45,371 nt of DNA, taken from Alphaproteobacteria bacterium (GTDB taxonomy: Bacteria; Pseudomonadota; Alphaproteobacteria; Caulobacterales; Aquidulcibacteraceae). This document shows positions 1 through 45,371 of this stretch, piece by piece. Below the pieces are notes generated by a model. It made no database searches, was not told where the DNA came from, and was given only the letters and a program-made list of their open reading frames with translations. The DNA is taken from positions 1 to 45,371 of the forward strand of contig JAGWZH010000015.1 of assembly GCA_018971945.1 (NCBI GenBank), given 5' to 3'. The position numbers and the translations under genes are program-made. How positions within the stretch are numbered: position 1 is the first letter of the stretch; each line of letters starts with the position of its first letter.

Positions 1-2
1 CC

Positions 3-1214
3 ATGGATGCTTCGCGCCGAAGCGCCATCTTCCTGCATCCGGACGGGATGGGGGCCAATGCCTGGACGCTCGCGCGGCTCGCAGGCGTTGGGCCAGACGG
101 GCGGCTGGCATGGGACTCGCTGCCGGCGACGGCCGTCTATGTTGGGCCCATGCTCGACAGCGTGACCGCCACCTCGAACGGGGGGGCCACCACCCATGCC
201 TATGGGGTTCGGGCGGAGACGGCCAGCTACGGCATGATCGGCGCTCGGCCTATCGAGAGAGCGGCGTCGGGGTATCGTGGATCGCTCATGATCCAGGCGC
301 GGGATTCGGGGAAGGCGATCGGAATCGTCAATTCGTCCTCGGTGACCGAACCTGGAACGGGGGCCTTCCTGGCGCAAGTGGCTGACCGGAACGACGATCA
401 GGGGATCGCTGCGCAGATCCTGGCGAGCGGAGCGGACGTGATCCTGGGCGGGGGAGAAACCTTCTTTCTCCCAAGGGGAACTCAGGGACGGCATGGGCCG
501 GGGAGCCGGACTGACGGGCGGAACCTGATCGAAGAGGCGCGCGGGTTGGGATACCTGGTGGCGTTCACCGCGGAGGAATTGTCCGCCCTGCCCCAAGGCG
601 CGCGGCGGGTTCTGGGTCTTTTTGCAGCGGAGGAGACCTTCAACGAAGGGTCCGAAGAGCACCTCGCTCAGCGGGGGCTGCCGGTGTTTCAGCCCCAAGC
701 GCCGCGGTTCGATGCCATGATCGAGGCGGCGATCGCCATTCTGGAACAGGATCCCGACGGGTTTTTCCTGGTGGGGAACGAGGAGGCCAGCGACAATCTC
801 GCTGGAGACAATAATGCTCAAGCCCTTATTGAGGCAGGGCTTGGGGCGGACCGGGCGATCAATGCGGCGATGATTGCCGCTGCGCGAAACCCGCTTTTGA
901 CGATTATCGTGGCGTCCGACAGCGATTGCGGCGGGGCGCAGGCCAGTGGCGATGACGCGGTGGCGGGCGCCCGGTCGCCCGCACGGGAAGAAAACGGCGC
1001 GCCGCAGGATGGGGACGGCCGCGTTCCGTTCCTGGCGGCGCCGGATGCGCGCGGCATGCGGCACCCGTTCACGGTGCGTTGGGCTTCTGGCGGGGACAAT
1101 TCGGGGGGAATTGTGGCGCGGGGCTATGGACCCGGCGCGCGGTTGATCCAGGGGACCATCGATTCAACAGGCGTTTACGACGCCCTTCATCTGGGGCTGT
1201 TCGGCCCGCCATGA
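3..1214 (+). CDS. Alkaline phosphatase superfamily protein, 5'-truncated by window edge, atypical metal site
   Basis: Resembles the PhoA-type alkaline phosphatase family (phosphomonoester hydrolysis, normally periplasmic). Visible landmarks are the first metal-ligand motif (PDGMG, Asp14), the nucleophile region (TSNGGATTHAYGV, probable Ser58), a region matching the E-xxxx-D-xxx-H block (NEEASDNLAGDNN, residues 259-271), the DH-E/D-TGG block (ASDSDCGG, Asp306) and the final ligand block (GGDNSGG, residues 363-369). By hand alignment the canonical histidines are replaced: H331 by Asp269, H370 by Ser307, H412 by Asn366, and the ligand D327 by Asn265. The family call is secure, but phosphatase activity with the usual two zinc ions is not. 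The first ATG is at base 3 and no signal peptide is seen, so the true start probably lies upstream of the window. The 3' end overlaps the convergent glycosyltransferase gene by 28 bp. Confidence 0.75.
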   Translation: MDASRRSAIFLHPDGMGANAWTLARLAGVGPDGRLAWDSLPATAVYVGPMLDSVTATSNGGATTHAYGVRAETASYGMIGARPIERAASGYRGSLMIQARDSGKAIGIVNSSSVTEPGTGAFLAQVADRNDDQGIAAQILASGADVILGGGETFFLPRGTQGRHGPGSRTDGRNLIEEARGLGYLVAFTAEELSALPQGARRVLGLFAAEETFNEGSEEHLAQRGLPVFQPQAPRFDAMIEAAIAILEQDPDGFFLVGNEEASDNLAGDNNAQALIEAGLGADRAINAAMIAAARNPLLTIIVASDSDCGGAQASGDDAVAGARSPAREENGAPQDGDGRVPFLAAPDARGMRHPFTVRWASGGDNSGGIVARGYGPGARLIQGTIDSTGVYDALHLGLFGPP

Positions 1215-2305
1215 GGCTTTGAAAGGACCCGTTCGACGGCGGCCAGGACCGTGGCGGGAGACAGAGCGGGCATGACGGCGGCGGCCTCGGGGCAGTCCTC
1301 AAAGCCAAACTGGATATAGCCGGCCGCCGGGTGCGGGGACAAAACCGCCTCCGCCATCGGCGAGACAGGACCCCAGCGGCTCGGCAGGGTCGGTCCGTGC
1401 AAGGCGACAAGAGGGGCGCGAAGCGCTGCGGCTAGGTGCATGACGCCGGTGTCTACGCTCAGGACAAGGCGTGCGCGTTCCAACCCACCCGCCAAAGCGG
1501 GCAGCGTCCAGCGTCCGACCAGGGAAAAGGCCTGACCCTCAGGCAGGGCGGCGGCGGCCAGAGCGGCGTCCACCGCTGACGCGTCAGCCTCGACGCCCGT
1601 CAAACCCAGCTGCAAACCTCGCTGCGCCAAAGCGCGCATCACGACGGCCCAGTGCGCGGCGGGCCACGACTTGGCGGCGGCCTGAGAGCCGCCGGGATTG
1701 ACGTGGATCAAGACGAGCCTTTCCCAGGCCAAGGTCGGCTCAGGTTCCGGCCAGCCGCGCTTAAGCACCATCGTGTAAGGCGCGGGTCCGGCGACCGCAT
1801 CGGCAAGGGCGGCGAAGTTCTCGATTTCGTGGCGCGCGCAGAGGTGGGGCACGGGGTGATCGAAGGCTGCGGCGCGGTGCTGGTCTTCGCTGTCAAAGCC
1901 GACGCTGACCGCCCCTGAAAGCTGGGCGGCCAGGGCCGTGGCGCGCGGCCACGGGGTGAGGTCCACCACCAGGTCAGGTTTCAGAGCGCGGAGCGCCGCT
2001 ACCGCCTTGTGAGGCCTGTTGAAAGGGACGGTCTGGGTTTGGATGGCCGCATCGATCATCGCCACGGCAGCGGCGTTGGAAGCACCCTGAAAAACCCAGA
2101 GAGAGGCTTGAGCGTAGCGGCTCCGGAGGCGAGCGACTACCCCGGAGGACAAAATGGCGTCGCCGATGGCGGTGGGTTGTATCACCACGATGGTTTTCGG
2201 GTCGGTGGGCAGCGGCCGACGCTCGCGGACGAAGCGCAACGCTTTCACGGCGGGGACACCCAGGACGCGATCCAAATGACGCTGAAGAGACGACGAACGG
2301 GCCAT
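1187..2305 (-). CDS. Glycosyltransferase family 9 protein (heptosyltransferase-like)
   Basis: A 372-residue protein of the GT9 family, which includes the ADP-heptose:LPS heptosyltransferases WaaC/WaaF. The expected two-Rossmann (GT-B) layout is visible. The N-terminal motif VIQPTAIGDAILSS (residues 41-54) contains the family's GD acceptor-side signature. The C-terminal half has a donor-binding stretch NPGGSQAAAKSWP (203-215) and SVDTGVMHLAAAL (283-295), followed by HGPT...WGP. The likely role is adding a sugar to LPS core or another envelope glycan at the inner face of the membrane; the acceptor cannot be read from sequence. The ATG at 2305 has no strong Shine-Dalgarno. It lies 142 bp downstream of leuA on the same strand. 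Confidence 0.85.
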   Translation of the reverse strand: MARSSSLQRHLDRVLGVPAVKALRFVRERRPLPTDPKTIVVIQPTAIGDAILSSGVVARLRSRYAQASLWVFQGASNAAAVAMIDAAIQTQTVPFNRPHKAVAALRALKPDLVVDLTPWPRATALAAQLSGAVSVGFDSEDQHRAAAFDHPVPHLCARHEIENFAALADAVAGPAPYTMVLKRGWPEPEPTLAWERLVLIHVNPGGSQAAAKSWPAAHWAVVMRALAQRGLQLGLTGVEADASAVDAALAAAALPEGQAFSLVGRWTLPALAGGLERARLVLSVDTGVMHLAAALRAPLVALHGPTLPSRWGPVSPMAEAVLSPHPAAGYIQFGFEDCPEAAAVMPALSPATVLAAVERVLSKPHGGPNSPR

Positions 2306-2447
2306 GCGGCTGGCTTACCGCATGGGCCGAGACGGGACCAGAGCCCAAGCGGAGGAGGCCTTCGCCGAGCGTGTCGGGCCAAGGGTCAGGCGACATCGAC
2401 CCCGATGGTCCCAGTCTTACCCCTCACGGCGCGACCACGAGGCGCGG

Positions 2448-3992
2448 TCAGCCCACCCCCATGGCCTGCGCATCAGGGCCGCGTTGGCTCAGAGCGATGA
2501 GGCGGTTCAGGGCGGCGACATAGGCTTTGGCGGAGGCGACCAGCGTGTCGGGGTCCGCGGCGCGGCCGGTGGCGACGCAGTCGCCCTGTTTCAGCCGAAC
2601 GCTGACCTCGGCCTGGGCGTCAGTGCCCTCGGTGACGGCGTTGACCTGATAGAGCAGAAGCGCCGCCTCATGGGCGTAGGCCTGCTTGATCGCGTTGAAG
2701 ATCGCGTCAACCGGGCCATTGCCGCGGGCGGGCGCCCAGACTTCCTGGCCGTCGATGGTGAGGTCGATCTCGGCGGTTTGCGGACCGTCAGTGCCGGCCA
2801 CAACCCGCAGGCGGCGAACCTGGATCGCGTCGGCGGCGTGGGCGAGGGAGGCATCCATCAGGGCAATCAGGTCTTCGTCGAAGACCTGGCGCTTTTTGTC
2901 GGCCAGCTCTTTGAAGCGGACAAAGGCATCGGCTAAGGCGTTGTCGGCCAACTCATAGCCGAGGTCACGTAGCTTGGTCTTGAAGGCGTGGCGGCCGGAG
3001 AGCTTCCCCATCACCAGATTGGTGTGGCCCTGCCCCACATCTTCGGGACGCATGATCTCATAGGTCTGGGCGTTTTTGAGCATTCCATCCTGGTGGATGC
3101 CGCTTTCGTGGCTGAAGGCGTTTTTGCCTACAATGGCCTTGTTATACTGGACGGGGAAGCCCGTAACCCGGGACACGAGTTGGGACAGGCGCGTCAGCCG
3201 ATGGGCGTCGATCCGTGTTTCATAGGGCAGCGCGTCTTTGCGGACGCGCAGGGCCATCACGATTTCTTCCAAGGCGGCGTTGCCGGCGCGTTCGCCGAGG
3301 CCATTGATGGTGCACTCGACCTGGCGTGCGCCGCCGGCGACGGCGGCGAGGGAGTTGGCGACGGCGAGACCCAGATCATTGTGGCAGTGGGCGGAGAACA
3401 CCACCTGGTCCGCGCCGGGAACGCTTTCAATCAGCTCTCTGAACAGCGCGCCATATTCTTCCGGGAAAGAATAGCCGACCGTGTCGGGAATATTGATCGT
3501 CCCAGCGCCAGCCCTGATGGCGGCTTCCACGCAGCGCTTGAGGAAGTCTTTGTCGGTGCGGGTGGCGTCTTCGGCGCTCCATTCGACATCATCGACCAAA
3601 TTGCGGGCGGCCGCGACCGATTGGGCGACCATCTCCAGCACCTGATGCGGCTGCATCTGGAGCTTGTGCTTCATATGGATGTCGGACGTCGAGATGAAGG
3701 TGTGGATCCGGGGACGGCGCGCGCCTTTCACCGCTTCGCCGCAGCGGGCGATGTCTTTCGGCGCGGCGCGGGAGAGCCCCGCAACGACGGCGTGCTCCAC
3801 AAACCCTGCGATGGCGCGGACGCTCTCAAAATCGCCATTGGAGGACGCGGGAAAGCCCGCTTCGATGACATCGACGCCCAACGTGTCGAGCGCCTGGGCG
3901 ATCTCCAGCTTCTCGGCGGCGGTCATCGCCGCCCCCGGCGATTGCTCGCCGTCGCGCAGGGTGGTGTCAAAAATACGGACATGGTTGGACAT
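2448..3992 (-). CDS. leuA: 2-isopropylmalate synthase
   Basis: Catalyses acetyl-CoA plus 2-oxoisovalerate to 2-isopropylmalate, the committed step of leucine synthesis, in the cytoplasm. The 514-residue product starts with the DRE-TIM catalytic signature ([17 protein letters not shown]), carries the metal-binding HCHNDLG loop and SGIHQDG, and ends in a full LeuA dimerisation/leucine-feedback domain (about residues 375-505). I chose the ATG at 3992 because GAGGACC sits 4-10 nt upstream as a Shine-Dalgarno. An in-frame ATG at 4049 would add 19 residues without family similarity and lacks a properly spaced site. The 5' region holds a Leu-rich leader ORF and a pairing that can cover this Shine-Dalgarno (see separate entries), suggesting leucine-responsive control. 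Confidence 0.96.
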
Positions 3993-3996
3993 GAGG

Positions 3997-4155
3997 GTCC
4001 TCGAAAGCGTGTCTTGAGAGGTGATTGGTTTTGCGACGGAGAGCGTCATCCCCCAAGGCGCAAGCCGCTTAGCGTGAAGCGGCGCCCCCTGGCGCCCGGG
4101 GGCCTGTAAGCCGACACAGCGGCAAAAGCGTGCGCCAGGAGCGACTTTCGAGAAC
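3997..4155 (-). promoter_or_regulatory. leuA leader RNA: anti-Shine-Dalgarno pairing and competing hairpins
   Basis: In the minus-strand RNA the leader segment GUUCUCGAAAG (plus-strand 4145-4155, leader codons 3-6) is complementary to CUUUCGAGGAC (3997-4007), which contains the leuA Shine-Dalgarno: 11 consecutive pairs with one G-U. Between them are two mutually exclusive stems, GGCGCC/GGCGCC (4081-4096) and GCCGCTT/AAGCGGC (4064-4083) around the leader stop codon. No U-tract follows either hairpin, so a Rho-independent terminator is not evident. The arrangement fits translational control better than transcription attenuation. The pairing is seen directly; the mechanism is inferred. Confidence 0.5.
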
Positions 4156-4161
4156 GTTCAT
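4069..4161 (-). CDS. Candidate leucine-rich leader peptide of leuA (30 codons)
   Basis: A 30-codon ORF upstream of leuA with a clear Shine-Dalgarno (AGGTGA, about 7 nt before the ATG at 4161). It encodes MNVLESRSWRTLLPLCRL followed by TGPRAPGGAASR and ends in TAA at 4069-4071. Five codons are Leu, four of them within codons 12-18 (CTT TTG CCG CTG TGT CGG CTT), as expected for a ribosome-stalling leader that senses charged Leu-tRNA. It ends 76 nt before the leuA start codon, and its stop codon lies inside a 7-bp stem (4064-4083). Amino-acid leader peptides before leu/ilv/trp operons are established; I infer this one from position, SD and codon content, and have not compared it with relatives. 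Confidence 0.6.
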   Translation of the reverse strand: MNVLESRSWRTLLPLCRLTGPRAPGGAASR

Positions 4162-4281
4162 GCGCTTTCACCTAGCTGATCTTGCTTCGCCAGGCAAGAA
4201 CCTTGCGTTTTCCGAACGGGGCGCGTCTAGAGGCTGGGGCAATCAGATCCAGGTCCGCGATCGGCCAAGGCGTGAGCCCGC

Positions 4282-5097
4282 TCAGCCGGCGGAGCGTTCG
4301 ATCGGCGCGCTTGTCGGGCGCGGCGAGACCTCGGGCAGGGACAGCGAGCCAGGCTCGTCCGGGTCGTCCGGGGCCACGATCCGAGCCTTTCGAATATAGT
4401 GGCGCACGACCACCACGCCGACAAACCAGACGACAATGGCGATCAGGGCTGCGCCGATCGCGGCCTGGACATTGCCTTCAAGGAAATCCATGACGCCGTC
4501 GCCAGCAAAAGCCACAAGGGCGGTTTTGGGCAACACGCCAAAGCTGAGCCCACCCAGGAAGGGCAGGAAGCCCATGCCGGCGGCGCCCATCGCCATATTG
4601 ACCACGATAAAGGGCGCGGTAGGCACGAAGCGGACGATAAAACTCGCCAAAAACCCGCGCCTATCCATAAAGCGGGAGAATCTTCCTCCCGTGGCCCCGG
4701 AAAATCTTTTCAGTGTGTCTGCGCCCGCCACCCGGCCGACGCCGAAAGTGACGGCCCCGGAGACGATGGTGGCGATCCAGGAAAACCAGAACCCCTCTTC
4801 AGGGCCAAACGCCACCACGCAGGCGGCGATCAGCACGATTTGAGGGGCCCCGACAAACGCGGCGAGAGTGAAAATCGCGATCGCGGCCGGCAGGCCCCAA
4901 TGGGCGCGCTCCGCGCCCCCCAAATATTTACCGATAAAGGCGTTAACCTCGTCACCATAGTAAAATCGGCCGATCAACAAGATTGCGCCGACCACAACAA
5001 ACAACGCCGCGGTCACCACCACGGTGCGCCAAGCCCGGGCGTCCAAATGGGTGACGAAATCGACGAGCGACTCCTTGAAGGGTCGGTTCTTCGGCAT
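4282..5097 (-). CDS. TVP38/TMEM64 (VTT/SNARE-associated DedA-like) membrane protein
   Basis: A 271-residue integral membrane protein. It has a hydrophobic helix at about residues 23-45 and a VTT core (about 70-230) with the typical glycine-rich re-entrant segments: FVGAPQIVLIAACVVAFGP, then GRVAGADTLKRF, FIVRFVPTAPFIVVNMAMGA and the closing helix. This family is related to DedA proteins. Members are implicated in lipid scrambling or envelope homeostasis, but the substrate of bacterial TVP38 proteins is not generally known. The C-terminal 40 residues are polar and probably cytoplasmic. It lies upstream of the leuA leader on the same strand with about 120 bp between. Confidence 0.85.
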   Translation of the reverse strand: MPKNRPFKESLVDFVTHLDARAWRTVVVTAALFVVVGAILLIGRFYYGDEVNAFIGKYLGGAERAHWGLPAAIAIFTLAAFVGAPQIVLIAACVVAFGPEEGFWFSWIATIVSGAVTFGVGRVAGADTLKRFSGATGGRFSRFMDRRGFLASFIVRFVPTAPFIVVNMAMGAAGMGFLPFLGGLSFGVLPKTALVAFAGDGVMDFLEGNVQAAIGAALIAIVVWFVGVVVVRHYIRKARIVAPDDPDEPGSLSLPEVSPRPTSAPIERSAG

Positions 5098-5194
5098 CGG
5101 TCACCCGTGGCGCGCGCCCTCGTCCGGGTCAAGGGGATAAGGGCAGCCGGCGGGTTACAGGAGCGTCAGCTTCGCTGCTGGCGAGAGCATTTGA

Positions 5195-5644
5195 TCAGGC
5201 GCGCTTTGGCGCAGCCGCCAGACGCCGCCAATTCCGTTCAAACCAGCGCCAGCGGAGCTTGGGGTCGGAGGGAGCGTCTCGGCCGCTGGTGGGGATCATC
5301 ACATCGTTCATGGGGGGCTTCAGACCGCGGATCAGGTCTTCCTCGATGCGGCGGCGATCGGTTTCTGTATGCACCCTTAAGACATGGCGTTCCGTGGCGC
5401 CGTACCACCAATAAGCGCGAGACCATTTTTCATGGCCGACGAGGCGACCGTGAAGATTGGCGGCTTTGCCTACATAAAGAGGCTCCAGGATGAAACCCAG
5501 ACGGCGCCGCACAAACACATAGAGGCCGCCTGAATCTTTTGGCAGTCCCTTCTCGGTCAGGGTGATCTTAAACCTGTAGGAGGTCCCGCTTTCGCCGCGC
5601 CAGCGCCGATGGCCAAACAAAAACATGGGCGCGAATCCTTGCAC
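5195..5644 (-). CDS. GIY-YIG-like nuclease-domain protein, stand-alone
   Basis: A 149-residue protein whose middle matches the GIY-YIG endonuclease fold. It has GLYVFV (GIY position), LYVGKAANLHGRL (YIG plus the conserved Arg helix), and a later helix with an acidic residue (RRIEEDLIRGLKPPMND) ending in the usual Asn. There is no obvious second domain, unlike UvrC or homing enzymes; the basic C-terminus (RWRWFERNWRRL) may bind nucleic acid. The start could equally be the internal Met at residue 7. The function of such single-domain proteins is mostly unknown. No toxin, antitoxin or mobile-element neighbour is visible to suggest one. Confidence 0.65.
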   Translation of the reverse strand: MQGFAPMFLFGHRRWRGESGTSYRFKITLTEKGLPKDSGGLYVFVRRRLGFILEPLYVGKAANLHGRLVGHEKWSRAYWWYGATERHVLRVHTETDRRRIEEDLIRGLKPPMNDVMIPTSGRDAPSDPKLRWRWFERNWRRLAAAPKRA

Positions 5645-5743
5645 TCTTGTCTCGGTGCAGGCTCGGGCCTTATCCGTTAACGCTTCGTTGACGACGCGGC
5701 GGGCACTGCCCGCGGGGGCGTGGCTCTTTGAAGAGTGATCGGA

Positions 5744-6676
5744 ATGGATCGGAACGGCATATTCCCTGTTTCACTGGAGCTCGCGAAGGCGCGTCCCGCC
5801 AGCTTCACCGCGGCCTTGATGGCGTCGTTCCAGGACACTGGCTTCGCCGTCGTCACTGAGCACGGGGTAGGCCCTTCGCTGATCGAGGCGGCGGCGGATC
5901 AAGCCAAAGCTTTTTTCGCTTTGCCTGAAGCGGCCAAGCGCGCCTATTGCCCGCCGCATCTCCGCGGTCAGCGGGGCTACACACCCTTCGGTGTGGAAAA
6001 CGCCAAGGACTCAGATCGGCCTGATCTGAAAGAGTTTTGGCATGTTGGGCGGGAATTCCCCCCCGGTTACGCGCCGGTGGCGACCCTTCCGCCAAATATC
6101 TGGCCTGCGGAGCTTCCCGCTTTTCGCCCGACGACGCTGGCTCTTTATCATGCTTTGGAAGCGGTGGGGATCCGAGTTTTGGACGCGATCGCGCGAGGTC
6201 TGGGCCAGTCCGAGGCGTTCTTTGAAAGCGCGGTTAAAGACGGGGACTCCATCCTACGGCTTTTGCACTATCCTCCCATCTCGCCGGAGGCCCAAGGCGT
6301 TCGGGCGGGGGCGCACGAGGACATCAACGTGATCACGTGTCTTTTGGGGGCGGACGAAGGGGGGCTGCAGCTTCAGCGGCGGGATGGAACCTGGATAGAG
6401 ATCGCCCCGCCAGTGGGCGCGCTTGTTGTCAATGTGGGCGATATGCTCCAACGCTTGACTGCTGGGGCCCTGCCTTCAACCACGCATCGGGTCGTGAACC
6501 CGCCGCCGGAGCGGCGGCGCCATCCGCGCTATTCCTATCCGTTCTTTCTTCATTTCGCGCCGGACTTCCTGATCGACCCCGCAGCAATCGGGGTGAAGAC
6601 CGACGACCCGGCTTATGCGCCGATCACCGCGGGCGCCTATCTGACTGAGCGCCTGCGGGAAATCGGTTTGGCGTAA
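5744..6676 (+). CDS. Isopenicillin N synthase-family 2-oxoglutarate/Fe(II) dioxygenase
   Basis: A 310-residue member of the IPNS/plant-type 2OG-Fe(II) oxygenase family. The N-terminal DIOX_N region (about 5-120) is followed by the jelly-roll core with the iron-binding facial triad His191-x-Asp193 (GAHEDINV) and His248 (TTHRVVNPP). An Arg-x-Ser motif (RYSYPFF, about 262-264) for the 2-oxoglutarate carboxylate is also present. These enzymes hydroxylate or oxidise small substrates in the cytoplasm; the substrate cannot be read here. I used the ATG at 5744; an in-frame GTG at 5735 is possible. It is flanked by unrelated genes, so no pathway is implied. Confidence 0.85.
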   Translation: MDRNGIFPVSLELAKARPASFTAALMASFQDTGFAVVTEHGVGPSLIEAAADQAKAFFALPEAAKRAYCPPHLRGQRGYTPFGVENAKDSDRPDLKEFWHVGREFPPGYAPVATLPPNIWPAELPAFRPTTLALYHALEAVGIRVLDAIARGLGQSEAFFESAVKDGDSILRLLHYPPISPEAQGVRAGAHEDINVITCLLGADEGGLQLQRRDGTWIEIAPPVGALVVNVGDMLQRLTAGALPSTTHRVVNPPPERRRHPRYSYPFFLHFAPDFLIDPAAIGVKTDDPAYAPITAGAYLTERLREIGLA

Positions 6677-6680
6677 AGCC

Positions 6681-7691
6681 TCAGACAAAAAACCTCAAAA
6701 AAGCAGCATCATTCCAATCCTGGCTCCGGCCACGCAGGGCTTCGCGGACGCCAGTCGCCTGGCGGACGATCGTCATCTCGCGCTCAGGGATCAGGTAGAG
6801 GCGCTGGTTGCCGGCGCCCGCGGCCATGCGGACCTCAAGCCCCATCGTTTCCAGCTGTTCATCGGTCGGCAGGCCGGCGCGCCGGCGTTCGCTGCGGGTT
6901 GGGCCGACGAGGCCTCGGCGGAGCAGCCACCAGGTGAGGCCATAGCCCGGGTTGGCGACAGTCCCGCGCCAGAGGGCGTCATAGACCGTGCGATCGAGAA
7001 CGGGCTCGCCGCGGCTTGGGCTCATGACATACCGGCCGAAAGCGGCCCAGTCGCGGGCGGTCAACGCTGCGCCCGAGGGCATGTGGGGGAAGCCGTCAGT
7101 CCCGCGGCGCCAGCGCTGCGGCTCGATGCCCAAGGGATTAAAAATCCGGCTCTGGATATAGGCCAACGCGTCGTGGCCGGTTCTGCGGCGGACGATCTCA
7201 CCGAAGATTTGGAACGGCGCGGGGCCATATTGGAAGCGTTCGCCGGGTTCATAAAGCGCGGGCTGGGCCACGGCCTCGGCGTAAGGGGGCGGTCGACCGA
7301 TGGCGCCGCCGCCAATGCCGGAGGTGAGCGTGAGCAGATCCCGGATCGTGATGCGGCTTTTGCGGGGGTCGGCGCGCCACTCGCTGAGAATATCGGCGCA
7401 GCGTTCGTCAAGGGCGAGGCTGCCCTCCTGGGCGAGGCTTGCGGCGATGATCCCGCAGAAGCTTTTTGTGCCGGAGGCGAGCTCCCAGGCGCGGTCAGCG
7501 GCGCCCTCGTTGGGGTAGTCTTCAAAGATGATTTCGCCACATCGAAGGACGAGCAGCGACACGCCGAGGCGCTCGGCGGAATAGGCGGCGGCGCCTGGGA
7601 TGCCTTGGCCATGGGCGGGGCGGGGAGTGAGCGGGGCTGTGAGCCCTGCGGCGAAAGATGTTGAAAGCAGCGCGCGGCGGGTGAGGGTCAT
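6681..7691 (-). CDS. Serine hydrolase, beta-lactamase/PBP family, exported
   Basis: A class C beta-lactamase-like (COG1680) serine hydrolase of about 336 residues. The catalytic S-x-x-K is SGTK (Ser73, Lys76 counted from the ATG at 7691), in the usual ELASGTKSF context. A Leu-rich RDLLTLTSGI segment follows, as in EstB/AmpC-type proteins. The second motif, normally Y-x-N, reads YGP, a departure worth noting. The N-terminus has twin Arg and a hydrophobic stretch (LTRRALLSTSFAAG) ending in an Ala-x-Ala-like site (RPAHG), suggesting Tat or Sec export. A longer start at 7766 is possible but would overlap the divergent gene. The physiological substrate (peptidoglycan peptide, ester) is unknown. 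Confidence 0.83.
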   Translation of the reverse strand: MTLTRRALLSTSFAAGLTAPLTPRPAHGQGIPGAAAYSAERLGVSLLVLRCGEIIFEDYPNEGAADRAWELASGTKSFCGIIAASLAQEGSLALDERCADILSEWRADPRKSRITIRDLLTLTSGIGGGAIGRPPPYAEAVAQPALYEPGERFQYGPAPFQIFGEIVRRRTGHDALAYIQSRIFNPLGIEPQRWRRGTDGFPHMPSGAALTARDWAAFGRYVMSPSRGEPVLDRTVYDALWRGTVANPGYGLTWWLLRRGLVGPTRSERRRAGLPTDEQLETMGLEVRMAAGAGNQRLYLIPEREMTIVRQATGVREALRGRSQDWNDAAFLRFFV

Positions 7692-7755
7692 GCCGGATTG
7701 AACGGGGTTGGGGGCGGGTTTCTGTCGCGAGCCGCGAGGACGCAATGCCTCTGAA

Positions 7756-8001
7756 ATGGCATTCACGCGAAAGAAGGCCAGTCAGATCGTGACCGGTCTT
7801 GAACGGCCGCTCAATCGGCATGTGTTGAAGCTAGCGGCGCTGGAGGCGACTGCGGAAACCGGCGCGGTGTGGACGCGCGACGTTAAACGCTGGTTGCGCG
7901 AGATTGCGGCGCTGCGGCTGAAACCGGCAGTGGGCAGGCTCAAAGCTTTGACCTTTATGCTTGGCTTGAAGATGAACCGTTTGGCGGAGTGGAAGAGCTG
8001 A
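7756..8001 (+). CDS. Hypothetical protein, apparent 5' portion of a frameshifted gene
   Basis: An 81-residue ORF starting MAFTRKKASQIVTGLERPLN with a basic, helical, coding-like first two thirds (to about residue 64). The last 17 residues in this frame look unlike coding sequence. A highly coding-like stretch begins in the -1 frame over the same bases and runs to 8156 (separate entry). I read the pair as one roughly 130-residue gene with a frameshift around 7935-7955. I do not recognise the family. It is divergent from the serine hydrolase and convergent with ruvB. Confidence 0.5.
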   Translation: MAFTRKKASQIVTGLERPLNRHVLKLAALEATAETGAVWTRDVKRWLREIAALRLKPAVGRLKALTFMLGLKMNRLAEWKS

Positions 8002-8156
8002 ACACGCGCCATCAGATCCAGGACTCGCTGGACGAAGGATTTACCGCGGGCGCGGACGCCCCGGCAACAACGGCGGGTCTCACCGCACTGCACGAGGCGC
8101 TGAACGCGCCCCTTGCTGCCGGGGACCCGGCGGTGGAGCTGATGGAGGGGCCTTAG
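7939..8156 (+). pseudogene. Continuation of the upstream small gene in the -1 frame
   Basis: Reading the -1 frame from about 7939 gives QAQSFDLYAWLEDEPFGG, then VEELNTRHQIQDSLDEGF and a low-complexity Ala-rich tail ending in TAG at 8154-8156. The codons are GC-rich at position 3 and the peptide is acidic and well formed, unlike the competing frame. No ATG opens it; the only start-like codon is GTG at 7989. The stop overlaps the 3' end of ruvB by 4 bp. The simplest reading is a single-base indel in a conserved small gene. A sequencing error, programmed frameshift or separate GTG-started gene cannot be excluded. Confidence 0.45.
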
Positions 8157-9202
8157 CCCTCCCCCTCCTGATCGCCAAACAAACCCCGCTGGGCCAGCAT
8201 CTGCATCGGCGGAGGGCGTTGGCCCAGGCGCTCATAGGCCCGGGGTGCGGCGACCCTGCCGCGAGGGGTCCTCTGGATGAAGCCTTGCTGCAGGAGGTAA
8301 GGCTCGATGACGTCTTCAAGGGCGTCGCGAGCCTCGGCCAGGGCCGCGGCGAGGGTGTCCACGCCCACGGGGCCGCCGCCATAGGTCTCGACGAGGGCCT
8401 TCAGATAACGGCGGTCCAACAGATCGAGGCCATCAGGCTCCACATCGAGGCGCCGCAAGGCCTTGTCGGCCACCGCCACATCAATGACTGCGCCGTCGGC
8501 GTCGGCAAAGTCCCTGACCCGGCGCAACAGGCGCACCGCCACCCGCGGCGTGCCGCGAGCGCGCTTGGCGATCTCCAAAGCGCCCTCATCGGTGATGGCC
8601 GCATTGAGCTTTCCCGCGGCACGGGCGACGATGCCGGAGAGTTCTTTGGCGTCATAGAACTCCAACCGGACGGGGATGCCGAAGCGGTCCCGCAAGGGGG
8701 TCCCCAACAAGCCTGCGCGGGTGGTGGCGCCGATGAGGGTGAAGGGGGCGATGTCGATGCGGACAGAGCGGGCGGAGGGACCCTCCCCGATGATGAGATC
8801 GAGATGATAGTCCTCCATGGCTGGATAGAGGATTTCCTCCACTTGGGGGCTCAGTCGGTGGATTTCGTCGATGAAGAGGACATCGCGGGGCTCAAGATTG
8901 GTGAGCAGCGCCGCGAGATCGCCGGCCCTGGCGATGACGGGCCCGGAGGTCGCGCGAAAGCCGACCCCCAATTCTCGGGCGATGATCTGGGCGAGGGTGG
9001 TCTTCCCAAGGCCGGGGGGCCCGAACAGCAAAGCGTGGTCCATCGCTTCGGCGCGGCCTTTTGCGGCCTCGACGAATACTTTGAGATTGGCCTTCGCCGC
9101 AGGCTGGCCGACAAACTCGTCAAAGCCTGTGGGGCGCAGGGCGCGGTCGACGCTCTCCCCGGGCTGGCGGTCCGGAGTGACGAGGCGGGAAGGCTGGGTC
9201 AT
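8153..9202 (-). CDS. ruvB: Holliday junction branch migration helicase RuvB
   Basis: The AAA+ motor of the RuvABC resolvasome. Hexameric rings flank RuvA on a Holliday junction and drive branch migration. The 349-residue product shows Walker A GPPGLGKT (61-68), Walker B LFIDEIHR (about 109-116), sensor 1 ([11 protein letters not shown]) and an arginine finger region (PLRDRFG), followed by the winged-helix domain (ending near QRTPRGR). I used the ATG at 9202; a TTG two codons upstream is possible. It is last of ruvC-ruvA-ruvB on the minus strand, 57 bp after ruvA. Confidence 0.97.
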
Positions 9203-9259
9203 GTTCAATCGTTCTTGTTAGGTTCTGGTTTTTAGCTTGATTTGGTGCGTGCGGGAAGC

Positions 9260-9889
9260 TTAGCCGCGCTGCTCGTTGACTTCCTTGAGGGCGGCGCGGA
9301 TCAGGTCTTTGGAGGAGGCCTCGGGACCCAGGGCTTTGGCGGCGGCGGCGACGGCGCGGGCGGCGGCGTCGCGATCAAGGCCCAGATTGAGCAGCGCTGA
9401 AACCGCGTCGGTTCTTGCGCCGGAGAGGACTGGGGCTGGCGCAGGACTGGCTGAAGTCCCTGTCAGGGTCGCATGAGCCAAGAATCCCCTCGGCGGCGGC
9501 TTGCCGGCGAGCTCTGTAACGATCCTCTGGGCGAGCTTAGGCCCCACGCCATTGGCGCGGGCGAAGGCCGCCTTATCGGCGGTGGCGATGCTGTCGGCGA
9601 TCTGCGCAGGCCCAAGAGCGTCGAGGATAGCGAGGGCCACTTTGGCGCCCACGCTTTGCACCGTCTGGAGTTGCACAAACCAACCGCGCTCACCCTCGCT
9701 CAAAAACCCGAAAAGGCGGATCGCGTCTTCGCGGACCTGGGTCTCGATGTGGAGCAGGGCCGCCTCGCCGATTGTGAGCCGGGTCAGGGTCCGGGCGCCG
9801 GCGAAGGCGACATAGCCCACCCCGCCGACATCGATCAGGGCCGCGTCCTCGCCAATCGCCGCCACAGTCCCGCGCAAGAGTCCGATCAC
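9260..9889 (-). CDS. ruvA: Holliday junction branch migration protein RuvA
   Basis: RuvA binds four-way junctions as a tetramer and loads RuvB. The product is 209 residues with three domains: an N-terminal OB fold starting IGLLRGTVAAIGED (1-64), the double helix-hairpin-helix region (VQSVGAKVALAIL, then ANGVGPKLAQRIVTELAGK, about 70-135), a flexible Ala/Pro linker, and the C-terminal RuvB-binding UBA-like domain (DAVSALLNLGLDRDAAARAV). The start is GTG at 9889, set by homology and an upstream AGGGCG. Longer in-frame extensions upstream run inside ruvC and are not coding. The gap to ruvC is 4 bp, indicating coupling. Confidence 0.95.
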   Translation of the reverse strand: MIGLLRGTVAAIGEDAALIDVGGVGYVAFAGARTLTRLTIGEAALLHIETQVREDAIRLFGFLSEGERGWFVQLQTVQSVGAKVALAILDALGPAQIADSIATADKAAFARANGVGPKLAQRIVTELAGKPPPRGFLAHATLTGTSASPAPAPVLSGARTDAVSALLNLGLDRDAAARAVAAAAKALGPEASSKDLIRAALKEVNEQRG

Positions 9890-9893
9890 CGCC

Positions 9894-10394
9894 CTAGCCT
9901 CCCGCCCGTTCTTTGAAGCCGCCATGCGCAGCATGACAGATCGCGACGGCGAGCGCATCAGCGGCGTCGGCGCTGGCGTCGCCGCAGGCGGGGAGAAGCC
10001 GTCGCACCATAAAAGCGACCTGGGATTTGTCGGCCTGACCTTTGCCGACAACAGCTTTCTTAATAGTCGCGGGGGTGTATTCCGCGGCCAAGAGGCCAGA
10101 GCGGGCGACCGCCACCATGGCCGCGCCTCGGGCCTGGCCGAGGGCAAGGGCGGCGCGGGGATTGGCGTTGACGAAGGTTTCTTCGACTGCGGCCTCGTCG
10201 GGTCGGTGCGCGCCGATGACCGCCTCCAAGCCGATACAGATGGCGGCGAGGCGTTCGCCAAGACTTTGCTTTGGGTCGGGCGCGATCACGCCATGGGCGA
10301 TGTGGGAGAGGCGAGCGCCTTCGCTGACGATGAGACCCCAACCGCAGCGGTTAAGGCCTGGATCCACGCCCAAAATGCGCCTTCTTGTTTGCAT
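9894..10394 (-). CDS. ruvC: Crossover junction endodeoxyribonuclease RuvC
   Basis: Resolves Holliday junctions by paired nicking, acting with RuvAB. The protein is 166 residues, the usual size, with an RNase H-like fold. The first catalytic Asp lies in RILGVDPGLNRCGWG (Asp11), a Glu in AAVEETFVNANPRAAL (about Glu69), and the C-terminal acidic pair in DASADAADALAVAICHA (about 140-155). It lies first in ruvC-ruvA-ruvB, 35 bp downstream of the O-antigen-ligase-like gene. Confidence 0.96.
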   Translation of the reverse strand: MQTRRRILGVDPGLNRCGWGLIVSEGARLSHIAHGVIAPDPKQSLGERLAAICIGLEAVIGAHRPDEAAVEETFVNANPRAALALGQARGAAMVAVARSGLLAAEYTPATIKKAVVGKGQADKSQVAFMVRRLLPACGDASADAADALAVAICHAAHGGFKERAGG

Positions 10395-10429
10395 GCCCTG
10401 GGCTTGGCGGGCGGCAGGTTAAGACAGGT

Positions 10430-11716
10430 TTAAGAGGCGCTTGAGCGCGCCAGCAGCCCTGGGGCGGGACGCGCGGCGATGGCGAGCTTGGCTGCGACGA
10501 TCACGTAAAGCAGCCAGAAAATGTTCTGCGCGAGCAGATAGCTCTCGCTGAAGCTGTAGACGAGGGTCATGGCCAAAAGGACCGGGGGATAGACCCCGGC
10601 GACGGGGTCAAGACCGAAGCGGACCGCGCGAAGGGCCGTGACCGCGAGCTGCGCGAGGACCAGCACGAGTCCAAGCCGACCCAAGGCCAACATGATCTCG
10701 AGCCATCCATTATGGGCCCCGATGACGTTCCAGGCGACATCACGTTGCACCCAGAAGCGAGGGCCGCGTTCGTCCACCCAAAACGCGCCGTACCCATAGC
10801 CAAGCCAAGGCCGCGCGTCGACGGCGCGATGGAGGCTCTCCCAGATTTCGGTGCGCCCGGTCAAGGTGAGGTCACGGCCGATGATCTCCACCAGCACTTG
10901 CGGCGCAAGCAAGACGCCGCCGGCCATAATGATCGCCACCCCCAGAGCAGCTGCGCCAAGGACCACCATCGTCACTGGGCCCCGACGCATGGCCCAGAAA
11001 AGAGCCAACGCGGCGAAGCCCGCGGCCAACGCCAACAAAGCCGTGCGTCCCGTCGACAAGAGGATCAGGACAAAAGCGCCCGCCACGCCGAGGAGCGCCC
11101 AAGCGCGCAAGGGGCGGTCGAGGACGGCGGCGCTCAGCATGACGCCGCACCCAAAGGACATGATCGCGGCCAGCGTGTTTTTGTGGGTCCAAAGGCCAGA
11201 CCAGGCGCCGGGATGTTCATCGCGCATCACATGCCAGGGCGCGAACAAAAGGGCGAAGACGTAACATCCGATGATCATGGCGATCCATGCGCCGGTGAGG
11301 AGTTTCAGAAGCTGGCGCCAATCGAAGCGGGCGGCGAGATAGAAGCCGAAGGCGACCGTCATGCTGAGCCCAAAGGCCCGGCGGAGGGTATCGCCGGGCG
11401 CCGCCGACCAGAGGAAAGACAGCCAGCACAAACCAGCCAACAGCGCGACCAGGACCATTCGAGGCGCGAGGGAAGCGATGCTGCGCCAATCCCTGATCAG
11501 CAGAACCGTCAGGACAAGATAAACAGGCAACCACATGACCCGCGCTATGGGTTGCGGCTCCAAAACGCCCTGGCTCACGAAGATCGCCGCAAAGAGCGGC
11601 TCGGTCATCTGAACGGCGCAAAGACCGAGCAAGACCCACTCCCAAAAAGGAATGGGACGCTCCGCCGGGCTGGCGGCGGCGTCCTCTCGCGCAAACCCAG
11701 CATAGGCGACCGTCAT
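10430..11716 (-). CDS. O-antigen ligase/polymerase-like (Wzy_C) membrane protein
   Basis: A 428-residue polytopic inner-membrane protein with about 10-12 hydrophobic helices. It carries the Wzy_C-domain signature: a small periplasmic-type loop TGRTEIWESL, followed by RPWLGYGYGAFW and GAHNGWLEIMLALG, with conserved Arg and His positions. Members include WaaL (O-antigen ligase), Wzy polymerases and other C55-PP-linked glycan transferases; which one this is cannot be decided from sequence. I used the ATG at 11716; GTG 11719 directly precedes it. It lies between yebC and ruvC, where many bacteria have those genes adjacent. Confidence 0.85.
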   Translation of the reverse strand: MTVAYAGFAREDAAASPAERPIPFWEWVLLGLCAVQMTEPLFAAIFVSQGVLEPQPIARVMWLPVYLVLTVLLIRDWRSIASLAPRMVLVALLAGLCWLSFLWSAAPGDTLRRAFGLSMTVAFGFYLAARFDWRQLLKLLTGAWIAMIIGCYVFALLFAPWHVMRDEHPGAWSGLWTHKNTLAAIMSFGCGVMLSAAVLDRPLRAWALLGVAGAFVLILLSTGRTALLALAAGFAALALFWAMRRGPVTMVVLGAAALGVAIIMAGGVLLAPQVLVEIIGRDLTLTGRTEIWESLHRAVDARPWLGYGYGAFWVDERGPRFWVQRDVAWNVIGAHNGWLEIMLALGRLGLVLVLAQLAVTALRAVRFGLDPVAGVYPPVLLAMTLVYSFSESYLLAQNIFWLLYVIVAAKLAIAARPAPGLLARSSAS

Positions 11717-11767
11717 CACCTGATGCGCTTACACGACCGCGCCTTAAGATTTCGCGGATGCGGCGCT

Positions 11768-12511
11768 TTAGGCCTCCCAGCCCACCAAGCCCTCGTCGGT
11801 CATCTCGGCGTTGGCGTAAACATTCAGCACGTCGTCGAGGTCGTCCAGAGCCGACAAAAGCTTCATCAAAGCGCTCGCAGGCTCGCCCTCGATGGGAATT
11901 GTGGTCTTGGGCCGCCAGACGATTTTGGCCGAGGCCAAGGCCTTGAACCGCGCCTCCAGCGCGGTTTGCACCTCGGCCAGCGCGGGAACCCCGCACAAAA
12001 CAACATGCTCGCCCTCTTCGGTCACGCAGTCATCTGCGCCGGCTTCGATGGCGGCTTCGAGCATGGCGTCTTCGCCAGCGGCGGAGAGAGGGTAGCGGAC
12101 TTCGCCCACCTGATCCCAAAGAAAAGACACCGATCCTGTCTCGCCCAAATTCCCCGAAAAGCGGGCAAAGGTGGCGCGAACCTCCGAAGCGGTTCGGTTG
12201 CGGTTGTCGGTGGCGGCTTCCACGATGACGCCGACGCCGCCGGGGCCGAAGCCCTCGTAGCGCATCTCCACCAGATCATCCGCGCCGGCGCCGCTGGCTT
12301 TGTCGATCGCGCGCTGGATATTGTCTTTGGGCATGCTTTCGGCGCGCGCCGCGGCGATGGCGCGGGCCAAGCGGGCGTTGCTTGATGGATCGGCGCCGGT
12401 TTTCGCCGCCACCTGGATTTCCCGCGCAAGCTTGGTGAACAAAGCGGCCTTTTTTTTATCGGCGGCGCCTTTACGGTGCATGATGTTTTTGAACTTGGAG
12501 TGGCCGGCCAT
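11768..12511 (-). CDS. yebC: YebC/PmpR family protein (translation factor or transcriptional regulator)
   Basis: A 247-residue cytoplasmic protein of the YebC family. It starts MAGHSKFKNIMHRKGAADKK, the diagnostic N-terminus, and contains the conserved AIAAARAESMPKDNIQRAI and YEGFGPGGVGVIVEAATDN segments. YebC proteins were long annotated as DNA-binding regulators (for example PmpR). More recent work assigns YebC-type proteins a role in relieving ribosome stalling. The ATG at 12511 matches the family N-terminus; upstream in-frame residues do not. It lies downstream of the 5-formyl-THF cyclo-ligase gene and upstream of the ruv block. Confidence 0.95.
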   Translation of the reverse strand: MAGHSKFKNIMHRKGAADKKKAALFTKLAREIQVAAKTGADPSSNARLARAIAAARAESMPKDNIQRAIDKASGAGADDLVEMRYEGFGPGGVGVIVEAATDNRNRTASEVRATFARFSGNLGETGSVSFLWDQVGEVRYPLSAAGEDAMLEAAIEAGADDCVTEEGEHVVLCGVPALAEVQTALEARFKALASAKIVWRPKTTIPIEGEPASALMKLLSALDDLDDVLNVYANAEMTDEGLVGWEA

Positions 12512-12583
12512 CGCGCGGTCCCCCTTCCCTGTGAGCAGCGATCGTGAGAACGGGCGGTGCATAGCCGAAAAGCGCTGGGCCTC

Positions 12584-13156
12584 TCAAGCGCAGGCCACTG
12601 CGCCGCTCTCGGTGAGGATCCAATCGAGGCGCTGGTCGTGGGGTCCTGAGGGGACTTCCTCGACCTCTTGGCCGGCGTAAGCGAGGCCAACGGCAAGGAC
12701 GCCCCGGGGCTTCAAGGCGGCCAAAATGCGATCATAATGGCCTCCCCCCTGCCCCAGGCGGCCGCCTCGTCGGTCAAAGCCTAGAAGTGGGACGAGCAAT
12801 AGACGCGGGGCCACTTCCGGAGCGGTCTCAGGGGGGCTCGGCACGCCGAAGGCGTCGGGGCTTAACGCGGCGCCAGCGGGCCAGCTCAAGAAGCGCGCGG
12901 GGCCCCGGCGGGTCACCATGCGGGGCAAGGCGATCGCTGCGCCGGCTTTCGCCAGGGCCGCCAGCAGGACACGTGGATCGGCTTCGGAGCCTACCGGCCA
13001 GTAGCCGCCGACGGGGCTTAGGCCCATGAGCGCTTGCGGAAAGGTCTTAACGAAGCGGAGGGCGGCGTCCGGACATTGGGCCTGCAACTCAGCCCTGAGG
13101 CCTCGCAGCAGCCGCCGCAGCATCGCTTTTTCGGCTTGCAGAGCGGGATCGTCCAT
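12584..13156 (-). CDS. 5-formyltetrahydrofolate cyclo-ligase
   Basis: ATP-dependent conversion of 5-formyl-THF to 5,10-methenyl-THF, a folate-salvage step. The 190-residue product has the family's basic N-terminal helix (KAMLRRLLRGLRAE), the substrate-site segment PVGSEADPRVLL, and the ATP/phosphate motif FDRRGGRLGQGGGHYDRIL near residues 128-146. The ATG at 13156 is preceded by GGAGGGA, a strong Shine-Dalgarno. A longer in-frame extension to 13393 would run through the 6S RNA gene and is not coding. Its position immediately downstream of 6S RNA is a widely conserved arrangement (ssrS-ygfA in Escherichia coli). Confidence 0.93.
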   Translation of the reverse strand: MDDPALQAEKAMLRRLLRGLRAELQAQCPDAALRFVKTFPQALMGLSPVGGYWPVGSEADPRVLLAALAKAGAAIALPRMVTRRGPARFLSWPAGAALSPDAFGVPSPPETAPEVAPRLLLVPLLGFDRRGGRLGQGGGHYDRILAALKPRGVLAVGLAYAGQEVEEVPSGPHDQRLDWILTESGAVACA

Positions 13157-13209
13157 GCCGGTCCCTCCGCGGCTGAGCAGGCAAGTAAAAGTTGGGCGGC
13201 ACCACAGTC

Positions 13210-13359
13210 GCCGTCGCGGCGGCTCACCCCCCTCGGACCCTAGCAGACTAGGTGGGCGCCAGGTGCGCCAGGCCACGACCCGGCACAGAGCCAGCTCCCG
13301 AGAGAAATGATACGGTCCCCGGGATGAATATGCCCGACGCACGCCGCAGGAACCGCCCG
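13210..13359 (-). ncRNA. ssrS: 6S RNA
   Basis: A candidate 6S RNA, which binds RNA polymerase holoenzyme and lowers housekeeping-promoter use in stationary phase. The minus-strand RNA starts near GGGCGGTTCCTGCGGCGTGC. It can close on itself with an 8-bp stem, GGCGGUUC (13349-13356 region) with GAGCCGCC (13218-13225). The interior looks like a long interrupted hairpin with an open centre (CCCGGGGACCGT on the 5' side; CACCTAGTCTGCTAGGG on the 3' side). A promoter with correct spacing ends just before it, and the next gene is 5-formyl-THF cyclo-ligase, as in many proteobacteria. Ends are approximate. A covariance-model search would settle it. Confidence 0.65.
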
Positions 13360-13364
13360 GACCG

Positions 13365-13393
13365 AGATTAGGGGCGACAGGAGGCGCGCACAA
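13365..13393 (-). promoter_or_regulatory. Predicted sigma-70-type promoter of the 6S RNA gene
   Basis: On the minus strand, TTGTGC (13388-13393) is followed by a 17-nt spacer and TAATCT (13365-13370). The predicted transcription start is about 13358, exactly at the 5' arm of the 6S closing stem. The -35 has four and the -10 four of six consensus bases. The coincidence of promoter and RNA 5' end is the main support. Confidence 0.5.
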
Positions 13394-13562
13394 GGCTTGC
13401 GAAAGCGTTCTGGCGAGCGCTTCCGCTCTCTCGGCTGATCGATAGGGTTGGTCTTGAGCCCAATTATCAAAGCTTCAACGTGGCGTCACCGCGGCGTCAT
13501 GAGCCGCTCGTAGCCACCCGACGTGCGCGCTTGGGACAAGCAGGCTTGGCGAGGGGCTTTTC

Positions 13563-15950
13563 ATGACAAAGAAGCAAGGGTGGCTGACCGCTGCCACGGC
13601 CATGGCTGTTCTGGCTGCAATTCCCGTGACGGCGCACGCGCAGCAGGCGGGCGCCGAGGGAGAGACCGTGACGACCTCTGAAGACATCGTCGTGGTGGGC
13701 GAGATCCGCTATCGCGACCGCTCGGAATAGACCGCGCCGACCCTGGCGTATGGGCTTGAGTATTTTCAGCGCTTTGAGCCCCTAACCGCTGGCGACGCCC
13801 TGAAGCGGGTCCCGTCGGTAGCGTTCCTTTCAGACGTTCTGGCAAGCGATGGCGTCCGGTTGCGCGGCCTTGACCCTGCCTACACGCAAATATTGATCAA
13901 TGGCGAACCGGCGCCGGGCTCCGGCTCGGGCTCTGGCGCTTTTGGCAACGGGGCGGAAGGTTCGTTCTTTGTGGACCGGATCCCTGCTGAGCTGATTGAA
14001 CGGATGGAAGTGGTCCGCTCCGCTTCGGCCAACCGCTGCGGCGATGCGGTGGCGGGCGCCATCAATATCGTGCTGCGGGACAGCTATTGGCTGGACGGCG
14101 GCTTTGTCCGAGGGGGCGTGCAATATTTCCAGAATGACGAGAATTGGGGCGAGCTTCTGGGTGGTGTCTGGGGCGGCGAAGCGCTCGGCGGCCGGGTCTT
14201 GGTCGGCCTCAATGTGCAGGACCGGCACAACCCGAAGGACAAGTTTTCTTCCCGTTTCCCGGCACCGGGCGGGGCGCTGGCCAATATCGAAGATCAGAAC
14301 GATGTTCGGGACGGGACCGATTATCCAGGTCAGTTTTCATACTTGGCTGACATCGGCCCGGGCGCGTTCTCCCTGAGCGGCTTCTTTGTGCAGACCAAGC
14401 GGTACGAAAACGAGGACTCGATCGAATACAGCAATCCTGTTCCAGCCACGCCGATCACCCCTGGGGCCATCCGCATCCCCACCCGGCAGATCACACTGAA
14501 CGACAACGATGTCGCTATCGAGCAGCAAAGCTGGGCCCTCCGTGGCTCCTATGAATGGGAATGGGCTGCCGGTGAAACGGAAGTCCGCCTCGGATACGCC
14601 GCGTTCGCCAATGAAGAGGACGAGTTCGAAAACGAGATCGATTATCTGCGCGACGCTTCGCCATTCCCTGAAGCGGATCGCTTCACGGCCGATCGCGCCC
14701 GCGTTTCGCTGAACGATGCGGAGCTCTCCTTTGAGGTGGAGCACGAGATCGACGTCACAGACGGTCTCGAGCTGGAATTCGGCGTGGATTTCCAGACCAA
14801 GGAGCGTGACAGCCTGATCGCTGAAACGGCCCGGTGGCGCACAGGCTCGAGCGGTGTGCCCTCCTTGCCCGCCGGCACGACGCTCACCACCGCCTCCGGG
14901 GCCGGTCTGCCGACGCCGATCCCAAGCCGCGCCTTCGCGGCGGTCCCCGGCGGCGACACCAGTATCGAGCGCGTCCGTATCGACCCATGGGTGATGCTGC
15001 AAGGCGAAGCTGGCGCGCTCTCCTGGGAGGCCGGCCTGCGCTATGAAACAACCGACACCGACATCGCCGACCGCACGGTCGGCGGCGCGGCGCTGTCCAA
15101 TTCCTCAGAAATTCTGCTGCCCTCCGCGCATCTTCGCTTCAGTCTAACAGACGACGATCGCGTTTTTGCCTCTCTCGCCCGCACCGTGCGCCGCCCAAGC
15201 TTTTTGTTCATCTCGCCGGCGCTGCTTGAAGCCGAATTGGGCGACAACGACTTCATCGGCAACCCCAATCTCGCGCCAGAAACGGCCTGGGGCTTGGACC
15301 TGGGCTATGAGCGGCGCCTAGGGCGCACGGGGGTGTTCGGGGTAAACCTCTTCTTGCGCGACATCACGGATCTGATTGAGCTGTCCACGCAAACCGTGGG
15401 CGGCGTTCCGGTTGTCGGCAGCGAAGGAGCCGGCACATTTGTCTACACGCCGCGCAACACCGGCGATGGCGCCGTTATGGGTCTTGAGTTTGACTTGTCC
15501 ACCCCGCTGACAGTTCTGGGCATGGAAAATACCGGCGTGTTCGTGAACTATTCCTGGTTGGACAGCGAAGTGACGGACGAATTTGGCGACCGCAGTTTCA
15601 ATGACCAGGCAGAGAGCGTGTTCAATGTCGGCTTCATCCACGACATCCCGACCACGGGTACGGCGTTCGGCGCAACATACAGGGCGCAGGGCGACGCCTT
15701 CAGCCGGGTGATCGGGGAAGAAGTGCGCACCAGCTATGGCGCGGACCTTGAGGTCTTTGTCGAACAGGAGATCGGCGAGCGGTTCGTGCTGCGCCTTGTC
15801 GGCTCTAACCTGTTGGACGCCACAAAGGATGAAGCGTTCGACAAGTTCACGACTGTCGCTGACCAGCGCGGCCGCTCTTATGACGAGTACGAACTGGAGA
15901 CTGAATCCGCCGGCCCCGTGCTGCAGCTGATCGGGCGTTTGGCGTTCTGA
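13563..15950 (+). pseudogene. TonB-dependent receptor interrupted by an in-frame amber codon
   Basis: An outer-membrane TonB-dependent receptor of 795 codons if read through. The ATG at 13563 follows a GAGGGG Shine-Dalgarno. A signal peptide (WLTAATAMAVLAAIPVTAHA) and a TonB-box-like EDIVVVGE follow. At codon 56 a TAG (13728-13730) interrupts the frame, after which the same frame continues undisturbed. It has a plug domain (GDALKRVPSVAFLSD, VRLRGLDPAYTQILINGEP, IERMEVVRSASANRCGDAVAGAINIVL) and a complete beta-barrel ending in IGRLAF with the C-terminal Phe typical of outer-membrane proteins. Ligand unknown. With one nonsense codon and no other decay, this is a recent pseudogene, a sequencing error or amber readthrough. 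Confidence 0.85.
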
Positions 15951-15973
15951 TCATCCTAGCACGGAAGAAGAGG

Positions 15974-16004
15974 AAGGCCCGGGGTCGCGCCCCGGGCCTT
16001 TTTT
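15974..16004 (+). terminator. Rho-independent terminator after the TonB-dependent receptor
   Basis: An 11-bp perfect stem, AAGGCCCGGGG (15974-15984) with CCCCGGGCCTT (15990-16000), loop TCGCG, running into a T-tract to 16004. It starts 23 bp after the receptor stop codon. The opposite strand also has a pyrimidine-rich tract after the stem, so it may serve the convergent dehydrogenase gene as well. Confidence 0.9.
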
Positions 16005-16012
16005 GTCGGGGC

Positions 16013-17161
16013 TTAATTCGGCGGCGCGAGGCGCAACACCTGACCGGAAGGATCGGCGGCGGTGGACTCCGCCAAAATATACAAAGCCCCGTCCGGACCC
16101 TGGACCACGTTTCGGAAACGTCCCTCCAATTCCTGCAATAGCACCTCCTGGCCTCGCACAGCTCCGGCGCCGTCAAGATCGAGCCGCCGGAGCTGAGCGC
16201 CCGCCAAAGCCGACACAAAGAGGTCTCCCCGCCAAGCCGGAAACAAAGCGCCGTCATAAAAAGCCATGCCGGACGGCGCGATAGAGGGAACCCAGTGAAC
16301 CAAGGGCTGCTCCATGCCCTCGCGCGCGGTGAAGGGGGAGATGACCGCGCCGGAATAATCAACGCCATAGGTGATCACAGGCCAGCCATAATTCGCGCCG
16401 GGGCGCATCAGGTTCACCTCATCGCCGCCGCGGGGTCCATGCTCATTGGTCCAGATGCGGCCTGTGGCGGGATCCCTGGCGACGCCTTGGACATTGCGGT
16501 GCCCTATCGTCCAAATTTCGGGGCGCGCGCCTTGAGCGGCGAGAGGGTTGCCGGGGGCGGGATCGCCATCAAGGGTCAGGCGGACGACCTTGCCGAAGTC
16601 GTTATCCAGCGCTTGGGCTTGTTCGCGATAGGCAAAACCGTCGCCGAGGGTCAGCAGCAGAGTGTCGTCGGGCAAAAACAGCATCCGTCCGCCAAAGTGC
16701 GCGCCGCCCTCTTTTTCGGGCGACGCTTGCCAGAGCACCTCGACATCTGAGAGGCTCAGGCCATCGAACTGCGCCCTGGCCAGGGTGGTGCGGTTGGCGT
16801 CGCCGTCGCCCGCGGCGTAGGTCAGATACACCAAGCGGTTGTCCGCATAGCGCGGATGCGGCTGGACCTCAAACAGACCGCCCTGTCCCTCGGCGAACAC
16901 CGCCGGCACGCCGGCCACGGGCTCGGGGCGCAGAACGCCATTCTCGATGACGCGGACGACGCCGTTTCGTTCGGCCACCAGCATCGCGCCGCCGGGAAGG
17001 AAGGAAAGACCCCAGGGCAGATCAAGGCCCGACGCCACCACCGACACCTCGTAACCGCCTGAATCCGCGACAGGGGCTGTGGATGTCGGGGCTTGGGTCG
17101 CAGAACAGGCCGCCGCCGCCAAAAGCGCTGCCGCCGCAACGCCAAAACCCAATCGCCGCAT
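16013..17161 (-). CDS. PQQ-dependent sugar dehydrogenase-like protein (GSDH/YliI family), exported
   Basis: A 382-residue beta-propeller protein of the glucose/sorbosone dehydrogenase family (soluble aldose dehydrogenase, YliI/Asd type). Visible family segments are VVASGLDLPWGLSFLPGG near the N-terminus, GGRMLFLPDDTLLLTLGDG, the metal/PQQ-region NEHGPRGGDEVN and GANYGWPVITYG, and the C-terminal RFRNVVQGPDGALYIL. It starts at the ATG at 17161 with a hydrophobic leader (GVAAAALLAAAAC) that could be a lipoprotein or Sec signal; the lipobox is weak because the -3 residue is Ala. It should act in the periplasm, oxidising aldose sugars if PQQ is available; no pqq genes are in the window. Confidence 0.9.
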   Translation of the reverse strand: MRRLGFGVAAAALLAAAACSATQAPTSTAPVADSGGYEVSVVASGLDLPWGLSFLPGGAMLVAERNGVVRVIENGVLRPEPVAGVPAVFAEGQGGLFEVQPHPRYADNRLVYLTYAAGDGDANRTTLARAQFDGLSLSDVEVLWQASPEKEGGAHFGGRMLFLPDDTLLLTLGDGFAYREQAQALDNDFGKVVRLTLDGDPAPGNPLAAQGARPEIWTIGHRNVQGVARDPATGRIWTNEHGPRGGDEVNLMRPGANYGWPVITYGVDYSGAVISPFTAREGMEQPLVHWVPSIAPSGMAFYDGALFPAWRGDLFVSALAGAQLRRLDLDGAGAVRGQEVLLQELEGRFRNVVQGPDGALYILAESTAADPSGQVLRLAPPN

Positions 17162-17256
17162 CGCGTTCTCCCCTGTGTTTGCCTGGCGGCCGCGCGCGAC
17201 CATGACTTGGCGGCGGCTCGTGGTAGGGCATATGGTGGATTTGGGAGGATTGGGGA

Positions 17257-17688
17257 ATGGTTCGGCGCATTTTGGCGTTTTTGTTCGCGGCGGCGGCGAT
17301 CACGGCGTTCGTGGCGGTTGTGGGGTCGCAGATCAATCTCGACGCGCTTGGGGTGGCGGTGACGCCGGCGGACCGGGCGGCGGCAGCGGCGTTGGACCTT
17401 GTGGGAGCCGCGCCGCTTTTGGCGCTCTTCATTGCGCCGGCCTTTCTGGTCACCGCGCTGATCGCGGGCTTTGCGCTGCGCCATCCGCTGTTTGGCCGGC
17501 TTGTTTTGTTTGCCTTGGCAGGCGCGGGGTCGGTCCTGCTCGTGCTCCATGTTTTGGGGGTTGTTTTCCCGATGCCCGCTCTGGCGGCGGCGCGGACGGT
17601 GGAAGGGGCGCAGCTCATGACCGCCGCGGGGGCTCTTGGAGGCCTCGTTTACGGGTTTTTAGGGCCTCGCGGCCGCCGGCATGCCTGA
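17257..17688 (+). CDS. Small membrane protein, unknown function
   Basis: 143 residues with about four hydrophobic helices: residues 4-24, a mid-protein pair around 47-75, 80-102, and 118-136. The ATG at 17257 has a good purine-rich Shine-Dalgarno (GGGAGGATT). I do not recognise a family. It is divergent from the dehydrogenase gene and 44 bp upstream of suhB, so the two may be cotranscribed. Confidence 0.7.
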   Translation: MVRRILAFLFAAAAITAFVAVVGSQINLDALGVAVTPADRAAAAALDLVGAAPLLALFIAPAFLVTALIAGFALRHPLFGRLVLFALAGAGSVLLVLHVLGVVFPMPALAAARTVEGAQLMTAAGALGGLVYGFLGPRGRRHA

Positions 17689-17732
17689 GCGCGCTTGCGG
17701 GGGCGGCGTGCGGCTGATAGCACGGCGCGCCC

Positions 17733-18521
17733 ATGCCGCACGCCTCCCCGGTCCTCAGCATCATGATCAACGCCGCCCGCAAGGCGGGACGCGCCCTCGC
17801 CCGAGATTTTGGGGAGGTGGAGAATCTGCAGGTTTCCAAAAAGGGACCTTCGGATTTCGTGACCGCGGCGGACCTGCGGGCGGAGAAGATCCTCTTCGAA
17901 GAACTCTCCAAAGCGAGGCCAGGCTATGGCTTTCTGATGGAGGAGCGCGGGGCGGTCGAAGGGTCGGACAAGACCCACCGTTTCATTGTTGACCCTTTGG
18001 ACGGCACCACCAATTTCATGCACGGGCTGCCGCACTTCGCCATCTCGATTGCGCTTGAGCGGGAGGGAGAGCTTGCGGCCGGAGTGATCTATGATGTGGC
18101 CAAGGATGAATTGTTCCATGCCGAACGGGGCGCGGGCGCGTTTTTGAAGGACCGGCGGCTGCGGGTCGCCGCGCGAACAGATCTTGGCGGCGCGCTGATC
18201 GCCACCGGTATGCCGTTCCGGGGGAAGAGCGGTCAAGAACGTTTCTTGAAGGAGCTTGAGCGCGTCATGGCGGCGACAGCGGGCGTGCGACGCTTCGGCT
18301 CGGCCGCGCTGGACCTCGCCTATGTCGCCGCGGGCCGCTTTGACGCCTTCTGGGAGCGGGATCTCGCGGCGTGGGACATCGCCGCGGGCGCCGTCATTGT
18401 TAGGGAGGCCGGGGGCTTCGCACGAGAGGTTGACGGGGGTGATTTCATGAAAACCGGCTCCATCATCGCGGGTAATGAACGCATGATCGCGCTTTTGGGC
18501 AAAACGCTCGCGACAGTGTGA
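17733..18521 (+). CDS. suhB: Inositol-1-monophosphatase family protein (SuhB-like)
   Basis: 262 residues of the Li+-sensitive, Mg2+-dependent inositol monophosphatase family. The metal-ligand motifs are present: FLMEERG with Glu (about residue 71), the signature VDPLDGTTNFMHGLP (about 88-102), and the C-terminal WERDLAAWDIAAGAVIVREAGG. Bacterial SuhB hydrolyses inositol phosphate and in E. coli also takes part in rRNA antitermination complexes; which role applies here is not readable. Genomic neighbours give no pathway. Confidence 0.93.
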   Translation: MPHASPVLSIMINAARKAGRALARDFGEVENLQVSKKGPSDFVTAADLRAEKILFEELSKARPGYGFLMEERGAVEGSDKTHRFIVDPLDGTTNFMHGLPHFAISIALEREGELAAGVIYDVAKDELFHAERGAGAFLKDRRLRVAARTDLGGALIATGMPFRGKSGQERFLKELERVMAATAGVRRFGSAALDLAYVAAGRFDAFWERDLAAWDIAAGAVIVREAGGFAREVDGGDFMKTGSIIAGNERMIALLGKTLATV

Positions 18522-18613
18522 GCTTGGCAGGCGCAGCGGTTCGGGCCACGTTCCTTATCGGCTGAAGCAGGTGTCTGGATCCGCGCAGCGCTTTGGTTGG
18601 GAGAAGTGTCTGC

Positions 18614-20002
18614 ATGACCAGCCCCGATCCTGGGCCCTCGAGACCTGAACCTCTCGCTGGCCTGCGCCTTGCCGCCTTCGCGTTGCCGGGAGCGCCCCTG
18701 TTGGCGTTGTCGGTGCCGCCAATCGTGTTTCTTCCGCCCTACTATATCCAGCATCTGGGCCTCGAAGCTGCGCTCGTGGGCGCTCTGTTCCTTGCAGCGC
18801 GGGCTTTCGATGTTGTGCTCAATCCGACGATCGGGGGACTGCAGGATCGGACGCGGACGGTTTTCGGAAGACGGAAAACATGGCTTCTGGCCGCCACTCC
18901 CGTTGTCATGTTCGCGGTGTGGCTCGCCTTTATTGGGCTGCCGCCGGAGGCGGGGGCGATCCTGGCGGGATTTGCGATCCTGTCGCTCTATTCCAGTTTC
19001 GCTTGCGCGATGATCGCGCATCTTGGTTGGGCGGGCGAACTGGAACCGGACTATAACGCCCGGACCAGGGTGCTCGGCGCGGTACAGCTGGCCTCACAGC
19101 TCGGGCAGGTCTTCATCATGGCGCTGCCGGCCCTGGTGGAGTTGTTCGGCCTCGGGGACTTCGCCGACGGCGTCCATGTTATGGGCTGGACGATCATCTT
19201 GGCGCTGCCAGCGTGCGTCGGGATCTGCCTCTTTATGACGCCGGAGCGGGCGGCGCCGCCGGCGAGCGCGCGGCTTGGGTTCGCCGCAGCGATGCAAGCC
19301 CTTGCGGAAAACAGGCCTCTGCGGCGGATCCTGATACCTGATTTTCTTTTGGGGGTGACCCAGGGCACCGCAGGGGCGCTGTTCATTCTCTATGGCTCCC
19401 ACGTTGCGGAGCTTTCCAATCCGGCCGCGTTCCTGCTGGTTTATTTCGCCGCGGGCCTTTTTGGCGCCCCCCTCTTCACATGGCTCGGGCGACGCTATGG
19501 CAAACACAGGGCGCTCGCCTGGGCGTGTCTTTGGTGGGGAGCGGCTTTGGGGATCGTGCCTTTGGCGCCGCCGGGAAACAGCCTCATCACGGCCATCACC
19601 ATGGCGGTTGCGGGGGCGCCGGCGGTGGCGGGGACCATGCTGTTGCGATCAATGATGGCGGACGTGGCAGACGAAGATGAGCTCCGCACGGGCCAACAGA
19701 GGTCTGGCTTGTTTTTCGGCCTTCTCCTGACCACAAGCAAATTGGGGCTCGCAATGGGGCCGGCGAGCCTCATCGTTCTGTCTTGGTTTGGGTTTTCAGG
19801 GGAGGAAGGAGCGCAGAACAGCGAGACGGCGCTCATGGCGTTGACGGCGATGTTCTCCGCTGTGCCGATGCTGATCAATTTCGGCACAGCATTGTCTTTG
19901 CGGAACTATCCGCTCGACGCGGCGCGTCAGAAAGAGCTGAGGGCGGCGATCGAGGCGCGGAACGCCGCGACGGCTAAGAAAGACGCTCAGGCGGCCTCCT
20001 GA
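18614..20002 (+). CDS. MFS transporter, GPH sugar:cation symporter family
   Basis: A 462-residue 12-helix transporter. The glycoside-pentoside-hexuronide family features are visible: LAARAFDVVLNPTIGGLQDR and RTVFGRRKTWLLAATP in the loop between helices 2 and 3, a mid-protein cytoplasmic loop with RAAPPASARLGF, and DVADEDELRTGQQRSGLFFG in the second half. Members move sugars or sugar-like solutes with Na+ or H+. The start at ATG 18614 is chosen for GGGAGAAG about 8 nt upstream; a TTG at 18593 would be a weaker choice. Its 3' end overlaps the convergent WecG-like gene by 16 bp. Confidence 0.9.
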   Translation: MTSPDPGPSRPEPLAGLRLAAFALPGAPLLALSVPPIVFLPPYYIQHLGLEAALVGALFLAARAFDVVLNPTIGGLQDRTRTVFGRRKTWLLAATPVVMFAVWLAFIGLPPEAGAILAGFAILSLYSSFACAMIAHLGWAGELEPDYNARTRVLGAVQLASQLGQVFIMALPALVELFGLGDFADGVHVMGWTIILALPACVGICLFMTPERAAPPASARLGFAAAMQALAENRPLRRILIPDFLLGVTQGTAGALFILYGSHVAELSNPAAFLLVYFAAGLFGAPLFTWLGRRYGKHRALAWACLWWGAALGIVPLAPPGNSLITAITMAVAGAPAVAGTMLLRSMMADVADEDELRTGQQRSGLFFGLLLTTSKLGLAMGPASLIVLSWFGFSGEEGAQNSETALMALTAMFSAVPMLINFGTALSLRNYPLDAARQKELRAAIEARNAATAKKDAQAAS

Positions 20003-20733
20003 CGCCAGCGACCCCAGATTGCGAGGATCTTGGGGCCCTCAATCAGGTAGCGTCGGGCGAGCCGGCGCGGCTCCGACAAAAGACGATGCAGCCATTCGAG
20101 GCGCGCAGCCTGCATCCATGAAGGGGCGCGCCTGATCCGGCCCACGAGAAACTCAAGGGAGGCGCCGACGCAAAGGCCCACGCCCACGGCGTCGCCGCGC
20201 TCCGCCGCCGCCTTGGCCAGCATTTCCTGCTGCGGAGAGCCGACGCAGATGAAAACAAAGGGTGCAGGGTGGGCTGCGATGAAGGCGGCCGCCTCCGCCA
20301 AGGCTTCGGGATTGTTGATCAAGCCCAAAGGGGGAGCATGCCAATAGATGGTTTGCAGCCCATAGCGGCGCTTCAGGGCCTCGATCAGGGTCTGGTCGCC
20401 GCCGATGACGGTGAGGGGGGTCTCAGGGCGGATCGCGGCCTCGAAGAGATCGGCGGTCAAATCCGAGCCTGCCGTCACAGGGAGCGCGAGGCCGGAGGCT
20501 TTCGCCAAAAGCTCCAAAATCCGACTGTCATTGAGACGGAGCCAGGCCGCGGCGTAAAGCGGTTTGCGGGCGGCAAGGTCTTCGTGAAGCATCACGATGT
20601 GGGCGACATTGGGGGTCGCGACATACACGAAAGGGGCAAGATTTTCGCTTCGGGCGACTACGGCGGCCAAGGCTTCAGGCCTGGTCAACGGCGAGAAATC
20701 CACGTTGAGAAAAGGGCGCGCGGCGTGGTCCAT
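19987..20733 (-). CDS. WecG/TagA/CpsF family glycosyltransferase (GT26)
   Basis: 248 residues matching the GT26 family, which transfers N-acetylmannosamine or related sugars to lipid-linked precursors of cell-surface glycans. Visible family segments are VYVATPNVAHIVM, LYAAAWLRLNDSRI (D-x-R region), TAGSDLTADLFEA, VIGGDQTLIEALKRRYG, and FVFICVGSPQQEMLAKA with the conserved G-x-P-x-Q-E. It lies 9 bp downstream of mnmC on the same strand and could be cotranscribed with it. The O-antigen-ligase-like and GT9 genes elsewhere in the window could belong to the same surface-glycan physiology, but they are not linked in an operon. Confidence 0.9.
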   Translation of the reverse strand: MDHAARPFLNVDFSPLTRPEALAAVVARSENLAPFVYVATPNVAHIVMLHEDLAARKPLYAAAWLRLNDSRILELLAKASGLALPVTAGSDLTADLFEAAIRPETPLTVIGGDQTLIEALKRRYGLQTIYWHAPPLGLINNPEALAEAAAFIAAHPAPFVFICVGSPQQEMLAKAAAERGDAVGVGLCVGASLEFLVGRIRRAPSWMQAARLEWLHRLLSEPRRLARRYLIEGPKILAIWGRWRQEAA

Positions 20734-20742
20734 GAAGGCATT

Positions 20743-22566
20743 CTAATCGGGAAGTGTTTCTCCCCGCTTGAGAGCGCGCAGCAGAAATCGCGCTGGATCC
20801 AGGGCTGCGCGTTGGCCGACAAGCAGCGGATCGGGTTCGGCGCAAAGGCGGCTGGCGACACTATCGGCCAAAAGCGGCGCGAGCGTCAGGCCCCTTGCTC
20901 CCAAGCCGCCCAGGATCCACAATCCCTTGAGGCGAGGACCTTTTTTGTCCGTCCGCCGCCAGCTTGGAAGATCGGGCGCTTCGCCCAGGATCGGCAGTCG
21001 GTCAGGGGTCGTGGCGCGAACGGCGGCGCGGGATTGAAGTCTTTCCCGGTCGATGGCCGCGGCGAGGTCGGCTGACAAAGCCTCCAGACGAGCGAGGTTT
21101 TCGACGCGGGCCTCCGGTCTGGTTTCCGCTTCAAGCCGATCGGTGGAGGCGAAAGTCGCGCCGAAGACCAGGCCTTCGCCGCAGGGGCCGACATAGCCGT
21201 CATGGGCGAGGGCTTCGGCGACGTTAGGAGAGGCGCCAAACTCGATCTGGCCGGCGGACAGCGCAACCGGGAGCCAATGTGTTTGAGCAAAGCCTCTGAG
21301 GGCGGCCCCGGCTGCGACCACCACGGCCTGCGCCTCCCCCAGCACAACCCCGCCCTCGCCTTCAAGCCGCCACCCAGCCTCGATTGGGACGAGGGATCGG
21401 ACAGGGGCGCCGAGGCGGATGTCGAGGCCCTGGGTCATGGCCGCGATGGCGGCTTTCGGGTTGAGCATCCCAGCCTGGGCGTGGAACAAGGCCCCTCCCT
21501 CGCCGGCGCGCAGATGTTCTTCCGGCCATGGCGGATTGGCGAGCAGGTCGGCGAAGGCTCTCGCGACACGGTCGGCGTCGGGGCGTTGGCGAACGCCGCA
21601 GGGGTTCCATGCCTTTGGCGCCGTCTGTCGATAATGTTCGAGGGCGAAAAGATAGGCGGCTTTGAGAAAAGCGGCGCCTGGAGACAAGCCGCGGTCAAGC
21701 CGAGGCATGACCAGGCCAGCGGGATTGCCGCTCGCCGCATCGGCCAGGGCCTCGCCGGCTGACCAGAGGCTGACGGCGGCGCCGCGTCGCGATAAAGCAT
21801 GGGCTGCGCACGCGCCGGCGACGCCGCCGCCGATGACGGCGACGGCGGGAGCCGGCGGATCGGCAGCGGGTTCGCCGGGATTGGCGGCGATCAGCTGGTG
21901 GCGCTTCGCGCCGAAGCCCGGGGCTTTGAAGACGCGGAAGCCAGCCTGCTCCAGACCTCTTCGGACCGTGCTTGAAACGGAATAGGTGGCGGCCCGCGCG
22001 CCCGGTGCGGAGAGCGCTTTCACGCGCGCCAGAATCGTTTCGGTCCACATCGCAGGATTTCGCGCGGGGGCGAAACCGTCCAAAAACCAAGCGTCAAAAG
22101 GATGATCCAGGGCTTGGAGGGCGGCTTCGACGTCCTCATGGATAATTGTGAGGACGAAGCCGTCTTCAGCCCAAGCGAATCGTTGCGCCCCGAAAGCGCG
22201 GACCGGCCAGCGCTGGAGAAGGCGTTCGGCGAGGTCTGCGACGTCGAGGAAAGGCGCAAGGGCGCGTTCGGCTTCACGCCTGGACAGGGGGAAGCCCTCA
22301 ATGGAGACGATGTGTAACGTCATGCCGGGGCTGCGGGTCCGGCGCCACAGGTCCCAGGCGGCGAGACAATTGAGACCGGCGCCAAAGCCGAGTTCGCCGA
22401 TGGCGAAACGGCGACGCCCCCGCCAGCGGTCGGGCAGGCCGCACCCATTCAAAAAGACGTGGCGCGCTTCGGCCAATCCTCCGTCGCGGGAGGCGTAAAC
22501 ATCTCCAAACATGGTGGAGCGTATGGCCCCGTCATCGCCCCATGCGATCGCCGCAGCGGGAGGCAT
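20743..22566 (-). CDS. mnmC: Bifunctional tRNA 5-methylaminomethyl-2-thiouridine biosynthesis protein MnmC
   Basis: Final two steps of mnm5s2U34 synthesis in tRNA. The N-terminal methyltransferase (MnmD) domain, about residues 1-230, has FAIGELGFGAGLNCLAAWDL (SAM loop) and WFLDGFAPARNPAMW. The C-terminal FAD-dependent oxidoreductase domain starts with the dinucleotide-binding VAVIGGGVAGACAAHALSR near residue 245 and continues to LGGLGARGLTLAPLLAD at the end. The total of 607 residues is normal for a fused MnmC. I chose the ATG at 22566 (MPPAAAIAWGDDG); a GTG 8 codons upstream is possible. Longer extensions run across a terminator and the antisense of low-complexity sequence and are rejected. 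Confidence 0.93.
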   Translation of the reverse strand: MPPAAAIAWGDDGAIRSTMFGDVYASRDGGLAEARHVFLNGCGLPDRWRGRRRFAIGELGFGAGLNCLAAWDLWRRTRSPGMTLHIVSIEGFPLSRREAERALAPFLDVADLAERLLQRWPVRAFGAQRFAWAEDGFVLTIIHEDVEAALQALDHPFDAWFLDGFAPARNPAMWTETILARVKALSAPGARAATYSVSSTVRRGLEQAGFRVFKAPGFGAKRHQLIAANPGEPAADPPAPAVAVIGGGVAGACAAHALSRRGAAVSLWSAGEALADAASGNPAGLVMPRLDRGLSPGAAFLKAAYLFALEHYRQTAPKAWNPCGVRQRPDADRVARAFADLLANPPWPEEHLRAGEGGALFHAQAGMLNPKAAIAAMTQGLDIRLGAPVRSLVPIEAGWRLEGEGGVVLGEAQAVVVAAGAALRGFAQTHWLPVALSAGQIEFGASPNVAEALAHDGYVGPCGEGLVFGATFASTDRLEAETRPEARVENLARLEALSADLAAAIDRERLQSRAAVRATTPDRLPILGEAPDLPSWRRTDKKGPRLKGLWILGGLGARGLTLAPLLADSVASRLCAEPDPLLVGQRAALDPARFLLRALKRGETLPD

Positions 22567-22603
22567 GCGAGAGGGAGAATCGGCGTTCACAGCGCTGCAA
22601 ACG

Positions 22604-22635
22604 AAAAGCGGGTCGTCCCGCAAAGGACGACCCGC
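22604..22635 (-). terminator. Rho-independent terminator of the Ala-rich lipoprotein gene
   Basis: An 11-bp perfect stem GCGGGTCGTCC (22608-22618) with GGACGACCCGC (22625-22635), 6-nt loop, followed on the minus strand by TTTT (22604-22607). It sits 31 bp past the lipoprotein stop codon and separates that short transcript from mnmC. Confidence 0.88.
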
Positions 22636-22666
22636 ATCATTTCGAACCCCGTTAAGGGGCTCAAAA

Positions 22667-22957
22667 TTACTTGGTGGCCGGAGCCGGGGCCGGAGCCGGA
22701 GCCGGAGCGGCGGCAGCGGCGGCAGCGTCGGTCGCAGCGCCAGCAACGGCGGCGGCGGCGTCGCCGGTGGCGGCGGCAGCTTCGCCGGTGGCTTCAGCGG
22801 CGGCTTCCACCGCAGCGCCAGCAGCTTCAACAGCATCGCCAGCTTCTTCAGCAGCGGCTTCCGCTTCCGGAGCAGCAGTCTCGGTGGTGCAGGCGGCGGC
22901 GGTGAAGGCGAACGCCGCGGCGACGCCGGCGGCCAAAGCGAGTTTCATCTTGGTCAT
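22667..22957 (-). CDS. Small Ala/Glu/Pro-rich lipoprotein
   Basis: 96 residues. A short basic start (MTKMK), a hydrophobic segment (LALAAGVAAAFAFTAAAC) ending in a Cys that fits a lipoprotein signal, then acidic Ala repeats (EAEAAAEEAGDAVEAAG and similar) and a terminal run of Ala-Pro pairs. AGGGG about 10 nt before the ATG at 22957 supports the start. It has its own terminator, so it is probably a monocistronic, possibly abundant envelope peptide. The Ala-rich amphipathic repeat could form a long helix as in Lpp-like or late-embryogenesis-like proteins; this is a guess from composition only. No family recognised. Confidence 0.72.
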   Translation of the reverse strand: MTKMKLALAAGVAAAFAFTAAACTTETAAPEAEAAAEEAGDAVEAAGAAVEAAAEATGEAAAATGDAAAAVAGAATDAAAAAAAPAPAPAPAPATK

Positions 22958-23141
22958 TGGTCAATACCCCTGGTCCTGCGTTGAACACACAACGCTTGAG
23001 GGTGTGTAGACAACGAATAACCATGCGCGCAAGCCATCAAAGCCGCACAAACACATGCATTTTTGCATAGCGATCGTGGCATGCTCACAAGACTAAGAGG
23101 TTTTTATGGAAAGACGGCAACATAACAAGGCTGTGCTGGGA

Positions 23142-24008
23142 TTACCCCACGCCCGCCGCGTTCAGGGCCTCCTCTAATTGCGCGAAGCTCGGTTGGATCG
23201 AGGACGGCACTTGGCCGCGGCCGATCTCCACCGACACCTGGGCCGCATTGCCATGCAGATGGGCGACGAGCACGTCTTTGATGATCTTGTAGAATTGGCC
23301 TTCTTCCTCGACCACGCTTTTGAGGCGCGCCGCCATTGGGCCGACGATGCAATACGCCAAGAACACGCCCAGGAAAGTGCCGACCAGCGCTTTGCCGATC
23401 ATCAGACCGAGCACTTCAGGGGGCTCATTGATCGCGCCCATTGTTTTGATGATGCCCAAAACGGCGGCCACAATGCCCAGCGCAGGGAGGCCATCGGCGG
23501 TGTTTTGCAACGCGTGGGCGGGCTTCAACGCCTCGTGGTGGTGCTTTTCCAGCTGTTTATCCATCGCGTCCTCGACCTGATAGGGATCGTCGAGGTTCAT
23601 GGTCGTCATGCGCAGCGTGTCGCAGATGAAAGCGGTGGCGAAGTGGTCCTTGAGAATCTTTGGGTATTTTTGAAAGATGTTTGATTCTTCAGGTCTTTCA
23701 ACGTGGGCCTCAATGGCGACCATGCCTTTGGTCTTCATCAGCTTGGTTAGCTGAAAGAGCAAGGACAATAGGTCCTGATAGTCGTCGCGCTTCCATTTCG
23801 CGCCGGAGGCGACTTTCCCAAAGCCGCCCAAAAGCGCTTTGAGCGTCGCTGCGTCGTTGGAAACGATCAAGGCGCCCACCGCCGCGCCGCCGATCATCAT
23901 CATTTCAAAGGGCAAGGCCTTGAGGATCACTTCGAAATGGCCGCCCGACAGCATAAAGCCGCCGAAGACCATCCCGAACACGACAAGCAGCCCCACACCC
24001 AAGAACAT
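23142..24008 (-). CDS. motA: Flagellar motor stator protein MotA
   Basis: The proton-channel stator subunit that, with MotB, couples ion flow to flagellar rotation. The 288-residue product is the normal length for the longer MotA class. It has two N-terminal membrane helices (about 1-22 and 32-50), the large cytoplasmic loop carrying charged residues (FQLTKLMKTKGMVAIEAHVE, RPEESNIFQKYP), then two helices with the conserved Pro/Gly (DGLPALGIVAAVLGIIKTMG and GTFLGVFLAYCIVGPMA). No motB is adjacent, as is common in Caulobacter relatives. It implies a motile or dimorphic organism. Confidence 0.95.
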   Translation of the reverse strand: MFLGVGLLVVFGMVFGGFMLSGGHFEVILKALPFEMMMIGGAAVGALIVSNDAATLKALLGGFGKVASGAKWKRDDYQDLLSLLFQLTKLMKTKGMVAIEAHVERPEESNIFQKYPKILKDHFATAFICDTLRMTTMNLDDPYQVEDAMDKQLEKHHHEALKPAHALQNTADGLPALGIVAAVLGIIKTMGAINEPPEVLGLMIGKALVGTFLGVFLAYCIVGPMAARLKSVVEEEGQFYKIIKDVLVAHLHGNAAQVSVEIGRGQVPSSIQPSFAQLEEALNAAGVG

Positions 24009-24290
24009 CGTTGGTCGTCCATAGTCTTTTTACGTTGCGGCGGGTTCTAAACCAGCTGCGCTTAACGCGCGGTTCCCAAGACGGCGTTGCGTGACTGCTC
24101 AGTGGGTGCGGGTCCGCATGCGTTGGGAACTTGGGGGACTGGACTGCGCCCCAGACCGCGCGCGACTGAGACCGCGCGCGCTTTAAACGCTTGGCCCCAT
24201 CGAGCGGGCGACAGGGATAGACGCTCCTCGCTTGCCGTAGCGTCAATGGGACGGGGCCGGATTGCGTGCGCCATTGGCACGGACCAGACA

Positions 24291-24360
24291 CACTGGGGGC
24301 TTGACACTGGGGGCTTGACACTGGGGGCTTGACACTGGGGGCTTGACACTGGGGGCTTGC
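24291..24360. repeat. Minisatellite array 1: 14-bp unit, 5 copies
   Basis: Five head-to-tail copies of CACTGGGGGCTTGA, perfect except the final base of the fifth copy (C for A). Each unit carries a G5 run followed by CTTGA. It abuts the end of the transposase relic. No spacers, so it is not a CRISPR. The 14-bp length is not a multiple of three, which argues against a coding repeat. Confidence 0.95.
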
Positions 24361-24603
24361 GTCTCGGCGGGCGAAGGGCGCTCTGGACGGCGCCTTGTTG
24401 CTCGCCGGCCGCCCGCGGCGATCATCCGCCATCGTCTGCGGCCCGCCTGCGTCGCGCGCATTATGGGACCAGCGAAAATGGCGTGCGCTCATCCCCAGCG
24501 CCTCAGCCGCCGCCAAACGGTTCATCCCGCCCCGCCGAACCCGCTCCAAAGGATCCGCCAACCGCGCCCACTGGTCCTCCGCCGCCCTCCCAATTTCCCC
24601 GGA
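24357..24603 (-). pseudogene. Decayed transposase N-terminal (HTH) fragment
   Basis: Minus-strand frame from 24603 reads SGEIGRAAEDQWARLADPLE, then RVRRGGMNRLAAAEALGMSA and RHFRW, ending near RRGRPASNKAPSR. This is the helix-turn-helix plus RGRP-SN linker pattern at the N-terminus of ISNCY/IS481-like integrase-fold transposases. An in-frame stop lies just upstream at 24604-24606, and the frame runs into the 14-bp array after about 80 residues, so the catalytic domain is missing. No terminal inverted repeats were found by eye. The family assignment is from pattern recall, without a search. Confidence 0.45.
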
Positions 24604-24745
24604 TCAAACGGGAGAAATCGCGCGTTACGGGACCCCGGACAAATCGAGCGCCGCCGAGACGAGGCGCTGGGTTGGCTTCAGGACGAATTGATTTCGGAGT
24701 ATTGTCGCGGGCGTTTGCTGATTTTTCTTGTCGATGAGGCTCTCC

Positions 24746-25159
24746 ATGGTTCGCGCGTTCGCCGCCATCATGCTCTGCGCCCTTTTGTGGGAGGCTGCGG
24801 AGGCGCAGAGGCCCGACCCCGCGTGCTTAAGGCCGACGGCGCCGTCGATCCCAGACCGGGCCTCGCTGGGAATGACGTTAGAGCAGTTGGTGGCGATCAA
24901 CGACCAGAGGGACGCTTATGTTGCGGCGGCGGACGCGTATCGGTTGTGCCTCGACCTCGACATCGGGCGGCGGCAAGAGGCCATGGTCAGCGGGAACGCG
25001 CCGGCCGATCCGATGCTGCAGGTTCGCGCCGAGGAGCATAACGAGGTCAGCGCCGAACGGGCGGAAATGATGGGCCGGTTCGTGCTGATGTGCCTGTCGT
25101 GGGAAAACATCAACCAGACTTCTTATTCCCGCGGATGCTACCTGGACGCCGAGGATTGA
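24746..25159 (+). CDS. Small secreted protein, unknown function
   Basis: 137 residues from the ATG at 24746 (GAGG 8 nt upstream); an in-frame ATG at 24734 is also possible. The N-terminus is a Sec-type signal (MVRAFAAIMLCALLWEAAEA) with a probable cleavage after AEA. The mature part has five Cys (ACL, LCL, LMCLSWEN, RGCYLD), suggesting disulphides. The hydrophilic middle (QRDAYVAAADAYRLCLDLD) looks helical. No family recognised. It sits between two minisatellites in an accessory patch; codon use is ordinary for the window. Confidence 0.6.
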   Translation: MVRAFAAIMLCALLWEAAEAQRPDPACLRPTAPSIPDRASLGMTLEQLVAINDQRDAYVAAADAYRLCLDLDIGRRQEAMVSGNAPADPMLQVRAEEHNEVSAERAEMMGRFVLMCLSWENINQTSYSRGCYLDAED

Positions 25160-25284
25160 GGTTCCGCGGAGAAGCTTGAGGCGACCCGCTCTCTGTTGAG
25201 GCTCCTGCTTGAAGGACAATCGTGAGGGCCCTTAAAGACAATTTCGAAGAGGCGGGGACCGGCTTTCGCAGCCAAAATGCTCTT

Positions 25285-25455
25285 GGGGACCTTTGTTCGC
25301 GGGGAGCCGCTTTCTTGGTGAGCCACGTTTTGGGTGAGCCACGTTTTGGGGGAGAAGCGTTTTGGGGGGACTTCATTCTTGGGGACTTGATTCTCGGGGA
25401 CTTGATTCTCGGGGACTTGATTCTCGGGGACTTGATTCTCGGGGACTTGATTCTC
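25285..25455. repeat. Minisatellite array 2: 15-bp unit, 5 perfect plus about 6 degenerate copies
   Basis: Perfect core at 25381-25455: five copies of GGGGACTTGATTCTC. To the left (25285-25380) about six diverged 15-17-bp units with the same G-run start, including GGGGAGCCGCTTTCTT, two near-copies of GGTGAGCCACGTTTT, GGGGGAGAAGCGTTTT and GGGGGGACTTCATTCTT. This is a gradient from degenerate to perfect, as in an array that expands at one end. It ends 46 bp before the MFS start codon and fills most of the 342-bp gap 25160-25501, in which I see no gene. Confidence 0.95.
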
Positions 25456-25501
25456 GGGGACTGGCGCGGCCTGTCTTCGGCTCCCATACTCGCGGCCAAT
25501 C

Positions 25502-26758
25502 ATGGATCCCGCACCGCCATCCGTTTCACCTGCCCTCTCCGAGCGGCGCTTCGCTTTCCGGGTGCTTTTCGGGGCGCTTCTCGTGGTCGGCGTGGGCAAC
25601 TCGATGCTGTTCGCCATCCTGCCGCCGCTTGGGAGGGAGCTTGGTCTCGACGATTGGGGGGTCGGGGCGATCTTCTCCCTTTCGGCGCTGATCTGGGTGT
25701 TTGCGAGCCCGCGTTGGGGACGGATCAGCGACCGGCGAGGACGCAAAGTGATCATCGCCACGGGGCTGTTCGCTTATGCGCTTTCGATGTCGCTCTTTGC
25801 GTTGGTGACGATGGCAGGCCAAGCGCAGTTGCTGGGGGCAATCGGGGTGTTTGTTGGACTCGCATTGGCCAGGGCGGTGTTCGGCGCTGTGGGCTCAGCA
25901 GCCAGCCCAGCGGCGCAGGCTTATGTCGCAGACTATACGAGGTCTGAGGAGCGAACCAACGAAATCGGTTCGTTAACAGCGGCCTTCGCCCTCGGGTCCG
26001 CGCTCGGGCCGGGGCTGTGCGCGCTCGTCGCAGCCGAGATCGGGCTTGTGGCGCCGATCTGGCTGGTGGCGGGCTTGGCGATCCTGGGAGGCCTGGCGGT
26101 CATGCGGTTTCTGCCAGGGGGCGGCCCGCCTGCGCCTGGGGCGACACCGCCTCGGGAAAGAGGTGAAACATGGCGGTTGGCGCGAGACAGGCGCGTGAGC
26201 GGGCACCTGATCTACGGGCTTGGTTTGTCGCTCGTGGCGGGCATTCATGGGCAGACTTACGCCTTCTACACCATGGACCGGCTGGGGCTGACCGGCGCGC
26301 TTGGGGCCGAGGCTGCGGCTGCGGGGTTTATGGTTGGGGCGCTTGCGGTGCTGGCGACCCAACTCGGAATCGTGCCGCGGCTGTCTTTAAGCAACCGGCT
26401 ATTGATGGCGACGGGGGCTGCGCTCGCTGCTTTGGGTTTGCTGCTGCAGGCATTTGCGTCGTCGCTGCCGACGCTCTTGGCGTCGCAGCTGTTTTTTGGG
26501 ATCGGCGTCGGCCTCGCCCGCCCGGGTTTCGCCGGCGGCGCCTCGACCGCCGCGTCGCCGCAGGAGCAAGGGGCCGTGGCAGGCCTCGTCGTCGCGGCCA
26601 ACGGAGCCGGGTTTGTCATATCCCCTCTGTTTGGCGGGCTCGCCTACCAGACCCTCGGTATGACCGCGCCACTATGGATTGCGACGGCGCTTCTCACGGC
26701 GATGGCGCTGTTCGGGTTGCGCAGCCGCCGGTTGGCCGCCCCTGGATGGGAGGGGTAA
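25502..26758 (+). CDS. MFS transporter, drug:H+ antiporter-like (12 TM)
   Basis: A 418-residue major facilitator with the motif-A loop GRISDRRGRKVIIATG between helices 2 and 3 (about residues 75-90), and a helix-5 region (LTAAFALGSALGPGLCALVA) consistent with motif C (G-x8-G-x3-GP) of exporters. It probably exports a drug or metabolite. The ATG at 25502 lacks an evident Shine-Dalgarno; the upstream 46 bp come straight after the 15-bp minisatellite, so copy number of that array could influence expression (inference). Strand and spacing suggest a single-gene unit. Confidence 0.88.
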   Translation: MDPAPPSVSPALSERRFAFRVLFGALLVVGVGNSMLFAILPPLGRELGLDDWGVGAIFSLSALIWVFASPRWGRISDRRGRKVIIATGLFAYALSMSLFALVTMAGQAQLLGAIGVFVGLALARAVFGAVGSAASPAAQAYVADYTRSEERTNEIGSLTAAFALGSALGPGLCALVAAEIGLVAPIWLVAGLAILGGLAVMRFLPGGGPPAPGATPPRERGETWRLARDRRVSGHLIYGLGLSLVAGIHGQTYAFYTMDRLGLTGALGAEAAAAGFMVGALAVLATQLGIVPRLSLSNRLLMATGAALAALGLLLQAFASSLPTLLASQLFFGIGVGLARPGFAGGASTAASPQEQGAVAGLVVAANGAGFVISPLFGGLAYQTLGMTAPLWIATALLTAMALFGLRSRRLAAPGWEG

Positions 26759-26958
26759 CACCCCCCACAGCGTGCAGCGCTTTGTCGGCGAACGGACTGA
26801 TCAAGACTTGGCTATTCGGCATGGAACACTCTTTATTCTGGACCCGCCCCAATCCGACGGAAACGCTCTAACGGGTCTCGAATTCTATTTTTCCATCTCT
26901 TATTCCGCCGACCCGCTTCGGCTCGGTGGATAGCGTCTGAAACGGACCGCGCCATTCT

Positions 26959-28491
26959 TCAAGGCGCGAAAGCCCGCGCGGCGGCGAGGTTGCGGCTCGT
27001 CGGTAGGCCAGTCGTTTCGGGGCGGCCCAAGCTGCGCTCGAAGGCGGCGATGGCGGCTCGGGTGCGGGCCCCCGCCACCCCGTCGGCCCGGCCGACACGA
27101 AAGCCCAGCTGAACAAGAAGCCTCTGCAAGTCCTCCGTCTCGGCCGCTGACAACCGTCCGTCGGAACGGGGATGTTGGGCTTGGCGGACCTCCTCCAGCA
27201 TGGCGTAAGTGGGGAAGCCATCGGCGGGCAAGCCCCGCGCCAACTGGAAGCTCCTGAGGCCCCGGCGCGTGCCGGCGCCGACGACGCCGTCCACCGCGCC
27301 GGCGTCATGACCCAGAGCGTTGAGACCCGCCTGAAGTTCGCGGACCATGGTGGCGGTCAAGGTGCGGAGGTGGCTCGGCCAGGCGGCCCGCAGCCCCTGC
27401 CCGCCGTCCAGGCGGGCGCCGATCAGGGCGACGGCCAGGGCGTAGCGATCGGAAGGATTATAGCGGCGAATGGCGCTGAAATTCGCGTGCAAGAGCAGCG
27501 CTGGGCCCGTGAGACCGGCGGGCAGAAACAGCTCAGCCTCCAGGCTTGTGTCGCCGTTGGCCCAGGCCCCCGCCATGGGCGCGGCGCCACGCTCGGCGTA
27601 CGCTGAGACCGGGCGCATTGTCCGATCGGCGAGGCTCAAATCGAAGCCAGGAGGCAGGCGGACCTCCTGGAAGACCGGCTCGCCGCGGCGCCAGCCAGCC
27701 TCAGCGAGGTAGTTGGCGATGGAGGCGATGATGTCGGCGTCATTAGCCCAAATGTCGCGGCGGCCGTCACCATCCCAATCCACGGCGCGGGCGAGATAGA
27801 CATCAGGCATGAACTGGGGTTGGCCAAGAGCGCCAGCCCAGCTGGATCGCAGCTCGGAGGGTCCAGCATAGCCCCGCTCGACCATCTCGATCAAAGCCAG
27901 GAGCCACCGCTCGAAATCGGCCCGACGGCGGCCCTCATAGGCCAAAGTCGCCAGGACCCGAGGCGCTTCGTGGGGCAAAGCGGCGTCGCCAAAATTGCTT
28001 TCGACGCCCCAGATGCCCGCGATCACGCCGATATCGACGCCGTAGCGCGCCTCCACAGCCTCAAACACAGCGGCGTCTTGATTGATGCGGAAGCGGCCGC
28101 GGTCGATGCGGCTTTGGCTGACAGCGCGATCGACATAGTCCCACCAGGGCCGGTTGAATTCAGGCTGGGTCTGATCCTGGCGGACGGCGCGCGCATCAGG
28201 GGTTAAGCCGCTCAAAAGCTGCTCGGTGATCAGCGGGGATCGTCCGGCGGCGAGGGCGCGGGCGGCAAAGCCTTCCCGCCAAGCGTCAAACCCAGGATCC
28301 CCCGAGGAGGCGAAGCGGGGCGTATTATCAAGCAGGCTCTGCGCCTCGGCCGGGGCCGGGGCCTCCGCCGTCGATGGGGCAGCCGCCAGAAGGGCGAGGC
28401 CGCTCGCGAGCGCCAACGCCCCCGCGCCCAAGCTCGCTGCAAGCCGCATGGCGGGGCGTGAGAGGGCGAACAAGACCTTGCTGTGGGGCAC
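26959..28491 (-). CDS. Lytic murein transglycosylase (MltB-type) with two peptidoglycan-binding domains
   Basis: 510 residues. A signal peptide (AASLGAGALALASGLALLAAA), an SLT_2/MltB-like catalytic domain (about 60-355) with the catalytic Glu164 in IWGVESNFGD and the family block GALGQPQFMPDVYLARAVDWDGDG. Two PG_binding_1 repeats follow: LQAGLNALGHDAGAVDGVVG (about 375-425) and LQRLLVQLGFRVGRADGVAG (about 447-495). It cleaves glycan strands to 1,6-anhydroMurNAc in the periplasm. Most relatives have one binding domain or none. The start is GTG at 28491, supported by GAGGA 9 nt upstream; an ATG at 28449 is the alternative. Confidence 0.92.
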   Translation of the reverse strand: MPHSKVLFALSRPAMRLAASLGAGALALASGLALLAAAPSTAEAPAPAEAQSLLDNTPRFASSGDPGFDAWREGFAARALAAGRSPLITEQLLSGLTPDARAVRQDQTQPEFNRPWWDYVDRAVSQSRIDRGRFRINQDAAVFEAVEARYGVDIGVIAGIWGVESNFGDAALPHEAPRVLATLAYEGRRRADFERWLLALIEMVERGYAGPSELRSSWAGALGQPQFMPDVYLARAVDWDGDGRRDIWANDADIIASIANYLAEAGWRRGEPVFQEVRLPPGFDLSLADRTMRPVSAYAERGAAPMAGAWANGDTSLEAELFLPAGLTGPALLLHANFSAIRRYNPSDRYALAVALIGARLDGGQGLRAAWPSHLRTLTATMVRELQAGLNALGHDAGAVDGVVGAGTRRGLRSFQLARGLPADGFPTYAMLEEVRQAQHPRSDGRLSAAETEDLQRLLVQLGFRVGRADGVAGARTRAAIAAFERSLGRPETTGLPTSRNLAAARAFAP

Positions 28492-28677
28492 GCGCGACGT
28501 CCTCGTTGTTCGGCGACTCGGAAAAGGCGACCCTTAAGGGCTGTTGATGAGGAAATGGTGGGGGCTCGGGCGATGGCGATCAAGCGAAAGCATCGCCTTT
28601 AAGCGTTGACAGAAGGGCTGGCGGCGCCCTATCAGCCGCGCTCTCCTTTTTTGCGTCCGCGCCCGGAAGACGTCGTC

Positions 28678-28803
28678 ATGAAGGTTAAAAGCTCCCTCAA
28701 GTCTTTGAAGGCCCGGCACCGGGCTTGCCGCGTGGTGCGCCGCAAAGGCCGTGTCTATATCATCAACAAGGTCGATCCGCGCTATAAAGCCAAGCAGGGC
28801 TGA
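28678..28803 (+). CDS. rpmJ: 50S ribosomal protein L36 (zinc-independent, YkgO-like)
   Basis: 41 residues starting [20 protein letters not shown] and ending [12 protein letters not shown], the length and pattern of L36. Only one Cys (Cys17) is present, so the four-ligand zinc ribbon of the C+ form is absent and this is the C- form, which is the usual L36 in many alphaproteobacteria. The frame is open further upstream, but the family start is the ATG at 28678. It is encoded alone, away from the ribosomal protein operons. Confidence 0.96.
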
Positions 28804-28861
28804 GGCGAGGCTTGCGCCGCCCGTTTCGCGTTCTGCGAAACTTGGCTAGTCTCAAGCGGCG

Positions 28862-29443
28862 ATGATGCGGATACAAGAACCCATTTATGCGATCCGGAAA
28901 TCTGTGGCGGCCGCATTGTGCGCGCTCGCGCTTGGATGCGGAGAGGGGGGCGGCGTGCCGGCCGATCCTCAGATGGAGATTCTGTTTTCAGAATTGCGCG
29001 CGGCCCCGGACGCGGCCAGTGCCGATCTTGCGGAGAAGCAGATCTGGGCGCGGTGGACCAGCTCCGGCTCGGCCACTGTAGACGTGCTGCTGGAGCGGGC
29101 GAACGCGGCAGAGGCGGCTGGAGATACAGGCCTTGCGCGGGCCTTTCTTATCCAGGCCGCCGATCTTGCGCCCACTTTTGCTGAGCCTTGGCATCGGCGG
29201 GCCGCGATCGCATACGCCGAACAGGACTACGCCGGAGCAATCCGAGCCATTGAAGAGACCCTGACACGGGAACCCAGCCACTTCGCGGCTTATGCGGGGC
29301 TTGGCGTGATCTATGAAGAGTTGGGGCAGGATGCGGCGGCGTTGGCCGCCTACCGGGAGGCGCTCCAGATTCATCCATATCTGACGACTGCACGGCAGGG
29401 AGAGCGCCGGCTCTCGGCCCGTCTCAATGGGGTGGACGCATGA
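28862..29443 (+). CDS. TPR-repeat lipoprotein
   Basis: 193 residues with a lipoprotein signal (AAALCALALGC, Cys at about 25) and at least two tetratricopeptide repeats in the C-terminal half (AEPWHRRAAIAYAEQDYAGA, then FAAYAGLGVIYEELGQDAAA). TPR lipoproteins commonly act as envelope scaffolds. The stop codon overlaps the start of the following hydrolase gene by 4 bp (ATGA), so the two are translationally coupled and probably functionally linked. The first ATG (28862) is followed immediately by a second Met codon. Confidence 0.85.
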   Translation: MMRIQEPIYAIRKSVAAALCALALGCGEGGGVPADPQMEILFSELRAAPDAASADLAEKQIWARWTSSGSATVDVLLERANAAEAAGDTGLARAFLIQAADLAPTFAEPWHRRAAIAYAEQDYAGAIRAIEETLTREPSHFAAYAGLGVIYEELGQDAAALAAYREALQIHPYLTTARQGERRLSARLNGVDA

Positions 29444-30387
29444 AGCTTTTGGTGGGGCTCTTGATCGGGGTGGGGCTTCTGCTGCTCTACAGCCTCGGAT
29501 TCACAGCGTGGGCGAACGCGCGATGGCCGGCGCAGGGCCGGTTCGTCGCCGCAGACGGGAACGTGCGGCTGCATGTCCTCGACAGCGCGACGTCGGGACG
29601 GCCTGTGCTGCTGCTTCACGGGGCGAGCGTGAACGCGCGCGATTTGTGGACCTCGCTGGGGCCAGGGCTGGAGGACCGCTATCAGGTGATGGCCTTGGAC
29701 CGGCCCGGGATGGGCCATTCGGGGCGCCCCACCAATGCGCATCTTTTGTCCGAGCAAGCTCGGGCGGCGGCGCGGGTGATCGAGGACAATGGCCGAGGCC
29801 CGGCGATTGTGGTCGCGCAATCCTTGGGGTCTGCGACGGCGCTGCGGCTTGCTCTGGATAGGCCGGATCTGGTGGCGGGTCTGGTGCTGATCGCGCCGGC
29901 GAGCCATCCCTATCCAGGGCCCAACGCTTGGCATGCGCAGCTGGCGGCGACGCCGGTGATCGGGCCGATCTTTGCATGGTTGCTCGTGCCGGTTCTGGGA
30001 CCGCCGATGAGCGAAGCTGGGGTGCAGGGCTCGTTCGGTCCGGCGGACCCGCCGACAGATTATGCGGGGCAGATAGGACTGGCCCTGCTGTTTCGCCCGT
30101 CGCAGTTCTTGGCCAATGGGCAAGACATCGTGGCGACGAAGTCGGAGTTCGCTATCCAGGCGCAGCGTTATGGGGAGATCACTGCGCCGACGGTGATCTT
30201 AACGTCAGACCAGGACACGGTGGTCAGCCCCCGGATCCACGCCCTCGCCCTGGCCCAAGATATCCCGGCGGCCGAGCTAGTGACCTTGCCGGGCGCGGGC
30301 CATGCCCCGCAATGGACGCGCTCAGACGCTTGCATTGCGGCTGTGGACCGGATCGCGACGATGGCCGCGACGGCGGTGGAGCGCTAA
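29440..30387 (+). CDS. Alpha/beta hydrolase, membrane-anchored
   Basis: 315 residues. An N-terminal hydrophobic helix (LLVGLLIGVGLLLLYSLG) should anchor the enzyme with its catalytic domain in the periplasm. The fold landmarks are present: oxyanion HGAS (about 60-63), LDRPGMGHSG, nucleophile Ser128 in VAQSLGS (Gly of the usual G-x-S-x-G replaced by Ala), acid Asp in LTSDQDTVV (about 255) and His in PGAGHAPQW (about 288). Substrate unknown. Coupled to the upstream TPR lipoprotein by a 4-bp overlap. Confidence 0.9.
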   Translation: MKLLVGLLIGVGLLLLYSLGFTAWANARWPAQGRFVAADGNVRLHVLDSATSGRPVLLLHGASVNARDLWTSLGPGLEDRYQVMALDRPGMGHSGRPTNAHLLSEQARAAARVIEDNGRGPAIVVAQSLGSATALRLALDRPDLVAGLVLIAPASHPYPGPNAWHAQLAATPVIGPIFAWLLVPVLGPPMSEAGVQGSFGPADPPTDYAGQIGLALLFRPSQFLANGQDIVATKSEFAIQAQRYGEITAPTVILTSDQDTVVSPRIHALALAQDIPAAELVTLPGAGHAPQWTRSDACIAAVDRIATMAATAVER

Positions 30388-30445
30388 GGTGAGGCAGACC
30401 GGCGCGTGATTCGGCGCGCTCGGTAAAAATCATAAGGGGATGCCC

Positions 30446-30727
30446 ATGGCCGCCGATTTCGGAGGCGAAGACGTCGTTGCGCCGCAAGCGCTGGACCGGT
30501 CGGGTCAGGAACGCCTGAGACAGATCGTGGCGCGGATCGAGCGGCTTGAAGAGGAGAAGGCGGGCCTCGCAGCGGACATCAAGGACGTCTATGCGGAAGC
30601 CAAGGGCGCTGGCTATGACACCAAGGTCTTGCGGAAAGTGATCTCGTTGCGGAAGCAGGACCGCCGAACCCGGGCGGAGATGGAACAGGTCATCGACCTC
30701 TACATGGCCGCCTTGGGCGAAACCTGA
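30446..30727 (+). CDS. gapR: GapR family DNA-binding protein (DUF2312)
   Basis: 93 residues. The family segments are clear: RLRQIVARIERLEEEKAGLA coiled helix, then DIKDVYAEAKGAGYDTKVLR and KVISLRKQDRRTRAEMEQVI. GapR is a nucleoid-associated protein of alphaproteobacteria that encircles overtwisted DNA ahead of polymerases and stimulates topoisomerases. I start at ATG 30446 because AAGGGG lies 4-9 nt upstream; the earlier ATG at 30440 would abut that Shine-Dalgarno directly. Confidence 0.93.
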   Translation: MAADFGGEDVVAPQALDRSGQERLRQIVARIERLEEEKAGLAADIKDVYAEAKGAGYDTKVLRKVISLRKQDRRTRAEMEQVIDLYMAALGET

Positions 30728-30744
30728 CGGCTCCCTGGCGGAGG

Positions 30745-31056
30745 ATGGCCAGGGCCATCGATCCCAGACGAACACGCAAGGCCCTCAAAGCGCTGAAGGC
30801 GCTCCACGACAGCGCTGCGGCAGGGAACAGCGGCGTCTTTTCGTCCTGGGAAGAAGACTTCATCGCGGGAGTATCCGCGCGGCTCGAGACCCACGGCAGC
30901 GCCTTTGCAGACTATAGAAAGGGCGCGCCGGACGAGGCGCTGTCGCGCCTCCAGCAGAAGACACTCAAGGAACTCAGACAAAAGCAACGCAAGACCCGCC
31001 TTTCGTCACCCCAACAGCTTCCGCCTGATCGCCAAAACCTCAAAAGAAAATCTTGA
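30745..31056 (+). CDS. Small basic conserved-type hypothetical protein downstream of gapR
   Basis: 103 residues, basic at both ends. The central part, SSWEEDFIAGVSARLETHGSA then FADYRKGAPDEALSRLQQKT, reads as a compact helical domain; the tail (KELRQKQRKTRLSS) is strongly basic. It starts 17 bp after gapR, with GGAGG directly abutting the ATG at 30745, an unusually tight spacing. Likely cotranscribed with gapR and possibly nucleic-acid binding, but I cannot name a family. Confidence 0.65.
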   Translation: MARAIDPRRTRKALKALKALHDSAAAGNSGVFSSWEEDFIAGVSARLETHGSAFADYRKGAPDEALSRLQQKTLKELRQKQRKTRLSSPQQLPPDRQNLKRKS

Positions 31057-31134
31057 AAAACATCATTCCAGCCTCGTTGAAGCAATTCTTTATTCTATTC
31101 CACAGCATTCATATTTTATGCATTTTAGCATGCG

Positions 31135-31178
31135 CTTGCGCCTATCATCCTGCCTGCGCAAGTCTTCTTTTTATTTTT
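31135..31178 (+). terminator. Probable terminator of the gapR transcript, in an AT-rich patch
   Basis: A 7-bp stem CTTGCGC (31135-31141) with GCGCAAG (31156-31162), 14-nt loop, then a pyrimidine tract TCTTCTTTTTATTTTT. The whole gap 31057-31200 is noticeably AT-rich against the surrounding GC-rich DNA. The loop is long for an intrinsic terminator, hence moderate confidence. Confidence 0.5.
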
Positions 31179-31252
31179 CATGATCTATAGCAATTTTAAC
31201 TGAAATTGGAGTTTCGTCAAAGTCCCTGCCAGGATCGGCGAATGCTGCTGTA

Positions 31253-31282
31253 GTCCAGGCTCGGATTCGCGGCAGGCTGGAC
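31253..31282. promoter_or_regulatory. Inverted repeat upstream of the TetR gene, possible operator
   Basis: GTCCAG (31253-31258) and CTGGAC (31277-31282) are perfect inverted half-sites 18 bp apart, 29 bp before the tetR-family start codon. TetR repressors often autoregulate through such sites. With only six matching bases per arm this could be chance. Confidence 0.25.
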
Positions 31283-31310
31283 GTCGCGACTTTCAGGTCG
31301 GTGGGGATCG

Positions 31311-31961
31311 ATGTCACGCAACAAGGCGGAAACGTTACGACGAGTTCTAGAGTGTTCGGTCATAGAGTTTGGCAAAAATGGCTACCACCTGACGCGGGTG
31401 GCGGACATCGCGAGCCTCGCCCGCTGTTCGACTGAGACCATCTATGACGTTTACCATAATAAAGACGGGCTGTTCGCCGCCGCAGTCGATCATGTTGTCT
31501 CGACGCAATTGGGCATGTCAGACGCCGCCGCCCTGATTGCGACCCATCTTGACGGCGTCGATTGCCCGATCGACGGGATCTGCCGCTTGACGACGCTTTA
31601 CGGAAAGCCGTTGGTCAGCGACACCTATCCTGCGATTATCCTGCAGTTGTTCGGAGCCGGGGAGAAAACGCCGCAGCAGGCTTGGGGGGCGATGCTCGAG
31701 CGGCGCGACAAGTTCAGTCAGAAGATTGCAGCCCTCATCGTCCAAGGCCAGGCCGAACGACTGATGGAAACGGGCGATCCGCAAGCGGCGGCGCATCTGC
31801 TTCTCAGGGCGGTGGGCTTCATTGAAGCGTGGCGCATGCGCCTGTCTCAGGAACCCATCACCGTGGCCCATATCAACGGCTGCGCCCGCACCGCGGTGCG
31901 GGCTTTCGCAACTGCTGACGGGATCAAGCGATTGGATTCGTTGGGGCCCTTCGAAGGATAG
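31311..31961 (+). CDS. TetR/AcrR family transcriptional regulator
   Basis: 216 residues with the N-terminal TetR helix-turn-helix (LTRVADIASLARCSTETIYD then VYHNKDGLFAAAVDHV, about 27-62). The C-terminal ligand-binding domain resembles the TetR_C_7/AefR type (ALIVQGQAERLMETGDPQAA, then LLRAVGFIEAWRM). No efflux or catabolic gene is adjacent on the divergent side; its target may be itself or distant. It is convergent with the sigma-54 regulator with a 3-bp gap. Confidence 0.9.
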   Translation: MSRNKAETLRRVLECSVIEFGKNGYHLTRVADIASLARCSTETIYDVYHNKDGLFAAAVDHVVSTQLGMSDAAALIATHLDGVDCPIDGICRLTTLYGKPLVSDTYPAIILQLFGAGEKTPQQAWGAMLERRDKFSQKIAALIVQGQAERLMETGDPQAAAHLLLRAVGFIEAWRMRLSQEPITVAHINGCARTAVRAFATADGIKRLDSLGPFEG

Positions 31962-31964
31962 AAT

Positions 31965-33479
31965 TCAGCCTCCGGCAACGAAGCGGGTCTCGTCGAGGCC
32001 GTATTCCCGCAGTTTGCGGTAAAGGGTTGAGCGGCCGATGCCGAGCCGGCGGGCGATCTCGCTCATGTGGCCTGCATAGTGCTCAAGAGCCAGCTCGATC
32101 AGATCGCGTTCGACAGCTTCCAGCGCCCGCAGATGGCCTTGGGGATCGAAGACCGACACCCGAGGCCCTTCGGCAGCCATGTTCATCACCTCCATCAGGC
32201 CCGGCTCCATGGCGCTGGCCGCCACTTCGGCGATGAGATCATTGGCGGGCGCGGGCAACCGAAACTCGCGGACATCGTTCACAGGCGCAGGCGTGGGCAA
32301 GGGCTTGAGGCCAGCCAGCTGAGGGAAATCCTCATTCTGAAGAAGATCACCTTCGCAGAGAATGACCGCGCGGAAGACCATGTTCTCCAATTGCCGCACA
32401 TTGCCTGGCCAATCATAAGCCTGGATCAGCGCCATGGTCTCGGCCGAAGCGCCCCGGACATTGCGACCTTCCTCGGCGTTGAAGCGCGCGATGAAGCGGC
32501 GGACCAAGGCTGGGATGTCCTCCTTGCGGGCGCGCAGGGGCGGGGCCTCGATGGGGAAGACATTGAGCCGGTAAAAGAGGTCCTCGCGGAAGCGGTTTTC
32601 GGCGACAAGTTTCTGGAGGTCTTTATTGGTCGCGGAGATGATCCTGACGTCCACCTTCACTGGGCGTTTGGCGCCGACCGGGTCGACCTCCCCTTCCTGA
32701 AGGACCCGAAGGAGCTTCACTTGCATGTCGAGGGGGAGTTCGCCGACCTCATCGAGGAACAAAGTGCCGCCGCTGGCTTCGACAAACTTGCCGGCATGGT
32801 TGTCCACAGCGCCCGTGAAGGCGCCTTTGACGTGCCCGAAAAGAATGCTTTCAACGAGATTGTCAGGGATTGCGCCGCAATTGACGGTGATGAAGGGCTT
32901 GCCACCGCGTTCAGACGCTCCCTGGATCGCCCGGGCGAGCAGTTCTTTACCAACCCCGCTCTCGCCTAAGATCAAAACTGGTATGTTGGAGGCGGCTGCG
33001 CGCTTGCCCATCCGGACCACAGGGACCATCGCAGGGGCGTCGGCGACCAAATCATCGAACCCCAAAGTGGCGGTCGCTTTTTTCTTGAGCCGCGTCACTT
33101 CGGTTTTGAGCGTGGTCATCTCGAGCGCATTGCGGATCGAGACCATAATGCGTTCAGGCGCCGCGGGCTTTACGAAGAAGTCGACAGCCCCCGCCTGCAT
33201 GGCGCGCACGACGGTGTCGATGCCGCCCGTGGCGGTCAAGACAATGGCGGGAACCTCGGGCCGGCGGCGCTTCAGCTCCTGCAAAACCTCCTGCCCGCTC
33301 ATGCCGGGCATGACGAGGTCCAAAAGCATCAAAGCGACGTCCTCGTGCTTTTCAAGAATCCCGATTGCACGGGCGCCGTCCTCGGCTACGCGGGTTTCAA
33401 ATCCATTTCGCTCTACTGCAGCCTGCAACAGACGGCGCTGCGCAGGATCGTCATCTACGATCAGGATTGTTTTAACCAT
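31965..33479 (-). CDS. Sigma-54-dependent response regulator (NtrC family, TacA-like)
   Basis: 504 residues with the full NtrC layout. Receiver domain (1-120) has the phospho-acceptor Asp54 in MLLDLVMPGMSG. The AAA+ domain has Walker A GESGVGKE (172-179), the sigma-54-contacting GAFTGA (219-224) and Walker B GGTLFLDEVGELP. The Fis-type C-terminal HTH (HMSEIARRLGIGRSTLYRKL) is at about 474-493. The receiver and linker resemble what I recall of Caulobacter TacA, a phosphorelay-controlled activator of cell-pole genes, but the orthology is a judgement from memory. No histidine kinase is adjacent. It activates sigma-54 promoters after phosphorylation. Confidence 0.92.
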   Translation of the reverse strand: MVKTILIVDDDPAQRRLLQAAVERNGFETRVAEDGARAIGILEKHEDVALMLLDLVMPGMSGQEVLQELKRRRPEVPAIVLTATGGIDTVVRAMQAGAVDFFVKPAAPERIMVSIRNALEMTTLKTEVTRLKKKATATLGFDDLVADAPAMVPVVRMGKRAAASNIPVLILGESGVGKELLARAIQGASERGGKPFITVNCGAIPDNLVESILFGHVKGAFTGAVDNHAGKFVEASGGTLFLDEVGELPLDMQVKLLRVLQEGEVDPVGAKRPVKVDVRIISATNKDLQKLVAENRFREDLFYRLNVFPIEAPPLRARKEDIPALVRRFIARFNAEEGRNVRGASAETMALIQAYDWPGNVRQLENMVFRAVILCEGDLLQNEDFPQLAGLKPLPTPAPVNDVREFRLPAPANDLIAEVAASAMEPGLMEVMNMAAEGPRVSVFDPQGHLRALEAVERDLIELALEHYAGHMSEIARRLGIGRSTLYRKLREYGLDETRFVAGG

Positions 33480-33674
33480 GACCCACCAAGCTTTGGTTTA
33501 TCCGCTCTTAACAAGCGTCTTTGTTGCAAAGGTCCTACATCACGACCCGTTCAAACCGCGTTAAAATGAAACAGCGCATGCAGCGCATCTGCGCCCAAGG
33601 CCCTCCCCGGCGCCCAATCATCAGCAGCCAAGGCGATGGCGCCACGGGCCAGGCCGCCCTACATCCTGATGATC

Positions 33675-35039
33675 ATGGACACAATGAACGATCCTGAACG
33701 GGACCGGCTGACAGCCCGCGTGGGGCGTATCGCCACGGTGGGCGCCAACGCGGCTGGGGCCGGGATCAGCGCGGGACTGTCGCGGTTGTTTGGCGGGGAC
33801 GACGCGGATCGCCAAATCGCCATGGCGATCAAAGCGGCCTTGGGGCGCACTCGAGGGCCGTTGATGAAGGTGGCGCAGATCATGGCCACCATCCCGGATT
33901 TGCTACCGAAGGAATACGCCGAGGAGCTCTCGCAATTACAAATGAACGCGCCGCCGATGGGTCGGCCTTTCGTGCAGCGGCGGATGCGGGCGGAGCTTGG
34001 GCCGCAATGGGCGGCGCGGTTCGGCTCATTTGAGCCCGAGGCTGCGCACGCGGCGAGTTTGGGGCAGGTACACCGCGCAACCGACCTTGCCGGCGCTCCG
34101 TTGGCGGTGAAGCTTCAATACCCGGATATGGCGTCGGCAGTGGAGGCCGATATCAGCCAGCTCAACAACCTCATGGGTGTTTATCGCCGGTTCGGCAAAG
34201 TGGTCGATCCTAGCGAAATCCAAGTCGAATTGGCTGACCGACTGCGGGAGGAACTCGATTACGAGCGCGAGGCCAAGCACATGGCTTTGTATCGGCTGAT
34301 GCTCAAAGACGCTGCAGACATCCATGTCCCAACGCCTTTGGCGGCGCTCTCAAGCAAGCGGCTTCTGACAATGGAGTGGCTTGAAGGCGCGCCGATTCGG
34401 TCATTCCTGGAGGCTCCGCTGGAGGTGCGAAACCGGATCGCCACGCTCCTGTTTCGAGCCTGGTGGGGCCCGATGGCGCGGTACGGCGTCATTCACGGGG
34501 ACCCGCATCTGGGCAACTACACCTTCACCGCGAACGCGGCGGAGTTAAATCTTCTGGACTTCGGCTGTGTACGGATTTTTCCTCCGCGGTTTGTGCAAGG
34601 GGTGGTCAATCTTTACCGCGCCCTCAAAGAAGACGACATCGCCGCAGCCGCCAAGGCCTATGCGGACTGGGGCTTTGGCGCGTTAAAGCCGGAGGCCGTG
34701 GAAGCACTCACCATCTGGGCGCGCTTCATCTATGGACCAATGCTGGAGGATCGGGTTCGGACGGCGGCGGATGGGGTCTCGCCTGGCGAGTACGGCCGAC
34801 GCGAGATCATCAAAGTGAAGGATGAGCTGCAACAGCACGGCCCTGTAAAGGTGCCGCGCGAGTTCGTTTTCATGGACCGGGCGGCGATCGGACTGGGGGC
34901 GGCGTTCCTGCATTTGCGGGCGGAAATCAATTTTCATCAGATCTTTGAAGAGCAGATTCAGGGGTTTGACGTAGGCCAAGTCGCCATCCGCCAAGCGGCG
35001 ATTTTGGACTCCGTTGATCTTAAGCCCTCTTCGCCCTGA
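33675..35039 (+). CDS. AarF/ABC1/UbiB atypical kinase family protein
   Basis: About 454 residues of the ADCK/UbiB family. The diagnostic N-terminal KxGQ-like segment is altered to LMKVAQIMATIPDLLPKEY, followed by an Ala-rich nucleotide loop (EAAHAASLGQVHRA), the catalytic-loop YGVIHGDPHLGNYTF and the DFG-like LLDFGCVRIFPP. UbiB-type proteins are ATPases that support ubiquinone synthesis or lipid handling; this soluble form lacks the C-terminal membrane helices of UbiB itself. Several ATGs lie close together (33636, 33666, 33675, 33684); none has a strong Shine-Dalgarno, and I used 33675. Confidence 0.9.
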   Translation: MDTMNDPERDRLTARVGRIATVGANAAGAGISAGLSRLFGGDDADRQIAMAIKAALGRTRGPLMKVAQIMATIPDLLPKEYAEELSQLQMNAPPMGRPFVQRRMRAELGPQWAARFGSFEPEAAHAASLGQVHRATDLAGAPLAVKLQYPDMASAVEADISQLNNLMGVYRRFGKVVDPSEIQVELADRLREELDYEREAKHMALYRLMLKDAADIHVPTPLAALSSKRLLTMEWLEGAPIRSFLEAPLEVRNRIATLLFRAWWGPMARYGVIHGDPHLGNYTFTANAAELNLLDFGCVRIFPPRFVQGVVNLYRALKEDDIAAAAKAYADWGFGALKPEAVEALTIWARFIYGPMLEDRVRTAADGVSPGEYGRREIIKVKDELQQHGPVKVPREFVFMDRAAIGLGAAFLHLRAEINFHQIFEEQIQGFDVGQVAIRQAAILDSVDLKPSSP

Positions 35040-35458
35040 AGATTCTTTCGACGATTGGATCAGGCCGCTCGCTTCAAATCCAGTCCGCTCGATCCGGACC
35101 GCAGCGCTTCTCCAGCGTTTCGAGCCCCGTCGCGCCCTTTCTCGCTCCTTGGGAAAAACGGAGGCTTCGCTGCGCTAAAAGAAACGCTTTCTAAGGGCGG
35201 CGCTTCTGGGGCCAAGCGTGACTTTTTTGGCCAGCTGTTTCATGGCCAGCAGGTTGACCAGCTTCCGCGCGCCAGCAAGACCCCAAGGCTTCAGAGGGTC
35301 GATGCGCTTGGAACAAATCTCCAGATGCCGCATTCATCTTCAAGGTGGGGAACCCCAAGAGTTTCCGCCAAGGGCTTTCCAAAAGGCAGGGGCGAAGCGC
35401 CCCTTCCTTTCTCGGTCTTGACGCCTCAAGGAACGCCGCTCCGAGGGGTGCGCTTAGC
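35040..35458. other. Gap without a confident gene
   Basis: About 420 bp between the AarF-like gene and the SDR gene, both of which end here (convergent). A 52-codon minus-strand ORF (35175-35333; MRHLEICSKRIDPLKPWGLA..., basic, Leu/Lys-rich C-terminal half) has only a weak GAAGA upstream and no recognisable family. The remaining frames are short. I see no repeat, terminator with a clean U-tract, or RNA fold by eye. It may be a decayed gene. Confidence 0.4.
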
Positions 35459-36241
35459 CTATCTGAGGCCCATCCTTATCGAGCCGTCGAGGCGAACATC
35501 TTCGCCGTTGAAGTAGCCGTTGCGGATCATTTCAAGGGCAAGGGAAGCATATTCCGCCGCATCGCCCAAGCGTTTAGGAAATGGCACGGAGGCGGCGAGA
35601 GCGTCCTTCACATTGTCCGGCGCAGCATTCATCAAGGGCGTTGAAAAAATCCCAGGAAGGATGGTGTTGACGCGGACGCCCTCGCCGGACAAGTCGCGGG
35701 CGATCGGGAGAGTCATGCCGACCACGCCGCCTTTTGATGCAGAATAAGCAGCCTGACCCATCTGACCGTCCTCGGCGGCGACGGAGGCGGTGTTGATGAT
35801 CACGCCGCGCTCGCCGTCCTTCAGGGGATCGAGGCTGAGCATGCCTGCAGCGGACTTCGCAATGCAGCGAAAAGTGCCGACCAGGTTGATCTGGATGATC
35901 ATGTTGAAGGCGTCGAGCGGGAAGTGCTTGATCGCGCCTGTGGCCTTGTCTCGGCTCGCCGTTTTGACCGCGTTGCCTGTGCCCGCGCAGTTCACGAGGA
36001 TTCGCTCCTGGCCATTAGCGGCCCGGGCTTTGGCGAAGCCGTCGTCGACGCTGGCGTCATCGGTGACATTGACCTTGCAAAACACCGCGCCGGTTTCGGC
36101 TGCAGCCGCGGCGCCAGTGGCCTCGTTCATATCAAAAATGGCGACCTTGACCCCCTGGGCGCGCAGCGCCTTCACCGTGGCGAGGCCCAAACCAGAAGCC
36201 CCGCCTGTGACCACGGCGGCGACTGAGGCGTTCAATTCCAT
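35459..36241 (-). CDS. SDR family oxidoreductase (3-hydroxyacyl-CoA dehydrogenase type-2-like)
   Basis: 260 residues of the classical short-chain dehydrogenase family. The nucleotide-binding TGGASGLG (about 12-19), the D-V-like NVTDDASV, NCAGTGNAVKT, catalytic Ser in IINTASVAAEDGQ and the Y-x3-K motif YSASKGG are present. The insert with AIKHFPLDAFNMIIQINLVG and ILPGIFSTPLM resembles HSD17B10-type 3-hydroxyacyl-CoA dehydrogenases, which act on branched acyl-CoAs and steroids. The ATG at 36241 has GGGAGA about 10 nt upstream. Confidence 0.9.
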   Translation of the reverse strand: MELNASVAAVVTGGASGLGLATVKALRAQGVKVAIFDMNEATGAAAAAETGAVFCKVNVTDDASVDDGFAKARAANGQERILVNCAGTGNAVKTASRDKATGAIKHFPLDAFNMIIQINLVGTFRCIAKSAAGMLSLDPLKDGERGVIINTASVAAEDGQMGQAAYSASKGGVVGMTLPIARDLSGEGVRVNTILPGIFSTPLMNAAPDNVKDALAASVPFPKRLGDAAEYASLALEMIRNGYFNGEDVRLDGSIRMGLR

Positions 36242-36316
36242 CGGAGCGTTCTCCCGTTCACATTCTCGCATTGGCGCTGAGCGGGGGTTTAGAACTCCCT
36301 GCCCGGCTTGTCGACG

Positions 36317-36391
36317 GGGAGCCCCTCTTGTGGGAGCCTCTCTTATGGGAGCCCCTCTTATGGGAGCCTCTCTTATGGGAGACCCTGTTAG
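36317..36391. repeat. Minisatellite array 3: 15-bp unit, 5 copies
   Basis: Consecutive 15-mers: GGGAGCCCCTCTTGT, GGGAGCCTCTCTTAT, GGGAGCCCCTCTTAT, GGGAGCCTCTCTTAT and a degenerate GGGAGACCCTGTTAG. The alternation of C and T at the eighth base suggests a 30-bp higher-order unit. On the minus strand the degenerate copy includes the TAA stop codon of the repeat lipoprotein, so the array begins exactly at that gene's end and runs towards the SDR start. Confidence 0.93.
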
Positions 36392-37713
36392 GCCGTGCTT
36401 GACCCCGCTGTCTGCGTTTGATCATCAAGACGGGATAAAGGCCGGGCGCCTCTGTCGCGAGGATCGGTATCGCCCGGGAGCAAGCCGGGGGGCTCTTCGG
36501 CCCCTGGCGGCGGAGCGGGCGGAGACGGCGGGGTTTCCGTCGGGGGCTCCCACGCCGGGGGCGGCGGAGAAGGAGGCGAAGGCGGGCGCTCCGGCGGAGG
36601 CTCCCACGCCGGGGGCGGCGGAGAAGGAGGCCAAGGCGGGCGTTCCGGCGGAGGCTCCCACGCCGGGGGCGGCGGAGAAGGAGGCGCCCATGGCGGCGGG
36701 GAAGGCGGAGAGGGCGGGCGATGCGCGGGAGGCTCGGGCGGCGGAGGAGGCGGTCTTTGTTCGCGTTCGAGCCGCTGCAGGCGCGCCACCTGTTCCCGGG
36801 CTTCCTGGAACCAGCGGCCGTGAGGGTAAAGCTCAATATAGGTTAGATAGGCTTGGATGGCGTCGGCGTAGCGGGCGCGCTCCCAAGCGCGCCGGTCCTC
36901 GCGATCCAACTGGTCCAACCGCCAACGGGCCTCCCCCGTCCAGCGTCCGTCCGGGTATGCGTTAAGGTAGCGCTCGAGATCATAAGGATTGCGCGAGAAC
37001 TGGGCGTTGCGCCAGGCGCGCTCCTCGTTTCTGACATATTGGTCGAAGGCCTCGCGAGCCTGGGCGGTGTAGCGGCCGCGCGGGTAGGCGCGCAAGAATT
37101 CCTGCAAGGCGCGCCCCGTCGCACGGCCCTGCAGACGACGCCAGGCGTCGGTCTCGCCGCGGTCCAGCTGATCAAAGCGGACGCGAGCCTCAGCAGCGTG
37201 GGCGCCGTTGGGATAGCGGTTCAAGAAGAGCTCATAGGCCTCCACAGTGTCGCTGGCTTCCGCGCTCCGCCAAGCGAGAGCCTCTTCGCGGGCGAGGCGC
37301 TGGGCTTCCAGCTCGCGAAGACGAACCCGGGCGGTGGCGGCGTTGAAGCCCTCAGGATAGCGGGCGAGATATTCTTGCCAGGCCTCCTCGGCATCGAGGT
37401 TTTGGGCCGCACGGTAAGCAGCCGGTTCAGCTTCTGTCAGCACAGCCATGCGCGCGGTCGCCGCGGCGGCGTTCGGGCCTGTGGGGTGAAAGCGCAGATA
37501 GCGCTCGTATCCCGCGATCGAGTCTTCTGCGGCGGAGAGCCGCCAGTCGCGGGCCTCCTGCTCTTGCGCCGTCAAAGGCGGCGGAGGCTGCGGCAGCGGC
37601 GGGGTCGTGGCGCAGGCGCCCAAGATCACTGCGGCGACGACCGCCGACACATTTTTTCCCGCCCATGCTTTGAAAGCGCGGAGGCGATTCTTCTCAGATT
37701 GCTCGTGCTGCAT
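36388..37713 (-). CDS. Repeat-rich lipoprotein: TPR-like repeats plus proline-rich tandem tail
   Basis: 441 residues. Signal segment (VSAVVAAVILGAC) with lipobox LGAC at about residue 34. The middle has at least six tandem repeats of about 38 residues built on AWxxA...AYExFLxRYPxGxxxxEARxRLxxL, a TPR-like helical array. The last 130 residues are extremely Pro-rich, with an 18-residue unit (PPPPAWEPPPERPPSPPS) repeated about three times, matched by a 54-bp DNA repeat at about 36545-36706. Such tails may span the periplasm or surface. The ATG at 37713 is chosen for a GAGAG upstream; ATG 37731 is possible. Function unknown. Confidence 0.8.
   Translation of the reverse strand: MQHEQSEKNRLRAFKAWAGKNVSAVVAAVILGACATTPPLPQPPPPLTAQEQEARDWRLSAAEDSIAGYERYLRFHPTGPNAAAATARMAVLTEAEPAAYRAAQNLDAEEAWQEYLARYPEGFNAATARVRLRELEAQRLAREEALAWRSAEASDTVEAYELFLNRYPNGAHAAEARVRFDQLDRGETDAWRRLQGRATGRALQEFLRAYPRGRYTAQAREAFDQYVRNEERAWRNAQFSRNPYDLERYLNAYPDGRWTGEARWRLDQLDREDRRAWERARYADAIQAYLTYIELYPHGRWFQEAREQVARLQRLEREQRPPPPPPEPPAHRPPSPPSPPPWAPPSPPPPAWEPPPERPPWPPSPPPPAWEPPPERPPSPPSPPPPAWEPPTETPPSPPAPPPGAEEPPGLLPGDTDPRDRGARPLSRLDDQTQTAGSSTA
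36545..36706. repeat. 54-bp coding tandem repeat in the proline-rich tail
   Basis: Three near-identical 54-bp copies, each beginning GGCTCCCACGCCGGGGGCGG on the plus strand, encoding an 18-residue Pro/Trp/Glu unit on the minus strand. The last copy diverges. The length is a multiple of three, so copy changes would keep the frame and alter tail length. Confidence 0.85.
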
Positions 37714-37798
37714 TGGACTCTCGCCTCGCATAGTCTTGCGATTAACGAGGGTATAGTTTCCTCGATGAACGCAAACAGAATCAAAAAGGGTCTGTCTG

Positions 37799-38473
37799 AT
37801 GCCGGCGATCATGGGCGTTCCTGTCTTGTCAATCGCGCTTGCCCTGCTCGGGCTCGGCTGCGCGGTCTTGTTCGGCCTCCGAGAAAAGCGGCTCGAGCCC
37901 TTATTGGCCCGAGCCAGCATCAAGGCAGGGGCGGTCGGTTCTTTGGCGGCGGCGCTGGCGATGGCGGGCGCCGGAGGGGCTCTGGTGGCGGCGCTTGTGT
38001 TCAGCGCCTTGGGAGATTTTCTTCTGGCGCTGGAGCGAAAGCTTGCCTTCGCCTTGGGAATGGCGGCCTTTTTGGCGGCGCATCTCTGCTACATCCTGGT
38101 CTTCGTAGGTCTTGAGGATGCGCCGCTGGAGCCCCTATGGCCTCGGCTCATCGTGGCGGCTTTGTTGTTTGTCGGCGGAGTGGTTTTGGTATTGTGGCTG
38201 TGGCGGGACCTGGGGCTCGACCGTCTCAGCGTGCCACTTTATGCGCTCGCGTTGATTGGAATGGCGACGACGGTGTGGTTTTCGCCCTGGGCGGCATGGC
38301 CGGCGATGATCGGCGCTCTGTTGTTCGTGTTTTCCGATGCGGTGCTGGCGGGGCAGACTTTCCGGGCGGATCCTGCCGATCTGCCGCCTGTCCTGCGGGG
38401 CCATGGACTGGTTTGGGCCAGCTATGCGGCGGCGCAGGGACTTTTGGCGACCGGGGCTCTGCTGGCCTCCTGA
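37799..38473 (+). CDS. Lysoplasmalogenase family (YhhN/TMEM86) membrane protein
   Basis: 224 residues with about eight hydrophobic helices and the YhhN-family motifs: ASIKAGAVGSL, ALVFSALGDFLLALERKLAF (the conserved D), and LLFVFSDAVLAGQTF (the second conserved Asp). TMEM86 proteins hydrolyse the vinyl-ether bond of lysoplasmalogens; bacterial members probably act on related lipids. AAGGG lies 8 nt before the ATG at 37799. Divergent from the repeat lipoprotein gene. Confidence 0.9.
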   Translation: MPAIMGVPVLSIALALLGLGCAVLFGLREKRLEPLLARASIKAGAVGSLAAALAMAGAGGALVAALVFSALGDFLLALERKLAFALGMAAFLAAHLCYILVFVGLEDAPLEPLWPRLIVAALLFVGGVVLVLWLWRDLGLDRLSVPLYALALIGMATTVWFSPWAAWPAMIGALLFVFSDAVLAGQTFRADPADLPPVLRGHGLVWASYAAAQGLLATGALLAS

Positions 38474-38485
38474 AAAGGCGACGGT

Positions 38486-39391
38486 TCAGGTCTGGGCGGC
38501 CGGCTTCACCCGGCTTTCGCGCCAGGTAATATAAAGCGTTGATCCGATGATCACGCCGGCGCCCAGGAGGCTCAAGAGGTCCGGCCCCTCCCGGAACAAT
38601 AAAAGGCCCGCCAGGATCGCCAAGGGAAGCCTGACATAATCGACCAGGCCCATGAGGCTCGCCTCGCCGGTGGACAAGGCCCGAACATAACAACTCTGGG
38701 CCCCGACCCCGGTGAGACCCAGCACAGCCAGAAGCAGCCACCCCGCTGCATCCGGCGTCATCCAGCCGCCAAAGGCGAAAGGCAGGCCGACAAGGGTGGT
38801 GAACGCGTTAGTGTAAAGCACGAGCGTGAGCGTGGAGTGGTCGCGGGTGAGATTTTTCAAGGTGACGATGGCCAATGCGAAAAACAGGGCGGACACAATG
38901 GCGGCCAATTCGGGAACGCCCACGCCGCTCGCCTGCGGCCTTAGCATGAGAAGCACCCCGGCGAAGCCCACGCCGACCGCGATCCAGCGCCGCCAAGCGA
39001 CCTGCTCCTTCAACAGCCAGGCGGCGAAAACCACGATGAACAGCACACGGGTGAAGGTGATGGCCTGGGCGTCGGCCAAGGGCATGTGGGCGAAGGCGTA
39101 GAAGCCAGCGAAGAAACCCAATGTGGAGTAAAGGCAGCGCCAAAATAGGGGCGCAGGGCGGGCCACTTTCAAAGACGACGGCCCCTTGCGCAGGGCGAAA
39201 GGCAGGATCGCCGCCAAGCCTGCGGCGCAGCGGGCGAACACCATTTGGCTCTCAGAATAGCCGACATCCGCCAACATCTTCAGCGAGGCCGCCATGGCCG
39301 TAAAACAAGCGGCCGAGGCGAGCATCCAAAGCGCGCCAACGGCGTTTGGGCTCAAGGGGCGGCCCGTCAACAGGGGAAAAGACATGCGCAT
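38486..39391 (-). CDS. DMT-superfamily (EamA) transporter
   Basis: 301 residues with ten predicted helices in two EamA repeats (about 10-140 and 150-285). Features include the conserved LFWRCLYSTLGFFAGFYAFAHMPLADAQAI region and LLFREGPDLLSLLGAGVIIGS near the end, typical of metabolite exporters. The substrate is unknown. A second ATG at 39385 is equally possible. Convergent with the lysoplasmalogenase gene. Confidence 0.9.
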   Translation of the reverse strand: MRMSFPLLTGRPLSPNAVGALWMLASAACFTAMAASLKMLADVGYSESQMVFARCAAGLAAILPFALRKGPSSLKVARPAPLFWRCLYSTLGFFAGFYAFAHMPLADAQAITFTRVLFIVVFAAWLLKEQVAWRRWIAVGVGFAGVLLMLRPQASGVGVPELAAIVSALFFALAIVTLKNLTRDHSTLTLVLYTNAFTTLVGLPFAFGGWMTPDAAGWLLLAVLGLTGVGAQSCYVRALSTGEASLMGLVDYVRLPLAILAGLLLFREGPDLLSLLGAGVIIGSTLYITWRESRVKPAAQT

Positions 39392-39560
39392 GTGAGTGGA
39401 GATGGATAGTGCTTGGAGCCTGCGGAGCCTTGGGTCAAGTCAAGAGGTCTGAGATCTCAGGGATCCGTCCCGCGCCATGAGGGCTTCGCGCTGGCGGCCT
39501 CCTTCTGGTAGGGTCGGTAACGCGGTCCGATCTGGGGAAGGCCAAGTTGAGAGAGGGATC

Positions 39561-40313
39561 ATGAGACGGTATGTGCTGGCGGTCGGGGCGGCCTCGATCC
39601 TTGGGTTGGCGGCGTGCGATTTCGGCGGCGACGCCCCCGAGACCCTCGCGGACGTCGCAAGCATCAGCGAAGGTCTTGCGCCTGAGGCCTTCGAAGGGGC
39701 TTTGGAGGCCGTAGGGCCGGACGGCGCGTGGCGGCTTTCGATTGCGCCGGAGGCGGGGATCGCGCTGTCGGAGCGCGACGCGGGCGTCGACACAAGGGCC
39801 GCCTACACACAGCCTGTTGGCGTAGACCAAGCCGTGGAGATCGGTTCGGCGCCGCTGACGGTGCGGATCACGCGAGGCCCCTGCTCCAACGGAATGGCTG
39901 GGGTCAATTACGACTTTACTGTCCAGGTGACGCGCGAAGGCGCGCCGCCGCTGTCGGGCTGTCTCTATCGGCCTTGGGCCTCGCAAATCGTGGCGCTGGA
40001 GCCCCAAGTCAGCGCCTGCCTTGGCGTATCCCCCGATTCAGCGCTGAGTTATCTGCGGGGCAATGACGACGGCGGGGCCTTCATGCGCGTCCGCGGATCG
40101 ACGGGCGCAGAGACCGACTGCACCATGGTAGGCGGCGGAACCGCGCCGCAAACGATGCCCGCCAATCCGAGCCAGCGCTATCCGGGCGAGATGGATGTGC
40201 TGTTTTACCCCGCGCCCGGCGAGCAACCCGGGGGCGAATGCTACGCGGCGCCAGAGGTACGGGACGCCTCCGGCAGGGTCTTGGGATGGCTCGCGGACCC
40301 GAATGGCTGCTGA
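39561..40313 (+). CDS. Lipoprotein with a COG3650-like C-x-GM...LSGC module
   Basis: 250 residues. A textbook lipoprotein signal (MRRYVLAVGAASILGLAAC, Cys19). The middle carries PLTVRITRGPCSNGMAGVNY then DFTVQV...PPLSGCLY, which resembles the Cys-x2-Gly-Met ... Gly-Cys module of COG3650-type envelope proteins. Two further Cys pairs follow, so disulphides are likely. GAGAGGGATC precedes the ATG at 39561. Function unknown. The same module recurs in the truncated META-domain lipoprotein at the window's end. Confidence 0.75.
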   Translation: MRRYVLAVGAASILGLAACDFGGDAPETLADVASISEGLAPEAFEGALEAVGPDGAWRLSIAPEAGIALSERDAGVDTRAAYTQPVGVDQAVEIGSAPLTVRITRGPCSNGMAGVNYDFTVQVTREGAPPLSGCLYRPWASQIVALEPQVSACLGVSPDSALSYLRGNDDGGAFMRVRGSTGAETDCTMVGGGTAPQTMPANPSQRYPGEMDVLFYPAPGEQPGGECYAAPEVRDASGRVLGWLADPNGC

Positions 40314-40339
40314 AACCCGACCTTCAATCGCTTTTTTGG

Positions 40340-40373
40340 GGCCGTCTGCGTTCGCGGAGACGGCCGCCTTTTT
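40340..40373 (+). terminator. Rho-independent terminator after the lipoprotein gene
   Basis: Stem GGCCGTCT (40340-40347) with AGACGGCC (40358-40365), extended inside by GCG-TTCG-CGG with one mismatch (stable UUCG-type loop), then GCC and TTTTT (40369-40373). It begins 26 bp after the stop codon. Confidence 0.88.
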
Positions 40374-40401
40374 GGCGCTCCTTTCCGCATCCCTTAAAGG
40401 G

Positions 40402-41205
40402 TCAGGGCTGCAAGGCGGAAAAGCCCGGGGATAGCCCGAGACCCACGCCGAAGACCGCTCCCGTCACAACCAAGCGGCCGATTTTGGCGCGGCCCTCTGG
40501 GTCATCGCGCAAGGCCGGCTGGTCGCGAGGAGGCACATCGAGACCGCACAAAGGGCGCAGGGCCTCTAAATGGGCCTTGAGCTGGTCGAGGGGGCTTGCG
40601 AAGGGCGTCCGCGCCGCCAAAAGGTCCTGGCCCAAGATATTGAAGGGCACAGGCCCAGCTTCGCCCGTCCAATAGGCGAAAACGGCCGCGTCAAGCTGAT
40701 CAAGGACGCCGGCGCGGTCCGCGACGGCGAAGCAATCGTCAAGAAAGGCGCCGATCAGGCTCAGGGCTTCCAGATAAGGGCCCAGCTCTTGGCTTTGGAG
40801 ATAGTCGGCCACCGTGCCCGCCATGCCGTATCGGCCTTTGGTTTCAGGGTGGGGCTCCGCCTCCTCGAAAACAATTCCCCCCTCAGAGGCGACGGTCCGG
40901 CCCAAGGGGTAAAGCCGGCAAATGGCGGGCCGGCTTTGGCGCACCTGACAGCCCTGGCCGGGCTCAAAGAAGACGCACCATGCGTCCGGGCCGGTCTTCA
41001 AGGTCGGCCGCGAGGGATCGACATAGCGCGCCATGGTCTGTGATGTGGAGAGGCCCAAGCCTTGGGCCAGCCGCGCCACGTCATAGGGGGTCAGGATGAA
41101 GTCTTTGTCCCGACAGCAATTCCCGCATCGCCCGCAAGCGTAGGACCATGGGGTTTCAGGCTGCATCCGCCGGCCGGGCTGGGCAGGATGGGTCGGGTCG
41201 GTCAT
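40402..41205 (-). CDS. YkgJ family cysteine-cluster protein
   Basis: 267 residues. The CxxCxxCC signature is ACGRCGNCCRD (Cys24, 27, 30, 31), followed by CVFFEPGQGCQVRQSRPAIC with three more Cys in the family spacing; this is the putative Zn/Fe-S-binding UPF0153 domain. Residues after about 110 are an unassigned extension. Members' biochemical role is unknown. It is 8 bp downstream of the quinone oxidoreductase gene on the same strand, so cotranscription is likely. Confidence 0.85.
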   Translation of the reverse strand: MTDPTHPAQPGRRMQPETPWSYACGRCGNCCRDKDFILTPYDVARLAQGLGLSTSQTMARYVDPSRPTLKTGPDAWCVFFEPGQGCQVRQSRPAICRLYPLGRTVASEGGIVFEEAEPHPETKGRYGMAGTVADYLQSQELGPYLEALSLIGAFLDDCFAVADRAGVLDQLDAAVFAYWTGEAGPVPFNILGQDLLAARTPFASPLDQLKAHLEALRPLCGLDVPPRDQPALRDDPEGRAKIGRLVVTGAVFGVGLGLSPGFSALQP

Positions 41206-41213
41206 CGCCTTTC

Positions 41214-42209
41214 TCAGTCAAGAACGACCACGACTTTGCCTTCAGCCTTGCGGTCCATCAGCTCTCGGATGGCTTGGGCTCCTTGCTCAAAGCGAAAGCG
41301 CCTGGAGATCTGTGGCTTGATCTTGCCTGCGGCGTAGAGGTCAAACAGCTCTTTGATATTGGCCTTGTTGCCTGACGGATCGCGGGCGGTGAACGCGCCC
41401 CAGAAGACACCAATGATTTGGCAGCTCTTGAGCAGCGTCAGATTGAGCGGGATTGCGGGAATGCCAGCCGGGAAGCCGATCACAAGATAGCGACCGTCCC
41501 AGTTTATCGCGCGCAAGGCAGGTTCTGCGTAGTCGCCGCCGACCGCGTCATAGATGACGTCCGCCCCCCCGCCGCAGGTTCGCTTGAAGGCGTCCGCGAG
41601 CTCTTTTTTTTGATCCTTCGAAAGAGCGCCTTTTGGATATATCATTCCGCCGTCCGCGCCCGCCCTGATCGCAAAATCGACCTTTTCTTGGCTCGAGGCG
41701 GCGGCGATAACCCGCGCGCCCATGGCTTTGCCCAGCTCCACTGCAGCTACGCCCACTCCACCCGCAGCGCCCAGCACCAAAAGCGTCTCTCCAGGTTTGA
41801 TGCAGGCCCGGTCCTTCAGCGCATAATGGCTGGTGCCATAGGTCATCAAAAAGGCGCTGGCCTCGTCAAAAGGCATCGCATCGGGGATCGGGGTAACGCG
41901 GGTTTCATTGACAAGGGCCTCCTCGGCCATGCCGCCCCAGCCGGTGGAGCCGATCACCCGGTCGCCGATCTTCACGGTCGTCACTCTGGCGCCGACCGCC
42001 TTCACGACGCCCGCCACTTCGCCGCCGGGGGCGAAGGGACGGTCAGGTTTGAACTGATACATGTCCTGGATGATCAAGACATCGGGGTAGTTCACCCCCA
42101 CCGCCTTGACTGCGATGACGACGTCATCGGGGCCCGGTTCGGGGCTTGGCAGATTTTCCAACACCAGGGTTTCAGGCAGACCGGGGGCTTTGCTGACCAG
42201 GGCTTTCAT
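41214..42209 (-). CDS. NADPH:quinone oxidoreductase-like MDR-family protein
   Basis: 331 residues of the medium-chain dehydrogenase/reductase superfamily, QOR-type. The N-terminal GroES-like domain has VKAVGVNYPDVLIIQDMYQ and FAPGGEVAGVVKAVGARV, with no zinc-ligand cluster. The Rossmann domain has LVLGAAGGVGVAAVELGKAM (about 140-160). The likely reaction is NADPH-dependent reduction of quinones or enones. The ATG at 42209 has AAGGA 9 nt upstream; longer in-frame extensions overlap the divergent gene. Confidence 0.9.
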   Translation of the reverse strand: MKALVSKAPGLPETLVLENLPSPEPGPDDVVIAVKAVGVNYPDVLIIQDMYQFKPDRPFAPGGEVAGVVKAVGARVTTVKIGDRVIGSTGWGGMAEEALVNETRVTPIPDAMPFDEASAFLMTYGTSHYALKDRACIKPGETLLVLGAAGGVGVAAVELGKAMGARVIAAASSQEKVDFAIRAGADGGMIYPKGALSKDQKKELADAFKRTCGGGADVIYDAVGGDYAEPALRAINWDGRYLVIGFPAGIPAIPLNLTLLKSCQIIGVFWGAFTARDPSGNKANIKELFDLYAAGKIKPQISRRFRFEQGAQAIRELMDRKAEGKVVVVLD

Positions 42210-42291
42210 GGACCGTCCTTCGGCGTTGAACACTTGCGTCGTGGTAGCGTGGGGCGCTTTAGAAAGAAAGCGACCAGCGAGAGGATGAACA

Positions 42292-43161
42292 ATGGCGCAA
42301 TGGGCTCTGGCCATGCACGGGGGCGCAGGCCCCACCCGCAAAAAGACTTACGACGCCGAAGAAGCCCACATGGCGGAGCTCCTGGCCCAAGGGGCGGCGA
42401 TGCTCGCAGGGGGCGCGCCAGCGCTGGACGTGGTCCAAACCATGGTGACCGCGCTGGAGGAAAGCGGGCTGCATGTGGCGGGGCGCGGGGCCTCTCCCAA
42501 CGCGGATGGGATTTTTGAGCTCGACGCCTCGATCATGGACGGACCGACGCGAAAGGCCGGTGCGGTCGCGGCGCTTGTGGGGCTGCGGTCCCCTATCGCG
42601 GCCGCGCGGGCGGTGATGGACAAGACCCCGCATGTCCTGCTCGCAGGGGCGGGCGCGGCCGCCTTCGCCAGGGCGCAGGGCTTGGCGGAGGTGGATGATC
42701 CACCAGCGTACTACACGCCAGCAGCGACGCGGCCGGCGGCGCCCGGAGAGCTTGCGCATGGTACGGTGGGCGCGGTGGCTTGCGACCGAGAGGGGCGGTT
42801 GGCTGCGGCGACCTCCACGGGGGGCCTTTTGCGCAAAACGCCAGGCCGGGTCGGCGACGTCCCTTTGATCGGCGCGGGGACCTGGGCTGACGGTCGCGTC
42901 GCTGTCAGCTGCACTGGTCAAGGGGAGTATTTCATCCGCGCGAATGTGGCGGCGGACGTTTCAGCGCGCATGCACTACGCGCGGCAATCGCTCCACGCGG
43001 CGGCTGCGGGCGCTCTGGCGGATATGGAGCGCCTCGGGGGCGATGGGGGGCTGATCGCGGTCTCGGCGGAAGGCGAGGCGACGACGCCCTATGTCAGCGA
43101 AGGCATGAAACGAGCCATCGCCACGCAGGGCGGCCTGCGCGAGGTTAAGACTTTTCGATGA
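42292..43161 (+). CDS. Isoaspartyl peptidase/L-asparaginase (Ntn-hydrolase, plant-type)
   Basis: 289 residues of the Ntn-hydrolase asparaginase family. The nucleophile after autocleavage is Thr158 in ELAHGTVGAVA, preceded by the linker. Other family segments are AMHGGAGP at the N-terminus, and TSTGGLLRKTPGRVGDVPLI then GAGTWAD downstream of the cleavage site. It removes beta-aspartyl residues from dipeptides or hydrolyses asparagine. AGAGG is 7 nt before the ATG at 42292. The stop codon overlaps the next gene by ATGA. Confidence 0.92.
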   Translation: MAQWALAMHGGAGPTRKKTYDAEEAHMAELLAQGAAMLAGGAPALDVVQTMVTALEESGLHVAGRGASPNADGIFELDASIMDGPTRKAGAVAALVGLRSPIAAARAVMDKTPHVLLAGAGAAAFARAQGLAEVDDPPAYYTPAATRPAAPGELAHGTVGAVACDREGRLAAATSTGGLLRKTPGRVGDVPLIGAGTWADGRVAVSCTGQGEYFIRANVAADVSARMHYARQSLHAAAAGALADMERLGGDGGLIAVSAEGEATTPYVSEGMKRAIATQGGLREVKTFR

Positions 43162-43772
43162 GGCCAAGTTTTCTGGAAGCTGCGGAGCTGGCGCGGGTCG
43201 CGGCGGCGCTACAGACGACAGCACGGCCAGAAAAGTGGCGACGCCAGACGATCCAGGCGACCGAGCGGCTGCGGCCCAGCATGCTGATTTCGGCCCCAGA
43301 GGCGGCAGGCCTGCGGGCGGCTTGGGCGTTGGCGCAGGTCAGCAGATTCGCGCCGCTGGCGGGGCTGGGTTGGAGCCCGTCAGGACGGCATTGGGCGCGG
43401 CCTTTAGGTCCCGGGGCGCGCCTGCGCTTTGAGGTGCGTGAGCTGGAGACCGGAATGGGCGGCGGTCTGCCGGGACTCTTGATGCAAGCCATGTCTCGTC
43501 CGCCAACGACGCCGGCCCTGATTCTATTCCTGAGCGCCGGCTGGGGGGCGGGGACCTTGGCCAGAGCGGGGCGCGACCACCGCGTTCGGGGCCGCGCGGC
43601 GCAGTGGCGGCGATGCTATTTGCTCGCAGACGCCACGTGTCTTGCGCTGCACCCCAAGACGCGGCTTCCGACCAAGGCTTGCTCCTTGGATCGGCAAGAG
43701 GGCCGCGGCGCGCTCCCTGCGGCCACATCGAGCGCCAGGATCGGTCCGAAACAATCCGCGCCTGCGCCTTAG
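43158..43772 (+). CDS. Hypothetical protein coupled to the isoaspartyl peptidase
   Basis: 204 residues starting within the stop of the peptidase gene (ATGA overlap). It is Arg/Ala-rich, with mostly coding-like third positions through about residue 130 and somewhat weaker thereafter. A hydrophobic strand ALILFLSAGWGAG lies near 119-131. No family recognised. The coupling suggests a partner role, but the antisense frame is also open over part of this region, so moderate confidence only. Confidence 0.55.
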   Translation: MRPSFLEAAELARVAAALQTTARPEKWRRQTIQATERLRPSMLISAPEAAGLRAAWALAQVSRFAPLAGLGWSPSGRHWARPLGPGARLRFEVRELETGMGGGLPGLLMQAMSRPPTTPALILFLSAGWGAGTLARAGRDHRVRGRAAQWRRCYLLADATCLALHPKTRLPTKACSLDRQEGRGALPAATSSARIGPKQSAPAP

Positions 43773-43892
43773 CCTCCGCCGCAATCTTGACGAGGAAAGG
43801 CGACCGCCGCTTCGGGATCCCCCTATCGACCGCCAGGACCCGGAGAGGGCGCTATAAGAGAGACGTTTGCGAGGCCCTTGCTTGTTCAGTAT

Positions 43893-44426
43893 ATGCCGAG
43901 AATGCGAGGCTATTTCGGCATCGGAGCGGAGGGGATCTCCAAACCCATGAATTTGGGCGCTTTGATGCGCACAGCCCACGCGTTTGGCGCCAGCTTCTTT
44001 TTCACCGTCGACGCCCATCCCAAAGTGCGGGAGGCCTATCGATCGGACACTTCGCGGTCGTTTGAGCACTTGCCTTACTATCATTTCGCCAGCGTGGAGA
44101 ACCTCTTGCTGCCCAAGGGCTGTTTGCTTGTGGGGGTGGAGCTCACTGATGATGCGGTGGCGTTGCCCGTCTTCCGCCACCCGCCGGCGGCGGCCTATGT
44201 CTTGGGCCGAGAACTCGGCTCGCTCAGCAAAGAAATGCAGGCGCACTGCGCTTATATCGTGAAGATCCCGACAAAATTCTGCCTGAACGTGGGCTTGGCG
44301 GGAGCGCTTGTGATGTATGATCGCGCGATTGCGATGGGGGGCTATCCGGCGCGGCCATTGATGCCTGGGGGTCCCCCGCCGCCCTTGACCGATAAGCCCA
44401 GACGGCGCGGAGAGGCCTCCTCCTGA
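43893..44426 (+). CDS. SpoU/TrmH-family RNA methyltransferase
   Basis: 177 residues of the SPOUT class. The three family motifs are visible: motif 1 KPMNLGALMRTAHAFGA (about 19-35), motif 2 YVLGRELGSLS (about 104-114), and motif 3 VKIPTKFCLNVGLAGALVMYD (about 125-145), which form the trefoil knot and SAM site. It probably 2'-O-methylates a tRNA or rRNA nucleoside; the target is not readable. Its start is uncertain (ATG 43893 or 43902). Confidence 0.88.
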   Translation: MPRMRGYFGIGAEGISKPMNLGALMRTAHAFGASFFFTVDAHPKVREAYRSDTSRSFEHLPYYHFASVENLLLPKGCLLVGVELTDDAVALPVFRHPPAAAYVLGRELGSLSKEMQAHCAYIVKIPTKFCLNVGLAGALVMYDRAIAMGGYPARPLMPGGPPPPLTDKPRRRGEASS

Positions 44427-44603
44427 TTGTCGCTGTGGGGTCGGGTCAGCCTGGGGCGGACCTGCTTGCGCGGCTTCGTCACGTTTGGTCGGCTTCGCAT
44501 TCGATCGGCTGGGACCGCCATGGCGTATCGTCCGCCGTGTTTGTGTTGCAGCCTGCGCCTCTGGCGCGCATTTTGAGCGAGGCTTTGGTTTTGCTGGACG
44601 ATT

Positions 44604-45371
44604 ATGACCCCCTGTCGATCCCCTTGCGCTTGGCTTTCCGCCATCGAACGCAGACGGCCCCGGGCCGCGGCTTTTTTGGCTCTCTTCGCATGGGCCTGCG
44701 CTTCGCCGCCGGCGACGGCGCCGCCGCAGTCGACGATTTTGGAGACGCACAGCTATTCTGCGCGCGGGAACGAGCCTTTCTGGCGGCTCGACCTGAGCGA
44801 TCGGGGAGTGAGGTTCGCCACACCGGAACGCCAGGTGAGCTCGGAAGAGCCCGCCGTCAGAGCGTCGGCGTCTGCAGCGCCCAGCTGGCGCGGCTTCAGC
44901 GTCCAGATCGCAGGGGAGAACCTCGTCGTCGATATCGAACCCTTGATCTGCCGGGACAGCATGAGCGGACAATTTTATCCCGAAACCGTCTCCGTGACGT
45001 TTGACGGCGCGAGCCTCTCGGGTTGCGGCGGCGCGCCTATGGATCTGCTCGTGGGCAGCTGGCGGCTTGAAGCGATCGGCGCAGTGACGGGGTCGCCGGG
45101 GCCGCAGGGCGCTTTTCTCACGATCGACGCAGATGGGCGGTTGTCGGGATCAACAGGCTGTAATCGCATGTTTGGTCAGCTGATGGCGACGGGCGAGGGA
45201 ATCGCAATTACCGGCCTCGGCACGACCAGGATGGCATGCCTTGATCCGGCCCTGGCTCTGCAAGAGAGACGCGTTACCCAAGGCTTGGCTGGGGCCACCG
45301 CGTTTTCCATAGATTTTCAAGGCCGGCTTTTATTGCCCCATGACGCAAGCGATCCTCTGCGATGGGTGCGG
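44604..45371 (+). CDS. Lipoprotein-like protein with COG3650-type module and META/HslJ domain, 3'-truncated by window edge
   Basis: Open from the ATG at 44604 to the window end (256 codons, no stop). A hydrophobic leader (AAAFLALFAWAC) suggests a lipoprotein or Sec signal. Next comes SYSARGNEPFWRLDLSDRGV, then the C-x2-SM ... LSGC module (CRDSMSGQFYPETVSVTF, ASLSGCGG). Then a META domain: LVGSWRLEAIG, SGSTGCNRMFGQL and GLGTTRMACL. META/HslJ proteins are envelope proteins linked to heat and novobiocin resistance in E. coli. The first module resembles that of the lipoprotein at 39561. The start is uncertain because no strong Shine-Dalgarno is visible. Confidence 0.8.
   Translation, partial: MTPCRSPCAWLSAIERRRPRAAAFLALFAWACASPPATAPPQSTILETHSYSARGNEPFWRLDLSDRGVRFATPERQVSSEEPAVRASASAAPSWRGFSVQIAGENLVVDIEPLICRDSMSGQFYPETVSVTFDGASLSGCGGAPMDLLVGSWRLEAIGAVTGSPGPQGAFLTIDADGRLSGSTGCNRMFGQLMATGEGIAITGLGTTRMACLDPALALQERRVTQGLAGATAFSIDFQGRLLLPHDASDPLRWVR

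Follow-up and report, generated by a model that had tools for sequence, protein, structure and literature searches.

The window, a stretch of 45,371 nt that makes up the whole of contig G000:C33, carries at its start a gene for a PhoA-family alkaline phosphatase homologue in which all three zinc-binding histidines are replaced. This gene belongs to one clade with a fixed histidine-less site, an assignment that is well supported. Judged from its residues, the clade is a real and widespread variant of the PhoA family that would use hard metal ions. No description of it was found in the open PMC literature, which is a weak absence as most subscription journals lie outside that search.

The open reading frame at positions 3–1214 (+ strand) encodes 403 aa up to the stop. 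The frame is already open at the first bases of the contig, so the 5' end of the gene is probably cut off, and since the contig starts there no promoter or signal peptide is visible. The first 22 bases of the gene have no second copy in the rest of its genome assembly. In a Pfam scan at E up to 1, PF00245 (Alk_phosphatase) is the sole family found (108.5 bits, E 5e-31, curated cut-off 24.4). The reading frame is the only PF00245 match within its genome. An AlphaFold model built from an input alignment of 59 rows has a mean pLDDT of 96.4. Comparison of this model with solved PhoA-type alkaline phosphatases by VIA-align gives Z values of 41.8–46.7 among the 50 rows shown, e.g., Z 46.3 and rmsd 2.5 with 357 aligned residues for 1kh7_A. 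The predicted fold is that of PhoA. Downstream of the gene, on the opposite strand, are a family 9 glycosyltransferase gene and a gene for a LeuA-type synthase, with no evident link to the phosphatase gene. The phosphatase frame and the convergent glycosyltransferase 9 frame share 28 bases at their ends (positions 1187–1214).

Active-site positions were mapped by a MAFFT alignment of 105 rows and by a profile–profile comparison with hhalign (E 1.9e-64 over 369 columns); the two are concordant at the ligand positions. Residue numbers are those of mature E. coli PhoA (L079). The ligand list given in PMC3145672 has D327, H331 and H412 at M1, D51, S102, D369 and H370 at M2, and D51, T155 and E322 at the Mg site. 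The features are as follows, with counts that refer to the 93 aligned clade rows described below.

3–1214, + strand: histidine-less PhoA-fold (PF00245) gene, 403 aa, 5' end probably beyond the contig
36–38, + strand: His12, clade-specific, two residues ahead of the metal Asp (PhoA I49); 89/93 rows, putative role
42–44, + strand: Asp14 = PhoA D51, M2/M3 ligand, kept (MAFFT and hhalign)
171–176, + strand: Thr57-Ser58 = PhoA D101-S102, Ser58 the expected nucleophile; Ser in 90/93 rows, 3 gaps
195–197, + strand: His65, clade-specific (PhoA W109); 90/93 rows, putative role
348–356, + strand: Glu116-Pro117-Gly118 = PhoA D153-A154-T155, third metal site; Glu 92/93, Pro 92/93, Gly 93/93
387–389, + strand: Arg129 = PhoA R166, phosphate-binding Arg, kept; 92/93 rows
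777–779, + strand: Asn259 = PhoA E322 (Mg ligand); Glu in 90/93 rows, Asn in the window, L002 and L003
792–794, + strand: Asp264 = PhoA D327 (M1 ligand), kept; 93/93 rows, hhalign
804–806, + strand: Gly268 = PhoA H331 (M1 ligand), replaced; Asn 89/93, Gly 4/93 rows
918–923, + strand: Asp306-Ser307 = PhoA D369-H370 (M2 ligands), Asp kept and His replaced; Asp 93/93, Ser 93/93
1095–1097, + strand: Asp365 = PhoA H412 (M1 ligand), replaced; Asp in 93/93 rows, hhalign

Both alignments thus show the three zinc histidines replaced (H331 by G268, H370 by S307 and H412 by D365). Set against the ligand list of PMC3145672, the map shows that the aspartates D51, D327 and D369 stay as D14, D264 and D306, while every nitrogen ligand at M1 and M2 is gone. 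The Ser102 nucleophile and Arg166 are present as Ser58 and Arg129, and in the AlphaFold model a helix starts at Ser58. The third-site ligands T155 and E322 are absent, with G118 and N259 in their places. The first-pass annotation had described an alkaline phosphatase homologue with replaced metal-site histidines, and the Pfam match, the model fold and the two alignments agree with it. Its retained Asp14, Ser58 and Asp306 (D51, S102 and D369) and its replacement of H370 by Ser307 are also reproduced by MAFFT and hhalign. The hand alignment was one residue off at the other two histidines: H331 had been placed at Asp269 and H412 at Asn366, and they fall at Gly268 and Asp365. D327, which had been read as lost to Asn265, is retained as Asp264; Asn265 corresponds to K328. 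Glu260 had been considered a kept ligand, but E322 aligns with Asn259. Changes not in that earlier list are D101 to T57, D153 to E116, T155 to G118 and K328 to N265, together with the retention of R166.

An artefact, whether from misaligned columns, gene decay or a sequencing error confined to a single contig, would be suspected from the position of the gene at a contig end and from the shift of one residue at several sites of the hand alignment. This explanation is extremely improbable. Misalignment is ruled out by the agreement of MAFFT and hhalign, the frame is open with a third-position GC of 0.75, and identical residues occur in isolate genomes, e.g., Hydrococcus, Mastigocoleus and Lyngbya. 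A single-contig error is already contradicted by the window's N259 and G268, both of which recur in L002 and L003.

Relatives were collected by a scan of GTDB species genomes, which found 189, and the best 80 of these, representing 76 loci, were kept. The best 80 of 189 span Alphaproteobacteria, a Silanimonas MAG, Planctomycetes, KSB1, Calditrichota, Ignavibacteria, Verrucomicrobia, Nitrospirota, Bipolaricaulota and many Cyanobacteria. From 121 domain hits, 93 clade rows (62 sequences, the window included) and 12 canonical rows were obtained after hits covering fewer than 300 profile positions had been dropped; split hits were joined into a single row for a few loci. The clade rows contain near-copies, e.g., L005/L006 and L012/L014. 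The groups were divided by score and site (clade at 349.8 bits or more, canonical at 202.6 bits or less), so a value such as 93/93 describes the chosen group. The checks on this grouping are a tree with the site masked and a reading of residues at 38 loci from cyanobacterial searches.

Within the clade rows, Ser at 370, Asp at 412, Asp at 327 and 369, and Gly at 155 are invariant, and D51, S102, R166, D327 and D369 are near-invariant as a set. Position 331 is Asn except for the Gly of four rows, which are the window, L002, L003 and L004. All three zinc histidines are present in 12/12 canonical rows. The window has the clade signature (Ser at 370, Asp at 412, Asn or Gly at 331, Gly at 155) as S307, D365, G268 and G118. 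In an IQ-TREE phylogeny built from 59 rows after masking of 14 site columns, one branch with support of 100/100 divides 39 histidine-less from 20 canonical rows, and the window, L002, L003 and L004 form a group within the histidine-less clade. L004, L087 and L104 are apparently a single gene. The 38 loci from the cyanobacterial searches comprise 22 with the histidine-less set and 16 with the full canonical set; three of them are repeats (L127/L159, L128/L157 and L130/L162), and by ORF length several seem to repeat members of the 93 rows (e.g., L013/L129, L039/L150, L035/L152, L023/L160, L032/L154 and L018/L126). Two sequences, L057 and L058, are histidine-less yet have Asp at 101, and branch close to the clade's base in the midpoint-rooted drawing of the masked tree; this is perhaps an early state of the change.

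Values of dN/dS are 0.02–0.09 in nine close pairs and 0.17–0.23 in one, for ten hand-picked pairs drawn from relatives other than the window; purifying selection acts in the window's relatives. Recent decay is ruled out by the masked tree and these values. The first-pass view that the changes are not random decay is borne out further by the same pattern in sequences 38–61% identical to the window. Its proposal of a subfamily also stands, as a clade sharing the site was recovered in the alignment, the masked tree and the cyanobacterial loci. Close homologues with all three histidines were sought and none was found; the nearest relatives, L002–L004, also have the histidine-less site. Taken together, what was first observed is partly confirmed and how it was interpreted is partly supported.

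Some genomes with a clade member hold a further PF00245 protein. L097, a 445 aa frame in the Verrucomicrobial genome G590, scores 155.7 bits with PF00245, above the family cut-off. Nearly all its aligned site residues are replaced, the Ser nucleophile and the Arg included, and it is the sole other departure seen; it is likely a true pseudo-phosphatase by its residues. The same genome holds a member of the histidine-less clade (L019/L117). L123, in the Silanimonas genome G580 that also holds L002, is a second, divergent histidine-less member in a 624-aa frame with long inserts. L096, in the KSB1 genome G585, is a tandem canonical PF00245 protein of 1254 aa, and this genome also has a histidine-less member.

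In the window's own class, the clade profile finds matches in 7/385 genomes at E 1e-30, with clade strength in two (G000 and G247); the other five matches (L082–L086) are canonical when their residues are read. In the window's order, 94/200 genomes match at 1e-20, again with clade strength in two (G000 and G418). The remaining 92 have E values of 2e-39 to 5e-22; residues were read in five of the eight that were fetched, and all five are canonical. A sample of 242 cyanobacterial genomes gives 59 matches at 1e-20. One of these is canonical (G678) and the other 58 have E values of 1e-183 to 4e-48, a few being fragments; the figure of 58 rests on profile score, because residues were read only at fetched loci. 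Any PF00245 match is present in 91 of the 242 genomes, 89 of them above the cut-off, and the 58 are among the 91. Some cyanobacterial genomes have both types, e.g., G733 and G804. Every PF00245 match lies in a single ORF in 12/18 genomes with a clade member. The sole PF00245 matches of an Okeania genome are in one histidine-less tandem ORF; Okeania is of the same family (Microcoleaceae) as Lyngbya, which is a row of the masked tree. The clade is old, widespread and conserved, and is common in cyanobacteria. Carriage by mobile elements was also considered. Phage cargo was rejected since no phage match was found, and plasmid cargo since all 177 plasmid records are below 60% identity, with 24.7–33.7% for the 30 listed.

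Several cyanobacterial members are fused to other phosphate-related domains. GDPD and phytase-like domains are present in 7/11 cyanobacterial ORFs scanned (L011, L013, L017, L036, L039, L050 and L051), a set picked largely because of length, with frames taken from one stop to the next. PhoX domains occur in L046 and L051, RTX repeats are found in L039 and L040, and L011 has additional nucleotidase and endo/exonuclease-phosphatase domains; L012 and L032 have PF00245 and no other domains. Five of these ORFs (L011, L036, L039, L050 and L051) are single polypeptides of approximately 1900–2700 aa that combine the histidine-less phosphatase with GDPD and phytase-like domains, and PhoX, RTX or nucleotidase parts are present in some of them. 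Adjacent to the Okeania tandem gene, L040:1643-5512 encodes a GDPD protein that has RTX repeats and matches PhoX weakly.

Upstream regions were scored with a Pho-box matrix from 26 published sites (PMC1906773). Pho boxes at p<0.05 are found in 17/32 hand-picked upstream regions of cyanobacterial clade genes, compared with 13/113 control ORFs of the same loci (Fisher p 2e-6; 200 shuffles per target and 100 per control); the p-values are optimistic because the genes are related. At the strictest level the counts are 7/32 and 7/113. A second run with a different shuffle gave 18/32 for a period of 11, 1–5/32 for periods of 8–10 and 12–14, and 2/32 for a reversed matrix. On the opposite strand, 5/32 have a box at p<0.05, four of these at p<0.01. 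Scoring of ten non-cyanobacterial loci against a consensus revealed no PhoB boxes (smallest p 0.25). In the part of the neighbours scanned for L002–L005, L009, L062, L065 and G247 there are no phosphate genes; a LysR regulator, a TonB receptor, proline dehydrogenase, a subtilase, an amidase, a channel and others were seen. Single-domain relatives have signal-peptide-like starts, as judged by eye. The fusions, the Pho boxes and the location indicated by these starts and by the RTX tails together suggest phosphate scavenging, and clade members in cyanobacteria probably have this role. The lack of PhoB boxes and of phosphate genes at the non-cyanobacterial loci covered counts against it. For the window's own lineage a phosphate link would follow by homology only.

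We infer that the window protein is a secreted serine-nucleophile hydrolase of PhoA fold that runs on hard divalent ions (Mg2+, Ca2+ or Mn2+) and not on Zn2+. As a whole this is moderately probable, and its catalysis, metal, substrate, secretion and likeness in function to its relatives are all predicted from residues and homology. The protein would be secreted or periplasmic. Because Ser58 and Arg129 are kept, the PhoA phosphoserine route in two steps would apply: Ser58 would attack the phosphate ester, a phosphoserine intermediate would form, and water would then free the phosphate. Mg2+, Ca2+ or Mn2+ would stand in for Zn2+ at the metal sites, hard ions being proposed because the ligand set holds no nitrogen. 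The Mg or Ca suggested in the first-pass annotation as an alternative metal would fit this all-oxygen set. The third metal site is rebuilt with E116 and G118, and the outcome would be a zinc-free release of phosphate from organic phosphate. We take His135 of TAB5 alkaline phosphatase to be at the position of PhoA D153. The PDB title of a TAB5 His135Glu structure gives Mg in the M3 site, a parallel for the D153 to Glu change. The window's subclade may bind metal weakly or differently, because further potential ligands are lost there (N259 and G268).

A zinc enzyme would be retained if the new histidines H12 and H65, or the remaining aspartates, held Zn2+. The two histidines are specific to the clade and H12 is only two residues before the metal ligand Asp14, so that they could reach a metal, which leaves room for a nitrogen ligand; moreover, PDB titles (1hjk, 1hqa and 1ali) include crystallised E. 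coli PhoA variants that carry one substitution, at H331 or H412. However, neither H12 nor H65 aligns to a metal-ligand position and each known nitrogen-ligand position is replaced, which makes retention of zinc unlikely. Action on another ester, such as phosphodiesters, phosphonates or sulfate esters, in place of phosphomonoesters is quite unlikely as well. It would account for remodeling at many positions of the site, and an oxygen-ligand Ca site is present in sulfatases of the same superfamily, but Arg166, which contacts phosphate in PhoA, is retained in nearly every row. The fusions and Pho boxes also indicate phosphate, though not the type of ester. A non-catalytic protein that binds phosphate, metal or matrix would be compatible with the loss of three zinc ligands, with the RTX repeats and giant fusions of some members, and with the existence of a probably dead relative, L097, whose whole site is lost. 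Such a protein would have no need for near-invariant Ser102 and Arg166, and dN/dS is low; a non-catalytic role is very unlikely, and the binding protein raised in the first-pass annotation is disfavored by the same two residues.

The hydrolase with hard metal ions that is favored here can be compared with known systems. The clade resembles PhoA-type enzymes (E. coli PhoA, Vibrio AP and human placental AP) in fold, Ser nucleophile, Arg166, D51, D327 and D369, and differs from them in that H331, H370, H412 and T155 are replaced, D101 is usually Thr or Ser, and D153 is Glu. A PDB sequence search with the clade profile recovered no clade member or close relative; its top hit is a canonical Vibrio AP at 135.8 bits. 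Type I sulfatases, which belong to the alkaline phosphatase superfamily, have an oxygen-ligand Ca site, a formylglycine nucleophile and one metal. The clade would be like them in its predicted oxygen-ligand site and would differ in the other two properties. In Sphingomonas SPAP (PhoK), PMC3145672 describes zinc His ligands that are kept, a Thr nucleophile, and a lack of the third metal site and of Arg166. SPAP and the clade are each a variant class within one superfamily, and the clade reverses SPAP at both the His ligands and the nucleophile, with His lost and Ser kept.

The non-zinc phosphate scavenging proposed for the clade resembles that of the iron-calcium phosphatases PhoX and Psip1. 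These share a common beta-propeller according to PMC11098088, unlike the PhoA fold of the histidine-less clade. The atypical PhoA of cyanobacteria and algae (PhoAaty) is similar to the clade in being called PhoA in cyanobacteria and in being tied to phosphate starvation. It is described as having no sequence similarity to classical PhoA (PMC11098088) or as a distant relative in which a PhoA domain cannot be recognised (PMC4548154). Identity of the clade with published PhoAaty was rejected since the clade is a clear PF00245 match; the two are set apart by the descriptions in those papers alone. Three further reports concern cyanobacterial phosphatases. In Halothece, omission of Mg and Zn changed phosphatase activity little, which the authors credit to PhoD (PMC6713934). 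Nostoc all2843, termed an alkaline phosphatase, rises strongly under phosphate starvation (PMC7564538). PhoA typically needs Mg and Zn, and the metals of the Trichodesmium PhoA (Tery_3467) are given as unconfirmed (PMC12206446).

PhoA is the textbook two-zinc enzyme, and its zinc requirement enters accounts of phosphatase choice where metals are scarce. It is nearly an even chance that a class with the PhoA fold has left zinc, by a switch on one branch to an all-oxygen Mg, Ca or Mn site, and that this class is present in 58 of the 91 PF00245-bearing cyanobacterial genomes, as counted from profile scores. In that case, the rule that PhoA needs zinc, which is used for reading the co-limitation of phosphorus, iron and zinc in aquatic cyanobacteria, would break for many proteins now called PhoA. 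The clade would then represent a natural experiment in which the metal of a well-studied enzyme was changed and its nucleophile retained.
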